Shown piece after piece: positions 1 through 64,000 of a DNA stretch of 64,000 nt. The position numbers were made by a program, and so were the translations under genes. The notes under the pieces are model-generated. The model was not told the DNA's origin and did no database searches. It saw only the letters and a list, made by a program, of their open reading frames with translations. This DNA comes from Thermogemmatispora onikobensis (lineage in GTDB: Bacteria; Chloroflexota; Ktedonobacteria; Ktedonobacterales; Ktedonobacteraceae): the NCBI RefSeq assembly GCF_001748285.1, contig NZ_BDGT01000037.1:1-64000 (forward strand). Direction: 5' to 3'. Positions within the stretch are counted from its first letter, which is position 1. Each line of letters begins with the position of its first letter.

Positions 1-344
1 AGATCGTGACCGAAGACTGGTATGTCGGGCGCGATCTGGTCGCTACGCATGATCTGCCGGCCTGGCTGGGACGGGTGCTTCCACAGGGGGTGGTCATGAC
101 CCCCCATACCAGCGTTGTGCGCATTGAGCCTGGACAGGTGATCGTGCGCGAGCGCTTCGCCCTGGCAGAGCGCGCCCTGCCCGCCGATATGGTGGTGTTG
201 GGGGTCTATGAGCAGCCCGACCAGGACCTCTACTTCGCCTTGAAAGGGCGCCTCGCTCGTCTGCGCCGCGCCGGCGACTGCGTTGCGCCCCGCCGCATTG
301 AGCAGGCAATCACTGAGGGACGCCAGGCCGGCTTCTGGGCCTGA
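1..344 (+). CDS. FadH/OYE-family flavin oxidoreductase, C-terminal fragment (runs off left edge)
   Basis: The reading frame is open to the left edge and ends with TGA at 342-344. The visible ~112 residues match the C-terminal FAD/NAD(P)-binding half of the complete neighbour at 423: both end with 'LKGR(L/V)A.L.R.GDC.APRR.E.AI..G'. It is therefore the tail of a paralogous NADH:flavin oxidoreductase / 2,4-dienoyl-CoA-reductase-like enzyme. The GTG at 6 is only an internal codon. The next gene starts 79 bases downstream on the same strand, so the two probably share a transcript. Substrate is unknown; the tandem pairing is the main clue to function. Confidence 0.8.
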   Translation, partial: IVTEDWYVGRDLVATHDLPAWLGRVLPQGVVMTPHTSVVRIEPGQVIVRERFALAERALPADMVVLGVYEQPDQDLYFALKGRLARLRRAGDCVAPRRIEQAITEGRQAGFWA

Positions 345-422
345 GCATCAGCAGCCCACTCACGCACGAGTGGAGCAGAGAGCAGGTAAGCCTGCGCCTG
401 AGCAGCACAGGAGGGTCCGCCA

Positions 423-2429
423 ATGGCTGGCCAGTTTCAGTATTTATTTACGCCGCTGCGCGTTGGCACAGTGGTGATACCCAACCGCATCGTCTTCGCC
501 GCCCATTTGACGAATCTGGCCGAGGAGAATCAGCCCGGCCCGCGCTTGACTGCCTACTATGTTGAGCGCGCCCGCGGCGGCTGCGGCTTGATCATTACCG
601 AGGAACAGTCGGTTCATCCCAGCGACTGGGCTTATCAGAAACTGATCCACGGTTTCGATCCGCAGGTGGTTCCCGCCTACCGCCGCCTGACGCGCGCCGT
701 TCACGACTATGGGACACGTATCTTTGCTCAACTGAACCACAACGGCATGCAGGCGAGCAGCATCTACTCGCGCCGCCCCGTGCTTGGCCCGTCGCCGCTG
801 GTCGATCCGATCCACCGCGAGATGTGTAAGGAGATCGAGGCCGAGGAGATCGCCGAGATCGTGCGCGGCTATGCACTGGTGGCTCGCCATGTGCGCGAGG
901 GCGGTTTCGATGGGGCCGAATTGCAAGCCTCCCATAGCTCCCTCATTCGTCAATTTCTCTCTCCTTACTACAATCGCCGCCAGGATGGCTACGGCGGCTC
1001 GCTGGAGAATCGCTTGCGCTTCGTGCTGGAGGTCATTGAGGCTATCCGCGCCGAGGTCGGTCGCGATTTTCCTCTGGGGATTCGCCTTTGCGGCGACGAG
1101 TTGATTCCCAGCGGCCTGACCTTCTCCGATGTGCGCGAGATCGCCCTGCGCCTGGAGGCTACCGGACAGCTTGACTTTATTAATACGAGCATCGGCGAAT
1201 TTCATAACCTCTATATGGTTGAGGGGTCGATGCATACGCCGCCTGGTTATCAGCTCTTCGTCTCGGCGGGTCTGCGCGAGGTCGTGCAGCTCCCTGTCTT
1301 TTGTACTGGGCGCATCAAGGACCCCGTCCAGGCAGAGCGTATTCTGCGCGAAGGGCTGGCCGACATGGTCGACGTGGTGCGCGGCCAGATCTGCGATCCC
1401 GCTTTTGCCCGTAAGGCCCGCGAGGGACACAGCGAGAGTATCCGCCTCTGTATCTCTTGTAATCAGTACTGCATCGGTCGGATGGGTCTGAATCTCAGCC
1501 TGGGCTGTATCCAGACACCAGCTACGGGAAACGAGCTGCGTTTCCGGCCCCTGCCCCCACGGTCCTCGCCGCGGAGCGGCGTTCGTCGCCCACGGGTGCT
1601 TGTTGTGGGTGGTGGACCAGCGGGCATGCAGGCGGCCAAAGTGATTGCGCAACGTGGAGGCCAGGTACGTTTGTATGAGCGCCAGCCAGAGACGGGGGGC
1701 CAGATCAACCTTATTGTGCGAGTGCCCGGTCGCGTTGAGTTCGGCGATGCGGCGCGGAATCTCCAGCGCGAGCTGGCTGAAGTGGGCGTTGAGGTGATCA
1801 CTGCCACCGAGGTCGACGCCGACTTTGTTCTGAGAGAGCAGGCGGACGCGGTGATCATTGCCACTGGCTCGCGCCCGGGGCCAGTTCCCGTGCCGGGCGG
1901 CGATTTGCCCCACGTGGCCAATCCCTGGCAGGTGCTTCTGGGAGAGAAAACGGCGGCTGCCGGCCAGCGCGTTCTGGTCTACGATCAGGTCGGCTTCCAT
2001 CAGGCGACCAGCGTAGCAGAGCTGTTAGCTGAGCGCGGCTGTCAGGTTGAGGTGGTGACGCCGCAGTTCTACGTAGGCGGCGATCTGAGCGTGACCCTGG
2101 ATATCGAGCTATGGTATCGGCGCATGCTGGCCCACGGGGCGCTCTTCACCCCACATCACTACCTGGCGTCCCTGCACCCCGGCGGAGCGACCATTGTCAA
2201 TAACTATACCGGCCAGGCCCGCACCATTGACGAGCTGGCGCTGGTGGTCGTGGTCGCTCCCCAGGTCGCCGATGAGGCCCTCTATCAGGACCTCAAGGGG
2301 CGCGTTGCACACCTGTACCGCGTAGGAGACTGTCTGGCGCCGCGGCGTGTGGAGCACGCTATTCTCGATGGGGAGCGCGTTGGGCGGGCATTGAGGCTGG
2401 ATGGTCTGGCTCCTGTCGATGGCGAGTGA
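423..2429 (+). CDS. FadH/OYE-family NADH:flavin oxidoreductase with 4Fe-4S site
   Basis: A 668-residue, three-part enzyme of the 2,4-dienoyl-CoA reductase / trimethylamine dehydrogenase type. Residues ~1-340 form an FMN-binding old-yellow-enzyme TIM barrel. C343, C346, C350 and C362 (CxxCx3Cx11C) fit the 4Fe-4S cluster ligands. A Rossmann motif GGGPAG near residue 396 opens the C-terminal FAD/NAD(P)H domain. The ATG is preceded by an AGGAGG ribosome site at about 409-414. In this family NAD(P)H electrons pass FAD to Fe-S to FMN to an enone-type substrate. The truncated gene upstream is a paralogue. Paired FadH/OYE enzymes next to ETF genes recall mycofactocin-associated redox loci, but that role is inference; no mft gene lies in this window. 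Confidence 0.9.
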   Translation: MAGQFQYLFTPLRVGTVVIPNRIVFAAHLTNLAEENQPGPRLTAYYVERARGGCGLIITEEQSVHPSDWAYQKLIHGFDPQVVPAYRRLTRAVHDYGTRIFAQLNHNGMQASSIYSRRPVLGPSPLVDPIHREMCKEIEAEEIAEIVRGYALVARHVREGGFDGAELQASHSSLIRQFLSPYYNRRQDGYGGSLENRLRFVLEVIEAIRAEVGRDFPLGIRLCGDELIPSGLTFSDVREIALRLEATGQLDFINTSIGEFHNLYMVEGSMHTPPGYQLFVSAGLREVVQLPVFCTGRIKDPVQAERILREGLADMVDVVRGQICDPAFARKAREGHSESIRLCISCNQYCIGRMGLNLSLGCIQTPATGNELRFRPLPPRSSPRSGVRRPRVLVVGGGPAGMQAAKVIAQRGGQVRLYERQPETGGQINLIVRVPGRVEFGDAARNLQRELAEVGVEVITATEVDADFVLREQADAVIIATGSRPGPVPVPGGDLPHVANPWQVLLGEKTAAAGQRVLVYDQVGFHQATSVAELLAERGCQVEVVTPQFYVGGDLSVTLDIELWYRRMLAHGALFTPHHYLASLHPGGATIVNNYTGQARTIDELALVVVVAPQVADEALYQDLKGRVAHLYRVGDCLAPRRVEHAILDGERVGRALRLDGLAPVDGE

Positions 2430-2483
2430 GGGAGGCACTGGTTTCGCCGTTGGCTTCTCTTGCCTCGGAGGAGGTCCAACGGC

Positions 2484-2511
2484 TTGCCGATTTCGCCTTA
2501 GATGCTACAAT
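2484..2511 (+). promoter_or_regulatory. Promoter for the glucoamylase gene
   Basis: TTGCCG (2484-2489), 16 bases, then TACAAT (2506-2511) with a TG one base upstream, i.e. an extended -10. It lies between the flavoenzyme stop (2429) and the GH15 start (2644), implying separate transcription and a ~125-base leader. Confidence 0.5.
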
Positions 2512-2643
2512 ACAGGGAAACCCGCCGTGCTGAGGCCAGGGCGTGGCGCCAGGAAAGCAGCGTTCGCCTGGTTTCTGGTCGCGAGTAGCCCTGGTCTTCA
2601 GCCAGTGGTGGGCCCAAGGCCAAACGCTGTTTGTGGAGTAGGT

Positions 2644-4803
2644 ATGTCTGTTGAGCGTTCTTCCTTTTCATCAGAAGAACAGGGAAGGCAGACCCAGGCT
2701 GCCGTGTCACCGTCGCCTGATCTGGCTGCTCAGCTGAGTGCTGGCATTAATGCCAACTACCTGGTGGAGCCGCCTGTCCGGCGGGCGAGCGTTCCTCCTC
2801 TTCCCCCCGAACGGGCCTTGAGCCTGGCCTGGCTCTATAGCGCGCTCCTTGGCAATGGTCGCTTGCTCGTTTGCCTTGATGAGAGCGCAACCCCCGTGCA
2901 ATGCTTCTATCCGCATATCGACGGTGGCCCTCATGTGCGTTCCCTGCTTCAGGGAGTCCAGGTCGAGCGCGAGGGCCAAGCGCCGCAGGTGAGCTGGCTC
3001 GCTGAAGAAGGCTGGTCGCACGAGCTGCGATATCTGCCAGCCAGCGCAGTGGTGGTCGTGCGCTCGGTGCAACCCAGCCTTGGGCTGGTCCTTGAGCGAC
3101 GCCTCGCCGTCCATCCTGAGCGCGATCTTCTGGTGATTGAGTTACGCCTGGCTAATCAGAGTCAGGCCACGCTTCGCTGCAGCCTGGTCACCTACGCTGC
3201 TATTGACATCGACCTGCGCCCGGCAGGCAACTGTGCCTGGTACGATCCTGAAACGGAACTGCTGACTTTCTTCCATGCTGATCGCTACCTGGCCCTGGGC
3301 AGTGACTGGTCCGTGGCTGATTTTGCCTGTGAGCAGAGTCGCCCCGGCGTCGTTGATCTAGCTTTCCAGATGGCCGCTGAGCAGCGCTACAGCCGCCAGG
3401 AGTTTGCTGTTGGCCAGGTGGCGGCGGCTCTACGCCATCATCTCGGTGAGCTGCCTTCCGGGGCCAGCCGCAGCGGTGCTCTACTTCTCTCTTTCGGGCC
3501 CACTTTGGAGGCAGTGCGCACAACCCTGATCCAGCAGCGAGACCACAGCAGCCAGTTGCTTGAGGAGACGCTCGCGGATTGGCAGCAGCGCTGCGCGCGG
3601 TTCATACTCAGTGGTGCGTCAGATGAGATCAGCCGACTCTACGAGCGTTCGCTGATGGTGCTTCGCTTGCTGAGCGATCGAGAGACGGGAGCTATCCTCG
3701 CGGCCCCGGAGATGGACCCGACTTTTCGTTCAAGTGGAGGTTACGGGATGTGCTGGCTACGCGATGGGGCATATAATGCCTATGCCCTCGATGTGGCCGG
3801 TGAGCACGAGCGTGCCCGTGCCTTCTTTGACTGGGCCCTGCGGGTCCAAGAGGCATCTGGCTGCTGGTACCAGCGCTATGATACTCAGGGGAATCTGGCA
3901 CCAACCTGGGGACTGATTCAATTTGATGAGATCGGCATCTTTGTTTGGGCCCTGGGCCAACACGTGGGTCTGACTGGCGATGTAGAGTACACTCGCTCAG
4001 TCTGGCCGGCTCTGAAACGGGCTGGCAGCTATATGCTGCGCGAGCTGGACCCGGAGACGGGCCTGGCACCGATCACGAAGGATCTCTGGGAAGAGTTCGA
4101 CGGCATCAGCACCTATGCCTGTGCCACGACCTGGGCCGGTTTTGCCACCCTGGCCCGCCTTGCCACGCTCTTAGGCGCGGAGGCCGAGGCGCAGCAGTGG
4201 CAGGAAGCTGCCGCGCGCTTGAAGCAGGCCATTGAGCAGCATCTGTGGAGCGAGTCAGCAGGGCACTTCCTACGCGGTGGACGCTTGAAAGTGGCTCCGC
4301 TGGAAGATGACGAAAGGACAGCCCTGGCAGCCGATGAGGTAGCGATCACGATCCGGGGTCGACGCTGGCGCGCGCGCCTTAGCGATCCGACACTCGATAT
4401 CTCGATCCTGGGACTGGCGGTTCCCTGCGGTGTCTTTGATCCGGCTGACCCTCGGCTACAGGCCACAGCCAGAGCTATTGCCGAGCGGCTGCGCAGTCCT
4501 GTCGGCGGCATTCTGCGTTACCAGGGAGATAGCTATCGCGGAGGTAACCCCTGGATACTGTGCACCCTTTGGCTGGCCTGGTACGAGGCTCTGACGGGAA
4601 ACCTTGCCGAAGCCGAGCAGCTCTATCGTTGGGCCGTTGAACATCGCACTCCCCTCGATCTGCTCGCCGAGCAAGTCAGTCGCCAGGACGGCCAGCCTTG
4701 CTGGATTATGCCCCTTGGTTGGTCGCATGCTATGTTTGTGCTGGTTACTCAGGTGTTGAGAGCCAGGGGCCGGCTCCAGGTGCGGGCGCCTGGAGAGGCT
4801 TAA
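2644..4803 (+). CDS. Glycoside hydrolase family 15 (glucoamylase / glucodextranase-like)
   Basis: A 719-residue protein with an N-terminal beta-rich domain (~60-330) and an (alpha/alpha)6 catalytic barrel. Visible GH15 hallmarks are MCWLRDGAYNAYALD (~369), TKDLWEEFDG (~478-487) holding the likely general acid, and LLAEQVS with the likely general base near residue 675, followed by PLGWSHAMFV. It would release glucose from the non-reducing ends of alpha-glucans or related oligosaccharides. No clear signal peptide is present, so it is probably cytoplasmic. The ATG at 2644 is chosen because GTGGAGTAGGT gives a ribosome site; the frame is open further upstream but lacks one. It is flanked by redox genes that share no obvious pathway with it. 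Confidence 0.88.
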   Translation: MSVERSSFSSEEQGRQTQAAVSPSPDLAAQLSAGINANYLVEPPVRRASVPPLPPERALSLAWLYSALLGNGRLLVCLDESATPVQCFYPHIDGGPHVRSLLQGVQVEREGQAPQVSWLAEEGWSHELRYLPASAVVVVRSVQPSLGLVLERRLAVHPERDLLVIELRLANQSQATLRCSLVTYAAIDIDLRPAGNCAWYDPETELLTFFHADRYLALGSDWSVADFACEQSRPGVVDLAFQMAAEQRYSRQEFAVGQVAAALRHHLGELPSGASRSGALLLSFGPTLEAVRTTLIQQRDHSSQLLEETLADWQQRCARFILSGASDEISRLYERSLMVLRLLSDRETGAILAAPEMDPTFRSSGGYGMCWLRDGAYNAYALDVAGEHERARAFFDWALRVQEASGCWYQRYDTQGNLAPTWGLIQFDEIGIFVWALGQHVGLTGDVEYTRSVWPALKRAGSYMLRELDPETGLAPITKDLWEEFDGISTYACATTWAGFATLARLATLLGAEAEAQQWQEAAARLKQAIEQHLWSESAGHFLRGGRLKVAPLEDDERTALAADEVAITIRGRRWRARLSDPTLDISILGLAVPCGVFDPADPRLQATARAIAERLRSPVGGILRYQGDSYRGGNPWILCTLWLAWYEALTGNLAEAEQLYRWAVEHRTPLDLLAEQVSRQDGQPCWIMPLGWSHAMFVLVTQVLRARGRLQVRAPGEA

Positions 4804-4850
4804 GGGAACGAGTGAGTCTCATCAACAACGCTGCAGATGATGCGGTGTCC

Positions 4851-5900
4851 ATGCGAGGTGAGAGTGTGGCTGAACTTTGGGTCGTCCTACAGGAACAAGA
4901 GGGTCTGCCCCCTGAGTATAATCAGGAGGTGCTGGCAGAGGCAAAGGAGGTTGCCGGGCAACATCCTGGCCAATTGCAGCTTTGTGCGGTGCAGCTACGC
5001 GCTCCTCTTTCTCCTCCTGTAGAGGAGAGCACAGTGCCATTGTTCAAGGCAACTGTGCCTGAACGCTTGTATGTGCTGGAGCATCCCGCACTGGGGCGTT
5101 ACACAACCGAGGGCTATGTTGCAGCGCTGAGCTGGCTCATCCAGGAACACGCGCCGGCGTTGATCGTGACCAGTGCGACTGTCAATGGCCAGGACTGGGC
5201 CCCGCGTCTGGCAGCACAGCTTGGGCTGCCTTTTGTGGCACGCTGCCTGCGTTTCGCTCTGGAGCCAGAGGCCCTGTTGACGCTGCGAGCCCTGTATGGT
5301 GGGCGGGCGTACGTCCAGACGCGCACCCGGTTGGGGAGACAGCCGGCGCTGGTGACCTTTGCGCCAGGCACGCGAGGTACACCGCCGGCGACTGGCTCTT
5401 CAGCAGTAGCAGACCTGCCTGCGCCAGAGGTGATCACCTACCAGCCTCGGCTTGCGGCTGAGGAGCGGAACCCGTCTCTGCAGCATCTTGGGATTGAGGC
5501 CCCCTCAGCAGAGGAAGTAGAGCTAGAAGCTGCCGAGAAGATCGTTGCTGGCGGTCGGGGTGTTGGTCGCGAGGGCTTTGCCGAGTTGGCCGCCTTAGCT
5601 CGTCTGCTAGGTGCCGCCGTAGGAGCCAGTCGCGTGGCCACCGATCGCGGCTGGGTTGAGCCAGAGCGCCAGATTGGAGCGACCGGCAAAAGTGTCAGTC
5701 CAAGACTGTACATCGCCTGCGGTATTTCGGGTGCAGCCCAACATACCAGCGGCATTCGGGAAGCCCAGACCGTTGTGGCCATCAATCCCGATCGCAATGC
5801 GCCGATCTTTGCTCTGGCCGATCTCGGACTCCTGGGCGATGCCAGAGAGATTCTGCGGCGGGCCATTCAGCTCCTGCAGGAAGAGTCGGTAGGGGTCTAA
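4851..5900 (+). CDS. fixB: Electron transfer flavoprotein alpha subunit (FixB/EtfA)
   Basis: About 349 residues. An N-terminal nucleotide-binding-like domain opens 'ELWVVLQEQEG'. The conserved FAD domain is at the C-terminus, with VAGGRGVG near residues 230-240, ASRVATDRGWVEPERQIG, then YIACGISGAAQHTSGI and VVAINPD.NAPIF. With FixA it would form the heterodimer that carries electrons to FixC/FixX. The start is uncertain: ATG 4851, GTG 4866 (GAGGTGA four bases upstream) and GTG 4812 are all possible. It begins shortly after the GH15 stop. It is separated from fixC, fixX and fixA by a quinone-reductase-like gene, unlike the usual fixABCX order. Confidence 0.88.
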   Translation: MRGESVAELWVVLQEQEGLPPEYNQEVLAEAKEVAGQHPGQLQLCAVQLRAPLSPPVEESTVPLFKATVPERLYVLEHPALGRYTTEGYVAALSWLIQEHAPALIVTSATVNGQDWAPRLAAQLGLPFVARCLRFALEPEALLTLRALYGGRAYVQTRTRLGRQPALVTFAPGTRGTPPATGSSAVADLPAPEVITYQPRLAAEERNPSLQHLGIEAPSAEEVELEAAEKIVAGGRGVGREGFAELAALARLLGAAVGASRVATDRGWVEPERQIGATGKSVSPRLYIACGISGAAQHTSGIREAQTVVAINPDRNAPIFALADLGLLGDAREILRRAIQLLQEESVGV

Positions 5901-5993
5901 GCGCTTCCGCGGCTCTCTCCGTCCAGCTATCTGGCTCTATTCCGATTGAGCTGGCTAGCTGACTGATCGATGGCAATGGTCTTCTCTCTGGCT

Positions 5994-6023
5994 TTGCCAG
6001 TCGCCAGAAGGAATGGATACAAT
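5994..6023 (+). promoter_or_regulatory. Promoter for the quinone-reductase-like gene
   Basis: TTGCCA (5994-5999), an 18-base spacer and TACAAT (6018-6023), 67 bases before the ATG at 6091. Confidence 0.5.
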
Positions 6024-6090
6024 ATATCAAGCCAGGAGCAACACATCCTGACAGACAATTCACGAGAAGCGAGGAGCAAGAGACATCGCC

Positions 6091-7038
6091 ATGAAAGCTG
6101 TGCAGTTTGCTCGTTGCGGCGGACCCGAAGTTTTGGAACTACGCGAGGTCCCGGACCCTGTTCCCGCAGCAGACGAAGTGCTCATCGACGTGAAAGCGAC
6201 GACCGTCAATCGTCTGGATCTCTTTCAGCGGGCAGGCAGCAGACCGGTGCCTGGCCTGCCTTACACGCCAGGTCTAGAGGCGGCGGGTGTAGTGGTTGAG
6301 GAGAGCAATGGCTTCAAGGCAGGCGAGCGCGTGCTCACCACGCGGGCGCCAGAGGCACGCGGTGGCGGTGGTTACGCCAGCCGGATCGCGGTGCCTGCCT
6401 CTCATCTGGTACGTATTCCTGATGATGTCTCGTTCGAGCAGGCGGCAGCGGCTGGTCTGGCAGCCTCGACGGCCTGGGCTGCGCTGTTCGATCTGGGCAA
6501 TCTCAAGGCAGGTGAGCGTGTGCTCGTCTGGGCGGGTGCCAGTGGAGTCGGAACCTGGGCCATCCAGTTCGCCAGGCACGTTGGCGCCTGGGTTACGACG
6601 ACAGCCAGTAATACGGAGAAGTCCGAGACGCTGCGCCGCCTTGGAGCCGATATGATCGTTAACTATCGTGAGGAAAAAGTTGGTCAAGTTGTGCGCAATG
6701 CCCACGGCGTCAATCTGGTCATTGAATTAGTCGGTACCACTCTACAGGATAGCATCGATGCCTGTGTGAACGATGGGCGTGTCGTGCTCATCGGTAACCT
6801 GGGCGGCCAGCACTCGACTGTTGACACGCAATCCTGGCGCCTCAAGCGGGTGAAGGTTATCGGCGGCGGCACTTTACGCACTTCCCCAGCCAATGAGCAG
6901 CGTATTCTGCAGCTGATTGCCGAGAAGGCGGTCTCGCCGATCATAGCGCGTGTCATGCCGATCACCGAGGTGGCCGAAGCCCATCGGCTCCTGGCAACCG
7001 GTGAGGTCACTGGCAAGATTGTCCTTCTGCATGCCTGA
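6091..7038 (+). CDS. NADPH:quinone oxidoreductase / zinc-independent MDR-family alcohol dehydrogenase
   Basis: A 315-residue medium-chain reductase. The N-terminal GroES-like domain opens MKAVQFARCGGPEVLELREV, then PYTPGLEAAGVV. The Rossmann domain carries VLVWAGASGVGTWAIQFARHVGA (~145-167), where the usual AASGG..G motif is expected. The catalytic and structural zinc cysteines of true alcohol dehydrogenases are missing, as in quinone-reductase (Qor/crystallin zeta) members. It would reduce quinones or enones with NADPH in the cytoplasm. It interrupts the fix genes and has its own promoter, so a link to that electron chain is only suggestive. Confidence 0.85.
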   Translation: MKAVQFARCGGPEVLELREVPDPVPAADEVLIDVKATTVNRLDLFQRAGSRPVPGLPYTPGLEAAGVVVEESNGFKAGERVLTTRAPEARGGGGYASRIAVPASHLVRIPDDVSFEQAAAAGLAASTAWAALFDLGNLKAGERVLVWAGASGVGTWAIQFARHVGAWVTTTASNTEKSETLRRLGADMIVNYREEKVGQVVRNAHGVNLVIELVGTTLQDSIDACVNDGRVVLIGNLGGQHSTVDTQSWRLKRVKVIGGGTLRTSPANEQRILQLIAEKAVSPIIARVMPITEVAEAHRLLATGEVTGKIVLLHA

Positions 7039-7329
7039 GCTGCTACCCGTAGCCGGGAAAAAGATGAAGAGGGAAGCTGGTCTGGAGCGCCGCGAGCGCG
7101 CCATCGGCGTTCGTGGTTCGATCTGATCCAGGCCGACCTTCCCTCCAGGATCTCAGATACCTCAGAGCGTTTGGCGCAGCGGCTAGCATTGTGGCTATCG
7201 GCAGCGAACGCGGCAGAGGAGCGCGCTCCGACGCCAGGCCCACCCGGCCAGGCTGGCACGTGCTGATCGCGAAGCAGCGGTACAGGCAGTACAGCAGTAC
7301 AGTGTGACAATGAAAGCTGAGACAAAGCG

Positions 7330-8640
7330 ATGCATGCGCAGCAGCAGTTTGATGTGATCGTTGTAGGGGCCGGGCCGGCGGGCAGCAGTGCAGCGTTGGT
7401 GCTGGCGCGCGCCGGTTTGCGCGTGGCCCTGATCGAGCGTGGCGAGTATCCCGGCGCAAAGAATGTCTCTGGGGCAGTCTTCTATGCGCCTGGTCTGCTG
7501 GCCGAACTACTCCCCACTTTCTGGGATGAGGCCCCTTTCGAGCGCTATATTACGCGCCGAGTCTTGACTTTCCTGGGGAGGGAATCCGCCTTCTCACTCG
7601 ACTTTCACACCCGCCATTTCGCTCTCCCCCCTTACAATGGGGTGACGGTCCTGCGCCCCAAGTTTGACCGCTGGCTGGCTGGCAAGGCTGTCGAGGCCGG
7701 CGCTCTGCTCATTACTTCGACAGTTGTCGATGACCTGCTCTACGAGGGAGAGCGCGTCATCGGGGTTCAATGCCGACGCGACGACGGTGCCCTCTATGCT
7801 CCTGTGGTCATTGCTGCTGACGGCGCCAATTCCTTCCTGGCCAAAAAAGCCGGCTTGCAACGAGAGTTCTCCGCTGAAGAGATGAGCCTGGGCGTGAAGG
7901 AGGTGCTCCGCCTGGGAGTACGTACCATCGAGGAGCGTTTTCATCTGACGGGCGATGAGGGAATGGCCAGCGAGTATGTGGGCGAGGCCACAGGCCCCAT
8001 CAAAGGAGGGGCTTTTCTGTATACCAATCGGGAAACACTCTCGCTCGGAATCATTGTCCAGATCGCCTCTCTGGCTCAACAGCGAATCAGACCCTACGAG
8101 CTGCTCGACCGCTTCAAGCAGCATCCGGCGGTCGCCCCCCTGGTGCGCGATGGCGTGACACTGGAGTACTCGGCCCATATGATTCCCGAAGGAGGCTGGC
8201 AGCTTGTCCCTCGCCTGGCACGCGCCGGCCTGCTGGTGGCTGGCGATGCCGCAGCCCTGGTCTTCGCCGCCGGCATCTTTCTGGAAGGTATGAATTTCGC
8301 TGTGGCTTCCGGCCTGGCTGCCGCTGAAACGGCCCTGGAGGCCCACCGGAACAGCGATTTCTCTGCAGCAACCCTTTCAGGCTATCGGAAACGCCTGGAG
8401 CAGTCTTTTGTGCTGCAGGATCTGCGACGCTTTCGCCTGACTCCCGCCTTTGTCAATAATGAACGCCTGCAGAATCTTTATCCTGAACTACTATGTCAGG
8501 CAGCTGAACAGGTCTTTCGCTCGGAGGGCAGGCCGCGCAAGAAGCTGGGGTCCACGATTCTGACGACGCTGCGCAGTAAGGTCTCTCTGTGGACGCTCCT
8601 GCGCGATGGGTGGCAGGCAGGCCGCGCGCTCTTCTTTTGA
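7330..8640 (+). CDS. fixC: FixC-type electron transfer flavoprotein-quinone oxidoreductase
   Basis: A 436-residue FAD enzyme of the geranylgeranyl-reductase/FixC family. The dinucleotide motif VVGAGPAGSSAALVLARAG lies at ~10-30. FDRWLA follows, and the second FAD motif GLLVAGDAAALVFAAGIFLEGMNFA is at ~295-320. It would take electrons from the FixAB flavoprotein and pass them with ferredoxin-like FixX to the quinone pool or another acceptor. The 290-base gap upstream (7039-7329) holds no gene that I can support. fixX follows 77 bases downstream and fixA after that, so C-X-A look co-transcribed. Confidence 0.9.
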   Translation: MHAQQQFDVIVVGAGPAGSSAALVLARAGLRVALIERGEYPGAKNVSGAVFYAPGLLAELLPTFWDEAPFERYITRRVLTFLGRESAFSLDFHTRHFALPPYNGVTVLRPKFDRWLAGKAVEAGALLITSTVVDDLLYEGERVIGVQCRRDDGALYAPVVIAADGANSFLAKKAGLQREFSAEEMSLGVKEVLRLGVRTIEERFHLTGDEGMASEYVGEATGPIKGGAFLYTNRETLSLGIIVQIASLAQQRIRPYELLDRFKQHPAVAPLVRDGVTLEYSAHMIPEGGWQLVPRLARAGLLVAGDAAALVFAAGIFLEGMNFAVASGLAAAETALEAHRNSDFSAATLSGYRKRLEQSFVLQDLRRFRLTPAFVNNERLQNLYPELLCQAAEQVFRSEGRPRKKLGSTILTTLRSKVSLWTLLRDGWQAGRALFF

Positions 8641-8717
8641 ATGAGCAGTCAGGCGCGCTTTGCCCGTCCTGCTCTGTTTGTGAGTGCGCCTGAGAAGTGC
8701 ATGGAGTAGATGTGACT

Positions 8718-9020
8718 ATGCAAGAGCTAGCATCTGAGTCAGTGGTGACGCAGCCTATCGAAGAGCGGCTGGAACTGGTGCGTTTCAAGGTCGACAAGAG
8801 GCCACACATTCGCGTTCATACAGAGGCCTGCCGGGGCTGTGACCTGACTCCCTGCGTCTATGTCTGTCCGGCGGGGCTGTTCGAGATTCTTGGGGGCGAG
8901 ATGCATTTCTCCTACGAGCATTGCCTGGAGTGCGGGACGTGCTATGTGGCCTGCGAGCGCAAAGCCATTGAGTGGGAGTATCCCCGCGGAGGCTGGGGCG
9001 TGAGTTTTCGCGCCTCATAA
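8718..9020 (+). CDS. fixX: FixX ferredoxin-like protein
   Basis: About 100 residues, the usual FixX length. Two cysteine groups, CRGCDLTPCVYVCPAG and CLECGTCYVAC, fit FixX-type ferredoxin with one 4Fe-4S cluster. It is the partner of FixC encoded just upstream. ATG 8718, with GGAG about ten bases upstream, is preferred over GTG 8697, which would add seven residues. Confidence 0.87.
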   Translation: MQELASESVVTQPIEERLELVRFKVDKRPHIRVHTEACRGCDLTPCVYVCPAGLFEILGGEMHFSYEHCLECGTCYVACERKAIEWEYPRGGWGVSFRAS

Positions 9021-9076
9021 GAGGCTCTCTGGTTCAGACTTTTTCGAAGGAAAGGATCACAAACAAAGGAGAGACC

Positions 9077-9958
9077 ATGCGCATCGCTGTCTGCCTGAAG
9101 CAGGCTCCTGACTGTAGTTCGGTCTATGTTGATCCCGTCAGCGGCGAGGTGGATAGGGAGCGCTTCGTTCAGACGTTGAACGCCGCTGATGCTTGTGCGC
9201 TGGAGGCAGCCCTGCGTTTGAAAGAGCAACGAGGCGGATCGGTTTTCGCTCTCACGTTGGGACCAGACGAGAGCGATGAGGTGCTGCGCGTCGCTTTAGC
9301 GATGGGGGCCGATACCGTCGAACGCCTCTGGCATCCGAGCGCTGTCGATTGGGGTCCGCTAAGGATTGCAGCCGCCCTGGCAGCGCGCTTGCGCGCTGAC
9401 TCTTCTTCCTTGCCCGACTTGATCTTCTGCGGGGAACAGAGCAGCGACTGGGCCTCCGGGACAGTGGGGCCAGCGCTGGCCGCCTACCTGGGTTTGCCCC
9501 AAATTACGGGTGTGATCGGGCTGGAGCCGCAGCAAGACCCTTCTGGCCAGCTCCTTCTACGGGTCACTCGCCGTCTCGAGCGTGGCTATCGCGAGCGGTT
9601 GCTGGCCAGGCTCCCCCTGTTGCTCACGGTTCATGAGACGCTCAACGAGCCGCGCTATCCTTCGTTGCCTGCCCATCTAGCAGCGTTGCAAGCTACGATC
9701 ACTGTGCGCGATCCGCTGAGTCTGCCTCAGTTTGTCACTGATGAGGAGGCAGAGGAGACAACAATCGTTGAGGTGCGAATGCCGCGTCCACGGCCACATC
9801 GCCTGTCTATTCCCGATAGTCAGCTAAGTCCTTTTGAGCGCATTGGAGAGATCGTCTCTGGTGGTACGTCCCGGCGGCAGACTCGTCTGGTCGAGGGGCA
9901 GCCAGAAGAGCTGGCCCATGAATTGGTGCGCTTTCTGAGGGAACGAGGCTTTGTTTGA
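9077..9958 (+). CDS. fixA: Electron transfer flavoprotein beta subunit (FixA/EtfB)
   Basis: A 293-residue ETF beta subunit: MRIAVCLKQAPD..., then DACALEAALRLKEQ and LTLGPDESDEVLRVALAMGAD (nucleotide site), and IFCGEQSSDWASGTVGPALAAYLGLPQIT, a family hallmark. The ATG follows a textbook AAAGGAGAG at 9066-9073; the frame extends upstream over fixX but without another ribosome site. It is the partner of FixB at 4851. Gene order here is B-(MDR)-C-X-A rather than A-B-C-X. Confidence 0.9.
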   Translation: MRIAVCLKQAPDCSSVYVDPVSGEVDRERFVQTLNAADACALEAALRLKEQRGGSVFALTLGPDESDEVLRVALAMGADTVERLWHPSAVDWGPLRIAAALAARLRADSSSLPDLIFCGEQSSDWASGTVGPALAAYLGLPQITGVIGLEPQQDPSGQLLLRVTRRLERGYRERLLARLPLLLTVHETLNEPRYPSLPAHLAALQATITVRDPLSLPQFVTDEEAEETTIVEVRMPRPRPHRLSIPDSQLSPFERIGEIVSGGTSRRQTRLVEGQPEELAHELVRFLRERGFV

Positions 9959-10096
9959 AGAAGCTGTTCGCTGCCTGTTCATCTAGAGCAGAGGACGAGC
10001 AAGCTGTGGCAAGGATCACCCCCACTGTCCTGGCGGGGCATATGCTCCGCCAGGAGTGAGGGATTGTCTGTCTCCATCCCCAGGGCTGGGACTGGC

Positions 10097-12490
10097 TCAG
10101 GGTGTGACCCCCAGGTCCTTACGGATAAGAAGCCCCATCGGATAATAGCCGGCGTCCTCTCCTATGGGCTGACGCTGCCACCACCAGGCCCAGATGCGTT
10201 CGGCGGCCAGCACTGGATTGAAGTGCGCCCCCGGCGGCGGATTGTCTCCATAGCTGAGCCACAGCAGCGGCCCTACTCCAACATAGGGGGCCGGCGGCCC
10301 ACATTGCTGCTTGGCGCTGGGAATGCAGGGAGGCGGCATGTAACCCTGATCCCACCACGAGCGCATCTGATACTGATGATAGAGGTAATCGCCATTGGGG
10401 CCAGCGTATTGCTGTGGGAGACCGTTGGCGATACTATCGCCCCCCGCAATGATAACAGGAATGTTTTTAGCTATGGCCGGGCAGCCATTGGGATACTCCA
10501 GACAAACGTTGGGATAGTCGCGCAGGTACCAGATCAGCGGCCAGGTTGCATCATCGGTGAGTCCGATGGCGAGCTGATGGCGACCGCCATCCAGCTTGCG
10601 ATCCAGCTCGTCAATCTTGGCCATCACCCTGTTTACATCCACCGTCGTCTGCACATAAATCAGCATCTCATGCGGCGCATCCGCCTCGTAGACATACGTC
10701 ACTTCGTACATATTGTGCACCGTCGGCACCAGCAACACTATCCCCGCCAACACCGTCAGCAGCCCCCACTCCAGCCTCCCTCTCCCCCCTCTCTCCTCCC
10801 TCGGCTCCCACTCCTCTCTCCTCTCTCGCCAGCGCTTCCAGCCTTCCTGCAGCCAGCTCACCACCAGCTGCACCCCCGGCTCCAGGCCAATCCCCGCCAG
10901 CAGCAGCAACGGCAAAGTGATATGGATCGTCAACCACGGCATCTTCTCCGCCGCCCACGAGTACAGCACCAGGTTCCCCACGCACCAGTACACCAGCCAC
11001 AACCGCAGCCGCGTCGGCCTCAGCAAACAGCGCACCAGTCCCACTATCCCAAAGACCACCCCCACCTGCTCATAGAGCGGGATCAGCAGCAGATAGTAGT
11101 ACCACGGCTGCCCTCCTCGCGCAACCTGCTGCTGCTCAAGCCAGTAGTAGATACCGGCCCAGATGCCATCGCCAATGCCGCCCCTGATATTGGTAAAGAG
11201 GACCGTAAAGAGGACCAGGAAGACGGCCCAGAAGAGCAAGAGCCCAAAGAACCAGTGCGTCCAGGGCATCTTCACCAGCGTCGCCAGCACCGGCTGCCTC
11301 TCCTCATCCACCCAGCGCGCGAGACCACGCCGCTGCCGTTGACGAGCTGCCTCCACTGCCGCCTCCCCCTGGAACATCTCCCGCAGCAAGATCACCAACA
11401 CCACCAGACCCAAAGCGATGCCCAGCCAGGGAATCACCTGCACGGTGCGATCCTTCAACGCTGCCACGAAGGCGTCGGATACTTGTTGATGGGTTGTAAT
11501 GTAGATCGAGAGATTATGAAGCCAGCGGAAGAGCAGGAGCGCCACCACTCCACCGATCAGGGCATAGGCCAGCAGCAGTAACGGCGCCCACGTCCTCGGC
11601 AGCCAGCCCGGCTCTCCCTCCACCTTCTCCCTCAGTCCCCAACGACTCCCCAGCTCCCATACCAGCACTCCCCCCCCATAGCTGCCCACCACCGCTATCG
11701 TCAAAAACGTCGCCTCCTTCGTCGCATACGACAACGCCAAGCCCAGCACCCCCACCAGCAGCCAGCCCAGCTTCCTCTCTTGCCCATACCTCACCAGTCC
11801 CACCACCAGCAACAGCGTGAAGCAAGCCATGTAGATATCCTCGCGCGCAAACCGCGAGTAGTACACCAGGCTCGGCGACACCGCCAGCAGCACCGTCGCC
11901 AGCCAGGCCGCTAGCCGCCCTAGCGAACGCCTCAACAGATACGGCAGCCCCACCATCACCGTTCCCAGCGTCGCCGCCAGCAGACGCACCGTCGTCGTAT
12001 TCACCCCGTTATCGGGCACACCCACCAGCTGCGCCAGCTTGTAGACCAACGCCATCGCATGAAACTGAAATGGTCCATGCAACAGCGGGTCATAGTGATA
12101 GCAATCGCCGAAGGCGAAACAATGCTCCCAGTTCGCAAGCTGATTCATCAGCTGAAGGGAGAAGTAGGCGTGGAGACTCTCATCGTGGTGCAGCGGGCGG
12201 ACTCCCAGATCCCAGAAGCGCAACACTGCCGCCACCACCAACACCACCCCATACGCCACCCACTCTAGAATCTGCCCACGGCTAACGGTTTTCGCCCGGT
12301 CAGCACCACCACGAGCCTGAGAGAGAGGCTGGTCATCCTGACCTGCTTCGACAGGCTGCACAGCTTCTTGCGTGCTCACAGGCGTATTCTCCTGCTCTTG
12401 AATCTCAACGGGCAGCTGTTGAGACCCAGATGACGTTGCCTCAGCGCATTCTTCAGCAGGAGATCGCGCATGCTCTCCTTTCAAGTCCAA
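10097..12490 (-). CDS. Agl23-like (TIGR03663-type) polytopic membrane protein, copy B
   Basis: A 797-residue integral membrane protein with GT39/PMT-like N-terminus. VLRFWDLGVRPLHHDESLHAYFS places the acidic catalytic-type motif in the first extracytoplasmic loop. About a dozen hydrophobic segments follow and then a ~200-residue extracytoplasmic C-terminus. The ~75-residue hydrophilic N-tail is poorly conserved with copy A. The start is TTG 12490, preceded by AAGGAGA six bases upstream; GTG 12379 is an alternative. Family members co-occur with DUF2298 proteins in Chloroflexi and Archaea and are linked to glycan assembly on lipid carriers. It is last of four minus-strand genes and nearly identical in DNA over long blocks to copy A. 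Confidence 0.85.
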   Translation of the reverse strand: MDLKGEHARSPAEECAEATSSGSQQLPVEIQEQENTPVSTQEAVQPVEAGQDDQPLSQARGGADRAKTVSRGQILEWVAYGVVLVVAAVLRFWDLGVRPLHHDESLHAYFSLQLMNQLANWEHCFAFGDCYHYDPLLHGPFQFHAMALVYKLAQLVGVPDNGVNTTTVRLLAATLGTVMVGLPYLLRRSLGRLAAWLATVLLAVSPSLVYYSRFAREDIYMACFTLLLVVGLVRYGQERKLGWLLVGVLGLALSYATKEATFLTIAVVGSYGGGVLVWELGSRWGLREKVEGEPGWLPRTWAPLLLLAYALIGGVVALLLFRWLHNLSIYITTHQQVSDAFVAALKDRTVQVIPWLGIALGLVVLVILLREMFQGEAAVEAARQRQRRGLARWVDEERQPVLATLVKMPWTHWFFGLLLFWAVFLVLFTVLFTNIRGGIGDGIWAGIYYWLEQQQVARGGQPWYYYLLLIPLYEQVGVVFGIVGLVRCLLRPTRLRLWLVYWCVGNLVLYSWAAEKMPWLTIHITLPLLLLAGIGLEPGVQLVVSWLQEGWKRWRERREEWEPREERGGRGRLEWGLLTVLAGIVLLVPTVHNMYEVTYVYEADAPHEMLIYVQTTVDVNRVMAKIDELDRKLDGGRHQLAIGLTDDATWPLIWYLRDYPNVCLEYPNGCPAIAKNIPVIIAGGDSIANGLPQQYAGPNGDYLYHQYQMRSWWDQGYMPPPCIPSAKQQCGPPAPYVGVGPLLWLSYGDNPPPGAHFNPVLAAERIWAWWWQRQPIGEDAGYYPMGLLIRKDLGVTP

Positions 12491-12597
12491 GTGAGGTCTC
12501 CTTCCAGCGTAGAGTCAAAGTTGGTACTGCCTGATTCAGCCTTTCCCGCGTCAGGCCCCGTTCTACTCACTCAAGGCCCTTATTGGGTGCTGGCCAC

Positions 12598-14931
12598 TCA
12601 TGGAGCAACACCCAGGCCCTTCTTAATAAAGAGGCCCATATCGTAAGCACCATCGGTCGCCCCAAAGGGCTGGCGCTGCCACCACCAGGCCCAGATGCGT
12701 TCGGCGGCCAGCACTGGATTGAAGTGCGCCCCCGGCGGCGGATTGTCTCCATAGCTGAGCCACAGCAGCGGCCCTACTCCCCCCCAGGTTTGCTGTCCTG
12801 CGCAATTATCGTTAGCCTTGCTCGGCAGACACGGGGGCGGTTTATAGCCTTCATCCCACCACGTACGCATGTGGTACTGATGGAAAAGATAGGCGCCCGT
12901 ATGCGTGGCGGTATCAGCATACTGGGTCTCAGCCAGATAGAGATTGTCCCCCCCGGCAATAATGACAGGGTAGCTACTGGGATTAGGGCAATCTGCAGGG
13001 TAATTATAGCAGGCATGGGGATAGTCGCGCAGGTACCAGATAAAAGGCCAGATTGCATCGTTCATGACGCCGATGGCGAGCTGATGGCGACCGCCATCCA
13101 GCTTGCGATCCAGCTCGTCAATCTTGGCCATCACCCTGTTTACATCCACCGTCGTCTGCACATAAATCAGCATCTCATGCGGCGCATCCGCCTCGTAGAC
13201 ATACGTCACTTCGTACATATTGTGCACCGTCGGCACCAGCAACACTATCCCCGCCAACACCGTCAGCAGCCCCCACTCCAGCCTCCCTCTCCCCCCTCTC
13301 TCCTCCCTCGGCTCCCACTCCTCTCTCCTCTCTCGCCAGCGCTTCCAGCCTTCCTGCAGCCAGCTCGCCACCAGCTGTACCCCCGGCTCCAGGCCAATCC
13401 CCGCCAGCAGCAGCAACGGCAAAGTGATATGGATCGTCAACCACGGCATCTTCTCCGCCGCCCACGAGTACAGCACCAGGTTCCCCACGCACCAGTACAC
13501 CAGCCACAACCGCAGCCGCGTCGGCTTCAGCAAACAGCGCACCAGTCCCACTATCCCAAAGACCACCCCCACCTGCTCATAGAGCGGGATCAGCAGCAGA
13601 TAGTAGTACCACGGCTGCCCTCCTCGCGCGACAGCAATCTGCTCGATCCAATAGTACAGACCCCCCCAGATACCATCACCAATGCCAGCCCTGACATTGG
13701 TAAAGAGGACCGTAAAGAGGACCAGGAAGACGGCCCAGAAGAGCAAGAGCCCAAAGAACCAGTGCGTCCAGGGCATCTTCACCAGCGTCGCCAGCACCGG
13801 CTGCCTCTCCTCATCCACCCAGCGCGCCAGTCGCAAACGCCATCCTCCACGGCCAGCCTTCACTGCCGCCTCCCCCTGGAACATCTCCCGCAGCAAGATC
13901 ACCAACACCACCAGACCCAGCGCCACCCCTAGCCAGGGGACGACCAGGGACGTATCGTCCTTCAGCACAGCGACAAATTCATCGGAGACGCCCTGGTGAG
14001 CAGCAATATAGAACGAGAGATTATGTAGCCAACCCAGAAGCCATTTGGCCAGAACGGCCCCGACCAGAGCATAGGCCAGCAGCAGCAACGGCGCCCACGT
14101 CCTCGGCAGCCAGCCCGGCTCTCCCTCCACCTTCTCCCTCAGTCCCCAACGACTCCCCAGCTCCCATACCAGCACTCCCCCCCCATAGCTGCCCACCACC
14201 GCTATCGTCAAAAACGTCGCCTCCTTCGTCGCATACGACAACGCCAAGCCCAGCACCCCCACCAGCAGCCAGCCCAGCTTCCTCTCTTGCCCATACCTCA
14301 CCAGTCCCACCACCAGCAACAGCGTGAAGCAGGCCATGTAGATATCCTCGCGCGCAAACCGCGAGTAGTACACCAGGCTCGGCGACACCGCCAGCAGCAC
14401 CGTCGCCAGCCAGGCCGCTAGCCGCCCTAGCGAACGCCTCAGCAGATACGGCAGCCCCACCATCACCGTTCCCAGCGTCGCCGCCAGCAGACGCACCGTC
14501 GTCGTATTCACCCCGTTATCGGGCACACCCACCAGCTGCGCCAGCTTGTAGACCAACGCCATCGCATGAAACTGAAATGGTCCATGCAACAGCGGGTCAT
14601 AGTGGTAGCTCAAGATATTCAGCGACAGCTGAAGGGAGAAGTAGGCGTGGAGACTCTCATCGTGGTGCAGCGGGCGGACTCCCAGATCCCAGAAGCGCAA
14701 CACTGCCGCCACCACCAACACCACCCCATACGCCACCCACTCCAGAATCTGGCTGCGGGACGGTCTTTGACGGCGCATAGCACGTCCGGGAGGCCAGTGA
14801 CTCGCCATCCTCTCCTGTTCAAGCGAGTCCGTCTGCTCAGCAACCACTCCAGCCAGCAGCTCGCTCTGATCCGACTGACTATCTACAGGCTGATGCTCAA
14901 ACCTCTTCAAATTCAAGGCCCAACTCCTCAT
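12598..14931 (-). CDS. Agl23-like (TIGR03663-type) polytopic membrane protein, copy A
   Basis: A 777-residue paralogue of the next gene downstream, with the same PLHHDESLHAYFS motif, the same membrane segments and an extracytoplasmic C-terminal domain ending PPGAHFNPVLAAERIWAWWW. Differences cluster in the N-tail, in a ten-residue insertion after LHAYFSLQL that copy B has and this copy lacks, in two or three loops, and in a stretch near the C-terminus. The gene starts 31 bases after the DUF2298 gene stops and ends 107 bases before copy B, consistent with an operon. A GT-C-fold role on an undecaprenyl- or dolichyl-type substrate is inferred from the family, not shown. Confidence 0.86.
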   Translation of the reverse strand: MRSWALNLKRFEHQPVDSQSDQSELLAGVVAEQTDSLEQERMASHWPPGRAMRRQRPSRSQILEWVAYGVVLVVAAVLRFWDLGVRPLHHDESLHAYFSLQLSLNILSYHYDPLLHGPFQFHAMALVYKLAQLVGVPDNGVNTTTVRLLAATLGTVMVGLPYLLRRSLGRLAAWLATVLLAVSPSLVYYSRFAREDIYMACFTLLLVVGLVRYGQERKLGWLLVGVLGLALSYATKEATFLTIAVVGSYGGGVLVWELGSRWGLREKVEGEPGWLPRTWAPLLLLAYALVGAVLAKWLLGWLHNLSFYIAAHQGVSDEFVAVLKDDTSLVVPWLGVALGLVVLVILLREMFQGEAAVKAGRGGWRLRLARWVDEERQPVLATLVKMPWTHWFFGLLLFWAVFLVLFTVLFTNVRAGIGDGIWGGLYYWIEQIAVARGGQPWYYYLLLIPLYEQVGVVFGIVGLVRCLLKPTRLRLWLVYWCVGNLVLYSWAAEKMPWLTIHITLPLLLLAGIGLEPGVQLVASWLQEGWKRWRERREEWEPREERGGRGRLEWGLLTVLAGIVLLVPTVHNMYEVTYVYEADAPHEMLIYVQTTVDVNRVMAKIDELDRKLDGGRHQLAIGVMNDAIWPFIWYLRDYPHACYNYPADCPNPSSYPVIIAGGDNLYLAETQYADTATHTGAYLFHQYHMRTWWDEGYKPPPCLPSKANDNCAGQQTWGGVGPLLWLSYGDNPPPGAHFNPVLAAERIWAWWWQRQPFGATDGAYDMGLFIKKGLGVAP

Positions 14932-14962
14932 ACAACCTTCACCGGAAGAGCGGAGGTCACCC

Positions 14963-17344
14963 CTATGACAGCACGACCTTATAGATTGTCACACCCTCAG
15001 CGGAGTAGACGACCTGTAAGAACGAAGGGAAGTGACCAAGATTGATCGTCTGATACTTCGCCAACTCCAGCGGTCCCACATAGACATAGGTCACATGATA
15101 AAGCGTCAGCAGCGAGCGGACAACATTGGCTTGAGGACTGGTATAGATCGTTGCTACATCGCTGGCTCGTCGGTTAAAATCGGCGGCATAGGCCAGATTA
15201 TTCAACCAATTCACCCGCCACTGATACTCATGGCCAACCCAGCCCATAATGGTCGGCAAGCCAGTAAAGGCCGAGACATGAGCGTAGTCGCTATAGTCCG
15301 GGCCAACCGCCTCCACAATGACAGGGTCGCCATCGACATGGGTATTCAGCCAGCGAATCGCTGCATAATCGCTGGGATCGGTCTGGGAAAGATAGGTCAG
15401 CCCATCCAGGCTATTGCTCCGTTGCGCGAAATGCTCTGTGCGGGCATAGCTTCCGGCCACTGGATAGACCGCTCCAGCCAGCAACAAGAGGCAAAGGGCC
15501 GCCGTCCACACCACCTGCAGACCCTCGGACAGCAGACGCTGCAGCGGCGCCACCATCTCCCCAGGACGCAGGGCCTCCAGGATAAAGAAGAGAGCAGCCC
15601 CACAGGCAATTGAGAGCTGAGCCCACGACTGGAAATAAAACTTAAAGACCGTATTCATGCGTGGGTAGCTATCGGCAAAAACATCGCGCAGATAGAACAC
15701 CTCACAGCCGGCCACCAGAGCAAAAGCCAGCGAGCCAAGCAACAGGGTAAAAGCCAAGGCCCTATCGCGCAGGTGAGAGAGGACCAGAACAGCCCCCACT
15801 GCCGCCAGAACGCCCGCCGCCACAAATGTACCGCTATTGCGCATCAGAAGCAGCGTCAGCAGGCCCAGCAGAGCAATCACCCAGAAGCTCAACCACTGAG
15901 CGCTGAAGCGCACCAACCACTTGAGCCAACCGGGAGCAGAAGCAGCCGAGGTCTCTTCCTTCTCCGTGGCGGCCTCCTCCTCAGCAAAGGCGGGCAATCT
16001 GGCCACACCCGCCACCAGCAGAGAGAGAAAGACGAAAGCGAACAGGCCATAGATCAGAATCTCTTGGCCCGGGGACGAGCGATCAGCAGGACCAACCACC
16101 CCGATTCCCTGAGATGGCGACACAAAGCTCAAATAGAAAGGCAAATAGAAGGCCAGCGAGAGAATGATCAGGGGAATCGCCGCCGCAGCAACATCCACCA
16201 GGAATGTCCCCCGGAAGCGGCGCCCATGAATCAACCACTGTTGTAGAGCAATACAGACCAGGGTCAGGCCCAGATAGGTCGGATAATCCCAACCATTCAT
16301 CGTGAAGAGGGCCCCGATGACCAGTGCTGTCGCGCCCAGGGTCAACGGCAGACGCCAGCCACGTCCAAAGATGAAGATCCCCAGCCCCTCACGTTCCAGG
16401 AAGAGATTGAAAGCCAAAGCGATCGCCAGAATCGTGAACGCCAGAGCCAGCACATGGGCATGGAAGCAGGAAAGCAGAAAGCTGAAAGCGGGGAATTCAT
16501 TGATCGTCTTATCAACCACCCGTGAGGGGGCAAACCAATCGAACTGACTGAGGTCGCCATGATCACGCCACCACTGCTGCGTTGCGGCCAGATTGCCCAG
16601 TATCAAACCGAGCGCCATTGTCAGCAGTCCGTAAGGGATAGCTGCCGTCAGGCGCGGGAAAGTCTGAGCTGGCGCCTCAGCACGTCCATCATCAGGGGGT
16701 AAGCCAGCAGCACGGGCATGCCTGGCCCAGGCGATGATATTGCAGGTCACGCCGAAGAGGTTCACCGCCGTCAGCCCGAAGAAGACACAGATCCCTGTAT
16801 TAAAAGCGATAGACGGGGATTGTCCCAGCAGCTTTGCCAGTACCACGATCGTAAAGTGAGCGTAGTAGTAGTAATTGATCGGGTAGCCAGCATACCACAT
16901 ATCATTTGGCGGTAGATGAGGACTGCGCATAATTGCAGCAATAAAGCCCTCATCCATGAACATCTCAAAGCCGCGGATATCAGGGCCATAGGAGCGAATC
17001 CAGCCGAGCAAAAAGACCATGCCCAGGAAGACCAGCTCGCAACCGACCAGATAGACCACATTCGCACGCACCAGCTTGAAGAGCGTCGCACGCATCAGCA
17101 GCAGGCCCGCAAGAGCAGGGATCAGCAGCAGCACGAAGACGCCGGCGATGAAGGCGCGGCTGAAGGGCCACGAATGGACGCACATCAAAGGCAGCCACAC
17201 ACAGAAAGCGAAGAGCGCCAGCGCCAGGGCCTTGCTAAAGGCCCAGCCGCGGTCTGGGAGGTTGCACAAGACCGTGACAGTCAATGGCAGGCAGAGCAGG
17301 CCCAGCAGCTCCACCAACGCCCACATCAAGAGCAAGTCAAGCAT
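14963..17344 (-). CDS. DUF2298 / Chlor_Arch_YYY integral membrane protein
   Basis: A 793-residue, strongly hydrophobic protein with roughly 15-18 predicted membrane segments. The family's tyrosine-run motif is present as YPINYYYYAHF (~145-160), preceded by DEGFIAAIMRSPHLPPNDMWYAG. These belong to the Chlor_Arch_YYY family (TIGR03662, DUF2298), which is sporadic in Archaea and Chloroflexi and typically encoded near Agl23-like genes, as here. Function is not established; a GT-C-like or flippase-associated glycan role fits the neighbours. It contains a ~35-residue Glu/Ala-rich cytoplasmic loop (EEEAATEKEETSAAS). The ribosome site is weak. Confidence 0.87.
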   Translation of the reverse strand: MLDLLLMWALVELLGLLCLPLTVTVLCNLPDRGWAFSKALALALFAFCVWLPLMCVHSWPFSRAFIAGVFVLLLIPALAGLLLMRATLFKLVRANVVYLVGCELVFLGMVFLLGWIRSYGPDIRGFEMFMDEGFIAAIMRSPHLPPNDMWYAGYPINYYYYAHFTIVVLAKLLGQSPSIAFNTGICVFFGLTAVNLFGVTCNIIAWARHARAAGLPPDDGRAEAPAQTFPRLTAAIPYGLLTMALGLILGNLAATQQWWRDHGDLSQFDWFAPSRVVDKTINEFPAFSFLLSCFHAHVLALAFTILAIALAFNLFLEREGLGIFIFGRGWRLPLTLGATALVIGALFTMNGWDYPTYLGLTLVCIALQQWLIHGRRFRGTFLVDVAAAAIPLIILSLAFYLPFYLSFVSPSQGIGVVGPADRSSPGQEILIYGLFAFVFLSLLVAGVARLPAFAEEEAATEKEETSAASAPGWLKWLVRFSAQWLSFWVIALLGLLTLLLMRNSGTFVAAGVLAAVGAVLVLSHLRDRALAFTLLLGSLAFALVAGCEVFYLRDVFADSYPRMNTVFKFYFQSWAQLSIACGAALFFILEALRPGEMVAPLQRLLSEGLQVVWTAALCLLLLAGAVYPVAGSYARTEHFAQRSNSLDGLTYLSQTDPSDYAAIRWLNTHVDGDPVIVEAVGPDYSDYAHVSAFTGLPTIMGWVGHEYQWRVNWLNNLAYAADFNRRASDVATIYTSPQANVVRSLLTLYHVTYVYVGPLELAKYQTINLGHFPSFLQVVYSAEGVTIYKVVLS

Positions 17345-17560
17345 AGGAATACTCGATCAGTACCACCATAGATTTCTCAGCTCCTGAGCCACCTCGTCAC
17401 CACCACCTGCAGGCACGAGCCATCTGGCGGCAGAGAATCCCTGAAGCCACCCACGCTCAGCTCGCCTGATCAGAACAAACACCCGCAAGCCACAGAGCCA
17501 CAGACCTGTACGCCAGCAGGCGGTCGGCAGCACTTCTGAGCCAGCGACCGGGTCCGGAGC

Positions 17561-17596
17561 CAGTAGGCCCCTCAGTAGGCCCCTCAGTAGGCCCCT
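17561..17596. repeat. Three tandem copies of a 12-base repeat
   Basis: CAGTAGGCCCCT occurs three times head to tail (17561-17572, 17573-17584, 17585-17596), followed by CAGCAG. It lies in the otherwise gene-free 17345-17691 gap between the GT39-type gene and the DUF2298 gene. Nothing else was recognised in that gap. Confidence 0.85.
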
Positions 17597-17691
17597 CAGC
17601 AGCTCTCACTGTCTCCAATTACCAACGAATCTAGCGCCCATTCTGTCCCGCAAGCGGCCTCACCCTGGGAGGATAGAGAACCCAACGTTGA

Positions 17692-19557
17692 CTAAGGCGT
17701 CGAGAAGGCACAGCTCAGCGAACTGACAGGCTGGGGCTGGGGCCAGTGCACTCCAGCCACGAGCTTCTCAAAGAGCTGTTGCGGCGTATACGGATAGGGA
17801 GTATCACGCACAAAGACGCGAGCGACCGGATGGTCAAAGACCGAATAACTCTCATCGGCTCCGCTGTCGTCGAGCGTAATACCAAAGAGATGCGGACGCA
17901 CCACAAACTGAGCAGCCAGACGGAAACCCAGCTGTTCACTAAACAGAAGCTGATAGTAGCGAATCGTGAGCGGATAGCGTGCAGGCAAGCGCGGGATCGA
18001 CTTGTCGAGGCGATCAGTAGGCATCGTAATCGCATCGATTGTCGGCAAGAGCCTGGCCAGGGTACAGGCCTTCTGCGGTGTATCATCTCCATAGAGATCC
18101 AGGCCAGTTTGAGGCTGGCCAGCAGCGTTCAAATAGGTTGCCTGCCGATAGAGACCGGGATCGTGCCCATCAACCGGCACAGGTAAAGGATCATCCCACT
18201 GCTCGTAGGTCAACACACTGCCCGGTGGCAGATGCGCATAAATCCAGCGCGAAGCCATTACTCGCGTATTTGGCTCGCTATATACATTCAACAAAGCCAG
18301 CCCCTGAAAGATCGTGCCAGCCAAAACCACCCCCACTAGTCCATAGCCAACAACGCCCGCCAGGTGCCCGCGGCCCATTCCAGCCTTATCCTGGACCTGG
18401 ACCCGGCTGCTCGTTAGCCAGCGCTCCAGCCAATCCTGAAGCTGCAGCAACAGAAGCGCGGCCAGCAAGGCGAGGAAAGGATAGAGCGGCAGCATATAGC
18501 GCATAAACTTGACGTAGAAACTGCCCGTAATAGCGCCGTAGATCACGATCCAGGAGAGCGGAACCAGCCAGGCTGAGAGCAGGCGGTGTCTGAGCAGATA
18601 CCAACAGAGCCAGAGCAAGCCAGCCAGGGCCGCCAGACCCAATGTCAGGCCCTGGCCCCACAGGACCATATTCTGCAGCTCGTAAAGATAGGGGGTCGTA
18701 CCAGCGAACTGGCGCACATAGGGCAGATCGATCAGACCGCGGGCCAGGTCCCCCTGAAACGAGACCTGCTGGAGAAAGTCCCGCGCATCGAGCAAAGCAT
18801 AGGGCATGGTCACAAAGAAGACCAGTCCAGTCGTGGCCAGCGAGAGTGCAAACAGACCCCAGCCATGCAGGGAGCCTTGACGCCACCAACGCAGTCCAAA
18901 AGCCAGCGCCAGAGGCACGATCAAGGGAGCCGCGCTAAACTTAGTCGCGAGCGCCAGGCCATAGCCCACACCGGCCAGGAGTGCCCAGCGGAGTGGCCGC
19001 TCACTTTTGACCAGAGCTACACATGCCAGCACGGTGAGAGTGACAAAAAAGACCAGAATGGTATCGACGGCATAAAAATGTGAGAGCTGTAACTGCAGGG
19101 GAGTAAACACCATCAAGGCGGCAGTCAGCAAAGCCACCACCCAGGAGCGAGGCCGGCCCGGCTGTTCGTCTTCCACCAAGAAGAGCGCCAACAGAGCGGT
19201 GAGCGCAATGGTCCCACTATCAAAGAGGGCCGAAATCACGCGGCCTAACAGTGTGAGCGCGGCAAAATTTGCCAGAGCGGGGAAGAACGGCTTCAGGACC
19301 GTGCCCACCGCAGCCAGCAGATAGATCGGGAACGAGCCGTAAGCAAAGAACTGTGGATTCAGAGGAGAGTGAGCGGCGTCCAGAAACTGGGCCCAGCTGG
19401 TGGGCCGAGCGATCGCCACCACGTGAAAGAGAATCTCGCGCTCATCGGGATGGAAACTATTACCATCATCCCAATTCAGACCATAGAGGCGAAGCGCTAA
19501 GCCGAGCACCGTCAAGGCGATCAGCGCAAGTGGACGCCAGCGAATAACAAGCTTCAC
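17692..19557 (-). CDS. GT39/ArnT-like phospholipid-carrier-dependent glycosyltransferase
   Basis: A 621-residue polytopic GT-C-type membrane protein. The first helix is followed by LRLYGLNWDDGNSFHPDEREILFHVVA; the D/E motif (HPDERE) in loop one is the PMT/ArnT-type catalytic site. About ten to eleven further hydrophobic segments and an extracytoplasmic C-terminal domain follow. It would transfer a sugar from a polyprenyl-phosphate donor on the outer face of the membrane. The start is GTG 19557 with AGAGG upstream. It heads the minus-strand glycosyl cluster, but a 347-base gap separates it from the DUF2298 gene, so it may be a separate transcript. Confidence 0.87.
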   Translation of the reverse strand: MKLVIRWRPLALIALTVLGLALRLYGLNWDDGNSFHPDEREILFHVVAIARPTSWAQFLDAAHSPLNPQFFAYGSFPIYLLAAVGTVLKPFFPALANFAALTLLGRVISALFDSGTIALTALLALFLVEDEQPGRPRSWVVALLTAALMVFTPLQLQLSHFYAVDTILVFFVTLTVLACVALVKSERPLRWALLAGVGYGLALATKFSAAPLIVPLALAFGLRWWRQGSLHGWGLFALSLATTGLVFFVTMPYALLDARDFLQQVSFQGDLARGLIDLPYVRQFAGTTPYLYELQNMVLWGQGLTLGLAALAGLLWLCWYLLRHRLLSAWLVPLSWIVIYGAITGSFYVKFMRYMLPLYPFLALLAALLLLQLQDWLERWLTSSRVQVQDKAGMGRGHLAGVVGYGLVGVVLAGTIFQGLALLNVYSEPNTRVMASRWIYAHLPPGSVLTYEQWDDPLPVPVDGHDPGLYRQATYLNAAGQPQTGLDLYGDDTPQKACTLARLLPTIDAITMPTDRLDKSIPRLPARYPLTIRYYQLLFSEQLGFRLAAQFVVRPHLFGITLDDSGADESYSVFDHPVARVFVRDTPYPYTPQQLFEKLVAGVHWPQPQPVSSLSCAFSTP

Positions 19558-19995
19558 GGAGCGCCTCTGTCGTCTCTCTCTAGCAAAGATGCACCATCTA
19601 TTGTCACCGCTGCCTACTACAGCAAGCTATCGTCTTTTTCCTGTGGTTGTGGCCTCTAGTATAGGAGGATTGCCGGCGGTGGTCAAGAGAGAGGGAACGA
19701 CTACCGATGGTGGGGCCGCAAAGCATCGAGAGCTATTGCTTAAAGCGATGATCCCGAGTGGCGCCAGAAGTCGAGGGGAGATGCTGGTGAACATAGTCGG
19801 ACTCCTTCCGCAAAATGGCAGCATCACTGCTCTCTGTCTAAAGGATACCACAGCTCTGGCAGTCAGGCAACAGGCGCCGCTTCAGCTTCACTCCCCCAAC
19901 GCCCGCGGATATGCTACACTGCCTATGGGAGGGAGGAGGGAGTGAAAAAAATCAGCATCCTCATCACAAGCAGCGAAGCGGAAAGGAGGCCACGA
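19558..19995. other. Divergent intergenic region
   Basis: Between the GT39-type gene (minus) and the acyl-CoA dehydrogenase (plus). Presumably holds both promoters. No RNA or additional gene that I can support; an open frame across it has no ribosome site and no recognisable product. Confidence 0.4.
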
Positions 19996-21783
19996 GTGCC
20001 TGCACTGGACGAGCAGAGCCTGATGCCCGGCACCGAAGGCATAAACTTTTACGAGGCTGACCCCATCCTGGAGCAATTACTCCAGCGTCACCTCTCTTTC
20101 GAGGACTACGAGCGTGCCCAGCCACTGCTTCTGAGCATGGGAGCAGTGGCTTCCGAGCGCATGGATGAACTGGCAGCCATTGCCGACCGACACGGGCCGG
20201 TGCTGCGTCAGTACGACCGGCGTGGTCAGCGTATCGACGAAGTCACCTTTCACCCAGCCTATCATGAACTTGAACGCATTGCCTACCAGGATTTTGCCAT
20301 TGCCGCCTGCACTCATCGCGAGGGCGCTCTGGGCTGGCCGGGGCATGTTCCTCAGCCCATTAAATTCGCCCTGGCCTATCTTGGCATGCAAGCCGAAGCG
20401 GGCGTCTTCTGTCCTGTTTCCATGACCGATGCCCTGGCCCGTGTTTTGGAGCGCTACGGCGATGAATTCCTCAAGCAGCGCTTTCTTCCTCATCTGACGG
20501 CCCTCAGCCTGGACCAGCTCCAGCAAGGGGCCATGTTCTTAACGGAGAAGCAGGGGGGCTCAGACGTCGGCCAGACTGCCACCATAGCCCGTCGGCACGA
20601 GATCAACGAGGGCAGCAGCCAGAACGAGGCCGAGTCGTGGCCCCAATGGCAGCTTTGGGGAGAGAAATGGTTTTGCTCCAACGTCTCCGCCGACCTGATT
20701 CTCACCCTGGCCCGTCCCAGCGGCGCCCCAGCCGGAACACGGGGTCTGGGCCTCTTCCTGGTACCCCGTCGTCTGCCCGATGGGAGGCGCAACGCCTACA
20801 CCATTAACCGCTTAAAGGAGAAACTGGGCACCCGCTCACTAGCCACAGGCGAGGTAACCCTGGAGGGAGCGCTGGCCTATCAGGTTGGCGCTTTGGAACG
20901 TGGCTTCGTCCAGATGACCGAGATGATCAACCTGACACGTATCTGGGCAGCCATTGGTTCCCTGGCCGCCATGCGGCGCAGCCTGCTAGAGGCCACGGTG
21001 CACGCCCACGGACGCATCGTCTTCGGGCGCCGCCTCTGTGACCACCCTCTCATGCGACGCCAACTGGTCGATCTCCTCCTCGAAGTCGAAGGCTGTGCCG
21101 CGCTGGCCTTCGAAACGACGGCGGTTCTGGAACGAGTTGACCGCTACGGACGCGAGGAAGATCGCCGCCTGCTGCGCATCTTGACGCCTCTGTGCAAATA
21201 CTATATCCCTAAGCGGGGTGAGTACGTTACCCTGGAAGCCCTGGAGATGCGGGGAGGCAACGGCTATGTTGAGGATTGGGTGAATCCCCGCCTGCTGCGC
21301 GATGCCATCGTTAACGCCATCTGGGAAGGAGCCAGCAACGTCATCGTCCTCGATGTCGCCCGGGCCATGAGCCGTGAGGGAAGCCACCAGCAGCTCTTCA
21401 CCTGGCTAGAGGAGCGACTGCGTGCCCTTCAGGACCCTGAGCTGGCTGAGAGTGTTCACGATCTACAGACCAGCCTGCAGCACCTTGCCAGCCGCTTCGA
21501 GGCCCTGATGACCCTTGATCCTGACAGCGCCCAGCTCCCCCTACGTGGCCTGGTCGAGCGGCTGGCTCAAGTCACCATCGCCATGCTCTTGCTAGAGCAG
21601 GCCGCTACCAGCCGCAGGACCTCACAGCGAGGTGGCCCACGGCAGCGGCTGGTCGCCGAACTCTTTATGCGGCGTCATCTGCAGCCTCACCCCGACGGTT
21701 GGCAGGCGGACAACGATCGCCGACCGCTGGAGCAGTTTGAGGTCCTGATTCAGGGAGCCGTACGCTTCCGGCAGGGAACCTAA
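19996..21783 (+). CDS. AidB-like acyl-CoA dehydrogenase family protein
   Basis: A 595-residue flavoprotein closest in layout to AidB rather than to canonical ~380-residue acyl-CoA dehydrogenases. It has an N-terminal extension with YDRRGQRIDEVTFHPAYHEL, MFLTEKQGGSDVGQTAT (FAD contact, ~178-195), and RDAIVNAIWEGASNVIVLDVARAM (~437-460), the AidB signature region. A C-terminal helical extension follows. AidB proteins bind FAD and DNA in the alkylation response in E. coli; here the substrate and DNA binding are unknown. Start GTG 19996 is chosen for AAAGGAGG six bases upstream; GTG 19942, behind a GGAGG, would add 18 residues. It stands alone on the plus strand and is followed by a strong inverted repeat. 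Confidence 0.85.
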   Translation: MPALDEQSLMPGTEGINFYEADPILEQLLQRHLSFEDYERAQPLLLSMGAVASERMDELAAIADRHGPVLRQYDRRGQRIDEVTFHPAYHELERIAYQDFAIAACTHREGALGWPGHVPQPIKFALAYLGMQAEAGVFCPVSMTDALARVLERYGDEFLKQRFLPHLTALSLDQLQQGAMFLTEKQGGSDVGQTATIARRHEINEGSSQNEAESWPQWQLWGEKWFCSNVSADLILTLARPSGAPAGTRGLGLFLVPRRLPDGRRNAYTINRLKEKLGTRSLATGEVTLEGALAYQVGALERGFVQMTEMINLTRIWAAIGSLAAMRRSLLEATVHAHGRIVFGRRLCDHPLMRRQLVDLLLEVEGCAALAFETTAVLERVDRYGREEDRRLLRILTPLCKYYIPKRGEYVTLEALEMRGGNGYVEDWVNPRLLRDAIVNAIWEGASNVIVLDVARAMSREGSHQQLFTWLEERLRALQDPELAESVHDLQTSLQHLASRFEALMTLDPDSAQLPLRGLVERLAQVTIAMLLLEQAATSRRTSQRGGPRQRLVAELFMRRHLQPHPDGWQADNDRRPLEQFEVLIQGAVRFRQGT

Positions 21784-21802
21784 AAAAGAGGAAAAGCCTT
21801 CA

Positions 21803-21854
21803 GCGATGCCGGCCCGGCGTCGATGCGGGACCGGCATAGAAGGGCCGGCATCGC
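21803..21854 (+). terminator. Long inverted repeat with nested alternative stem
   Basis: GCGATGCCGGCCC (21803-21815) and GGGCCGGCATCGC (21842-21854) are a perfect 13-base inverted repeat. Within it ATGCCGG (21806-21812) can instead pair with CCGGCAT (21831-21837), so two mutually exclusive hairpins are possible. It lies 19 bases after the AidB-like stop. No T-run follows, so a Rho-independent terminator is uncertain; transcript-end stabilisation or processing is equally possible. Confidence 0.6.
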
Positions 21855-22083
21855 AACGGCAGACAGGTGACCATAGACGATCTCCGTAGCTGGAGAAGAA
21901 CGAAGAACAGACAAAGGAGAGAGTGAAGCTCACAGAAGAACGGGACAAGACACAGAGATAAAAACCTCTGCCTCCACCTGCCCTTCAAGGCAGGCCCGGC
22001 GGTCTCAGTCAGACAACGGGGGAAAAAGGCGAGGCGCGACGGGGCCTCTGGAGACCCGAGAGAGGGCAATCGCAAGTACTCAC

Positions 22084-22290
22084 TCAGGCCAACACGCCGT
22101 CGCGCTCCCCAACCAGACGCTGGATCTCACGCAAGCGCCACTCAGCCCGTTCCACATTCTCCAGAGCCTGGGCCAGAATGCGTTCCTCTAGGGAAGAGAA
22201 GGACTGCTCGATTTCGGGATCGATCGAGCCGCCAAGTAGCTCTAGAGCACGATGGAGCCTGGGATCTTCAGTTGCAGCTACCGTTGACAT
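22084..22290 (-). CDS. Small acidic hypothetical protein
   Basis: 68 residues, helix-prone and acidic (MSTVAATEDPRLHRALELLG...). I do not recognise a family. A ribosome-site-like AGAGGTG stands about nine bases upstream of the ATG on the minus strand. Codon use and charge look like a real small protein. It is flanked by gene-free sequence on both sides (21855-22083 and 22291-22688), in which I see no other gene. Confidence 0.55.
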   Translation of the reverse strand: MSTVAATEDPRLHRALELLGGSIDPEIEQSFSSLEERILAQALENVERAEWRLREIQRLVGERDGVLA

Positions 22291-22688
22291 GGCGTGTCAC
22301 CTCTCGATCAAGAACTGAGTCTGACAGCAAGCAAGTCCATCACAAGCCAAGAAATAAAAACCGGAGCTTCGCCAGTCTCAAGCTATCTCACCAGCCCACA
22401 TGACAGCAGAGCGGAACCAGCTGAGACTCCTCCGATAGAGATTCTCGCTCCTCAACAAAATACGTGTGAACGCCGAAACAGGTTGCAGCCCCCGCACCAC
22501 CGCCGACTTTATTCATAGTCTCCATTTCTATGATACGTCTGGCGCCAAAAACGGTATAAAGGGGCTACCGACATTCCTATCTGCAAAAATTCCAAACTGC
22601 CAGCTCTTCTCGAGAGGAGGAGTGGGGGAAGCCTCATCTCATGACGTCGCCTGCCACCCTCAACCTCCTCCCCTGTCGTAAGGCACGT
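22291..22688. other. Gene-free intergenic stretch
   Basis: Lies between the start of the small minus-strand protein and the 3' end of the cupredoxin gene on the same strand. Relatively A/T-rich around 22500-22600. No RNA, terminator with a T-run, or coding frame that I can support. Confidence 0.35.
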
Positions 22689-23135
22689 CTACTTGACGAT
22701 CACCGTCAAGTTCATCCCCTGGTGGATCGTACAGTAGAGCTTAAATGTACCAGCGGTGGTGAAAGGGCCAATTTGCTTGGTATCGTTGCCGCTGAACTGC
22801 ACATCGATCTTGGGAGCACCGGCCTCGATTCCAGGCTTGGCAGTCCCGTTGACCCATGAGCCGTTCTGAATAATGTGTGGTACAGCGACAGTATTGACAA
22901 GCGTAATCGATTCGCCCTTTTTAATGGTGATAGAGGAGACCTCGAAGTTCGCGGCATCCATCTTCACCGTGTTCCCCCCACTGGCACTGCTCGCCGCCGA
23001 AGAACTACCGCTGCTGTTTGCATTGGCCGCAGTCGAGCTGGTCGTTCCAGGCCGCGTACAGGCCACCAGCAGCAGGCTCACCAGCGCCAGCGCCGTCAAC
23101 ACCAGCCACAGCAAGCGTAGAGGTTTCTGCTCCAT
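22689..23135 (-). CDS. Cupredoxin-domain (amicyanin-like) lipoprotein
   Basis: 148 residues. A type II signal peptide ends in LLLVAC, making C26 the lipidated cysteine. A ~35-residue Ser/Thr/Ala linker follows, then a single cupredoxin domain. The type-1 copper ligands are visible as H87 (VPHII), C135, H138 and M141 (YCTIHQGM), with the short C-x2-H-x2-M spacing of amicyanin-type proteins. It would be a membrane-anchored electron carrier or copper binder outside the cell. The start at 23135 (MEQKPL) is preferred over the longer frame because it directly precedes the signal peptide. A similar lipoprotein is encoded at 44611. Confidence 0.87.
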   Translation of the reverse strand: MEQKPLRLLWLVLTALALVSLLLVACTRPGTTSSTAANANSSGSSSAASSASGGNTVKMDAANFEVSSITIKKGESITLVNTVAVPHIIQNGSWVNGTAKPGIEAGAPKIDVQFSGNDTKQIGPFTTAGTFKLYCTIHQGMNLTVIVK

Positions 23136-23309
23136 AGCAACCTTGTAGCCTCTCAATCCTAGCCGATGCCGAAAGCAGAACAATCTGCACGCACAATAGA
23201 GCGCTGTAGCCCCTGGCTAGTGGAGCTAGAGGTAACGCTCTCTCTGTCTCTCGGCTCTTCTTGCTTTCGGGAATATGATACGGCGACTCGCAGCCCCTGC
23301 AAATCCGGC

Positions 23310-23336
23310 AAATACCCGATATTGCGTCGGGTATTT
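23310..23336. repeat. Perfect 10-base inverted repeat (operator or terminator-like)
   Basis: AAATACCCGA (23310-23319), a seven-base loop and TCGGGTATTT (23327-23336). It lies in the gene-free interval 23136-23640 upstream of the cupredoxin gene. Flanking A and T runs would suit a bidirectional weak terminator, and the symmetry would suit a dimeric repressor. Nothing else was recognised in this interval. Confidence 0.6.
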
Positions 23337-23647
23337 ACCTGATCTATTAGCTCAACTGCAAAGAGCAGCATCCCAGCAGCAATCGCTACCCCCGCTCCTC
23401 CCCCCTTTGGCCCAGCCGCTAGCTCGTCACGAACAGAAGCCAGGCCCCGCTTTTACACCCGAGCGCGAGCGGCAGAGAGGCCGCCAGTAGCCTCGATAGG
23501 CGCTACAGGAGAAGTCGGTCCGACCGGCCCCACCTTCATTATCTTTCTCCAGCTTTTCAGGCTTCTTGAATAGCAGGACCGCTACAAGCAGCCTGACATT
23601 GATTTTGCAAATTTTCAACAAGCTACCCCTTCTTGCCCAGGCCCTCC

Positions 23648-23676
23648 TTGACTTCCGTGAAACAACATGGTATACT
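23648..23676 (+). promoter_or_regulatory. Strong sigma-70-type promoter of an RNA gene
   Basis: TTGACT (23648-23653), exactly 17 bases, TATACT (23671-23676). This is among the best matches to consensus in the window. It is followed directly by the structured, terminator-bounded unit at 23683-23997. Confidence 0.8.
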
Positions 23677-23761
23677 CTAGGTGTTCCTGGCAGGGAACAT
23701 TTCCAGGGAACGACCCTGGCACAAGGCGCAGGCTTTGCTTGGAATCCCGAAAGGAGGTTGT

Positions 23762-23815
23762 ATGCAGATGAAGAAACCGATACGCCTCTTAGGGATGGTG
23801 TTCCAAATTGACTAG
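23762..23815 (+). CDS. 17-residue peptide ORF inside the structured RNA
   Basis: ATG 23762 to TAG 23813-23815 encodes MQMKKPIRLLGMVFQID. AAAGGAGG (23750-23757) lies four bases before the first ATG and ten before the second (23768). The peptide is short, basic at the front and partly hydrophobic. It could be a leader peptide, a small membrane-active peptide, or a chance frame beside a good ribosome site. No homology judgement is possible at this length. Confidence 0.5.
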   Translation: MQMKKPIRLLGMVFQID

Positions 23816-23953
23816 GAGCGCCCGTAAAAGCGGGCTATCCGAGCCTCTGAGCGCTGCGCCATCGATCTGACAACCGCTGTAACTGCGAGGCTTATGTGCG
23901 GTCGCGACGACGGGGTGACCGTCGGGTCCTGGCAGGCGTAAACAGAGGGTATG

Positions 23954-23997
23954 CGGGGCATACGTAAGATCTATTTATGCCCCGTCCTTTTATTTTT
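23954..23997 (+). terminator. Intrinsic terminator of the structured RNA
   Basis: CGGGGCATA (23954-23962) pairs with TATGCCCCG (23976-23984), followed by a T-rich run (23985-23997). It sits 31 bases before the lepA stop codon on the opposite strand. Confidence 0.75.
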
Positions 23998-24027
23998 GGG
24001 GGATTATACCCTTCTTCCATCCCTCTC

Positions 24028-25842
24028 CTACTCCCCGTCCTCTTTCAGCGAGAGCACCGCCATGAAGGCTTCCTGGGGAATCTCAACACTGCCTACCATC
24101 TTCATACGCTTCTTACCCTCCTTCTGCTTCTCCAACAGCTTCCTCTTGCGTGTGACATCGCCTCCGTAGCACTTGGCCAGGACATCCTTGCGCAGAGCCT
24201 TGATGGTCTCACGCGCGATGACGCGCGAACCAATAGCCGCCTGGATTGGCACCTCGAAGAGCTGACGGGGGATCAGTTTGTGGAGTTTCTCGACCAGTGC
24301 ACGCCCCCGGCGATAAGCTTCACTGCGATGGACAATGATGGAGAGCGCGTCGACTGGCTGTCCGTTCACCAAAATGTCCAACTTTACCAGATCAGCCTCG
24401 CGGTAGCCGGCAAAGCTGTAGTCCAGAGAGGCATAGCCCTGCGTCCGCGACTTGAGCTGATCGTGGAAGTCCACGATCAACTCGGCCAGGGGCATGCTGT
24501 ATGTCAGCAGGACACGATCGGCCTCAATGTATTTCATCTCCTTGAAGACGCCACGCCGGGCAGTGACCAGCTCCATAATCGGGCCGATATAGCGGGCCGG
24601 TGAGAAAATTGACAGCTCCACCCACGGCTCCTCAATCTTCTCGATCTCGCCAGGCGGGGGAAAGGCCGAGGGGTTATCCACCTTGACGATGTCTCCGCCA
24701 CGCTTCGTGACATAATATTCCACATTGGGCGCCGTAGCCAGAATACGCAAGCCATACTCGCGCTCCAGCCGCTCCTGGATGATCTCCATATGGAGCAGAC
24801 CCAGGAACCCACAGCGAAAACCAAAGCCGAGAGCCGCCGAGGTCTCTGGCTCGAAGGAGAGCGAAGCATCATTGAGCTGCAACCGCTCCAGGGCCTCGCG
24901 CAGCAGCGGGTAGTCATCGCTATCCACCGGGTAAAAGCCGGCGAAAACCATCGGCTTGGCCGGTTTGTAACCCGGTAGCGGCTCAATCTCGCCCAGGGCC
25001 TCGGGCACGGTAGCCGTGTCGCCAACTCGACAATCTTTGACGTTTTTGAAGCCCGTGGCCAGATAGCCAACCTCACCGGCACTGAGCAGCTGGGTTGAGA
25101 CCATGCGCGGCTGAAAGTAGCCAGCTTCAATGACTTCAGTAACGCTGCCGGTGGCCATCAGAGCAATGCGATCACCAACGCGCACACTTCCATCTACGAT
25201 GCGAACGTAGGCGATGACCCCTTTGTAGCTATCATAGTGCGAGTCGAAGACCAGCGCCCGTAAGGGACGCCCAAGGTTGCCATGCGGCGGCGGAACACGC
25301 TCGACAATAGCCTCCAGAATCTCGGCAACGCCGATCCCTTCCTTCGCTGAAGCCAGGAGGCACTCGCTGGCAGGCAGGCCGATGACCTCTTCGACCTCCT
25401 GACGCACCCGCTCAGGATCAGCACTCGGAAGATCGATCTTGTTAATGACCGGGATAATGGTGAGGTCCGCCTCCAGGGCGAGATAGAGATTGGCCAGGGT
25501 CTGGGCTTCGATTCCCTGCGTGGCATCAATGACGAGTAAGGCCCCCTCACAGGCGGCCAGGCTGCGCGAAACCTCGTAGGTGAAGTCAACGTGTCCTGGT
25601 GTATCGATCAGGTTCAGCTCGTACTGCTCACCATTGCGCGCTGTATAGAGCATGCGTACGGCCTGAGCTTTGATGGTAATGCCCCGCTCCCGCTCTAGCT
25701 CCATCTGGTCGAGCACTTGCTCGGTCATCTCGCGGCTGGAAATGGTACCGGTGTATTCCAGAAGACGGTCGGCCAGGGTCGATTTGCCATGATCAATGTG
25801 CGCAATGATGCAGAAGTTACGAATATGGGCTTGATCCGTCAT
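24028..25842 (-). CDS. lepA: Elongation factor 4 (LepA)
   Basis: 604 residues, the usual EF-4 length. GTPase motifs are present: [16 protein letters not shown] (G1, ~14), [10 protein letters not shown] (G2), DTPGHVDF (G3), [10 protein letters not shown] (G4). The EF-4-specific C-terminal domain ends with [41 protein letters not shown]. It acts on the ribosome to remodel or back-translocate stalled complexes. The ATG overlaps the mnmA stop by four bases (ATGA), indicating translational coupling. Confidence 0.97.
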
Positions 25843-26993
25843 GCTTCAATGATGCCTCCGCACAACACTTCATCGCCATCAGCGCCGCCGTAGAAGACTG
25901 CGCCCTGTCCTGGCGTGACAGCCCGCACCGGCTGCTCCAGTGTGACAAGGGCGCGCCGGCCCTCTAGCGGCCTCACCCACGCTCGCTGCTCGCTGGCCTT
26001 GTAACGGATGCGGACCGCTGCTTCAAATGGTTCCGTTGGTACGTCGCCGCTGATATAGTGCATGGAGTGAACAGTAAAACTGGTACGCTCCAGAGCCTCT
26101 GCCGGGCCAACAATCAGGGCATTGCGCTCAGTGTCAATCTTGAGCACATGGAGCGGACGAGATGAGGTCACTCCCAGACCACGCCGCTGCCCAATGGTGT
26201 AAAAGGCCAGACCCCGATGCTGCCCGAGGAGATTGCCTTCACGGTCATAGATCGGACCAGGACGCGGAACCGGCAGGAAACTGCTGCGCTGACCTCCGGC
26301 TACGGCAACCTCAGCGGCAACCTCGCTGACCGCATAGCGCTGGATAAAGCCCCGGTAGTCGTCGCGCGCCACAAAGCAGATTTCCTGGCTTTCTGGCTTG
26401 CTGGCCACAGGCAGACCGCGCTCCGCCGCCATCGCCCTCACCTGCTCCTTGGTGTAGGCCCCCAGGGGAAAACAGGCGTGCGCAAGCTGTTCCTGGTTCA
26501 GGACATGCAGTACATAGGACTGATCCTTCTGCCGATCAACCGCTCTTAACAAGCGATACTTCCCCGTCAGGGGATCACGCTCAACTCGTGCATAATGGCC
26601 AGTGGCCAGATAGTCTGCCTCTAGTGCCAGCGCTCGCCTCAAGAGCACGGTGAAACGAATAAAGCGATTGCAGACCAGACAGGGATTAGGGGTGTGGCCA
26701 GCTACATACTCGCGATAAAAGTAGTCGACGACCTGATCCTTAAATTCCTGCTCGACATTCATCAGATAGAAGGGAATGTCAAGTAGGCGAGCAACGCGCC
26801 GGGCATCGTCAACCGCCTCTAGCGAGCAACACTTGTTCTGCACCACGCGCTCAACGCCGTCATCCTCCTCATTGCCAGGCTCGGCCCAGAGGCGCAGCAT
26901 GATGCCGATGACCTCATGCCCCTGTTCCTTGAGAAGGGCAGCCGCCACTGAGCTATCCACGCCCCCACTCATGGCAACGACAATCCTCGCCAT
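25839..26993 (-). CDS. mnmA: tRNA-specific 2-thiouridylase MnmA
   Basis: 384 residues. The PP-loop motif [14 protein letters not shown] is at 8-21. The catalytic cysteines lie in [12 protein letters not shown] (~102-113) and in SQEICFV (~200). The C-terminal barrel ends with the family's [16 protein letters not shown]. It introduces the 2-thio group at wobble U34 of Glu, Gln and Lys tRNAs. First gene of a two-gene mnmA-lepA unit. The upstream side (27000-27688) is gene-free. Confidence 0.97.
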
Positions 26994-26999
26994 ACTGCT

Positions 27000-27688
27000 G
27001 CTCCCCTCCCGCTACTCTCACCAAACTACGCGGCGCCGGATGCCCCAGCGTTTCCACCTGGGGAGAAGGCGCCACTTCCTCCTTTTATCTATCCGTATAC
27101 ATCTACTGCATCTGTCCGCCAGAGCAAGCGACCCAATGCCTCCACGATATCCCATTCACTGTCTCCACCCGAGACGATCCACAGGCACGCGCAGGGCCAC
27201 TATGGAATCCGGAGCGCTTGCTCTTCGGGACTTCCACACGTCCAGCACAAACGCTATGATCCTTCCCTTCCTCCCTTCCAGGACCCCCTTACGGGCCCGC
27301 GCGGACGCTCTTGAACCGCTCCCCTCGCCTCTGTTGCCAGCCGGCCATCTGCTCTGGCCCGTTTCCGCTCATACCCCGAAGGTTGGCCGCAGCCAGAGCT
27401 TCCAGGGTCTGGAACTGGGGAAGCATCCCGGAGTGGGTCTTTGGCCTGCCAGCGACGGAGCGGCTTCCTCGCCTTGTCTTCCAGCTTAGCCGCCCGGACC
27501 TCGGACTGTCTATGGCTCGCCTCATCTCAGTCTTCTCGCCCGAACCGGCTCTTCAGAGAACGTGCGTGGTCGACACTTTAGGAGCGCCCTTTGCTTTCGC
27601 TCAGCGTAGCACAGGTTGCCGCCCTTGTCAAATGGATGGAGCCATTCGCCAGCGCGCTTCGGCCAGTCATGCTTGCTGCAAGCCCCCC
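27000..27688. other. Gene-free intergenic stretch
   Basis: Between the mnmA start (minus) and the promoter at 27689. Several open frames cross it, but none has a convincing ribosome site, amino-acid pattern or neighbour. It probably holds the mnmA promoter; I could not identify it with confidence. No tRNA-like cloverleaf was seen. Confidence 0.35.
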
Positions 27689-27717
27689 TCGACGAGAGGG
27701 CTGCCATCGTGTATAAT
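27689..27717 (+). promoter_or_regulatory. Promoter with consensus -10, long leader
   Basis: TCGACG (27689-27694), 17 bases, TATAAT (27712-27717). The next gene starts at 27996, giving an unusually long leader of ~270 bases. The leader holds short stems such as GCCGGG/CCCGGGC around 27751-27783 and CGAGCC/GGCTCG near 27815. Confidence 0.6.
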
Positions 27718-27995
27718 AGGCGCAACGTCAACAGACCTGGCAGCAACTGGCTGCCGGGAAGGATCGATCGATACCCGGGCAAGCTCGACTCAGCGGCAGG
27801 AGAGCGGATCGAGCCAGGCTCGTCGCGCTCACGAAAGCCGAGCTGGGGAGCAAGGCAGATCAGTAACGGAAGAGCAGCCGCCTTGGCTGAAGTGAAGATC
27901 TTGCGGCGCCGCGCCGACCGCAGCATACCTTGTTAGCAGGCTCCGAGAGACCCCAGGCTGCGGCAGCAGGCCCGTGTAAGCAGGAGTGAGTCAGC

Positions 27996-28421
27996 ATGGC
28001 AAAGAAAGCAGGTGCACGCAGCGGGACACGGCAGAAGGCCCGCGCGCAGAAGCACATCGAGCTGGTTCGCCAGGCAGGGCAGGGAGAGCAGAAACAAAGC
28101 AGGGTTTCTACCCTGGAAGGCGCCGCAGCCTCACCGAGCCAGCAGAACACCTCGAGCACCGCCGTCGCCCAGACTCGTCCCGCGGAAACACATACGCGGG
28201 AACAGACGGCGGTTCCTGCCGAAACTTCTCGTCCGGTCAGCGCCGCTGGCAAGCTGGCTGCTCGTCGTCAGGCAGGCCGGGCCGCTCAGCGCAGCGCCGC
28301 CTTAGTGACCCCTGAGCACTACGCTTATGTCCGCCGCGATCTGGTGATGATTGTGATCCTGGCAGCTATCATGTTCGCAACCTTGATTATTCTCCATTTC
28401 GTGCCAGCTCTCGGCGGCTAG
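27996..28421 (+). CDS. Small basic protein with one C-terminal membrane helix
   Basis: 141 residues. The first ~100 are hydrophilic, Lys/Arg/Gln/Ala-rich and probably disordered (MAKKAGARSGTRQKARAQKH...). The last ~25 form a single hydrophobic helix (LVMIVILAAIMFATLIILHFV). The topology predicted is a tail-anchored protein with a basic cytoplasmic tail. AGGAG stands about ten bases before the ATG. I recognise no characterised family. It is transcribed alone from the promoter at 27689 and ends before the hairpin at 28562. Confidence 0.75.
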   Translation: MAKKAGARSGTRQKARAQKHIELVRQAGQGEQKQSRVSTLEGAAASPSQQNTSSTAVAQTRPAETHTREQTAVPAETSRPVSAAGKLAARRQAGRAAQRSAALVTPEHYAYVRRDLVMIVILAAIMFATLIILHFVPALGG

Positions 28422-28561
28422 AACAGAACAGCAGCGCTCCCCCCATCGCGTGCGCACCCCCACCTGGCAGGCCGGGGAGCAAAGGCGATAGGGAAGTCGT
28501 TGCTCCCTCCAGAACAAGGCGCACGCCGATCCACTCAGCTCTCCAGCGCAGAGAAAAGAAC

Positions 28562-28612
28562 AGAAGCACCGAGGTCTTTCCTCCTCTCCTCAGTGCTTCT
28601 TCTTTTTCTTCT
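28562..28612. terminator. Bidirectional intrinsic terminator
   Basis: AGAAGCAC (28562-28569) pairs with GTGCTTCT (28593-28600), followed by a T-rich tract on the plus strand. On the minus strand the stem is followed by a T-rich tract too. It can end the plus-strand membrane-protein gene and the minus-strand SWIM gene. The rest of 28422-28754 holds nothing I can support. Confidence 0.65.
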
Positions 28613-28754
28613 TCTTCGGTGTCGAGGATATCTCACCCTTATCCTGAATGGCTTGCCCAGAGGCCGCACAGCCGCCTGCAGCCAGACGACCGAGCGGGGA
28701 AAGAGCTGTGCACATGCAAAGCTCGCGTTGCTCTGCCCCCTGTCCTGGCTGGCC

Positions 28755-29036
28755 CTAGTGCATCAAGGGACCAGTATTCAGCCCGGCGGAAATACCCTGG
28801 CGATGTTCAGCCGGGATTGTTACGCCCAGCACACGTTGCATGGCCATAGTATGCGAACAATGCCCCCAGTCCTGGAAGAAACGGCAGGTACAGCTCCAGA
28901 CCCCATGATCATAATTGGTGGTATGGACATCGTTCTCGCCACGAAACTTGGCCTCGAAGCGTGTGAACTGGATACGCTCCGGCTCTTCCGCATAGCGCTT
29001 GGCTTTAGCGATCTTGCTGATCATGCTTGAATTCAC
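28755..29036 (-). CDS. Small SWIM-type zinc-finger protein
   Basis: 93 residues. WSCTCRFFQDWGHCSHTMAMQRVLGV contains the CxC...CxH arrangement (C-x-C-x8-C-x-H) of SWIM zinc fingers, found in nucleic-acid-associated and protein-interacting proteins. The N-terminal half is basic (MNSSMISKIAKAKRYAEEPERI). The start is GTG 29036, eight bases after an AAGGAGAG ribosome site on the minus strand; ATG 29024 is a weaker alternative. The finger occupies most of the protein, unlike SWIM domains within large helicases or transposases. The role is unknown. Confidence 0.8.
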   Translation of the reverse strand: MNSSMISKIAKAKRYAEEPERIQFTRFEAKFRGENDVHTTNYDHGVWSCTCRFFQDWGHCSHTMAMQRVLGVTIPAEHRQGISAGLNTGPLMH

Positions 29037-29390
29037 GGTCGGTACTCTCCTTCAGGTATAGCAAGCACCACTTACTTCGCAGACAGATCAACGGTAACTG
29101 CCTCACGAGGCGTGGACAACAGCTCATGCCAATAGGTATGGTCTATCCCAATCCCATCAGCAATGTTCTCAATGCACAAGGGCTGATGGCCCGAGAGCGT
29201 GTCTCACCCTCCTTTCACGCGAAGTCTCGCCCCGGAGCAGAGGGACGATCAGCTACCAACACTGGCCCACTCACTTCTCTTCGCAATCAGATACGGAGGC
29301 CACCTGCGCCTGGGAGACATTCCCACGACGCAATCATGTGAAGAATCTGCGTAGAGTCTGGTGATGAGTGCATGTTGACCGTGATAAGAG

Positions 29391-29425
29391 AAATAAAAAA
29401 CACCAGGGCCGAACCTCCCCAGTGT
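29391..29425 (-). terminator. Intrinsic terminator of the minus-strand small RNA
   Basis: On the minus strand ACACTGGGG (29425-29417) pairs with CCCTGGTGT (29408-29400), including two G-U pairs, with an eight-base loop and then a T-run (29400-29391). Confidence 0.7.
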
Positions 29426-29566
29426 GTATGCATGCTAGCCGTTGGCAGTACGGGCTGACACGCCTGCCTTCCGCGACGTAACCCTTGCATCCTCTTTCTC
29501 TGAGTGCATAGGCGGCAACCCTCGTAATTGATGTCTTCCCCGTTGAAACTCTGCACCGTCCTGGTA
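29391..29566 (-). ncRNA. Candidate small RNA, ~176 nt (possible 6S-type, unproven)
   Basis: A promoter and terminator 176 bases apart on the minus strand bound a segment with no convincing ORF. The 5' end UACCAGG (29566-29560) is complementary to CCUGGUG near the 3' end (29407-29401), so the ends can close a rod-like structure that competes with the terminator stem. An internal hairpin UGCACUC/GAGGAUGCA sits near the middle. Length, isolation and closing stem would suit 6S RNA, but I could not confirm the central bulge. The remainder of 29037-29951 holds no gene I can support. Confidence 0.5.
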
Positions 29567-29572
29567 AGACAA

Positions 29573-29601
29573 AGTATACCACAGATTGGTGTGAATGTCC
29601 A
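29573..29601 (-). promoter_or_regulatory. Promoter of the minus-strand small RNA
   Basis: Minus strand: TGGACA (29601-29596), 17 bases, TATACT (29578-29573). A start near 29566 follows. Confidence 0.65.
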
Positions 29602-29951
29602 GGGGGAGAGATGGCCCCCCAGAGACCGTGCCAGACCCTGCTAGACCTTGCTCTGTTCCGTTTCTCTGGACTGGCCAGATTCACAACTGCAGTGTTAGCC
29701 ACTTCACTGCATTCTCTGCCTTCTCTTGGCTACACTCATGATTGTCAGCGCCTGGCCAACCAGCGGAACACCGCTTGCTTTTCCGATGGGTGTATGCCGC
29801 TTGCTCGTGGCCTCACGTTCACCAGGCATGACCGACGTTGAGTGAGAAGAATTCGGGCGAGCGGCCAGATCCACGGCCATGCCAGCCAGGTCCACTCGTC
29901 GTGCAGACAATCACTGGCCAGTCTCGACCGATTAGGAGGAGAGAATCGCCG

Positions 29952-31823
29952 ATGAGCAGCAGTGACCCCTTTCGAGCTGGAGTCTCTCTGCCCAGGTGCA
30001 GAGGTGCCTTCCTGGCTAGTCTGCTTCTGGCGCTCCTACTGAGCGCCTGTCTCTTCCCCGGCCCTGGTTCTTCAGAGGCTGATCGCCATGCCACTCCAGC
30101 AGCGACAGTCGTCACCAGACAGGCTCCTGCCCCCCTTCCTGGCAACCACGCCATCGTCGATCGCCCCATGATCCGCAATCTCCCCCCCGGTCAAGCTGTC
30201 CCCCAGGGTCTCGTGCTCTCTTTGACTATCAATTTGCTGTACAATGACATGGCTCTGGAGCGGACGCTCACTCAGATCTATACGCCTGGTTCGCCACTCT
30301 ACGGGCACTACCTGACGCCGCTGCAGATTCGCCAGGCCTTCGGTCCTAGCGATGACCAGATCCAAAGCGTGCGTCAGTGGTTTAGCAGCCAGGGCTATCG
30401 CATCCTGGGGGTCGATAGTCTGGCCACCTCGCTGCAGGTCGAGGCTTCGGTGGCCACCATTGAACGTAGCCTGCATCTGCAGCTGCAGCAGTACATTCAG
30501 GAGACCGGTCAGCTCAGTCAGAGATTCTACCTGCCCACCGGCCAGCCGAGCCTGCCAGCCCCCATTGCCTCTCTGATCCAGTCGATCATCGGGCTGAGCA
30601 CCTTTAGCATCTTCCAGCCAGAGCAGCGCTTCCGACCGCTGGTTCCAGCGGTGACGAGCGGCTCCGGGAGTTGTGCCAAGTATGGAGCCAGGCAGACGCT
30701 GACACGCGCCCAGCTAGCCACCGCCTACCAGTTCGATCAGCTCTATCGGCGTGGCCTGCAAGGCCAGGGCATGAGCATCGGCATTCTCGAATTGAATGAG
30801 CCGTTCGATGCGCACGATGTTGCCACGTACTTCTCCTGCGCGGGAGTCCAGCCCCCTTCCATCGAGGTGGAGAACGTTGTGGGAAGGGTCGCACCCGGAC
30901 CAGGGGAGGGGGAGGCCGCTCTCGACATCGAGCTGGCGGGCAGCCTGGCCCCACAGGCTCACCTGATAGTCTATCAGGCTCAGGGGGCCTCGGTCCAGGA
31001 CATGCTGGCCATTTTCCAGCGCGTCGCAGCAGAGAAGCGAGTGGCAGTGCTCAGCATTAGCTATGGAGCCCCAGAGAGTGCTCTCAGCGCCAATGAGCAG
31101 CTGAGCCTGGCACGGGAGTTGCGCATTATGGCGGCAGAGGGGATCTCCGTGCTGGTGAGCAGCGGGGACTGTGGGGCTTTCTCACAGCGTGTTCCCAATC
31201 TTGCCCTCGTGGAGATGCCCAGCGCTATTCCCTACGCGATCGCTGTGGGCGGTACGATTCTGCAGGTGAATGCTCATAATGTGCGTACTGCCGAAAAGGC
31301 GTGGGGACGTATGAGCGGCTCCGGATCGGTTTGCCAGAACGATTGGGGGAGCGGCGGAGGCGTCACTCAGTCCTCTTTCTTTAAGCGCCCTTCCTGGCAG
31401 GTCGGTCCCGGCCTGAATAGCCATTACGATGGGACAGCGGGCCTGATCCTTACCCCGAATCTTACTCCCGTGCAGGCTCCAAATGGCTTGCGCCAGGTCC
31501 CCGATGTGGCCGCCGCTGCCGACAACATCGCCATCTTCTGGAGTGGACGCTGGGTGAGAGCCGGTGGCACCAGCGCCGCCGCCCCCATTTGGGCCGCAGG
31601 TTTGGCTCTGCTGGACCAGGGCCTGCGCCAGCAGCAGAAGCCCCTCTTCGGCAGCACACCGACCACCTACCGGCTGGCTAACCATCCCGGGAGCTTCCAA
31701 CCCTTCAACGATATTGTGAGCGGTGATAACGGCTTCTACCGCGCTACCCCCGGCTGGGACTACGTTACAGGCTGGGGCTCACCCAACTTCTTCGCCCTCC
31801 TCCAGTGCCTGCAGTCGGCCTGA
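29952..31823 (+). CDS. Secreted S53 (sedolisin/kumamolisin) peptidase, lipoprotein
   Basis: 623 residues. The lipobox LLLSAC lies within the first ~40 residues, so the enzyme is likely anchored outside the membrane. A pro-kumamolisin activation domain (~70-230) precedes the S53 catalytic domain. The catalytic Glu-Asp pair is seen as E321 and D325 (GEGEAALDIE), the oxyanion Asp as D406 (SSGDCGA), and the nucleophile as S541 in GGTSAAAPIWAA, where the family norm is SGTS. The C-terminal calcium loop NDIVSGDN.FY.A..GWDYVTGWGSPN is intact. Sedolisins are acid-active serine-carboxyl peptidases. ATG 29952 follows AGGAGGAG; the frame continues upstream to 29838 without a ribosome site. Confidence 0.92.
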   Translation: MSSSDPFRAGVSLPRCRGAFLASLLLALLLSACLFPGPGSSEADRHATPAATVVTRQAPAPLPGNHAIVDRPMIRNLPPGQAVPQGLVLSLTINLLYNDMALERTLTQIYTPGSPLYGHYLTPLQIRQAFGPSDDQIQSVRQWFSSQGYRILGVDSLATSLQVEASVATIERSLHLQLQQYIQETGQLSQRFYLPTGQPSLPAPIASLIQSIIGLSTFSIFQPEQRFRPLVPAVTSGSGSCAKYGARQTLTRAQLATAYQFDQLYRRGLQGQGMSIGILELNEPFDAHDVATYFSCAGVQPPSIEVENVVGRVAPGPGEGEAALDIELAGSLAPQAHLIVYQAQGASVQDMLAIFQRVAAEKRVAVLSISYGAPESALSANEQLSLARELRIMAAEGISVLVSSGDCGAFSQRVPNLALVEMPSAIPYAIAVGGTILQVNAHNVRTAEKAWGRMSGSGSVCQNDWGSGGGVTQSSFFKRPSWQVGPGLNSHYDGTAGLILTPNLTPVQAPNGLRQVPDVAAAADNIAIFWSGRWVRAGGTSAAAPIWAAGLALLDQGLRQQQKPLFGSTPTTYRLANHPGSFQPFNDIVSGDNGFYRATPGWDYVTGWGSPNFFALLQCLQSA

Positions 31824-31918
31824 GAGCAGCCAGCAGGGGCAGGGGCTGCAGAAAAGCTTCCTGCCCTTGCTCCTGCACCAGTAAGGTCTCCTTTCTCCCT
31901 CTCTACCCCCGCTTCCTC

Positions 31919-31947
31919 TTGACAGAAACACCGTATTCGTGTATCCT
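31919..31947 (+). promoter_or_regulatory. Promoter of the TetR-family regulator
   Basis: TTGACA (31919-31924), 17 bases, TATCCT (31942-31947). A GTACAG half-site (31952-31957) lies just downstream of the -10, matching one arm of the inverted repeat before the DUF4188 gene, so autoregulation is plausible. Confidence 0.75.
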
Positions 31948-31985
31948 ATCCGTACAGTGTTCAGTTTTCAAATGGTGTTAGAATT

Positions 31986-32600
31986 ATGGAAAAGCAGCAC
32001 CCAGGCAAGGCGCGAGAGCGACGGCGTGCTCGCACCAGACAGCGCATTGTGAGCGCAGCGGAAGAGATCCTCTGCGAGAAGGGACCGGAGGCTTTATCAA
32101 TGCGCGAGCTGGCCAGCCGCATCGAATACAGTCCAGCTGCGCTTTACGAATATTTTGGCAGCAAGGAAGAGATCGTGACTGCTCTCTGTGAAAAGACATT
32201 GATAGGTCTCGCCGAGACGCTCAGCAAGATTCCTCCCCAATTGCCACCTGCCGAGCGCTTGCTTAGAGCAGGACTGGCCTATCTAGGCTTCGCCCGTACC
32301 TTCCCTCAGCAGTACCTGCTCACCTTTAGTAGCAGCAGGGGCGAGCAAGATCCCCTGCGTCTCGTCGAAGCCAGTCGCGCATATAGTCTCTTGCGCCAGA
32401 TCATTGCCGATGGCATCGACCAGGGCGTCTTCCTTCCCCGCCCCGACTATAGCCTTGGAGAAATGACTTACCACTGCTGGGCTGTGGTCCACGGGATGGC
32501 GATGCTACGCCTTACGCTGCTCAGCAGCGAAGGCCAGGATCTTGAGGATCTGCACGAGCGGGTTCTCCGGGGCCTGATCACCGGCTTGCAGTGCCCCTGA
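31986..32600 (+). CDS. TetR/AcrR-family transcriptional regulator
   Basis: 204 residues. The N-terminal TetR DNA-binding domain is clear: [48 protein letters not shown] (~16-65), with the helix-turn-helix in the middle. The C-terminal ligand domain resembles the TetR_C_33-type ([17 protein letters not shown]). It is followed 97 bases later by a DUF4188 gene, its probable target. Two inverted repeats in the gap fit operator sites. Confidence 0.92.
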
Positions 32601-32621
32601 TTTTTTTGTGCTTCTCATAAC

Positions 32622-32664
32622 CGAACAACGTTCGATTTTTGAGAGCTGTACGGGAAAGGTACAG
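32622..32664. promoter_or_regulatory. Two operator-like inverted repeats before the DUF4188 gene
   Basis: CGAACAACGTTCG (32622-32634) is a 5-3-5 palindrome. CTGTAC (32646-32651) and GTACAG (32659-32664) form a second inverted repeat with a seven-base spacer. GTACAG also occurs at 31952 next to the tetR -10. These are the most likely binding sites of the TetR protein. Confidence 0.5.
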
Positions 32665-32697
32665 AGTGCCGTTGTTACCAGACAAAGGAGAGCTTCA

Positions 32698-33177
32698 ATG
32701 GCGCATTCCATCATCAAGCAACGCATGACCGCTCAGATCGAAGGCAGCTTTGTTGTCTTCCTAATCGGCATACGTATCAATCGGCCCTGGCAGCTTTACA
32801 AATGGCTCCCGGTCTTTGTGGCCATGCCACGCATGCTCAAGGAGCTTCAGAGGCAGCCCGAGCTTGGCTTGCTCGGTTATCATCTTCACGTCGGCTTTCC
32901 CATCAGCATGGTCGTCCAGTACTGGCGTTCTTTCGAGCAGCTCGCTGCTTATGCTGGAAAGCGCGATGCTCAGCACTGGCCGGCCTGGGTCGCCTTTAAC
33001 CGGCGGGTTGGAAGCAGCGGCGCGGTTGGTATCTGGCACGAAACCTATTGTGTCGAGGCCGGGGCCTACGAATGCATCTATAACAATATGCCTCCCTATG
33101 GGCTGGGCCAGGCTGGTCAGCTCGTTTCCGCAGTGGGGCGCAAAACGACGGCAGCTGGGCGGCTTGTCAGAAGCTAG
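32698..33177 (+). CDS. DUF4188 domain protein (dimeric alpha/beta-barrel monooxygenase-like)
   Basis: 159 residues. [32 protein letters not shown] and [27 protein letters not shown] are typical of DUF4188, a ferredoxin-like-fold family related to small heme- or oxime-type enzymes of uncertain reaction. [24 protein letters not shown], with conserved His and Glu, is near the C-terminus. The start at 32698 follows AAAGGAG seven bases upstream. It pairs with the TetR gene and is probably an inducible detoxification or modification enzyme; the substrate is unknown. Confidence 0.85.
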
Positions 33178-33188
33178 CGAGCCTGCTA

Positions 33189-33197
33189 TGCTACAAT
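33189..33197 (+). promoter_or_regulatory. Extended -10 promoter for aat
   Basis: TGCTACAAT (33189-33197) combines an extended -10 TGn with TACAAT. No good -35 is seen at the expected distance, as is usual for extended -10 promoters. It is 95 bases before the aat start. Confidence 0.45.
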
Positions 33198-33291
33198 AGA
33201 TTGCAAGGCCCCAAACAAGAGAAGAGGTCAGGCTCAAGCCTGCCACAATGCCCGCGCTCCAGCTCTAGCTTCAGCATGGAGGGCCAACCGG

Positions 33292-33867
33292 ATGGCGGAC
33301 CAGCTTGATGTCGCGACTGTCCTTTATGCCTACACGCGGGGGATCTTTCCTATGGCTGACTCCCAGGGACAGATCCACTGGTATGCCCCAGACCCGCGTG
33401 CTATCCTCGAACACGAGCGGCTGCATGTCTCTCGTTCTCTACGCGCTACCCTACGCAAAGGTCTTTATGAGATCCGCATGGATAGCGCCTTCGCGGAAGT
33501 GATGCGCGCCTGCGCAGCCCGTGAGGAGACCTGGATTAGCGAAACCTTTATTCAGACCTACACTGAGCTGCACCATCTCGGTCTAGCCCATAGTGTCGAG
33601 GCCTGGCACGCCGGTCAGCTTGTGGGGGGTCTCTACGGTGTAGCTCTGGGCGGGGCCTTTATGGGCGAAAGCATGTTCTCGCGCGCCCCCGATGCCTCGA
33701 AGGTCTGTCTGGTAGCACTCGTTGAGCACCTTAAAAGCCGCGGCTATATCCTTCACGATGTCCAGTTTCTGACCCCTCACCTGGCAAGCCTGGGGGCCAG
33801 CGAGATCCCTCGACGCGAATACGAGCGCCGCCTGCGCCACGCGCTGCAACTGCCCTGCACCTGGTAG
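33292..33867 (+). CDS. aat: Leucyl/phenylalanyl-tRNA-protein transferase
   Basis: 191 residues. Family motifs: YTRGIFPMAD (~14-23), HWYAPDPRAILEHERLHVSRSL, DSAFAEVMRACA, TWISETFIQTYTELHHLGLAHSVEAW (~85-110), GGLYGVALGGAFMGESMFSRAPDASKVCLVALVEHL and DVQFLTPHLASLGA. It transfers Leu or Phe from tRNA to proteins with N-terminal Arg or Lys, tagging them for ClpS/ClpAP-type degradation (N-degron pathway). GGAGGG lies eight bases before the ATG. The next gene, glycerate kinase, is 62 bases downstream. Confidence 0.95.
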   Translation: MADQLDVATVLYAYTRGIFPMADSQGQIHWYAPDPRAILEHERLHVSRSLRATLRKGLYEIRMDSAFAEVMRACAAREETWISETFIQTYTELHHLGLAHSVEAWHAGQLVGGLYGVALGGAFMGESMFSRAPDASKVCLVALVEHLKSRGYILHDVQFLTPHLASLGASEIPRREYERRLRHALQLPCTW

Positions 33868-33929
33868 AGTAGAAATCGCAAAGAGGAGAAGCAAGCACAG
33901 GCAAAGAGCAGAGAGGAAGGAAGCCAGCC

Positions 33930-35093
33930 ATGCGTATTGTGATCGCTCCCCAGGCCCTTAAGGGGAGTTTGACGGCTCCCGAGGCCGCCCGCGCCATTGC
34001 TGGCGGCTTTCAGAAAGTGCTGCCAACAGCTGAGCTGGATCTCGTTCCTATCGCTGACGGAGGCGAGGGCACCGTTGAGGCTCTGGTCAGCGCCACAGGC
34101 GGTCAGCTTTTGCATGCGCAGGTTACGGGGCCTCTGGGCGAGCCAGTGGAAGCGACCTTCGGGCTGCTCGGGGATGGGCAGACGGCGGTGATTGAGATGG
34201 CCGCCTGCGCTGGGTTGCCACTGGTTCCCCCGGAGCGACGCGATCCTCGCCTGACTACAACGTACGGGGTAGGTGAGTTGATTCGCGCCGCCCTGGACAG
34301 CGGTTGCCGTCATTTGATCATCGGCATCGGCGGCAGTGCGACAAATGACGGCGGGGCCGGCATGGCTCAGGCTCTTGGGGTCCGTTTGCTGGATGCAGAG
34401 GGGAAGGATCTTCCCTACGGCGGGGCCGCCCTGGCAGGTCTGGCACGCATCGTGCCCGATGGCATTGACCCACGCCTGCAGGAGTGTCGTATTGAGGTCG
34501 CCTGCGATGTGACCAATCCTCTCTGTGGACCCCAGGGAGCCTCAGCGGTCTACGGCCCTCAGAAGGGAGCATCCCCCGAGATGGTCGCTCAGCTCGACGC
34601 AGCTCTCGCTCACTATGCCGGGATCATTCAACGCGATCTGGGCCGGGACGTGCGCAATCTGCCCGGGGCGGGAGCCGCCGGCGGACTGGGGGCCAGCCTC
34701 CTGGCCTTCCTTCAGGCCACTCTCCGCCCGGGGGCCGACCTCGTGCTGGAAGCCGTCGGCCTGGCCAAGCGTCTGCAAGGTGCCAGCCTGCTCGTGACTG
34801 CTGAAGGACAGATCGATCGCCAGACTGCCTACGGTAAGAGTGTAGGCGCCGTGGCCTCCCTGGCCCAGCGCTGCGGGGTCCCCGTCCTGGCTCTGGCTGG
34901 CAGCCTGGGAGAGGAGTACCAGGTGGTCTATGCGCTGGGAGTCGAGGCGGTTATGACCTTGCTGGCCGCCCCCCTCTCGCTGAACGAGGCCATGACTCAG
35001 GCCGCCTCACTGCTGGCCGATGCCAGCGAACGGGCCGCCCGCCTGCTGCTGCTGGGCCGGCGCCTGCCACCCCTTGAAGGGTTTACTTTCTAG
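33930..35093 (+). CDS. Glycerate kinase (GlxK/GarK family)
   Basis: 387 residues, the standard length. MRIVIAPQALKGSLTAPEAA at the N-terminus, PIADGGEGTVEAL (~42-54), MAACAGLPLVPPERRDP, LIIGIGGSATNDGGAGMAQALG (~128-150), EVACDVTNPLCGPQGAS and TAEGQIDRQTAYGKSVG (~290-306). It phosphorylates D-glycerate with ATP; members of this family usually make 2-phosphoglycerate. AAGGAAG precedes the ATG. It would feed glycerate from photorespiration-like, glyoxylate or serine routes into lower glycolysis. Confidence 0.95.
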   Translation: MRIVIAPQALKGSLTAPEAARAIAGGFQKVLPTAELDLVPIADGGEGTVEALVSATGGQLLHAQVTGPLGEPVEATFGLLGDGQTAVIEMAACAGLPLVPPERRDPRLTTTYGVGELIRAALDSGCRHLIIGIGGSATNDGGAGMAQALGVRLLDAEGKDLPYGGAALAGLARIVPDGIDPRLQECRIEVACDVTNPLCGPQGASAVYGPQKGASPEMVAQLDAALAHYAGIIQRDLGRDVRNLPGAGAAGGLGASLLAFLQATLRPGADLVLEAVGLAKRLQGASLLVTAEGQIDRQTAYGKSVGAVASLAQRCGVPVLALAGSLGEEYQVVYALGVEAVMTLLAAPLSLNEAMTQAASLLADASERAARLLLLGRRLPPLEGFTF

Positions 35094-35348
35094 CGATATA
35101 ATTCGTCTATACTAATGGGAACTCTTCTCAGGGTCGGAGACGTGAAGAAACCGCCACATCCTCCCTGCCTGTCCCTTCGTCGCTGGGCAAGCACAGCGCC
35201 CGGGCACTCAGGCCGCTGGCACAGTCCAATGAGTCGACCAGGTAGGCTACGGAAGCAACAGGATCACTAACTCTTGACTGCCACTTCCAACCCGCCAGCT
35301 GAGAAATATTGGAAGGGTGAAAAGATGTTGTATCCTGTGAACGGTTTC

Positions 35349-35390
35349 AAGCGTCTCTATAATTAAGCAGAGCGATAACAGGAGACGCTT
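35349..35390 (+). promoter_or_regulatory. Inverted repeat with an embedded TATAAT
   Basis: AAGCGTCTC (35349-35357) and GAGACGCTT (35382-35390) form a perfect 9-base inverted repeat around TATAAT (35358-35363), the -10 candidate for the small protein at 35434; its -35 is weak. A second possible promoter upstream is TTGGAA (35309-35314), 16 bases, TATCCT (35331-35336). The layout suits a repressor-controlled or attenuated promoter. The rest of 35094-35433 holds nothing recognised. Confidence 0.5.
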
Positions 35391-35433
35391 GCTCAATCCG
35401 TTGGTAGTCCAGAATAGAGGGAGCGCCGTTATC

Positions 35434-35634
35434 ATGCCGGACCGTCTCTACGCGACCGATAACGCAGACTTCGAACGCCTGCTGTCACTGGGATTCACAG
35501 AAAGCGAAGCCAAGCGGCTTCTCTATCTGCGAGACCATGTCGATGAGCAAGTCGAATATCGCGAAATTTTAGAGGAAAGCCGTCGACTTAACTTTATCCG
35601 CTGGCTGATCGAGCACGATCGGATCAGCAGGTAA
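35434..35634 (+). CDS. Small helical hypothetical protein
   Basis: 66 residues (MPDRLYATDNADFERLLSLG...), rich in Glu, Arg and Leu and probably all alpha-helical. I recognise no family. GAGGGAG stands about ten bases before ATG 35434; the frame runs upstream to 35389 without a ribosome site. It has its own promoter region and a strong terminator, so it is a single-gene unit. An anti-sigma, adaptor or DNA-associated role cannot be told from sequence. Confidence 0.7.
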   Translation: MPDRLYATDNADFERLLSLGFTESEAKRLLYLRDHVDEQVEYREILEESRRLNFIRWLIEHDRISR

Positions 35635-35666
35635 TGCAGATAGATTAAGCCAGAAAGTAGAATAGA

Positions 35667-35694
35667 GCGGCAGACTAGAGGTCTGCCGCTTTTT
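35667..35694 (+). terminator. Intrinsic terminator
   Basis: GCGGCAGAC (35667-35675) pairs perfectly with GTCTGCCGC (35681-35689), followed by TTTTT. It ends the 66-residue protein gene. Confidence 0.9.
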
Positions 35695-45135: not shown

Positions 45136-45402
45136 CCTGACGAGACAGAAGGGCAAGCAGGAGAGGCTGAACTGAAGAGGAGCGGAGAGAGGCTCCACGA
45201 GGACACAAGCCAGGGGCTCGTTTCAGGTCCCCGCTTCAGCAGCTGAGGAGAAGCCAGCCGGCGATGAAGCGGAGAAAAGCGCTCTGAAGCGAGTCCCATG
45301 AGCCGTTTCGTTCAGCAGTCTTCACCGCAAGAGGGCAACGAGTCTTTATGAAAGCGTCTCGTCTTGGATGGGCCAAGCAACGGGTCGAAGGGTTCTCATC
45401 GC

Positions 45403-46488
45403 TCAGAGGCGCTGGAGCTTCTCAATCACCGCATCAGCTACCTGGGACGTACCGACGGCGCTTGGATCATCGGGGCGCGGCTTCAAATCGTAGGTGACGT
45501 TCTTCCCTTCAGCGATCACCTGAGCAATAGCCTTTTCCAGACGGTTGGCCGCCTCCTTCTCGCCCAAATGACGGAGCATCAGCACACCGGAGAACATCAT
45601 GGCCATCGGATTGACCTTGTTCTGCCCCGCATACTTGGGAGCACTGCCATGCACTGGCTCAAAGACAGCGTACTGGTTGCCAATATTGGCCCCAGGAGCC
45701 ACGCCCAGCCCGCCAATCAGGCCCGCCGACAGATCGGAGACAATATCGCCGTAGAGATTGGGGAGTACCAGGACATCGTATTGCTCCGGTTTCTGCACCA
45801 GCTGCATACAAATATTGTCGACAATGCGGTCTTCAAACTGAATATCGGGATACTCACGGGCCACCTCCTGGGCAGTGGCGAGAAAGAGGCCATCGGAGAA
45901 CTTCATAATATTCGCTTTATGAATAGCCGTGACCTTGCGACGACCATGCTCACGAGCATAGTTAAAAGCGAAGCGAACAATACGGCGGCTGGCGGCTACC
46001 GAAATATACTTGAGGCTGATCGCCGATTCAGGGTCCAGACGTGTCCCAGTTGCGCGCTCTACCAGTTCAATCAGCTCCGCCAGCTCGGGCGAGCCACGCT
46101 GAAATTCAATTCCAGCATAGAGATCCTCAGTATTCTCACGCACAATGATCAGGTCAACATGCTCATAGCGGGAGCGGAGTCCAGGGTAGGTCTTGGCCGG
46201 GCGAACATTGGCGTAGAGGTCCAGCTTCTTGCGCAGTGTGACGTTAGCACTACGCACTCCTTTGCCCACAGGAGTGGTAATCGGCCCCTTAAGGGCCACC
46301 CGGGTGCGCTTGATCGATTCAATCACCTCATCGGGCAGGATCGTGCCCTGTTTCTCCAGGGTTTCCATGCCCGCCTGGCAGACCTCCCAGCGGAACTCTA
46401 CCCCCGTCGCCTCCAGCACGCGGCGGGTCGCCGTGGTGATCTCCGGTCCAGTCCCATCTCCAGGGATGAGGGTTACCGCATGCGGCAT
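45403..46488 (-). CDS. icd: Isocitrate dehydrogenase, NAD-dependent type (beta-decarboxylating)
   Basis: 361 residues. [18 protein letters not shown] opens the beta-decarboxylating dehydrogenase fold. The substrate loop reads [21 protein letters not shown]; the Ser-x-Asn is the isocitrate-type signature that separates these from isopropylmalate and tartrate dehydrogenases. [27 protein letters not shown] is the metal site. [29 protein letters not shown] carries the cofactor determinants and fits NAD. It converts isocitrate to 2-oxoglutarate. ATG 46488 follows GGAGG; the frame to 46524 lacks a ribosome site. Confidence 0.88.
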
Positions 46489-46647
46489 GAAGTCCTCCAG
46501 AACTGCAGAGTTTGTTTGTAGCAAAGAGGTTAAGCAATCATGTAGAGATTATAGCACGAATGCCAGCCGCAAGCCCACCCGTGCTACCAGCCTTGACAGT
46601 ACGAGGACCAGGCACCCTGGAAGCCTGGGCAGAGAGAAGGTGCAGCC

Positions 46648-49257
46648 TTAGCGCTGATCTGGCTCAGCAGGCGTAGCAGCGAGCGAGGCGCGCGCCGCCC
46701 TGGTAGTTCTGGCCGTTGTTGCCTCCGTTGTCTTTTCTACTCGCTTACTTCTTCTCTTACCACTCTCTGCAGACTCTTTTGTCTCTTGCTTTTCTGCCTT
46801 CTTCCTCTGGCCTTTACCAGTAGAGGCTTTAGCCGTGCTCCGCCTCTGCCCGCTCCTGCTGACATTTCCATTGGAGGTCGCTTGAGAGGTTGAACGCCTT
46901 CGCCCGGTTCTGCCCCTGGCAGTCGCAGACAAGGCTGGTTCCCCGGCTGTCGAAGTCGAAGGTAGCTGGGCCATCTCCATCGCCCCATTCAGAGAAGGAC
47001 TCTCCTCCGTACTTTGCTTCGCGCTCTTTTGGACCTTTCTGCGTCTGGCTCCTGCGCCTCGCGAGGAAGATGCCAGACCATTCTGCTGTGGTTGTTCCTC
47101 GGGGTTTTGCTGCGGTAGCACGACCTCCTCGTAGCAGACTGGCTCCTGGCCCCCACGTGGGATCACCATCAGTCCGCCGCAGCGAGGGCACGGTTCCGGT
47201 ACCGGGCGCTCCCAGATCGCGAAGTTGCAGGTCGGGTAGTTGCTACAGCCATAGAAGGTGCGCTTTGTCTGGCGCGTTTTACGCTCGACCAGATCGCCAC
47301 CACACTGCGGGCAGAGCGCGCCAGTCTTATTGACAAAAGAGCGCCCATAGCGGCACTCCGGGAAGCCCGAGCAGGAGATAAAACGCCCGAAGCGCCCGCT
47401 GCGGATAACCAGCTTCCGACCACACTCGGGGCACAGCTCGTCTAGCTCCTCAACCGGCTTCTGCACGCGATCCATCTCGGTTTCCGCTCTGGCCACCATC
47501 TCCTTGAAGGTCTCATAGAAATCGCGCAGAAACTCGGTCCAGGACTGGCGTCCCTCTTCAACGTTGTCTAGCTTCTGCTCCATATCGGCGGTAAAGCCGA
47601 CATCGACGATCTCAGGGAAGTGCTTATTGAGCAGCTCGTTGACCGTTTCACCAAGCCAGGTTGGCACAAAACGACGCTGTTCCTGAGTGACGTAGCCGCG
47701 CTCCTGGATGGTCGAGATGATGGGCACATAGGTACTGGGCCGCCCAATGCCCAGCTCCTCCAGCTCTTTGATCAGGCTGGCCTCCGTATAGCGCGGCGGC
47801 GGCTGCGTAAAGTGCTGCTGCGGCTGCAGCTCGTGAAGAGCCAGTACCTCGTCAACGGCCAGCACCGGCAGCAGACGCTCCTCTTCTTCACGCGGCCAGA
47901 CGGCGTAGAAACCGGGAAAGCGAAGATGGGAGCCAGTGGCCCGAAAGACATATTGGCCTGCCACAATGTCGGCACGCACCGTATCGAAGAGAGCCGGAGT
48001 CATAAAGCTGGCCACAAAGCGGCGCCAAATCAGACTGTAGAGCTTGTACTGATCAGGCGTCAGATACTCTCGCACCTGCTCAGGAGTGAGCGTCACATCC
48101 GTTGGACGAATAGCCTCATGGGCATCCTGCGCGGTGGCCTTGAGTTTGCCAACGCGCCCCGAGCCGACAAAAGGCTGGCCATAGGTCTGCTCAATAAAGC
48201 GACGCACGCTGGCCTTCGCCTCGTCAGAAACACGTGTCGAGTCGGTGCGCATATAGGTAATCAGTCCCTGCGAGCCGCGCGGCCCCAGCTCGATGCCTTC
48301 ATAGAGCTGCTGAGCCAGACTCATCGTCTTCTTGGGCTTAAAGTAGAGGCGCGACGAGGCATCCTGCTGCATGGTGCTGGTCGTATAGGGGAGCGGCGGC
48401 TGACGGCGCACTTCGCGCTGGAGCAGGCGCCAGACCGCGAAGCTTGCTCCGCGCAGCTCGGAGAGAATGGCCTCGGCTTCTTGCTGATTGGCGATATGCA
48501 AGCGTCGCCGCGTCTCCTCAGAACGGCGCTCGCCCTCTCCCTCCTGCGACCCCTCACCCTCTTCGCCCTCGGCTGCCCCTTCCTCTTCTCCGTCCGTTGG
48601 CTGCTGGCCAGCCAGCTCGTTGAGGCGAGCCACCAGCGTCGCCTCAAAGCGTTCCTGCTCGCCTTGCTTGCTCAGGAGGGCGGTAATCGTCCAATATTCC
48701 TGGGGCACAAAGCCACGGATCTGCCGCTCGCGATCGCAGATCAGGCGCAGGGCGACCGACTGCACACGTCCAGCACTGGTACCCGACTGCACACGCCTCC
48801 ACAGCAGGGGACTAATCTTGTAGCCCACCAGACGATCAAGGACTCGACGCGCCTGCTGTGCATTGAACAGGTCTTCATTTATGGCCCGCGGCTTCTGAAT
48901 CGCCTCTTGTACAGCCCTCCTCGTAATCTCATTAAAGACAGCGCGGCGCGGATTCTTGAGTCCCAGGGTCTGCATCAGGGACCAGGCGATAAACTCCCCT
49001 TCGCGATCAGGATCGGGAGCCAGATAGACTTCCTCGGCCTTCTTCGACGCCGCCTTCAGCTCGGCAATGACGCCCTTCCGCTCCTCGATAATTTCATATT
49101 GTGGCGCAAAATCCTTGCGCGTGTTGACGCCAAGGCCCTTCTTGGGCAGATCGATAATGTGCCCCATTGAGGCGCGCACCTCGAAATCGCGCCCGAGGAA
49201 TTTCTCAATGGTCTTGGCTTTTGCCGGAGACTCAACAATGACAAGCTTCTTTGCCAT
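46648..49257 (-). CDS. topA: DNA topoisomerase I
   Basis: 869 residues. TOPRIM domain: KKLVIVESPAKAKTIEKFLG (2-21) and LAPDPDREGEFIAW (~77-90). The catalytic tyrosine is in GLITYMRTDSTRVSDEAK (~330). C-terminal zinc fingers: CPECGRKL...CSGFPEC, CPQCGGDL...CSNYPTC and a partial CPRCGGLM (~580-680). It relaxes negative supercoils by single-strand passage. Two unusual features: an acidic insert (TDGEEEGAAEGEEGEGSQEGEGERR, ~220-250) in the cap region, and a ~150-residue Ser/Thr/Lys/Arg-rich tail after the last finger, probably DNA-binding and disordered. Confidence 0.96.
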   Translation of the reverse strand: MAKKLVIVESPAKAKTIEKFLGRDFEVRASMGHIIDLPKKGLGVNTRKDFAPQYEIIEERKGVIAELKAASKKAEEVYLAPDPDREGEFIAWSLMQTLGLKNPRRAVFNEITRRAVQEAIQKPRAINEDLFNAQQARRVLDRLVGYKISPLLWRRVQSGTSAGRVQSVALRLICDRERQIRGFVPQEYWTITALLSKQGEQERFEATLVARLNELAGQQPTDGEEEGAAEGEEGEGSQEGEGERRSEETRRRLHIANQQEAEAILSELRGASFAVWRLLQREVRRQPPLPYTTSTMQQDASSRLYFKPKKTMSLAQQLYEGIELGPRGSQGLITYMRTDSTRVSDEAKASVRRFIEQTYGQPFVGSGRVGKLKATAQDAHEAIRPTDVTLTPEQVREYLTPDQYKLYSLIWRRFVASFMTPALFDTVRADIVAGQYVFRATGSHLRFPGFYAVWPREEEERLLPVLAVDEVLALHELQPQQHFTQPPPRYTEASLIKELEELGIGRPSTYVPIISTIQERGYVTQEQRRFVPTWLGETVNELLNKHFPEIVDVGFTADMEQKLDNVEEGRQSWTEFLRDFYETFKEMVARAETEMDRVQKPVEELDELCPECGRKLVIRSGRFGRFISCSGFPECRYGRSFVNKTGALCPQCGGDLVERKTRQTKRTFYGCSNYPTCNFAIWERPVPEPCPRCGGLMVIPRGGQEPVCYEEVVLPQQNPEEQPQQNGLASSSRGAGARRRKVQKSAKQSTEESPSLNGAMEMAQLPSTSTAGEPALSATARGRTGRRRSTSQATSNGNVSRSGQRRSTAKASTGKGQRKKAEKQETKESAESGKRRSKRVEKTTEATTARTTRAARASLAATPAEPDQR

Positions 49258-49293
49258 TAATCAACCTGTACCTGATTTGCAGATGTTATGCGG

Positions 49294-49317
49294 TTGAACG
49301 CCAGGTGAGCCGTTCAA
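49294..49317. repeat. Inverted repeat upstream of topA
   Basis: TTGAACG (49294-49300) and CGTTCAA (49311-49317) with a ten-base spacer, 37 bases before the topA start. It may be an operator or form a leader hairpin. The rest of 49258-49658 holds only promoter-like TACAAT elements at 49526 and 49565 facing the plus-strand lipoprotein gene. Confidence 0.5.
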
Positions 49318-49658
49318 TCTCACAGGATAGGATAGCACACGTTGACAAGAGGGGTGACAAACCGGATCACCGGCCAACGGCTTCCCCAGCCTCTCACTTC
49401 TCTCTCCTCTCATTACGTATGCCTTCTGAGTGAGATAACACAAGATAGCCCCCCGATCTTCCCCCGGCAGCCAGAGCGAGTGGCCTCAGTTTCCTGCGCA
49501 CGCCGGCCATCTTTCCCGCCGGGAGTACAATAGTGGAGAATCCGCTCTTTCGCTGCTCTTACTCTACAATACAAGGGAAGCTCTGGGGTCCTCTGCCTCC
49601 GAGGGTAAGAGCGCGAGAGGAGAGTGTGGGCAGAACGATGGATGGGAGGGTTGATAAA

Positions 49659-50879
49659 ATGTCGTCTGGTACTTTCGCGCGCTGCGGATCGCGCCGTGAC
49701 TGTATTGATAGGAGGCTGCTGTGTCCCCGGCCTCATCGCCTGCTGAGCCTGCTTCAGTCGCTCCTGCTCTATGGCCTCACCCTCGCTCTCCTGCTACTCA
49801 GCAGCGCTTGTGAGCCGTTTGGCAGAAGCGGTGCGGGGCCGGCCACCCAACGAACAGGCGCTGTTCCCAAACAAGCAACTGCCAGCCCGACGCCGACGCC
49901 GGTCCCGCGGCCAGTGGAACAGTACGGCTTTCAAAAAGGAATCGTCTACCCTGGCTGGAGCCGGAGCGCCTATGGTCTCAGTGACCGTCGCTGGCAAGAG
50001 AGTTTGCAAGAGATTCGGCGCAGCACCGCTGCTGAATGGCTAGAGATGCCAGTACTTTTCTCCCAGTCAACTCCTGATGCCGTCGACATCGGGGCAGATC
50101 AGGCGGCACCTAGTGTGGCCTCCTTTGTGGCGGGAGTGCGCAAAGCGCATGCGGTCGGCTTCAAAGTCTTTCTCGCCCCCCTGCTGACCGTACGCCAGCC
50201 GGGCGGCTGGGCCGCGCTAGTCATGCCAGCTCCTGAGAGCCAACAGCGCTGGTTTGACCACTACTGGCAGGCTCTACGGCCCTATGTTGAGGCAGCCGAG
50301 GCCAATGGCGTTGAACAGATTGCCCTGGCTACTGAAATGGAGTGGCTGCAGAGCAACGCTCCCAGCACCCTCTGGCGCCAGCTCATTGAGCGCGTGCGCA
50401 GCATCTACACAGGCAACCTGACCTATGACATCAATTGGTCCACAATGGACCAGCCGCCGGCCTGGTTGCATGATTCTCGCCTCACTTTCATTGGCGTCTC
50501 TGAGTACATTTCCCTCAGCGACGCTCCCGTACGTCTGGATGCCCAGACCATGATCCAGCTCTGGCGCGAGCAAATCAAGACGCGGCTCGACCAGCTTGCC
50601 GAGCAACTGAACCGACGCATCGTTATCAGTGAAATTGGTTATCGCAACAGCACTGACGCCCTCTACCAGGTCTGGTCACCCACCTCAGCAGCCCCAGCAG
50701 ACCCCCAAGAGCAGGCCGATGCTTACAACGCCGCACTCACCAACGTCATGGCCGATGAGCATATCGCCGGCATCTTCTTCTGGGGCTGGGACGAAGTAGA
50801 GCGCTTCTCAATCCGCGGTCAGAAGGCCACCGAAGTACTCCATCGCTGGTACAGCGGCACGAGTCCCAGTAGCTCGTGA
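49659..50879 (+). CDS. GH113-like TIM-barrel glycoside hydrolase, lipoprotein
   Basis: 406 residues. A long basic n-region, then the hydrophobic segment and lipobox LLLSSAC anchor it outside the cell; a Pro/Thr linker (PTPTPVPRP) follows. The barrel resembles GH113 mannanases: FQKGIVYPGWSRSAYGL, AHAVGFKVFLAPLLTV. The likely acid/base Glu is in ALATEMEWLQ and the nucleophile in IVISEIGYRN; then GIFFWGWDE. The substrate would be a beta-mannan or similar polymer; that is inferred from family resemblance. ATG 49659 follows GGGAGGG eight bases upstream; ATG 49638 is an alternative. Confidence 0.78.
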   Translation: MSSGTFARCGSRRDCIDRRLLCPRPHRLLSLLQSLLLYGLTLALLLLSSACEPFGRSGAGPATQRTGAVPKQATASPTPTPVPRPVEQYGFQKGIVYPGWSRSAYGLSDRRWQESLQEIRRSTAAEWLEMPVLFSQSTPDAVDIGADQAAPSVASFVAGVRKAHAVGFKVFLAPLLTVRQPGGWAALVMPAPESQQRWFDHYWQALRPYVEAAEANGVEQIALATEMEWLQSNAPSTLWRQLIERVRSIYTGNLTYDINWSTMDQPPAWLHDSRLTFIGVSEYISLSDAPVRLDAQTMIQLWREQIKTRLDQLAEQLNRRIVISEIGYRNSTDALYQVWSPTSAAPADPQEQADAYNAALTNVMADEHIAGIFFWGWDEVERFSIRGQKATEVLHRWYSGTSPSSS

Positions 50880-51006
50880 GGGAAGGTCTGGGAATGCTTC
50901 TAGCGTGGAGAGCGGAGCCTCAAGACTGGCAGCTCTGGCCCGCGTTCCTGGTCGTGGGAGGGCCAAGGCTTTCGGGGACCAGAAGATCTATCTCTGGCTT
51001 GCGGTC

Positions 51007-51035
51007 TTGACCGCTTCACGCGCGCATGCTATGCT
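51007..51035 (+). promoter_or_regulatory. Promoter of murT-gatD
   Basis: TTGACC (51007-51012), 17 bases, TATGCT (51030-51035), about 64 bases before the murT start. Confidence 0.7.
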
Positions 51036-51098
51036 GCAACTAGGCAATGAGAAAAATAGATACAACTATTGACACAGGCGCTGGTTCGGAGGAGAAGC

Positions 51099-52880
51099 AT
51101 GCAGCAACATCGGCCATCTCCAGTGCTCCCTCAAGGGTCCAACCAAGGTGAGTCGAGAGGGAGCAGATGGCTTCGGACAAAGAAAGGCCGCCCAGAAGTT
51201 AAGCCAGGATCAGTCACCGGAGCGGCAAGAGCCGGCCAGCGCTCACGGAGGCGAGGCCTCTCGCTGAGGGCAGCCCTGGCGGTGATCAGCGGACGGGCAG
51301 CAGGAGCTTTAAGTCGCCGTCTCCGGCTCGGAGGCGGTACCAGTATCGTGGGCCTGGTGGCTCAACGCCTCTACCCGGATATCATCGGCCACCTGGCCGC
51401 CCAACTGGAACATGGTAGCGTCCTGATCACTGGTACCAACGGCAAAACGACCACGAGCGGCTTCCTGGCTGCAATCCTGCGCGACGCCGGCCTGCGCGTC
51501 TGGCGCAACCGCGAGGGGGCCAATCTGTTGCGCGGCGTCGCCGGTGCCCTGGTGGTGCGCGCCCTCCCCAACGGCAATCTGCGCCGTGCGGGTCAGGCCA
51601 TCTCCGTCTTCGAAATCGACGAGGCGGTCATACCCCAGGCCGCGCGCCTGCTAGAGCCGCGTGCGGTTGTCTTCGTGAACCTGTTCCGCGACCAGCTCGA
51701 CCGCTACGGGGAGGTGGAAAGCGTCGCTTCCCTCTGGCGGCAAATGGTCAAGGAGCTGCCAGAGACAACGGCTCTGGTTCTCAACGCTGATGACCCAACA
51801 ACGGCCAGCCTGGGCGAGCTGGCCCGCGGGCCCGTCCTCTATTTCGGTCTGGAGGATCTGACGCTCGATGTAAGTGGCCAGGATGGCCAGGGAACCCCAG
51901 GCACTTACCAGGTCGTGGACAGCCGCAGCTGCGTGCGCTGTGGCAGCGACTATCACTATAGCGCTCGCTTCTATAGTCACATGGGCCATTATCAGTGCCC
52001 CCACTGCGGCCTGGAGCGTCCTTCTCCACTCGTACGCGCGCTCCACGTGCGCCAGGATACCTTCGATCGCTTGCGCGTGACAGTCGAGACACCGACCCAG
52101 CTGGGCGAGATTGTGATCCCCCTGCCCGGGCTGTATAATGTTTATAATGCCCTGGCCGCGATCACGGCAGCCCAGGCCCTGGGGATCAGCTGGGAGCCAA
52201 TCGTCTCAGGGATCGAGCAATTCAAGCCCGCCTTTGGACGGGGTGAGCGCGTGCAGGTGGCAGGCCGTACCCTGCGCCTGCTGCTGGCGAAGAATCCGAC
52301 AGGATTAAATGAGGTGCTACGCACGCTCTTCAGCGAGGGCACACCTCGCCATGTGCTTTTCGTGCTCAACGATAATATCGCCGATGGCCGAGATGTCTCC
52401 TGGATCTGGGACGTCGACTTCGAACGCGCTAAGGGCCTGACCGCCAGCCTGACGGTAACCGGCACGCGCGCTTTCGATCTGGCCTTACGCCTCAAATACG
52501 CCGGTTTCGCTCCCGAAGCGATGACGCTCATTCCGTCAACACCGCTACGCGCTCTCGAAGAGCTAACCGGCCCACAGCCGCGAGGACGCAAAGGGAAAGG
52601 TCGAGGCCGGACTCGACGCCAGCTGCAGGAAGGCCAGGCAGCCGCCGCGATGACGAGCAGCGCAGCCGCGCCGCCGGCAGAGGAAACGACCGCCAGTCTG
52701 CAAGAGATGGCTGTCTCCTTCCCAGGCTACGGACTGGCAAGAGCGCTGGAACAGGCCATCGCGCAGACGCCTGCCGGGGAAACGCTCTTTATCGTGCCGA
52801 CCTACACAGGACTGCTGGAGATTCATCGCGAGCTAGAACGGCGCGGGCTGACGCCTCATTATTGGGAGGGACGAGATTAG
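51099..52880 (+). CDS. murT: Lipid II isoglutaminyl synthase, MurT subunit
   Basis: 593 residues, longer than the ~440 typical. A ~60-residue Arg-rich N-tail precedes GTSIVGLVAQRLYPDII. The Mur-ligase ATP site ITGTNGKTTTSGFLA lies near 110. The MurT zinc ribbon is seen as CVRCG...YQCPHCG (~280-310). LPGLYNVYNALAAITAA, then the DUF1727 domain with LLLAKNPTGLNEVLRTL and VLNDNIADGRDVSWIWDVDFE (~395-445). An Arg/Gly/Ala-rich insertion (~490-530) interrupts DUF1727. With GatD it amidates the D-Glu of lipid II stem peptide. ATG 51099 follows CGGAGGAG. Its stop abuts the gatD ATG. Confidence 0.94.
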   Translation: MQQHRPSPVLPQGSNQGESRGSRWLRTKKGRPEVKPGSVTGAARAGQRSRRRGLSLRAALAVISGRAAGALSRRLRLGGGTSIVGLVAQRLYPDIIGHLAAQLEHGSVLITGTNGKTTTSGFLAAILRDAGLRVWRNREGANLLRGVAGALVVRALPNGNLRRAGQAISVFEIDEAVIPQAARLLEPRAVVFVNLFRDQLDRYGEVESVASLWRQMVKELPETTALVLNADDPTTASLGELARGPVLYFGLEDLTLDVSGQDGQGTPGTYQVVDSRSCVRCGSDYHYSARFYSHMGHYQCPHCGLERPSPLVRALHVRQDTFDRLRVTVETPTQLGEIVIPLPGLYNVYNALAAITAAQALGISWEPIVSGIEQFKPAFGRGERVQVAGRTLRLLLAKNPTGLNEVLRTLFSEGTPRHVLFVLNDNIADGRDVSWIWDVDFERAKGLTASLTVTGTRAFDLALRLKYAGFAPEAMTLIPSTPLRALEELTGPQPRGRKGKGRGRTRRQLQEGQAAAAMTSSAAAPPAEETTASLQEMAVSFPGYGLARALEQAIAQTPAGETLFIVPTYTGLLEIHRELERRGLTPHYWEGRD

Positions 52881-53759
52881 ATGCACGGTAGGAATGAGGC
52901 CCGGCTGACGCTCACGCTTGGGCATCTCTATCCAGATCAGCTCAATCTCTACGGGGATCGCGGCAATATTCTGACGTTGAAACGCCGCTGCGAGCTGCGG
53001 GGCATCGAATTGCGCGTCGTAGGGCTGGGCATTGGCGATGCCCTGGCACCAGACGAGTACGATCTGCTCTTCATCGGCGGTGGTCAGGATAAGGAGCAGG
53101 CTCCCGTGGCCCAGGACCTCTTTGAGACGAAAGGAATCGGCCTGTGGGCCGCTATTGAGGATGATATGCCGGTGCTGGCAGTCTGCGGCGGCTATCAGTT
53201 GTTGGCCCACTACTATCGCCCAGCGGAAGGCCCCGATATGAAGGGCCTGGGAGTCTTCGATGCCTGGACAGTCCATAAGGGGCCACGAACGCCGCGCTGC
53301 ATCGGCGACGTGGTCATTCGCTGGAATGGCATGACAGTGGTCGGCTTCGAGAATCACGGCGGACGTACCTATCTGGGAACCGCTCACCCACTGGGCAAGG
53401 TCCTCAAAGGCTACGGCAATAATGCCGAGGATGGCACCGAAGGGGCGGTCTATCGCAACGCCTACGGAACCTATCTGCATGGCTCGCTCCTGCCAAAGAA
53501 TCCGCACTTCGCCGACCATCTGATCGGCCTGGCACTGCAGCGCAAGTACGGCCTCCGGCGGCTGACAAGCTTGAGCATGCCGCCAGGCGAGATCATGAAT
53601 GGCTCTACGCCCGCCCAACCCGCCTCGATGGAGGACCCTACCACTCTGCTGCGGCCCCTGGATGACCACCTGGAGTGGCAGGCCCACGCAGCTATCCTGG
53701 AACGCCTGGGACTCTACGAGGAGGCCGTCGCCGCCCTGCGGCGCGCCAAGGCGGCGTAG
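52881..53759 (+). CDS. gatD: Lipid II isoglutaminyl synthase, GatD glutaminase subunit
   Basis: 292 residues. A class I glutamine amidotransferase: LTLGHLYPDQLNLYGDRGNILTL at the N-terminus, LLFIGGGQDKEQ, nucleophile C102 in LAVCGGYQLLAHYY, VVGFENHGGRTYLG, and catalytic His in YGTYLHGSLLPKNP (~200). It supplies ammonia to MurT. It starts at the base after the murT stop, so translation is coupled. The ~60-residue C-terminal extension after QRKYGL is helical and absent from standard GatD; function unknown. Confidence 0.95.
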   Translation: MHGRNEARLTLTLGHLYPDQLNLYGDRGNILTLKRRCELRGIELRVVGLGIGDALAPDEYDLLFIGGGQDKEQAPVAQDLFETKGIGLWAAIEDDMPVLAVCGGYQLLAHYYRPAEGPDMKGLGVFDAWTVHKGPRTPRCIGDVVIRWNGMTVVGFENHGGRTYLGTAHPLGKVLKGYGNNAEDGTEGAVYRNAYGTYLHGSLLPKNPHFADHLIGLALQRKYGLRRLTSLSMPPGEIMNGSTPAQPASMEDPTTLLRPLDDHLEWQAHAAILERLGLYEEAVAALRRAKAA

Positions 53760-53799
53760 AGGTTGCTTTGCTTGCTCTAGCATCGAGGATTGGGCCATT

Positions 53800-54438
53800 A
53801 TGAGCTTTGATCGAACACTGGCTCGCTGCTCTTTCTGCGGTCGGCGCCCACCCGAAGTCAGACGGATGATAGCCGGGCCAGGCGCCGCCTATATCTGCGA
53901 AGCCTGCCTTCAGACCTGCAACGAGATCTTACAAGATCCAAGGCCCTTCTCTCCCAAGGCCCTGGAGCTGGCCTCACGCCCCCCCGTGGTCGTCGCCGCC
54001 CCCCTGGAACCCCCTACCAGCAGCCAGGATGAGCAGCCAGCTCCACGCGAGGCCCTGCGGACTCTCACCCTGGAGCTGGAGCAGAAGCAGCAAGACATGA
54101 CGCTGATGCTCTATCAGATCCAGTTCTACGCCCATTACTTTGATTTGCATTACCTGTGGATCAGGCCGCCGCTTACACCCGGCTTCGCTTTTGTTCCACG
54201 CCTGATCTTCTTCCTGAAGGATAATCTGGGCCAGCAGTGGAGCGGAGACCAGGGGGGAATGCTCCTGGCGCGACCCGAGCTGGCCAGTGATCCCAACCAT
54301 GCCGTCTACCAGGGGCGGGCGCGCTTCCGTCCCTTGCCCTCTCCAGAGGCTCACCATCTGACTATTCGCGCCGCCGACCCGCTTGGCCAGTTCGAAGATC
54401 CCCCGCCACGTCCGTGGCAGTTCGAAATCACGTTCTAG
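53800..54438 (+). CDS. Protein with N-terminal ClpX-type C4 zinc finger and no ATPase domain
   Basis: 212 residues. Residues ~8-45 (ARCSFCGRRPPEVRRMIAGPGAAYICEACLQTCNEIL) are a full ClpX zinc-binding domain with four cysteines (CxxC...CxxC). A Pro/Ala linker, a short coiled coil (LTLELEQKQQDMTLMLYQIQFYAHYF) and a beta-rich C-terminal domain of no recognised family follow. No Walker A or B or other AAA+ motif exists, so it is not ClpX. In ClpX this domain dimerises and binds adaptors or substrates; here it may bridge clients to a Clp machine. It starts 40 bases after gatD. Confidence 0.75.
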   Translation: MSFDRTLARCSFCGRRPPEVRRMIAGPGAAYICEACLQTCNEILQDPRPFSPKALELASRPPVVVAAPLEPPTSSQDEQPAPREALRTLTLELEQKQQDMTLMLYQIQFYAHYFDLHYLWIRPPLTPGFAFVPRLIFFLKDNLGQQWSGDQGGMLLARPELASDPNHAVYQGRARFRPLPSPEAHHLTIRAADPLGQFEDPPPRPWQFEITF

Positions 54439-54509
54439 GATCTCCCCCGCGGAGGACGGCAGGAAGGGGGACAGACAGCCAGGGAGCAGCACAATCCAGA
54501 GAAAGAAAG

Positions 54510-54554
54510 GGCTGAGGCGCAGGGCATTGCTGCTGCCACTGCACCTCAGCCTTT
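54510..54554. terminator. Terminator-like hairpin between convergent genes
   Basis: GGCTGAGG (54510-54517) pairs with CCTCAGCC (54544-54551), flanked by AAA on the left and TTT on the right. It lies between the zinc-finger gene (plus) and hpf (minus) in the gene-free interval 54439-54780. Confidence 0.5.
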
Positions 54555-54780
54555 GTGCTAGCCCATCCGGCCAATCTGGCCCGGTCTGATCAGGCGCCCC
54601 TCTTCTCTTCAGACAACCACTGCTCAACAGACCAGGCCCCAGAGCGTTCGCTCCGGCACCTTATGACGCCCTCCTGACAGCTCCTGCGCCGGCAATTGTG
54701 ACTGTTTACCCCCTCGCGGAGGATAGTAAAAAAAGCATCCCAGGTAGAACGACCCGGCCAAGCGGGCAGAGAGATGAAGA

Positions 54781-55446
54781 CTACTCCAGAGCGGGGATCA
54801 ACAAGCCATAGCCACCTTTTTCCAGACGATACATGACGTTCACGCTGTTGGTGGCCTCGTTCACAAAGGGGTAGAAGGGAAGACCGAGAGCTTCCATCTG
54901 CAGGATCGCTTCTCTGTCGCTCATGGGCTTGGTGGGAAGGCTGCGGATCTCTTTAATCCTGGCCCATAAGGTTTCGTTCTGCTCCTCGCTTAGACTGGTG
55001 GGAACAGGCAGATCTTCCGTCGCTTCAGTCTCCTCCCTCGCCGCTGTGACAACAGCCCCCTCCTCCCCCTCAAGCAGCGAGAGCTGCCCCGAACGCGCCA
55101 GCGCCAGAACCTTGATGAGCGGGCGCTGATGACGACGCGCGGTGGTCAGCCGATCCTTTTGTCGACAGAACTGGGCAAGCAGCTTGCCAAGAGCCTGGTC
55201 AAAGGCAACGGTGACTTTAGGAGCACTCACCTCACTACGCAGAGCAGGCGCAACTCCCATCAGCAGGATCTGGACCGTGTAGCGGTCCTGGGCACTGCGC
55301 GCGTGCTCCTCTGCGATAGTAATCTCCAGACGAGCGGTACTGTTGCGGGGAGAGATGAGGCGCGTCAGCTTGTGGGCCTTACGCTCAATGTGCTGTCGCA
55401 GACGAGGCATGACCTCCATCTGCTTGCCTTTGATGATGATCTGCAT
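54781..55446 (-). CDS. hpf: Ribosome hibernation promoting factor, long form
   Basis: 221 residues. The N-terminal HPF/YfiA domain MQIIIKGKQMEVMPRLRQHIERKAHKLTRLI is followed by a linker rich in Glu/Thr. The C-terminal dimerisation domain is KPMSDREAILQMEALGLPFYPFVNEATNSVNVMYRLEKGGYGLLIP. Long HPF promotes 100S ribosome dimers in resting cells. Start 55446 follows GAGGGAGT; the frame to 55530 lacks a ribosome site. Confidence 0.94.
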   Translation of the reverse strand: MQIIIKGKQMEVMPRLRQHIERKAHKLTRLISPRNSTARLEITIAEEHARSAQDRYTVQILLMGVAPALRSEVSAPKVTVAFDQALGKLLAQFCRQKDRLTTARRHQRPLIKVLALARSGQLSLLEGEEGAVVTAAREETEATEDLPVPTSLSEEQNETLWARIKEIRSLPTKPMSDREAILQMEALGLPFYPFVNEATNSVNVMYRLEKGGYGLLIPALE

Positions 55447-55714
55447 AGCTTCTGACTCCCTCTTTCCAAGGCCACAACACCGGTCGCTCCAGGCAGACCT
55501 GCAGGCGTCTGGCTGAACGCAGGAGAGCAAACCCTAACCGTGGGCGCAGTCGGGTCTTGCTCATTATATCACCCCTCGAATTGCCATGACCAGTTTCCCC
55601 CTATTCCCATCCCTCCCGCAACAGCTCAACTCAGCCCGGACCGCCAGCCCTCCAGACATTCATGAAAAAGGTGTTATGAAAGAGCGACATTCGGGCCACA
55701 GACGCAGGCCCAAA

Positions 55715-55765
55715 AGATGAACAAATTTTCATCTATAGAGGTCCTGGATTCATAAAATGTTCATC
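55715..55765. repeat. Repeated GATGAACA / TGTTCATC elements between divergent genes
   Basis: AGATGAA (55715-55721) and TTCATCT (55728-55734) form an inverted repeat; GATGAACA (55716-55723) recurs inverted as TGTTCATC (55758-55765). The segment is A/T-rich compared with its surroundings and lies in the 55447-55836 gap between hpf (minus) and the DUF6788-like gene (plus), so it probably holds both promoters. Confidence 0.5.
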
Positions 55766-55836
55766 CATTACTGTTAAGCTAATGATAGCGTTGCAGCAAC
55801 TCTGTACAGTGGAATGAAGGAAGGGGAGTGGCTTTC

Positions 55837-56121
55837 ATGGCGCAGATTCCGAGCGATCACCACATTACCTATCAGCTCCAGTACCGCAAATGTGGGAAAC
55901 CAACCTGCAGCACCTGTCGCGACGGTCAGGGACACGGCCCTTACTGGTATGCCTACTGGCGCGAGGGATCGCGGCTACGCTCAGGCTATGTCGGCAAGGA
56001 GCGACCGGCAGATGACAAGCTCCCAGAGCGCGAGAGGAAGCGACGCCCGGCAGGGGGACGCACTGAACGCCAGGCGCATCGGGGAAACCCTCCCTTACCT
56101 CTGGTCGCCGTCTTGAGCTGA
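55837..56121 (+). CDS. DUF6788-like small Cys/Tyr-rich protein
   Basis: 94 residues. The N-terminal half reads YQLQYRKCGKPTCSTCRDGQGHGPYWYAYWREGSRLRSGYVGK, matching the DUF6788-type pattern (CGK..C.C..G..HGPYWY...R..GK...YVGK) often carried by mobile-element-associated or phage-linked small proteins. The three cysteines and His could bind zinc. The C-terminal half is basic and low in complexity. GGAAGGGGAG precedes ATG 55837 by eight bases. Function unknown. Confidence 0.78.
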   Translation: MAQIPSDHHITYQLQYRKCGKPTCSTCRDGQGHGPYWYAYWREGSRLRSGYVGKERPADDKLPERERKRRPAGGRTERQAHRGNPPLPLVAVLS

Positions 56122-56354
56122 CAGGATCGGCCCAGAGAGGATCAGATCAGCAGCTGGGTGAGGGGGAACAACCACCACCGCCAGCACCTCCACCTCCTGT
56201 GAGGCACGGGGAGACCAGTCGGGGCCGCTTTGGCTGGCAACGCGGACCCGAGGACCAGGGTCTGGCCGAGTCCTGAAGCAGAGAGCAAGGCAAGATCCAG
56301 CCAGGAGAGTAGCGCAGCACTCCGTTGTCTCTGTCGCCACTTCTGCTTCTGTGA

Positions 56355-56378
56355 TAGAATCATCTCGACAGGATTCTA
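56355..56378. repeat. Inverted repeat in the nrdR upstream region
   Basis: TAGAATC (56355-56361), ten bases, GATTCTA (56372-56378), ending 21 bases before the nrdR ATG. TAGAAT may also serve as a -10. It could be an autoregulatory site but does not look like the classic NrdR box. Confidence 0.45.
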
Positions 56379-56399
56379 CCCAGAGTTGGGAGCTGCGGG

Positions 56400-56858
56400 A
56401 TGAAATGTCCATATTGTGGCGGCACCGAGTCACGTGTCAAAGACTCGCGTGACATCGGAGACGCCATCCATCGGAGACGTGAGTGCGAACGCTGCAAGGG
56501 GCGCTTCAGTACCTATGAGCGAGTCGAACCATCCCACCTGATGGTCATTAAGCGTGATCAGCGCCGCGAGCCTTTCGACCGCCAGAAACTTTATATCGGC
56601 ATTCGCAAAGCCTGTGAGAAGCGGCCCCTTCCCGTCGGCGAGATCGAAAGCGCGATCGACGAAATTGAACAGGAGCTTTATCGCATGGGCCGGCAGGAGG
56701 TGCCTAGCAGCGTGATCGGCGAGCTGGTAATGGAGCGCCTGCGCCGCATGGATAAAATCGCCTATATCCGCTTCGCGAGTGTCTATCGCTCCTTCGGCGA
56801 TGTGGAAACGATGTTCGAGGAGATCCAGCAGCTGCTCAATCGCGAGAAGGCAGAATAA
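56400..56858 (+). CDS. nrdR: Transcriptional repressor NrdR
   Basis: 152 residues, full length. A zinc ribbon with C3, C6, C29 and C32 (MKCPYCGG...RRECERCKGRFSTYERVE) precedes the ATP-cone (VIKRDQRREPFDRQKLYIGIRKACEKRPL...EIESAIDEIEQEL). MDKIAYIRFASVYRSFGDVE is near the end. It senses ATP/dATP and represses ribonucleotide reductase genes; no nrd gene is in this window. The ribosome site is weak. Confidence 0.96.
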   Translation: MKCPYCGGTESRVKDSRDIGDAIHRRRECERCKGRFSTYERVEPSHLMVIKRDQRREPFDRQKLYIGIRKACEKRPLPVGEIESAIDEIEQELYRMGRQEVPSSVIGELVMERLRRMDKIAYIRFASVYRSFGDVETMFEEIQQLLNREKAE

Positions 56859-57103
56859 GCTCGTCACAACGCTTATCCCGCCACCCTCACGACGTGAGCA
56901 GCGCTGTCTCCTGATGGGCATGGCAGGAAGACCTGTGCGCTCTTCTTCACTCACCACATTGATCTCCTCTTGACATGGGGCTGATCATCTTTGCGTGCCT
57001 CATCCTTTCTGGCCTTGCGCTGGTCACCAACCCCGTCACCTCCCCTTGTTTTCTGCCCCAGCTCCAGCCTTCGCCGGTCCCTCGCCCCCCGCTCCCGGCC
57101 CCT

Positions 57104-57535
57104 CTAATGCTCCGCGAGACGCCCCTCCGCTTTTCTCAGGCGACGGCTGAGGACACCCAGCAACTTGAGGGCAAGCTCCGGTTGCTGCCGCAGGACAGTG
57201 CGAAACTCCCAGATCGGTAGAATGACAGCCCTGGTCTCTTCCTCGGCAATGACACTGGCCGAGCGAGGAAGATCATCCAGCAGGGCCATCTCTCCCAGCA
57301 CTTCCCCCGGCCCGGCTGTCCCGATCACTTCCTCCGCCCGATCAGGATCAGTGGCCTGGACAATGCGTACTCGCCCTGCGGTGATAATGTACAGACCAGT
57401 TCCCGTATCGCCCTGATGAAACAGCGCTGTGCCGGGGCTGTAGTGCCGCTCTTGAGCGCTTGTAGCAATTTTTTTGAGTTCTTTGTCGCTCAAGCTCGAA
57501 AACAAGCTCACCTTTCTTAGTAGATCTTCATACAT
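57104..57535 (-). CDS. Cyclic-nucleotide-binding-domain protein without output domain
   Basis: 143 residues forming a single cNMP-binding beta-roll: MYEDLLRKVSLFSSLSDKELKKIA, GTALFHQGDTGTGLYIITAGRVRI, then GPGEVLGEMALLDDLPRSASVIAEEET, which is the phosphate-binding cassette (GE.AL....RSASV). No helix-turn-helix follows, so it is not a Crp/Fnr activator. The start at 57535 follows GAGGAG nine bases upstream; the longer frame to 57769 has none. It is divergent from the TPR gene and may act with it. It could be a stand-alone sensor or inactive relative. Confidence 0.83.
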   Translation of the reverse strand: MYEDLLRKVSLFSSLSDKELKKIATSAQERHYSPGTALFHQGDTGTGLYIITAGRVRIVQATDPDRAEEVIGTAGPGEVLGEMALLDDLPRSASVIAEEETRAVILPIWEFRTVLRQQPELALKLLGVLSRRLRKAEGRLAEH

Positions 57536-57614
57536 TGCAAATGACTCCTCGTGCAAAATCGGCTCGCTACCCGAGCAGACACCTGCCACGCTTCCATCGT
57601 TTTGGCCCGGCTGT

Positions 57615-57643
57615 ATTGTATCACAGCGGCTCAGCCTTGTCTC
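57615..57643 (-). promoter_or_regulatory. Promoter of the cNMP-binding protein gene
   Basis: Minus strand GAGACA (57643-57638), 17 bases, TACAAT (57620-57615) with an upstream TGn. It is back to back with the promoter of the TPR gene. Confidence 0.55.
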
Positions 57644-57647
57644 CTTT

Positions 57648-57676
57648 TTGACTTTCTGACTGCGACGCACTACAAT
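57648..57676 (+). promoter_or_regulatory. Promoter of the TPR-protein gene
   Basis: TTGACT (57648-57653), 17 bases, TACAAT (57671-57676). The two divergent -35 elements are four bases apart, so the genes can be co-regulated. Confidence 0.75.
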
Positions 57677-57757
57677 AAGTGGGACGACTGATCGACACAC
57701 ACAGAACAGACAAGAATAATCAAGGCCCGAGCCACTGGCTAGAGAGAGCAGAGAGCC

Positions 57758-59989
57758 ATGACAACGCAAGATATCTCAGTGGCCCATCAGCGACTCCGCG
57801 AGGGAGTCGACGCCCTCAATGAAGGGAAACTCGATAAGGCCGCCGAAGCTTTCAGCGATGCCGAGGTGCGCTTCCGCCTGGCCGGCGATTACCGCCATGC
57901 CGGCGATAGCCGCATGCTACTCGCTGAGGTGCAGCAACAAAATAATCTGATTGATAGTGCTATCATCAGCTACTCGCGTGCACGCAATTACTACCGTCAA
58001 GCTGAGCAACCGCAGAGCGAGGCCGGCGCCACGATGGCTCTGGGACATTTGGAGCGGCAGCGGGCCCATCTCGACCTGGCTCAGCAGGCTTACGAGGAGG
58101 CTGGCGCGCTCTATCAGCAGCAGCGCTCGGTCAGGGGACAGGGCAATGTCTGGCTCGCTTTGGGCCACCTGGAGCTGCAACGGGGCCATATCGCAGAGGC
58201 TGCCGCCTATTACCAGCAGGCCCTCACTGCTTTTCAGGAGGCCGGCGAGGTCATCACAGAGGCTGACGCCCGCCGCAGTTACGGCGATACTCGCCGCCTT
58301 GAGCAGCAGTTTGCTGCGGCTGAGGAAGCCTATAGACAGGCACTGGCCGTCTATGAGGCTCAACGAGACTACTACGGCGCTGTCGATGCTTTGAGTGGCC
58401 TCGCCCAGCTCTGTCTGGAACAATGGCGGCTTGCTGAGGCCGCCGATCTCTTCGGCGAGGTCATCCGGCGCTCGCTGGAGTTAGAGTATGAGCTGGGGCA
58501 GGCCGATGGGAACCTCGGACTGGCCGCGGTGGCTCTGGCCAATAACCAGCTCGAACAGGCGCTGGCCAGCGCGCAGCGCGCTCAGCAGGTCTACGAGGAT
58601 AAGCGCAACGCGCTGGGGCTGGCCCAGGCTCTGCGCTTGTTGGGCGAGATTAATCTCCGCCGCGGACAGCTGGCTTATGCCACGTCGCAGGTGCAGCGCG
58701 CCTTGCGCACGTATCAGGCGCTTGCCCGCCGCCCCGGCACAGCAGAGGCTCAGCTCTGCCTGGCCGAGATCCTGCGGCGGCGCGGCCAGCTGGAGCGAGC
58801 CGTGGAAACCTTCACTGCGGCCCACGAGCAGGCCCACCTGTCCACAAACGCTCTCCTGCCAAATCAGGCGCTGCTGGGCCTTGGCGATATCTATCGCCAG
58901 CGTGGCCAGACAACCCGCGCTCATGAAGTCTATCAGGAAGCCGCCATACGGGCCACCCAGTTGGCCGAGCCGTTCCGCTCCTATGGTCTGGCAGCAGCTA
59001 CCCTGCGCCAGGCGCGGCTGGCTATCGCCGGCGGCTCGCTCAAGACCGCCTGGGAGCAGCTCAATCAGGTCCGCCCTCACCTGGAGTCAGGCTCTGCTCA
59101 GCATGCGCGCCTTGCCCCACTGCTGGCCCTGGCTGAGGGAGAGTGGTATCTGACGCTGGGCGAGCCTGCACGCGCCGAGGGCCGTTTCAGCGAGGCGCGT
59201 CAGCGGGCCGAGATGCTCCAGGAGCCGCTGCTGGCCGCCGAGGCCCTGCTGGCCCTGGCTCGTGCCTATCTGGCTCGCAGCGAGCTGGAAGCCGCTTCGC
59301 TGACTTACACGGAGGCCGAACGGCAGTTCCAGCAGCTGGAAAATCCCGTCGGCACGGCAGCCGCTACCCTGGGAAGCGCTCAGGTCTTGATCGGTCAGCA
59401 GCGCTGGTCAGAGGCAATCGAACGCTGCGAGGCCGCTCTGACTCGCTTCGAGCAGAATGAGGATCTCACCGGTCAGGCCGAAACCCTGCTGGCTCTGGGC
59501 CTGGCTCGCCGCAATAGTGAACAGCTTGATGAGGCCTGGGCCAACTTTGAGGCCGCTCTACGGCTCTATCAGCAACAGGGTCAGCCCCTGGGCGAGTCGG
59601 ATGCTCGCTATGAGCGCGCCGGCGTGCTGCTGACCCAGGGGCGGCTCGATGAGGCGGCAGATGAGCTGCAGCAGGCGATCGCTCTCGTGGAGCAGGTACG
59701 CCAGACGCTGCCCAGTCCTGAGCAGTGGACGCCCCCATTCATGCGCCAGTATGCCGCGCTCTACGCTCAGGCGGCAATTACCGAGGTGCGCCGTAATCGG
59801 GAACAGCAGGCCCGGACATTGTTGGATGCCTATGTGCGCCTGGCCGGTTCACATGAGCTGCTGGAGCAGCTGAAAGCCTATGAAGAGAGCATTCCTACTG
59901 GGGGAGAGCACTTGAGCGAGGAGGCTATCGGGGCGAATAAGGATCTGCTGAAACGCCTCCGCCAGCTACGAAAGGGGTTGGCCTCATAG
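57758..59989 (+). CDS. Large tetratricopeptide-repeat protein
   Basis: 743 residues made almost wholly of about 17 TPR-like helical pairs, each with A..LG..Y...G....A...Y..AL patterns (for example GNVWLALGHLELQRGHIAEAAAYYQQAL). No signal peptide, membrane helix or catalytic domain was seen; a short non-repeat tail ends EAIGANKDLLKRLRQLRKGLAS. It is a soluble scaffold. The divergent cNMP-binding gene and the two following hypothetical genes may form one functional group. The upstream sequence AGAGAGCAGAGAGCC gives only a loose ribosome site. Confidence 0.9.
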   Translation: MTTQDISVAHQRLREGVDALNEGKLDKAAEAFSDAEVRFRLAGDYRHAGDSRMLLAEVQQQNNLIDSAIISYSRARNYYRQAEQPQSEAGATMALGHLERQRAHLDLAQQAYEEAGALYQQQRSVRGQGNVWLALGHLELQRGHIAEAAAYYQQALTAFQEAGEVITEADARRSYGDTRRLEQQFAAAEEAYRQALAVYEAQRDYYGAVDALSGLAQLCLEQWRLAEAADLFGEVIRRSLELEYELGQADGNLGLAAVALANNQLEQALASAQRAQQVYEDKRNALGLAQALRLLGEINLRRGQLAYATSQVQRALRTYQALARRPGTAEAQLCLAEILRRRGQLERAVETFTAAHEQAHLSTNALLPNQALLGLGDIYRQRGQTTRAHEVYQEAAIRATQLAEPFRSYGLAAATLRQARLAIAGGSLKTAWEQLNQVRPHLESGSAQHARLAPLLALAEGEWYLTLGEPARAEGRFSEARQRAEMLQEPLLAAEALLALARAYLARSELEAASLTYTEAERQFQQLENPVGTAAATLGSAQVLIGQQRWSEAIERCEAALTRFEQNEDLTGQAETLLALGLARRNSEQLDEAWANFEAALRLYQQQGQPLGESDARYERAGVLLTQGRLDEAADELQQAIALVEQVRQTLPSPEQWTPPFMRQYAALYAQAAITEVRRNREQQARTLLDAYVRLAGSHELLEQLKAYEESIPTGGEHLSEEAIGANKDLLKRLRQLRKGLAS

Positions 59990-60189
59990 GAGAGGCCCGA
60001 CGACTGGCAAGGCAGACTGACCTCTCGACCGCCAGGCCAGGCCAGGTCAGGTTGAACCAGCCAGGAGCTGGCCAAAAACTGGAAACAGATGGGAGGCCAG
60101 ACTTGATACCTTGCCAGTCGGCTCCAAACACCGTATTATCTAGCTAGCAAGACAAGAGTCGAACAGGCCACGAGCAACGGGAGGAGACT

Positions 60190-60966
60190 ATGGATTTGCG
60201 CTTCTTGCGTGGTGACCCCCAGGCACCCAAGGGACATGCGATCTTTTTCGCCCGCAGCAGCGAGGACGAGCGGCGCATCTTCTATACCTACTGTGTGGTG
60301 CCGCCTCTCCCGCTGTCACTCGCCAGATACCTGCCCTCGATCCTGGCCGCCCACCTGCCAATGGATGAGCCTAATGTGCAGGTGATGCCGATCCCCCCCA
60401 TGCTGGAGGAGCTGGAAGAGGGAAAAGGCCTCGATTATCTGCAGGTTCTGGCTCGCTATCGTGATGATGACCTCTGCGAACTGGGGGCTATTCATCCGCG
60501 TGACGAAGCGGCAAAGATGCAGCTGGCAGCACAGGCCTGCCAGGAGTACGGTCAGCTCTATCTGAACTACAGCACCTCTTTTGAGCCGGTCGCCAGCCGC
60601 TCCTCCGCCCAAGACGAGCTGCCGGCCCTGGATGACCTGGACCCCGAGGAGCTGCTCTTTCAAACAATGACTGACCGCCAGCGCCTGGCGGAGCTGGGAA
60701 AACTGGTCGGGGTCGCTCGCTACGCCCTCGAAGGCAATGACTCGCATCTCCTGCAGGAGACACGGCAGAAGATGCAGCGCATCGTCCGCCTCCTTCCCGA
60801 GAAGTATAAAGGAAATGCCCTGATCACAGCAGCCTGCGATACAGGCAAGCACTCCGCTCGCATCGCCGAGCTGTACCTGGAACGGGCCTATAAGCTTCTC
60901 GATGAGGAATACGCGGACATCCCACGCATCGAACAGGCGATCCGCGAGCTGCAACAATCCGCTTGA
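60190..60966 (+). CDS. Hypothetical protein, 258 residues
   Basis: I do not recognise the family. The N-terminal ~100 residues look like an alpha/beta fold (GHAIFFARSSEDERRIFYTYCVVPPLPLSLARYLPSILA). The remainder is helical, with an acidic linker (DELPALDDLDPEELLF) and a C-terminal helical bundle (QKMQRIVRLLPEKYKGNALITAACDTGKHSARIAELYLERAYKLLDEEY). It is soluble. GGGAGGAG lies directly before the ATG. It follows the TPR gene by 200 bases on the same strand and precedes another unrecognised gene. Confidence 0.82.
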   Translation: MDLRFLRGDPQAPKGHAIFFARSSEDERRIFYTYCVVPPLPLSLARYLPSILAAHLPMDEPNVQVMPIPPMLEELEEGKGLDYLQVLARYRDDDLCELGAIHPRDEAAKMQLAAQACQEYGQLYLNYSTSFEPVASRSSAQDELPALDDLDPEELLFQTMTDRQRLAELGKLVGVARYALEGNDSHLLQETRQKMQRIVRLLPEKYKGNALITAACDTGKHSARIAELYLERAYKLLDEEYADIPRIEQAIRELQQSA

Positions 60967-61150
60967 CGTGCGCTTATCTCTCTTCCGCCCCAGGCGTTTC
61001 CAGCCTGTGAGCCAGTGCCCCCAGCGCCGCAGAGCCAACGGTCAGCTGCTGATCCGTCTCCTCCCTCTGTGGCTTCGCCTCCCTCTTTCCTGCACTTTTC
61101 GCTTGATTACAAGATCAGAAGAAAATACGTAAAGATAATGGAGATATTTT

Positions 61151-62578
61151 ATGGCATCAGTCGGCATGAGGGTTGATCTCTCGGAGCTGGTCGAGGCCGC
61201 GGCAGCGGCTGATGCGCCGCGTCTGGCCAGCCTGACCCGGGAGTTGGTTCACGGCAAGGCAGATATCGATGTGTTGATCGGGCGCGTCGGGATGATCGCC
61301 GCTCATGGCGATTCCGAAGGGCACGCGATCCTGACGCTGACAGCCGCCAGCGTCCTGAGCCGCTGGCTCCACGCTTACGATCATCTGGTAGGCGAGAGCC
61401 TGGAGAATCGTTTGCGTCCCCTGCCACTGCTGGTCCAGGCTCTCTGCGCGGCCAGCACAGCCGTGCGCGAGGGGCGCAGCAAGCAGCCGAACTATCCACG
61501 GCCCTACTATCCCAGTGAGTTACCCGAAGGGAAGAGTGTCGGTGCGTTGATGCGCGAGGCCATTTATCAGAACCAGGCCGAGCTGGCTGAGCGTCTCCTC
61601 TTCGGTCTCTACGCCACTGGCGCCGACTATCGCACGCTGCAGGCTCGCACCTATGAGGGACTGGCTATGACCTTCCACCAGGCCGGTCATCCGCTGATGT
61701 TTGCAGTGCGTGGCTATCAGTTGCTCGATCCAGTGGAGTGGGGGGATCGGGTCCCCAATATTATTCATTGGCTCGCTCCTCGCCTGCCTGTCCACGGCGA
61801 GGAACCGGCCTGGATCGGGGCGGTGCGTGACTTCATTGCCCAGCGTCAAGGGGACTTCGAGATAATCCGTCGGCGCATCTCGGCGCCCAAGAATGAGCGG
61901 GCTCTTCCTCTACGCGCGCTGCTGCTGAGCGATGCCGGGCCGATCCAGGTTTGCCAGGCCATCCACGAGGCACTGATTCAGGGCGAGGCCTCGCCGCGCG
62001 CAGTTGGCTCGGTCATTGCTCTCGCTGCCGCCGATATCCTGAACCAGATTGGCGATGAGGATCGGACGGCCTTCATTCAGGCGGCCCACGGTCTTCTGTA
62101 CGCCGCCGCCGTGCGCCTGGCCTTTGCTCAGGTCCAGGATATCGAGGTGACTCCTCTGCTCTTTACTGCGGCGGTCTTTGTCAATGAGCTGCGTAAGCAC
62201 CTGGGGTTAGCCAGTGGCCAGATCCATCAGAGCCCTCATCACATCCACGTGGGCGGCGGCTTGCTGGCTCCTGCTTTGCTGGAAACGCTCCAGGGCGAGC
62301 TGGAGGCCCGCGATCTTGAAGGGGCCTATCTGGCTGCTCGCCGTTACCTTCATCTTGGCTACGAGCCCAAGCCGCTCTTCGCCACGATTGGCCTGGTCGC
62401 TGCCCAGGCGGATGCAGGCGCTGATCAAGGCCACACCTTGCAAATTGTGCAGGCAGCAGGCGAGGAATTCATGGGTTGGCCTCGCGATCTGACGGAGACC
62501 GACCTGAGCGTCTTCCTGCGCGCTGCGCTGCGGGCCTCAGCCCTGGCTCCACGCAATACGCTGGCCTCAGCGCTCTAG
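61151..62578 (+). CDS. Hypothetical helical protein, 475 residues
   Basis: I do not recognise the family. It is Ala/Leu-rich and mostly alpha-helical, with repeated conserved-looking His and Gly: AAHGDSEGHAILTLTAASVLSRWLHAYDH, GLAMTFHQAGHPLMFAVRGYQLL, AAHGLLYAAAVRLAF, HHIHVGGGLLAPALLETL. The His content could mean a metal or substrate site. No signal peptide is present. GGAG stands seven bases before ATG 61151; ATG 61166 is an alternative. It follows the 258-residue gene by 184 bases and probably belongs with it and the TPR protein. Confidence 0.8.
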   Translation: MASVGMRVDLSELVEAAAAADAPRLASLTRELVHGKADIDVLIGRVGMIAAHGDSEGHAILTLTAASVLSRWLHAYDHLVGESLENRLRPLPLLVQALCAASTAVREGRSKQPNYPRPYYPSELPEGKSVGALMREAIYQNQAELAERLLFGLYATGADYRTLQARTYEGLAMTFHQAGHPLMFAVRGYQLLDPVEWGDRVPNIIHWLAPRLPVHGEEPAWIGAVRDFIAQRQGDFEIIRRRISAPKNERALPLRALLLSDAGPIQVCQAIHEALIQGEASPRAVGSVIALAAADILNQIGDEDRTAFIQAAHGLLYAAAVRLAFAQVQDIEVTPLLFTAAVFVNELRKHLGLASGQIHQSPHHIHVGGGLLAPALLETLQGELEARDLEGAYLAARRYLHLGYEPKPLFATIGLVAAQADAGADQGHTLQIVQAAGEEFMGWPRDLTETDLSVFLRAALRASALAPRNTLASAL

Positions 62579-62731
62579 GGGAGAGACGGGAGCCATAGAG
62601 CAGATGGGATCGCACCGGCTCCCGCCGGAGACAGGTGCAGGATCTGCGAAGCGAGAAGCCGGGACACCAACGGTGGTATCTGCACGGCTGGCATGGCAGA
62701 TGGGGCAGACAGATGGAGGCAGATGAGGGTG

Positions 62732-62765
62732 AGCCGAGCAGTACCCCTCTGGGTCTCGGCTTTTT
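62732..62765 (+). terminator. Intrinsic terminator
   Basis: AGCCGAG (62732-62738) pairs with CTCGGCT (62755-62761), followed by TTTTT. It ends the 475-residue gene's transcript. Confidence 0.8.
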
Positions 62766-62775
62766 GCCTCTGCTT

Positions 62776-62794
62776 GCAGTGCATACTGCACTGC
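62776..62794. promoter_or_regulatory. Palindromic operator-like site
   Basis: GCAGTGCA, TAC, TGCACTGC: a perfect 8-3-8 palindrome 162 bases before the substrate-binding-protein gene and just after the terminator. It could bind a dimeric repressor controlling the transporter. The rest of 62579-62955 shows nothing else. Confidence 0.5.
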
Positions 62795-62955
62795 ATACTC
62801 CCAACACTCCCCCTTTTGCCTCTCTCTCCTGGAAAGAAGAGACAGCGGCAGCCATTATGGCAGACGAGCTAACGCCCGGCGATGCTTCTCCCACCGTTCC
62901 GCGTTCTTTACTTGGGTAGCCTTCGGTGCGAGGATTTTGCAGGAGCAAAACTACA

Positions 62956-64000
62956 ATGATGAGTCAGATCGATCGACAGAAGAAGAGGACCAGGCATCTT
63001 CAGCGAAGCCTGGCCGCGGTCGTCTCTCTGCTGGCTGTCCTGCTCACGCTGGCCTCCTGCCAGATTGGCAGCCGCCAGCCCCATCTCGTGAAAGCCCCGG
63101 CCAGCAAGCAGATTTATCGCGAGCCGCAGATTGGTCTTGCCGACTACACTACGCTCGATCCAGCCTTAGTCACAGATCCCTCGGCGATCCGCGCCGTCGA
63201 GCTGGTCTTTACTGGCCTGGTTCAGCTTGATGACCAGCTTCAGGTCCGTCCCCAGCTCGCCAGCTCTTGGAGCGTCTCTAGCGATGGCCTGAGCTGGACC
63301 TTCCACCTGAAGCCGAACTTGAAGTTTAGCGACGGGACACCACTGACTGCTCAAGATGTGGCTTACAGCCTTGATCGCGCGCTGCAACCGTCAACGCGCT
63401 CGACAACTGCTCCCCTTTACCTGGCGCTCTTGCGCGATGCTGATAAGCTCTTAGCCGGCACCATCTCAACATTGCTTAACGATAGTATCCTGGTACGAGA
63501 TAAGCAAACGGTCGTCCTGATCACGCGCCAAAAAGCCCCCTATTTTCTGGCCATGCTCACGAACCCCTGCGCTTTCGTGGTTGAGCGGAGCCTGGTCGAA
63601 AAATATCATGGGAGCTTCAGCGACCATCTGACGGAAGGTGGGGGGGCCGGCCCTTTCAAAGTGGCTCGTTATGCCCACGGCCAGGAAATCGATTTTGTTC
63701 CTAATGCACACTACTACGGCGCTAAGCCCCAGCTGGGCCGCATCGTCTTTTCCTTCTATCGCCAGGCTAGCGACGCTTATCGTGCCTACCAGGGCGGCCA
63801 GGTAGACCTGACCAGCGTTCCTCTGGCCAGCTATGCCAGCGACAAGAAGCGCGCGGACTTCCACCAGGTCCCTCAGCTATGGATTAACTACTATACAATG
63901 AACTATCTTGTGAAGCCTTTCGATAACATCCATATCCGTCAGGCTTTCGCCCTGGCGATTAATAAGGTGACTATTGCCGAGCAGGTTTGGAAAGGTACGG
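62956..64000 (+). CDS. Oligopeptide-type ABC transporter substrate-binding lipoprotein (runs off right edge)
   Basis: At least 348 residues are visible. The frame opens MMSQIDRQKKRTRHLQRSLAAV, then a hydrophobic segment and lipobox LTLASC, anchoring it outside. The SBP_bac_5 (DppA/OppA) domain is clear: LDPALVTDPSAIRAVELVFTGLVQLD, LASSWSVSSDGLSWTFHLKPNLKFSDGTPLTAQDVAYSLDRAL, GGAGPFKVARYAHGQEIDFVPN, and NYLVKPFDNIHIRQAFALAIN near the edge. It would bind peptides or similar solutes for import. AGGAG lies ten bases before the first ATG. Permease and ATPase genes, if linked, lie to the right. Confidence 0.93.
   Translation, partial: MMSQIDRQKKRTRHLQRSLAAVVSLLAVLLTLASCQIGSRQPHLVKAPASKQIYREPQIGLADYTTLDPALVTDPSAIRAVELVFTGLVQLDDQLQVRPQLASSWSVSSDGLSWTFHLKPNLKFSDGTPLTAQDVAYSLDRALQPSTRSTTAPLYLALLRDADKLLAGTISTLLNDSILVRDKQTVVLITRQKAPYFLAMLTNPCAFVVERSLVEKYHGSFSDHLTEGGGAGPFKVARYAHGQEIDFVPNAHYYGAKPQLGRIVFSFYRQASDAYRAYQGGQVDLTSVPLASYASDKKRADFHQVPQLWINYYTMNYLVKPFDNIHIRQAFALAINKVTIAEQVWKGT

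Follow-up and report, generated by a model that had tools for sequence, protein, structure and literature searches.

Gene Content of the Locus

The window, i.e., the whole 64,000-nucleotide stretch of the Thermogemmatispora onikobensis genome that was analysed, contained two Agl23-like genes lying head to tail, namely copy A and copy B, 3′ of genes for a YYY/DUF2298 protein and a PMT-like glycosyltransferase (Table 1). Against the NCBIfam model TIGR03663 "Agl23" the two copies scored 261 and 263.5 bits, both above the curated cut-off of 126.25 bits. Pfam PMT and PMT_2 matches also exceeded their cut-offs at the sequence level. An earlier reading of the DNA, made without database searches (the sequence-only reading), had described tandem Agl23-like paralogues here, and both its coordinates and its reading were right.

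T. carboxidivorans and T. aurantia carried this tandem pair too, next to the same neighbours. An Agl23 match was present in 27 of 29 family genomes, and a wider search of relatives gave 50 of 61. The YYY gene was apparently also duplicated in tandem in several relatives (loci L042, L044, L047, L060, L062, and L068).

Table 1. Genes and segments of the tandem pair and its upstream neighbours. Positions are those of the window; residues are those of copy A.
Feature	Position	Strand	Counterpart in copy B	Remarks
Copy A, Agl23/TIGR03663, downstream gene	10097..12490	-		797 aa; TTG start; profile match
Copy B, Agl23/TIGR03663, upstream gene	12598..14931	-		777 aa; profile match
YYY/DUF2298 membrane protein (TIGR03662)	14963..17344	-		Upstream neighbour, kept across the group
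PMT-like glycosyltransferase	17692..19557	-		Upstream, kept neighbour
Variable N-terminal tail, residues 2-72	12275..12487	-	about 14752-14931	Low model confidence
Converted block 1, residues 76-114	12149..12265	-	about 14626-14742	TM1 and start of HHDES loop; 117-nt identical run; repeat D3
Variable first extracytoplasmic loop, residues 114-130	12101..12151	-		NW..C..C motif; mostly deleted in B
Converted block 2, residues 132-304	11579..12097	-	about 14086-14604	Identical runs of 162, 109, and 245 nt
Variable middle segment 1, residues 312-358	11417..11557	-	about 13924-14064	
Variable middle segment 2, residues 380-389	11324..11353	-	about 13831-13860	Probably cytoplasmic
Converted block 3, residues 391-434	11189..11320	-	about 13696-13827	132-nt identical run
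Variable middle segment 3, residues 435-455	11126..11188	-	about 13633-13695	Probably extracytoplasmic loop
Converted block 4, residues 457-643	10562..11122	-	about 13069-13629	Identical runs of 103, 147, and 297 nt; includes a probably cytoplasmic loop with indels between species
Variable C-terminal segment, residues 644-737	10280..10561	-	about 12781-13068	In C-terminal soluble domain
Converted island, residues 738-773	10172..10279	-	about 12673-12780	Flanked by two variable segments; 107-nt identical run; repeat D2
Variable C-terminal end, residues 776-796	10103..10165	-	about 12604-12666	

Mosaic Identity Between the Two Copies

Copies A and B shared 555 identical codons out of 763 aligned. 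In the sliding codon alignment, 20-codon windows at 97-100% nucleotide identity were interspersed with windows at about 33-88%; divergence fell in blocks and was not uniform along the gene. This alignment, a check that the sequence-only reading had proposed, bore out, together with the shuffles, its account of near-identical blocks alternating with diverged segments. The converted blocks were 98-100% identical in DNA, silent sites included. Positions 10565-11115 and 13072-13622, for which few differences had been reported, differed at 3 of 551 bases. The longest run of identity between the copies was 297 nt, and the maximum in 2000 shuffles of the same differences was 85 nt. The identical runs of A above the 99% shuffle threshold made up the five converted stretches of Table 1, with three runs each in residues 132-304 and 457-643. 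The amino acid differences formed the clusters given there as variable segments (three clusters within residues 644-737), and isolated differences were found at residues 491 and 544.

Identity followed the membrane segments as a tendency: 17 of 254 residues in hydrophobic segments differed between A and B, compared with 149 of 543 other residues. The proposal that helices are homogenised and exposed parts differ held to this extent and failed as a rule, as variable segment 312-358 includes helix ends, segment 380-389 probably lies in the cytoplasm, and the copies were identical in the exposed loop 556-568. Sidedness of the loops was read from the positive-inside rule rather than computed. The loop near residue 556, probably cytoplasmic, varied between species by indels as long as 30 nt and was identical between the copies within each genome, so exposure by itself does not spare a loop.

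Between the HHDE and YDP motifs, 29 of 32 family rows had a cysteine-bearing loop, with varying spacing and some varying residues. The three rows without it were the three Thermogemmatispora B proteins. Because all rows other than Thermogemmatispora B have the loop, the difference reflects a deletion of about ten residues in B and no gain in A; what had first been taken for a ten-residue insertion in A is ancestral.

Comparison With Orthologues

In a sliding comparison of six genes, core windows of the copies within a genome were nearly always 95-100% identical, and those of orthologues mostly 81-98% (window and T. carboxidivorans). In variable windows, with the gapped T. aurantia pair left out, orthologues were mostly 80-100% identical and copies mostly 42-75%. 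The quartet of window and T. carboxidivorans genes contained 248 sites supporting the paralogues and 111 sites supporting the species, arranged in 15 runs; the minimum in 10000 shuffles was 126 runs.

For converted codons, dS between copies was 0.050 (window) and 0.044 (T. carboxidivorans), compared with 0.217-0.257 between orthologues of these two species; these converted-block values are somewhat overestimated, as the "coreM" block (residues 366-389) contains the variable cluster 380-389. For variable codons, the copies were at dS 1.79 and 1.65 and the orthologues at 0.219-0.251. Silent differences in converted codons numbered 19 of 392 between copies and 73 of 388 between orthologues (Fisher 8e-10), and in variable codons 122 of 179 between copies and 38 of 200 between orthologues (1e-22). 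In the converted codons, copies within a genome were thus closer to each other than to their orthologues, in genes that are themselves orthologous, which is the mark of concerted evolution.

Taken by themselves the core blocks look recent (dS 0.05), as they would if each species had duplicated the gene recently and its variable segments had later been replaced by foreign or shuffled DNA. However, the variable segments are orthologous between species, with silent divergence equal to that of the core (0.219 vs. 0.217 in A; 0.251 vs. 0.257 in B). Gene order and neighbours are identical in the Thermogemmatispora loci that reach them, and the C-terminal paralogy extends to other genera (see below). 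Independent recent duplications were ruled out by the silent sites, and we regard this account as extremely improbable.

Strong selection on core DNA or codons could keep two copies alike without recombination, and the core is indeed conserved at the protein level. Yet the very same core blocks carry the silent differences counted above between orthologues and far fewer between copies, and the residue-556 loop has lengths that differ between species and agree within each genome. The silent sites ruled out codon-level selection, to which we assign a negligible probability.

Concerted evolution of the pair is strongly supported, with conversion recurring after speciation and sparing the same segments in the readable Thermogemmatispora species. 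The ongoing conversion proposed from the DNA alone thereby gained strong support, as recurrence after speciation, from the orthologue comparison, the trees, and the run shuffles. The mosaic was fully readable in two Thermogemmatispora species and in Ktedonosporobacter rubrisoli; the pairs of T. aurantia, T. tikiterensis, HOG59, and HOG45 were gapped or broken at the repeat.

Assembly Status of the Pair

The window assembly is probably short-read: the T. onikobensis NBRC 111776 draft was sequenced on MiSeq and comprises 112 scaffolds and 5,556,501 bases (PMC5064121). Reads of two diverged genes collapsed in shared blocks could mimic a mosaic, and the pair is interrupted by N gaps in T. aurantia and T. 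tikiterensis and by contig ends in the HOG59 and HOG45 MAGs. Breaks at the repeat are, however, expected of real near-identical repeats in short-read assemblies. Moreover, the same kind of mosaic occurred in T. carboxidivorans (a single 5.6-Mb contig with "quiver" in the record title) and in K. rubrisoli (record titled complete genome), and the middle variants were assigned to the same copies in the window and in T. carboxidivorans. An assembly artefact is very improbable on this evidence.

The T. aurantia downstream copy (L040:8443-11098) contained a stretch of N and a repeated joint and appears frameshifted, more likely through an assembly gap than because the gene is broken. Because of this gap and joint, the long near-perfect identity between the T. 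aurantia copies was unusable, and T. aurantia was dropped both as a third clean case and as a case of apparent middle-segment overwriting. Its upstream copy was retained in the trees, the Bw/Ba comparison, and the GC3 rows. In T. tikiterensis, 3837 N extended from inside the upstream to inside the downstream copy (L063:6451-10287). The HOG59 (L064, L065) and HOG45 (L069) contigs ended inside the pair, as a real near-identical repeat would give.

Phylogeny of Separate Blocks and Distribution of the Mosaic

Trees of 32 family rows were built for separate blocks: the core, the C-terminal segments, and the middle segment. The core tree grouped the copies by species, with support of 100/99 for the window, 100/98 for T. 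carboxidivorans, and 100/100 for K. rubrisoli. In the C-terminal tree, copy A joined the Dictyobacter, Tengunoibacter, and brp13 downstream copies plus three other rows, with support of 95/96 under LG and 99/94 under a mixture model, the latter tree having one long row omitted and slightly narrower blocks. The block-by-block phylogeny suggested by the sequence-only reading thus gave different histories for the core and the C-terminal segment. An AU test of a Thermogemmatispora-only clade on the C-terminal segments rejected that clade under the mixture model (p 0.014) and did not reject it at 0.05 under LG (p 0.056), so the age of the duplication leans on a short alignment. By the best tree, with moderate support, the C-terminal paralogy would predate the split from Dictyobacter and Tengunoibacter. 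In the middle-segment tree the five Thermogemmatispora rows fell together, with the copies split inside. This tree suggests that the middle segment was last converted before the Thermogemmatispora radiation.

Long identical tracts occurred in three of nine adjacent pairs: beside the 297 nt of the window, T. carboxidivorans had 590 nt and K. rubrisoli 441 nt (shuffle maxima 82 and 66 nt). The remaining six adjacent pairs (Tengunoibacter, two Dictyobacter, Thermosporothrix, brp13, and MGR248) had no long tracts, with runs of at most 34 nt, and conversion is therefore not required for the family. The runs of D. kobayashii, Thermosporothrix, and MGR248 were slightly above nearly all shuffles, which conserved codons can explain. 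A tenth pair, non-adjacent and with its copies on different contigs of one MAG, had no long tracts either. The test was confined to pairs that were neither gapped (as in T. aurantia and T. tikiterensis), broken (HOG59), nor cut (L051), and it omitted L052, in which the downstream copy, that of Dictyobacter vulcani, is split across two frames (L052:8308-10808).

In K. rubrisoli the middle segments were not spared (dS 0). The segments spared in both Thermogemmatispora and K. rubrisoli were only three: the N-terminal part, the first loop, and the C-terminal domain. K. rubrisoli has a similar mosaic, independent of that in Thermogemmatispora. It also had a distant third copy of Agl23 that is interrupted by in-frame stops and is probably a pseudogene (L054:5845-8331).

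Residues diagnostic for copy 1 or copy 2, taken from four unconverted pairs, occupied 21 columns, nine of them in the core. In the core columns both window copies had four copy-1-type and two copy-2-type residues, too few to decide the direction of conversion. In the ten C-terminal columns, window B had six copy-1-type and two copy-2-type residues and window A had one and five, in agreement with the trees; K. rubrisoli copy 2 scored 6 to 1, contrary to the trees.

Constraint on the Spared Segments

Between orthologues, dN/dS of the variable segments was 0.127 (A) and 0.169 (B). Amino acid-changing sites between species in the C-terminal segment numbered 3 of 228 (A) and 3 of 237 (B), compared with 43 of 815 and 41 of 814 in the two large core blocks (p 0.009 each), while silent rates between species did not differ between this segment and the core. 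The segment most clearly different between the copies is, by these counts, the one with the least change along each copy line. Constraint on the N-terminal tail was weaker, with dN of 0.052 and 0.085.

Selection appears to preserve an old A/B difference and not to diversify it, because no part of the proteins is better conserved between species than the variable C-terminal segment. Selection for different substrate or partner specificity, as first suggested for this locus, therefore stands only in the form of purifying selection acting over the long term on two versions that already differed; there was no sign of ongoing diversification. Rapid change of the variable segments, the mark of diversity-generating or antigenic-variation cassettes, was not seen between species, where the segments are conserved (dN/dS 0.13-0.17). 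Diversifying selection and cassette switching were ruled out by the low orthologue dN/dS.

Conversion could also be real and the spared segments merely too drifted to recombine, with no selection on function. Converted stretches retain long identity and spared ones none, so the pattern would maintain itself, and the middle segments are spared in Thermogemmatispora only. This neutral account does not anticipate that constraint between species is strongest in the spared C-terminal segment of both copies, that the short first-loop difference persists between flanks identical for more than 100 nt on each side, or that K. rubrisoli spares the same three parts. Neutral escape is unlikely in our judgement, and selection on the spared segments is the preferred reading.

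Predicted Fold and Function

The model of copy B had a pLDDT of 72.8 and a pTM of 0.73. It matched yeast OST (Z 24.9, 446 residues, 6.7 A rmsd) and ArnT (Z 24.7, 343 residues, 3.3 A rmsd), with further structural matches to other OST, AglB, ALG, and PMT chains. The model of copy A had the same mean confidence, with low confidence in the N-terminal tail and part of the first loop. A sequence search of solved structures returned one weak match, to a designed protein. The membrane core is predicted to be a GT-C fold of the oligosaccharyltransferase/ArnT-like kind. Structure prediction, likewise suggested beforehand as a way to place the variable segments, put the C-terminal ones after the last long membrane helix.

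Residues D103 and E104 of copy A were invariant in 32 of 32 rows and follow the first membrane helix in the model. They are candidates for the catalytic acidic residue that GT-C glycosyltransferases carry in the first extracytoplasmic loop. The two proteins are presumably GT-C-type enzymes or transporters of polyprenyl-phosphate sugars, with a shared core that would handle the lipid-linked sugar and spared segments that would set what each copy acts on or binds. Substrate or partner specificity likely resides in the variable segments.

A transport role is also possible by analogy. Haloarcula hispanica Agl23 is reported to move lipid-linked oligosaccharide in liposomes (PMC11182771). It bears the same family name as the TIGR03663 model matched by both copies. 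The H. hispanica protein is archaeal, and its likeness to the window pair is one of family name.

Base Composition

Third-position GC (GC3) in the five Thermogemmatispora rows was 0.80-0.82 in converted and 0.57-0.65 in variable segments (N-terminal tail omitted); four neighbouring genes had 0.655-0.705. After amino acid matching, the GC3 excess was 0.102-0.185 in the five Thermogemmatispora rows, 0.072-0.078 in the two K. rubrisoli rows, and on average 0.019 (range -0.078 to 0.102) in 25 other rows taken as unconverted; the U test counts related rows as independent and is descriptive only. The excess persisted among non-helix residues of A (0.781 vs. 0.613). In the neighbouring genes the helix excess after amino acid matching was 0.073 (YYY) and 0.016 (PMT). 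The signal fits GC-biased conversion but draws on a small number of independent lineages, and the five rows include T. aurantia, with the assembly gap in its other copy. It is possible, though doubtful, that bacterial GC-biased gene conversion can be measured within genes in this natural pair. If the signal holds, the pair would be a controlled test of such conversion.

Proposed Origin of the Mosaic

An old tandem duplication followed by recurrent conversion of the core and purifying selection on the spared segments is, in our view, a highly probable explanation. The duplication would have given two GT-C-type membrane proteins that diverged into the A and B versions. Homologous recombination, presumably RecA-type gene conversion, between direct repeats whose starts lie about 2.5 kb apart would repeatedly overwrite one gene with the other and so homogenise the membrane core. 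Overwriting of the N-terminal tail, the first extracytoplasmic loop, and the C-terminal soluble domain, and in Thermogemmatispora of the three middle segments too, would be purged by purifying selection, since the A and B versions would have different jobs. Those jobs may lie in the choice of acceptor or partner, with the core binding the polyprenyl-phosphate sugar. Segments with no remaining similarity would be poor substrates for recombination, making the pattern self-reinforcing, and the boundaries would be maintained by selection and not by loss of homology alone.

One bacterial gene pair thus shows homogenisation together with differences apparently kept by selection, the spared difference being much the older. 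The spared segments indicate where the functional difference between the two proteins would lie. A tree built from the whole gene is misleading for a pair of this kind, because the core and the C-terminal segment have different histories.

Comparison With Known Systems

No prior report of this gene pair was found in the open-access literature searched. Segmental conversion with a spared part has been described for mtrA-1/mtrA-2 of methanogens (Wang et al., 2015; PMC4632066). These are likewise ancient tandem duplicates in one operon, with the main domain homogenised in each genome by recurrent conversion, another part different, and separate lineages involved. In mtrA, the difference is one added transmembrane domain derived from gene fusion. 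The window pair, in contrast, has equal full-length architecture with several short spared segments between converted blocks, and its membrane core is converted and its soluble domain spared.

A survey of long-lasting recurrent concerted evolution in prokaryotes reported 26 genes (Wang and Chen, 2018; PMC6053082), with at least five species of an order as its criterion. Neither Agl23 nor any glycosyltransferase appeared in its two gene tables. Its cases resemble the window pair in that paralogues are closer within a genome than to orthologues over several species; the survey stresses identity over nearly the full gene length (PMC6053082), whereas that of the window pair is segmental. Mammalian TLR1/TLR6 are tandem receptor genes in which conversion limits divergence, and they are animal immune receptors (PMC2077338). 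The Agl23 pair joins this known kind of evolution as a new case, notable for its several alternating spared segments and for recurring in two genera.

Follow-up and report, generated by a model that had tools for sequence, protein, structure and literature searches.

A conserved short open reading frame set at a near-fixed distance from an RNA hairpin in a predicted standalone RNA of Chloroflexota

The window analyzed here is the whole stretch of 64,000 nucleotides taken from one contig of Thermogemmatispora onikobensis, and the unit under study occupies positions 23648 to 23997 of its forward strand. Its upstream neighbor is a minus-strand gene (22689-23183) whose product resembles what we take to be a plastocyanin-type cupredoxin, while lepA (24028-25842, minus strand) lies on the other side, so that the unit converges on lepA. 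The promoter, TTGACT-17-TATACT (23648-23676, plus strand), carries a TG 5' of its -10 hexamer (extended -10) and is the top-scoring sigma-70-like site within 22-26 kb; TTGACA/T-17-TGnTATAAT-like sequences occupy the equivalent position in almost every Ktedonobacteria homolog. At the opposite end, an intrinsic terminator (23953-23997, plus strand) composed of a GC stem (23953-23984) and a T-rich tail faces the 3' end of lepA; a simple terminator scan missed the stem because of its long loop, whereas the predicted fold pairs it. No long ORFs lie inside. The unit thus has a promoter and a terminator of its own and is a predicted standalone RNA of ∼315 nt, and the promoter, the terminator, and the convergence on lepA (rather than a role as leader of lepA) all agree with what had been proposed in the original prediction. 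Separately, a perfect inverted repeat, AAATACCCGA...TCGGGTATTT, occupies the intergenic positions 23310-23337 upstream of the cupredoxin-like gene and is a possible operator or terminator.

The predicted transcript (23683-23997) folds at -135.4 kcal/mol, compared with a shuffle mean of -108.7 (z = -4.9; 0 of 100 shuffles as low), in keeping with the structured RNA anticipated there. All of its parts lie on the plus strand. Its structured 5' leader (23683-23737) comprises the hairpins P1 (23683-23698), P2 (23703-23719; CCAGGG/CCCTGG, with a CCAGAG/CTCTGG variant read by eye), and P3 (23723-23737), and the sequence noticed earlier as a duplication, CAGGGAAC, supplies hairpin arms near 23692 and 23704. 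A Shine-Dalgarno sequence, AAAGGAGG (23750-23757), in which AAGGAG is invariant or almost so among homologs, precedes the 17-codon ORF that had been described behind it, MQMKKPIRLLGMVFQID plus TAG (23762-23815; ATG at 23762, TAG at 23813-23815). ORF codons 4-17 form the conserved 14-codon peptide core KKPIRLLGMVFQID (23771-23812), which is of the GVWQVD type elsewhere in the phylum. A 7-nt spacer containing the stop codon (23813-23819) leads from the Asp codon to the hairpin GCCCG-UAAAAG-CGGGC (23820-23835), and a structured, lineage-specific 3' domain (23844-23948), recognized from the fold and from homologs, is closed by the helix CCUCUG/CAGAGG, which becomes CCCCUG/CAGGGG in L038 and L040. 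Covariance analysis of homologs, which the original prediction had suggested, revealed pairs changed on both sides in P3, in the GC hairpin, and in the analogous 3' closing helix. Moreover, two features go beyond that prediction, which had been made without homologs: the hairpin right after the ORF belongs to the conserved core, and the peptide itself is conserved.

Searches against known families returned no match in the unit. With Rfam, which had been named as a check, only three hits far below threshold appeared in the unit at E values up to 10, no covariance model exceeded its gathering threshold in 14 Ktedonobacteria loci, and none matched the unit itself in any of 20 loci from other Chloroflexota. 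The Yfr6/Downstream-peptide RNA (RF01704) had no match in the unit, and 6S RNA (RF00013) had none in the whole genome of the organism (G000) at E ≤ 1. ARAGORN detected no tmRNA in the window, the tmRNA of the organism being a separate gene on contig 15 of G000, and the earlier exclusion of both tmRNA and RNase P RNA therefore stands, since the sole Rfam match in the window is a bacterial class A RNase P RNA located elsewhere (36208-36705, minus strand, 263.5 bits). Six peptides of 20-34 amino acids matched 0 families of Pfam and NCBIfam at E values up to 10, a result whose power is limited by the shortness of the peptides, and the literature searched held no transcriptome or paper describing the element. 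Thus, neither the three family databases (Rfam, Pfam, and NCBIfam) nor the literature that was covered describes the element; its parts (leader ORF, arrest peptide, dual-function RNA) are of known kinds. A mobile or phage element was rejected, as the GVWQVD pattern had no match in viral contigs and tblastn of one peptide had none in plasmids.

Homologs were present in both close and distant relatives, so that neither of the two computable conditions named as refuting the original prediction (an Rfam hit, absence from relatives) came true. A plain DNA search found the unit in 31 of 101 relatives, and a model (R1) found codons 4-17 in 44 of 47 Ktedonobacteria genomes, the three others being 84-89% complete; such conservation indicates that the unit is no chance arrangement. 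With at most one mismatch, the peptide-core pattern matched 41 of the 47 genomes, and its reversed control gave no match. When the degenerate pattern, built on the Ktedonobacteria-type peptide, was run over the genomes of 84,980 species, it returned 34 stretches whose titles name Ktedonobacteria or Chloroflexi, save one MAG labelled Acidobacteria (L079, DAHVCP010000029.1); there the unit stands beside a lepA 63% identical to that of the window, and the label is probably wrong. In genomes with long enough context, the strand of the unit converges on lepA-mnmA at a distance of ∼0.25 to 3 kb, while the genes in between and upstream vary and lie on either strand. This constant orientation amid varying genes marks the unit as an old, standalone locus. 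Regulation of lepA by a leader or by antisense was rejected as a general function, given that distance, the intervening genes on either strand, and the different neighbors in other families.

Most genomes hold a single copy. Some paralogous copies are minimal, lacking the large 3' domain but retaining the core; examples are two tandem copies in L103, three in L107, and a single one in L105. In L107 (G017, probably Thermosporothrix hazakensis), the Shine-Dalgarno sequence, peptide, and hairpin are repeated in tandem three times within 220-700, the first copy having ATC where other copies have ATG or GTG. The genus of the window also contains a divergent second copy (L150; G000:C32:14254-14315, also in G002, G003, and G004) with the peptide MLKLPVRLLGMVFQVDRVGP and with a promoter, a GGCCC/GGGCC hairpin, and a terminator, all within about 200 nt.

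Among 44 distinct 42-nt cores, pN/pS was 0.197; in 200 column shuffles its median was 0.90 and its lowest value 0.385, shuffle counts being no probabilities here because the sequences are related. Changes are mostly synonymous, and this pattern of substitution shows that the ORF is under coding selection. A strong Shine-Dalgarno sequence precedes the start codon in nearly all copies, and the core, whose C-terminal end does not shift, is preceded by anywhere between one and roughly a dozen residues. In addition, the Gly codon of the core is GGA or GGG in 41/41 Ktedonobacteria and 27/29 other copies, versus 23/75 in lepA plus mnmA, and the mRNA is therefore constrained beyond the amino acid.

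The peptide and the hairpin are coupled in position. At all 48 Ktedonobacteria sites, which were picked by peptide alone with the hairpin left out of the search, exactly 7 nt separate Asp (core codon 14, ORF codon 17) from CCCG...CGGG. The stop codon follows Asp by 0 codons at 27 of these sites, by 1 at 8, by 4 at 9, and by more than 14 at 4, so that the C terminus ranges from QID-stop to QIDRECP-stop to read-through forms, and four of the ORFs continue through the hairpin. Since the spacing stays constant despite the shifting stop, it is to the Asp codon, and not to the stop, that the hairpin is tied. In part, the constancy could stem from indels being rare within a stretch of 7 nt or from an ancestral overlap in coding (ECP-stop read from the hairpin). 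As for the hairpin itself, four pairs are invariant in Ktedonobacteria and one of the five covaries, the outer pair being changed on both sides in four sequences from three lineages.

To follow the unit across the phylum, model R1 was applied outside Ktedonobacteria, where it gave weak matches. Those in G311, G157, G122, and others belonged to longer reading frames and were dropped; L156 and L154, whose initial E values of about 1e-3 to 6e-3 were weak, were kept only after family-mates and an independent model supported both, their own scores in that model not counting because both belong to its training set. The pattern CAR-RTN-GAY-N7-GCCC...GGGC, which imposes the 7 nt and the first four pairs, revealed many short ORFs ending in GVWQVD or near variants among 400 Chloroflexota genomes, and the matches L207, L220, L227, L228, and L235 were discarded because they lay inside long ORFs. 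Hairpin pairs 5 to 8, which the pattern leaves free, keep pairing through change. Over all eight pairs in non-Ktedonobacteria Chloroflexota, 98.4% are paired, and covariation is strong, with 28 compensatory cells compared with 6.8 in shuffles (0 of 500 reached that number). With the hairpin left out of the pattern, a search by the GVWQVD codons again found short ORFs with the hairpin mostly 6-7 nt after Asp (exceptions, 4 and 8).

Thirty non-Ktedonobacteria copies were curated. Their best stem starts at 7 nt (14 copies) or 6 nt (8 copies), and at 0 to 13 nt in the others, a count that depends on extra outer pairs, clear cases falling at 4-8 nt with such pairs included; the stop codon lies 0-1 codons past Asp in 25. 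A promoter-like site was found in 23 and an intrinsic terminator in 23, and neighboring reading frames are on both strands about equally. Model R3, trained on 25 GVWQVD-type copies, recovered 61 non-Ktedonobacteria Chloroflexota genomes from 28 families at E ≤ 1e-4, training genomes included, and also matched the Ktedonobacteria unit, which was outside its training set, in several genomes (E of 0.004-0.04). These cross-matches of R1 and R3 join the two branches. The 3' domain differs from family to family; in one group, its closing helix UCAGG/CCUGA and an inner ACCC/GGGU helix covary. In G140 (L215, near 170), the motif is duplicated inside a single ORF, RAFLGAWQVDQAFLGVWQVD, with only one hairpin.

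Most copies stand alone, and a small number lie ahead of genes that are pyrE-like or encode secreted proteins. Four genomes from three families (L203, L250, L251, and L257) have the unit and its terminator directly before an orotate phosphoribosyltransferase-like (pyrE-like) gene, an identity resting on best matches below the NCBIfam cutoff. The small genome G347 has four GVWQVD copies (L254, L266, L267, and L268) upstream of different genes, mostly for secreted proteins, and G367 has one just upstream of a gene; the genes behind the G347 and G367 copies include one metalloprotease by Pfam and one with a protease-inhibitor-like domain below threshold. L266 and L267 have promoter-proximal sequence in common, one of the G347 and G367 copies has a terminator-like hairpin followed by T5, and the four G347 copies fit the hairpin geometry poorly. 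These pyrE-like and G347/G367 placements may be mere neighbors or true attenuators.

With the anatomy of the predicted transcription unit, the coding selection, the conserved hairpin, the stop-independent spacing, and the phylum-wide recurrence all shown by the compared sequences, we infer, at somewhat less than an even chance, that on a standalone RNA the short nascent peptide makes the ribosome pause up against the hairpin and does so in cis with the structured 3' domain. The conserved end of the ORF would be a cis-acting nascent-chain signal. With the Asp codon in the P site, the first hairpin base pair would stand at +11, within the leading edge of the ribosome, and peptide and hairpin would jointly pause or arrest it when termination is reached or immediately before, and a ligand or the ribosomal state may be a condition for this. 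The mRNA helicase of the ribosome acts near +11. At stalled ribosomes, reverse transcriptase halts 15-17 nt away from the first base of the P site (PMC7897499), and thus a hairpin starting at +11 falls inside the ribosome footprint. Once paused, the ribosome would determine how the 3' domain of the same RNA folds or what becomes of it or, in the few leader-type copies, what becomes of the gene behind. Because most copies lack a downstream gene that could be regulated, their flanks lying on either strand, the output in an arrest model must be the RNA itself. A cis pause against the hairpin accounts jointly for the peptide, the spacing, and the hairpin, and it is further favored by the hairpin covariation, by the Gly codon constraint, by a variable N terminus before a constant C terminus, as in known arrest peptides, and by the leader-like copies. 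Against it count the more variable Asp-hairpin spacing outside Ktedonobacteria, the differences in the 3' domain among families, the poor geometric fit of the four G347 copies, the few ORFs that continue through the hairpin, and the other possible sources of a constant spacing mentioned above. A bolder form, which we consider possible but rather doubtful, is an undescribed phylum-wide RNA class in which a short peptide and a hairpin park a ribosome that, together with the 3' domain, serves as a sensor or a trans-acting complex. If ribosomes are parked without a gene to regulate, this would be a new use of translation as a sensor. None of Rfam, Pfam, and NCBIfam contains this tiny phylum-conserved ORF with its physically coupled RNA hairpin.

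The original prediction had offered three readings, namely, a new noncoding RNA class, a dual-function RNA, and a small-peptide mRNA with a structured tail. The sequence evidence supports this set of readings and narrows it. The main rival to the cis pause, unlikely in our judgment but a serious candidate, descends from the latter two: the 17-residue peptide would act in trans, whether as a signal or by attaching to some protein or membrane, and the leader, hairpin, and 3' domain would serve stability, regulation, or base-pairing. The strong promoter, 5' hairpin, and perfect Shine-Dalgarno sequence, as if for high expression, the purifying selection on the peptide, the whole ORF in tandem in L107 and L103, as if for dosage, and the duplicated motif in L215 all favor it, and such a peptide would be among the shortest widely conserved bacterial proteins. 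However, neither the invariant 7-nt spacing under a variable C terminus nor the Gly codon bias is explained by it, and no signal sequence or constant partner gene is seen; a trans-acting peptide would not need a fixed Asp-hairpin spacing, which counts for the cis pause. The unit is not a mere peptide mRNA, since structural conservation extends to the hairpin and, where copies are full-length, to the leader and 3' domain as well. The plain noncoding reading, with an incidental ORF, would suit the strong folding and the lack of long ORFs but is refuted on sequence evidence by coding selection (pN/pS of 0.20, below the shuffle minimum of 0.39) and by the conserved start codon and Shine-Dalgarno sequence, and we give it hardly any credence.

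Transcription attenuation, in which leader peptide, hairpins, and terminator would govern read-through into the next gene (pyrE-like, secreted-protein, or, in antisense, lepA), draws on the four copies just 5' of pyrE-like genes with a terminator between and on the leaders of G347 and G367, but it is improbable for the unit as a whole because the gene that follows lies on the opposite strand or is a different one in Ktedonobacteria and in most other families. Still less probable is a stop-proximal hairpin that slows termination or recycling, or keeps exonucleases off the 3' end of a mini-mRNA, the nascent chain playing no particular part; the hairpin does come close behind a stop 0-1 codons after Asp in the 25 of 30 copies mentioned above, yet the spacing tracks Asp, not the stop, and four Ktedonobacteria ORFs read through the hairpin. 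A GGA/G codon resembling a Shine-Dalgarno sequence upstream and a hairpin 7 nt downstream recall recoding cassettes, and read-through would yield DxECP-stop in several genomes. Programmed frameshifting, read-through, or bypass at the Asp codon is nevertheless very improbable, as the downstream frame is not conserved, no slippery sequence or heptamer is conserved, and the site codons vary (CAR RTN GAY, also ACT and AGC); frameshifting and bypass were rejected for want of a conserved slip site.

Comparison with known systems places the unit closest to arrest leader peptides (ErmBL, TnaC, SecM, ApdA/ApdP, and others), which likewise have a short ORF or a fixed short C-terminal motif after a variable N terminus and RNA structure near the stall site, the latter being predicted in the unit. 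The unit has, like them, a conserved C-terminal motif (KKPIRLLGMVFQID or GVWQVD) at a ribosome-relevant place, its Asp codon lying at a fixed or nearly fixed distance from the hairpin. Known arrest leader peptides, in contrast, control a cotranscribed downstream gene, which most families of the unit lack (exceptions being G347, G367, and the four pyrE-like cases), and the unit mostly stands alone and ends in its own terminator. They have no Pfam or NCBIfam family in common with the unit, for which arrest is predicted only. The bypass of T4 gene 60 and frameshift cassettes combine a nascent peptide with a stem-loop just downstream, but the unit has no conserved take-off and landing sites or slippery sequence and no downstream frame. 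SgrS/SgrT, SR1/SR1P, and VcdRP are standalone small RNAs that also encode a small protein, as the anatomy and coding selection suggest for the unit. SgrS/SgrT and SR1/SR1P act by base-pairing and through a separate peptide. To our knowledge, all three are distributed more narrowly than the unit and show no fixed peptide-hairpin spacing. VcdRP is a dual-function small RNA that combines base-pairing with a separate peptide (PMC8672173), and ErmBL stalls at an Asp codon, its tenth (PMC8274638), the predicted site of the unit also being Asp. The cyanobacterial Yfr6 is an RNA of ∼250 nt with a short ORF after a structured 5' UTR (PMC2864571), an arrangement seen in the unit as well; its conserved part is the 5' UTR element, whereas the conserved core of the unit is the ORF and the hairpin after it. 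tmRNA (RF00023), finally, resembles the unit in that a short ORF lies inside a structured RNA of 300-400 nt, but the ORF of the unit has its own start codon and Shine-Dalgarno sequence, and a tRNA-like part is absent.

Two further observations concern the surroundings of other copies. Outside Thermogemmatispora, the 3' domain of copies such as L038 and L034 has a conserved small hairpin, ACAC(G/A)GGAGUUGUG, that stands directly before the terminator and resembles the GGA loop motif bound by CsrA-type proteins, for which it is a candidate only. Near one unit of another Chloroflexota genome, a c-di-AMP riboswitch occurs on the minus strand (L221, 392-521).
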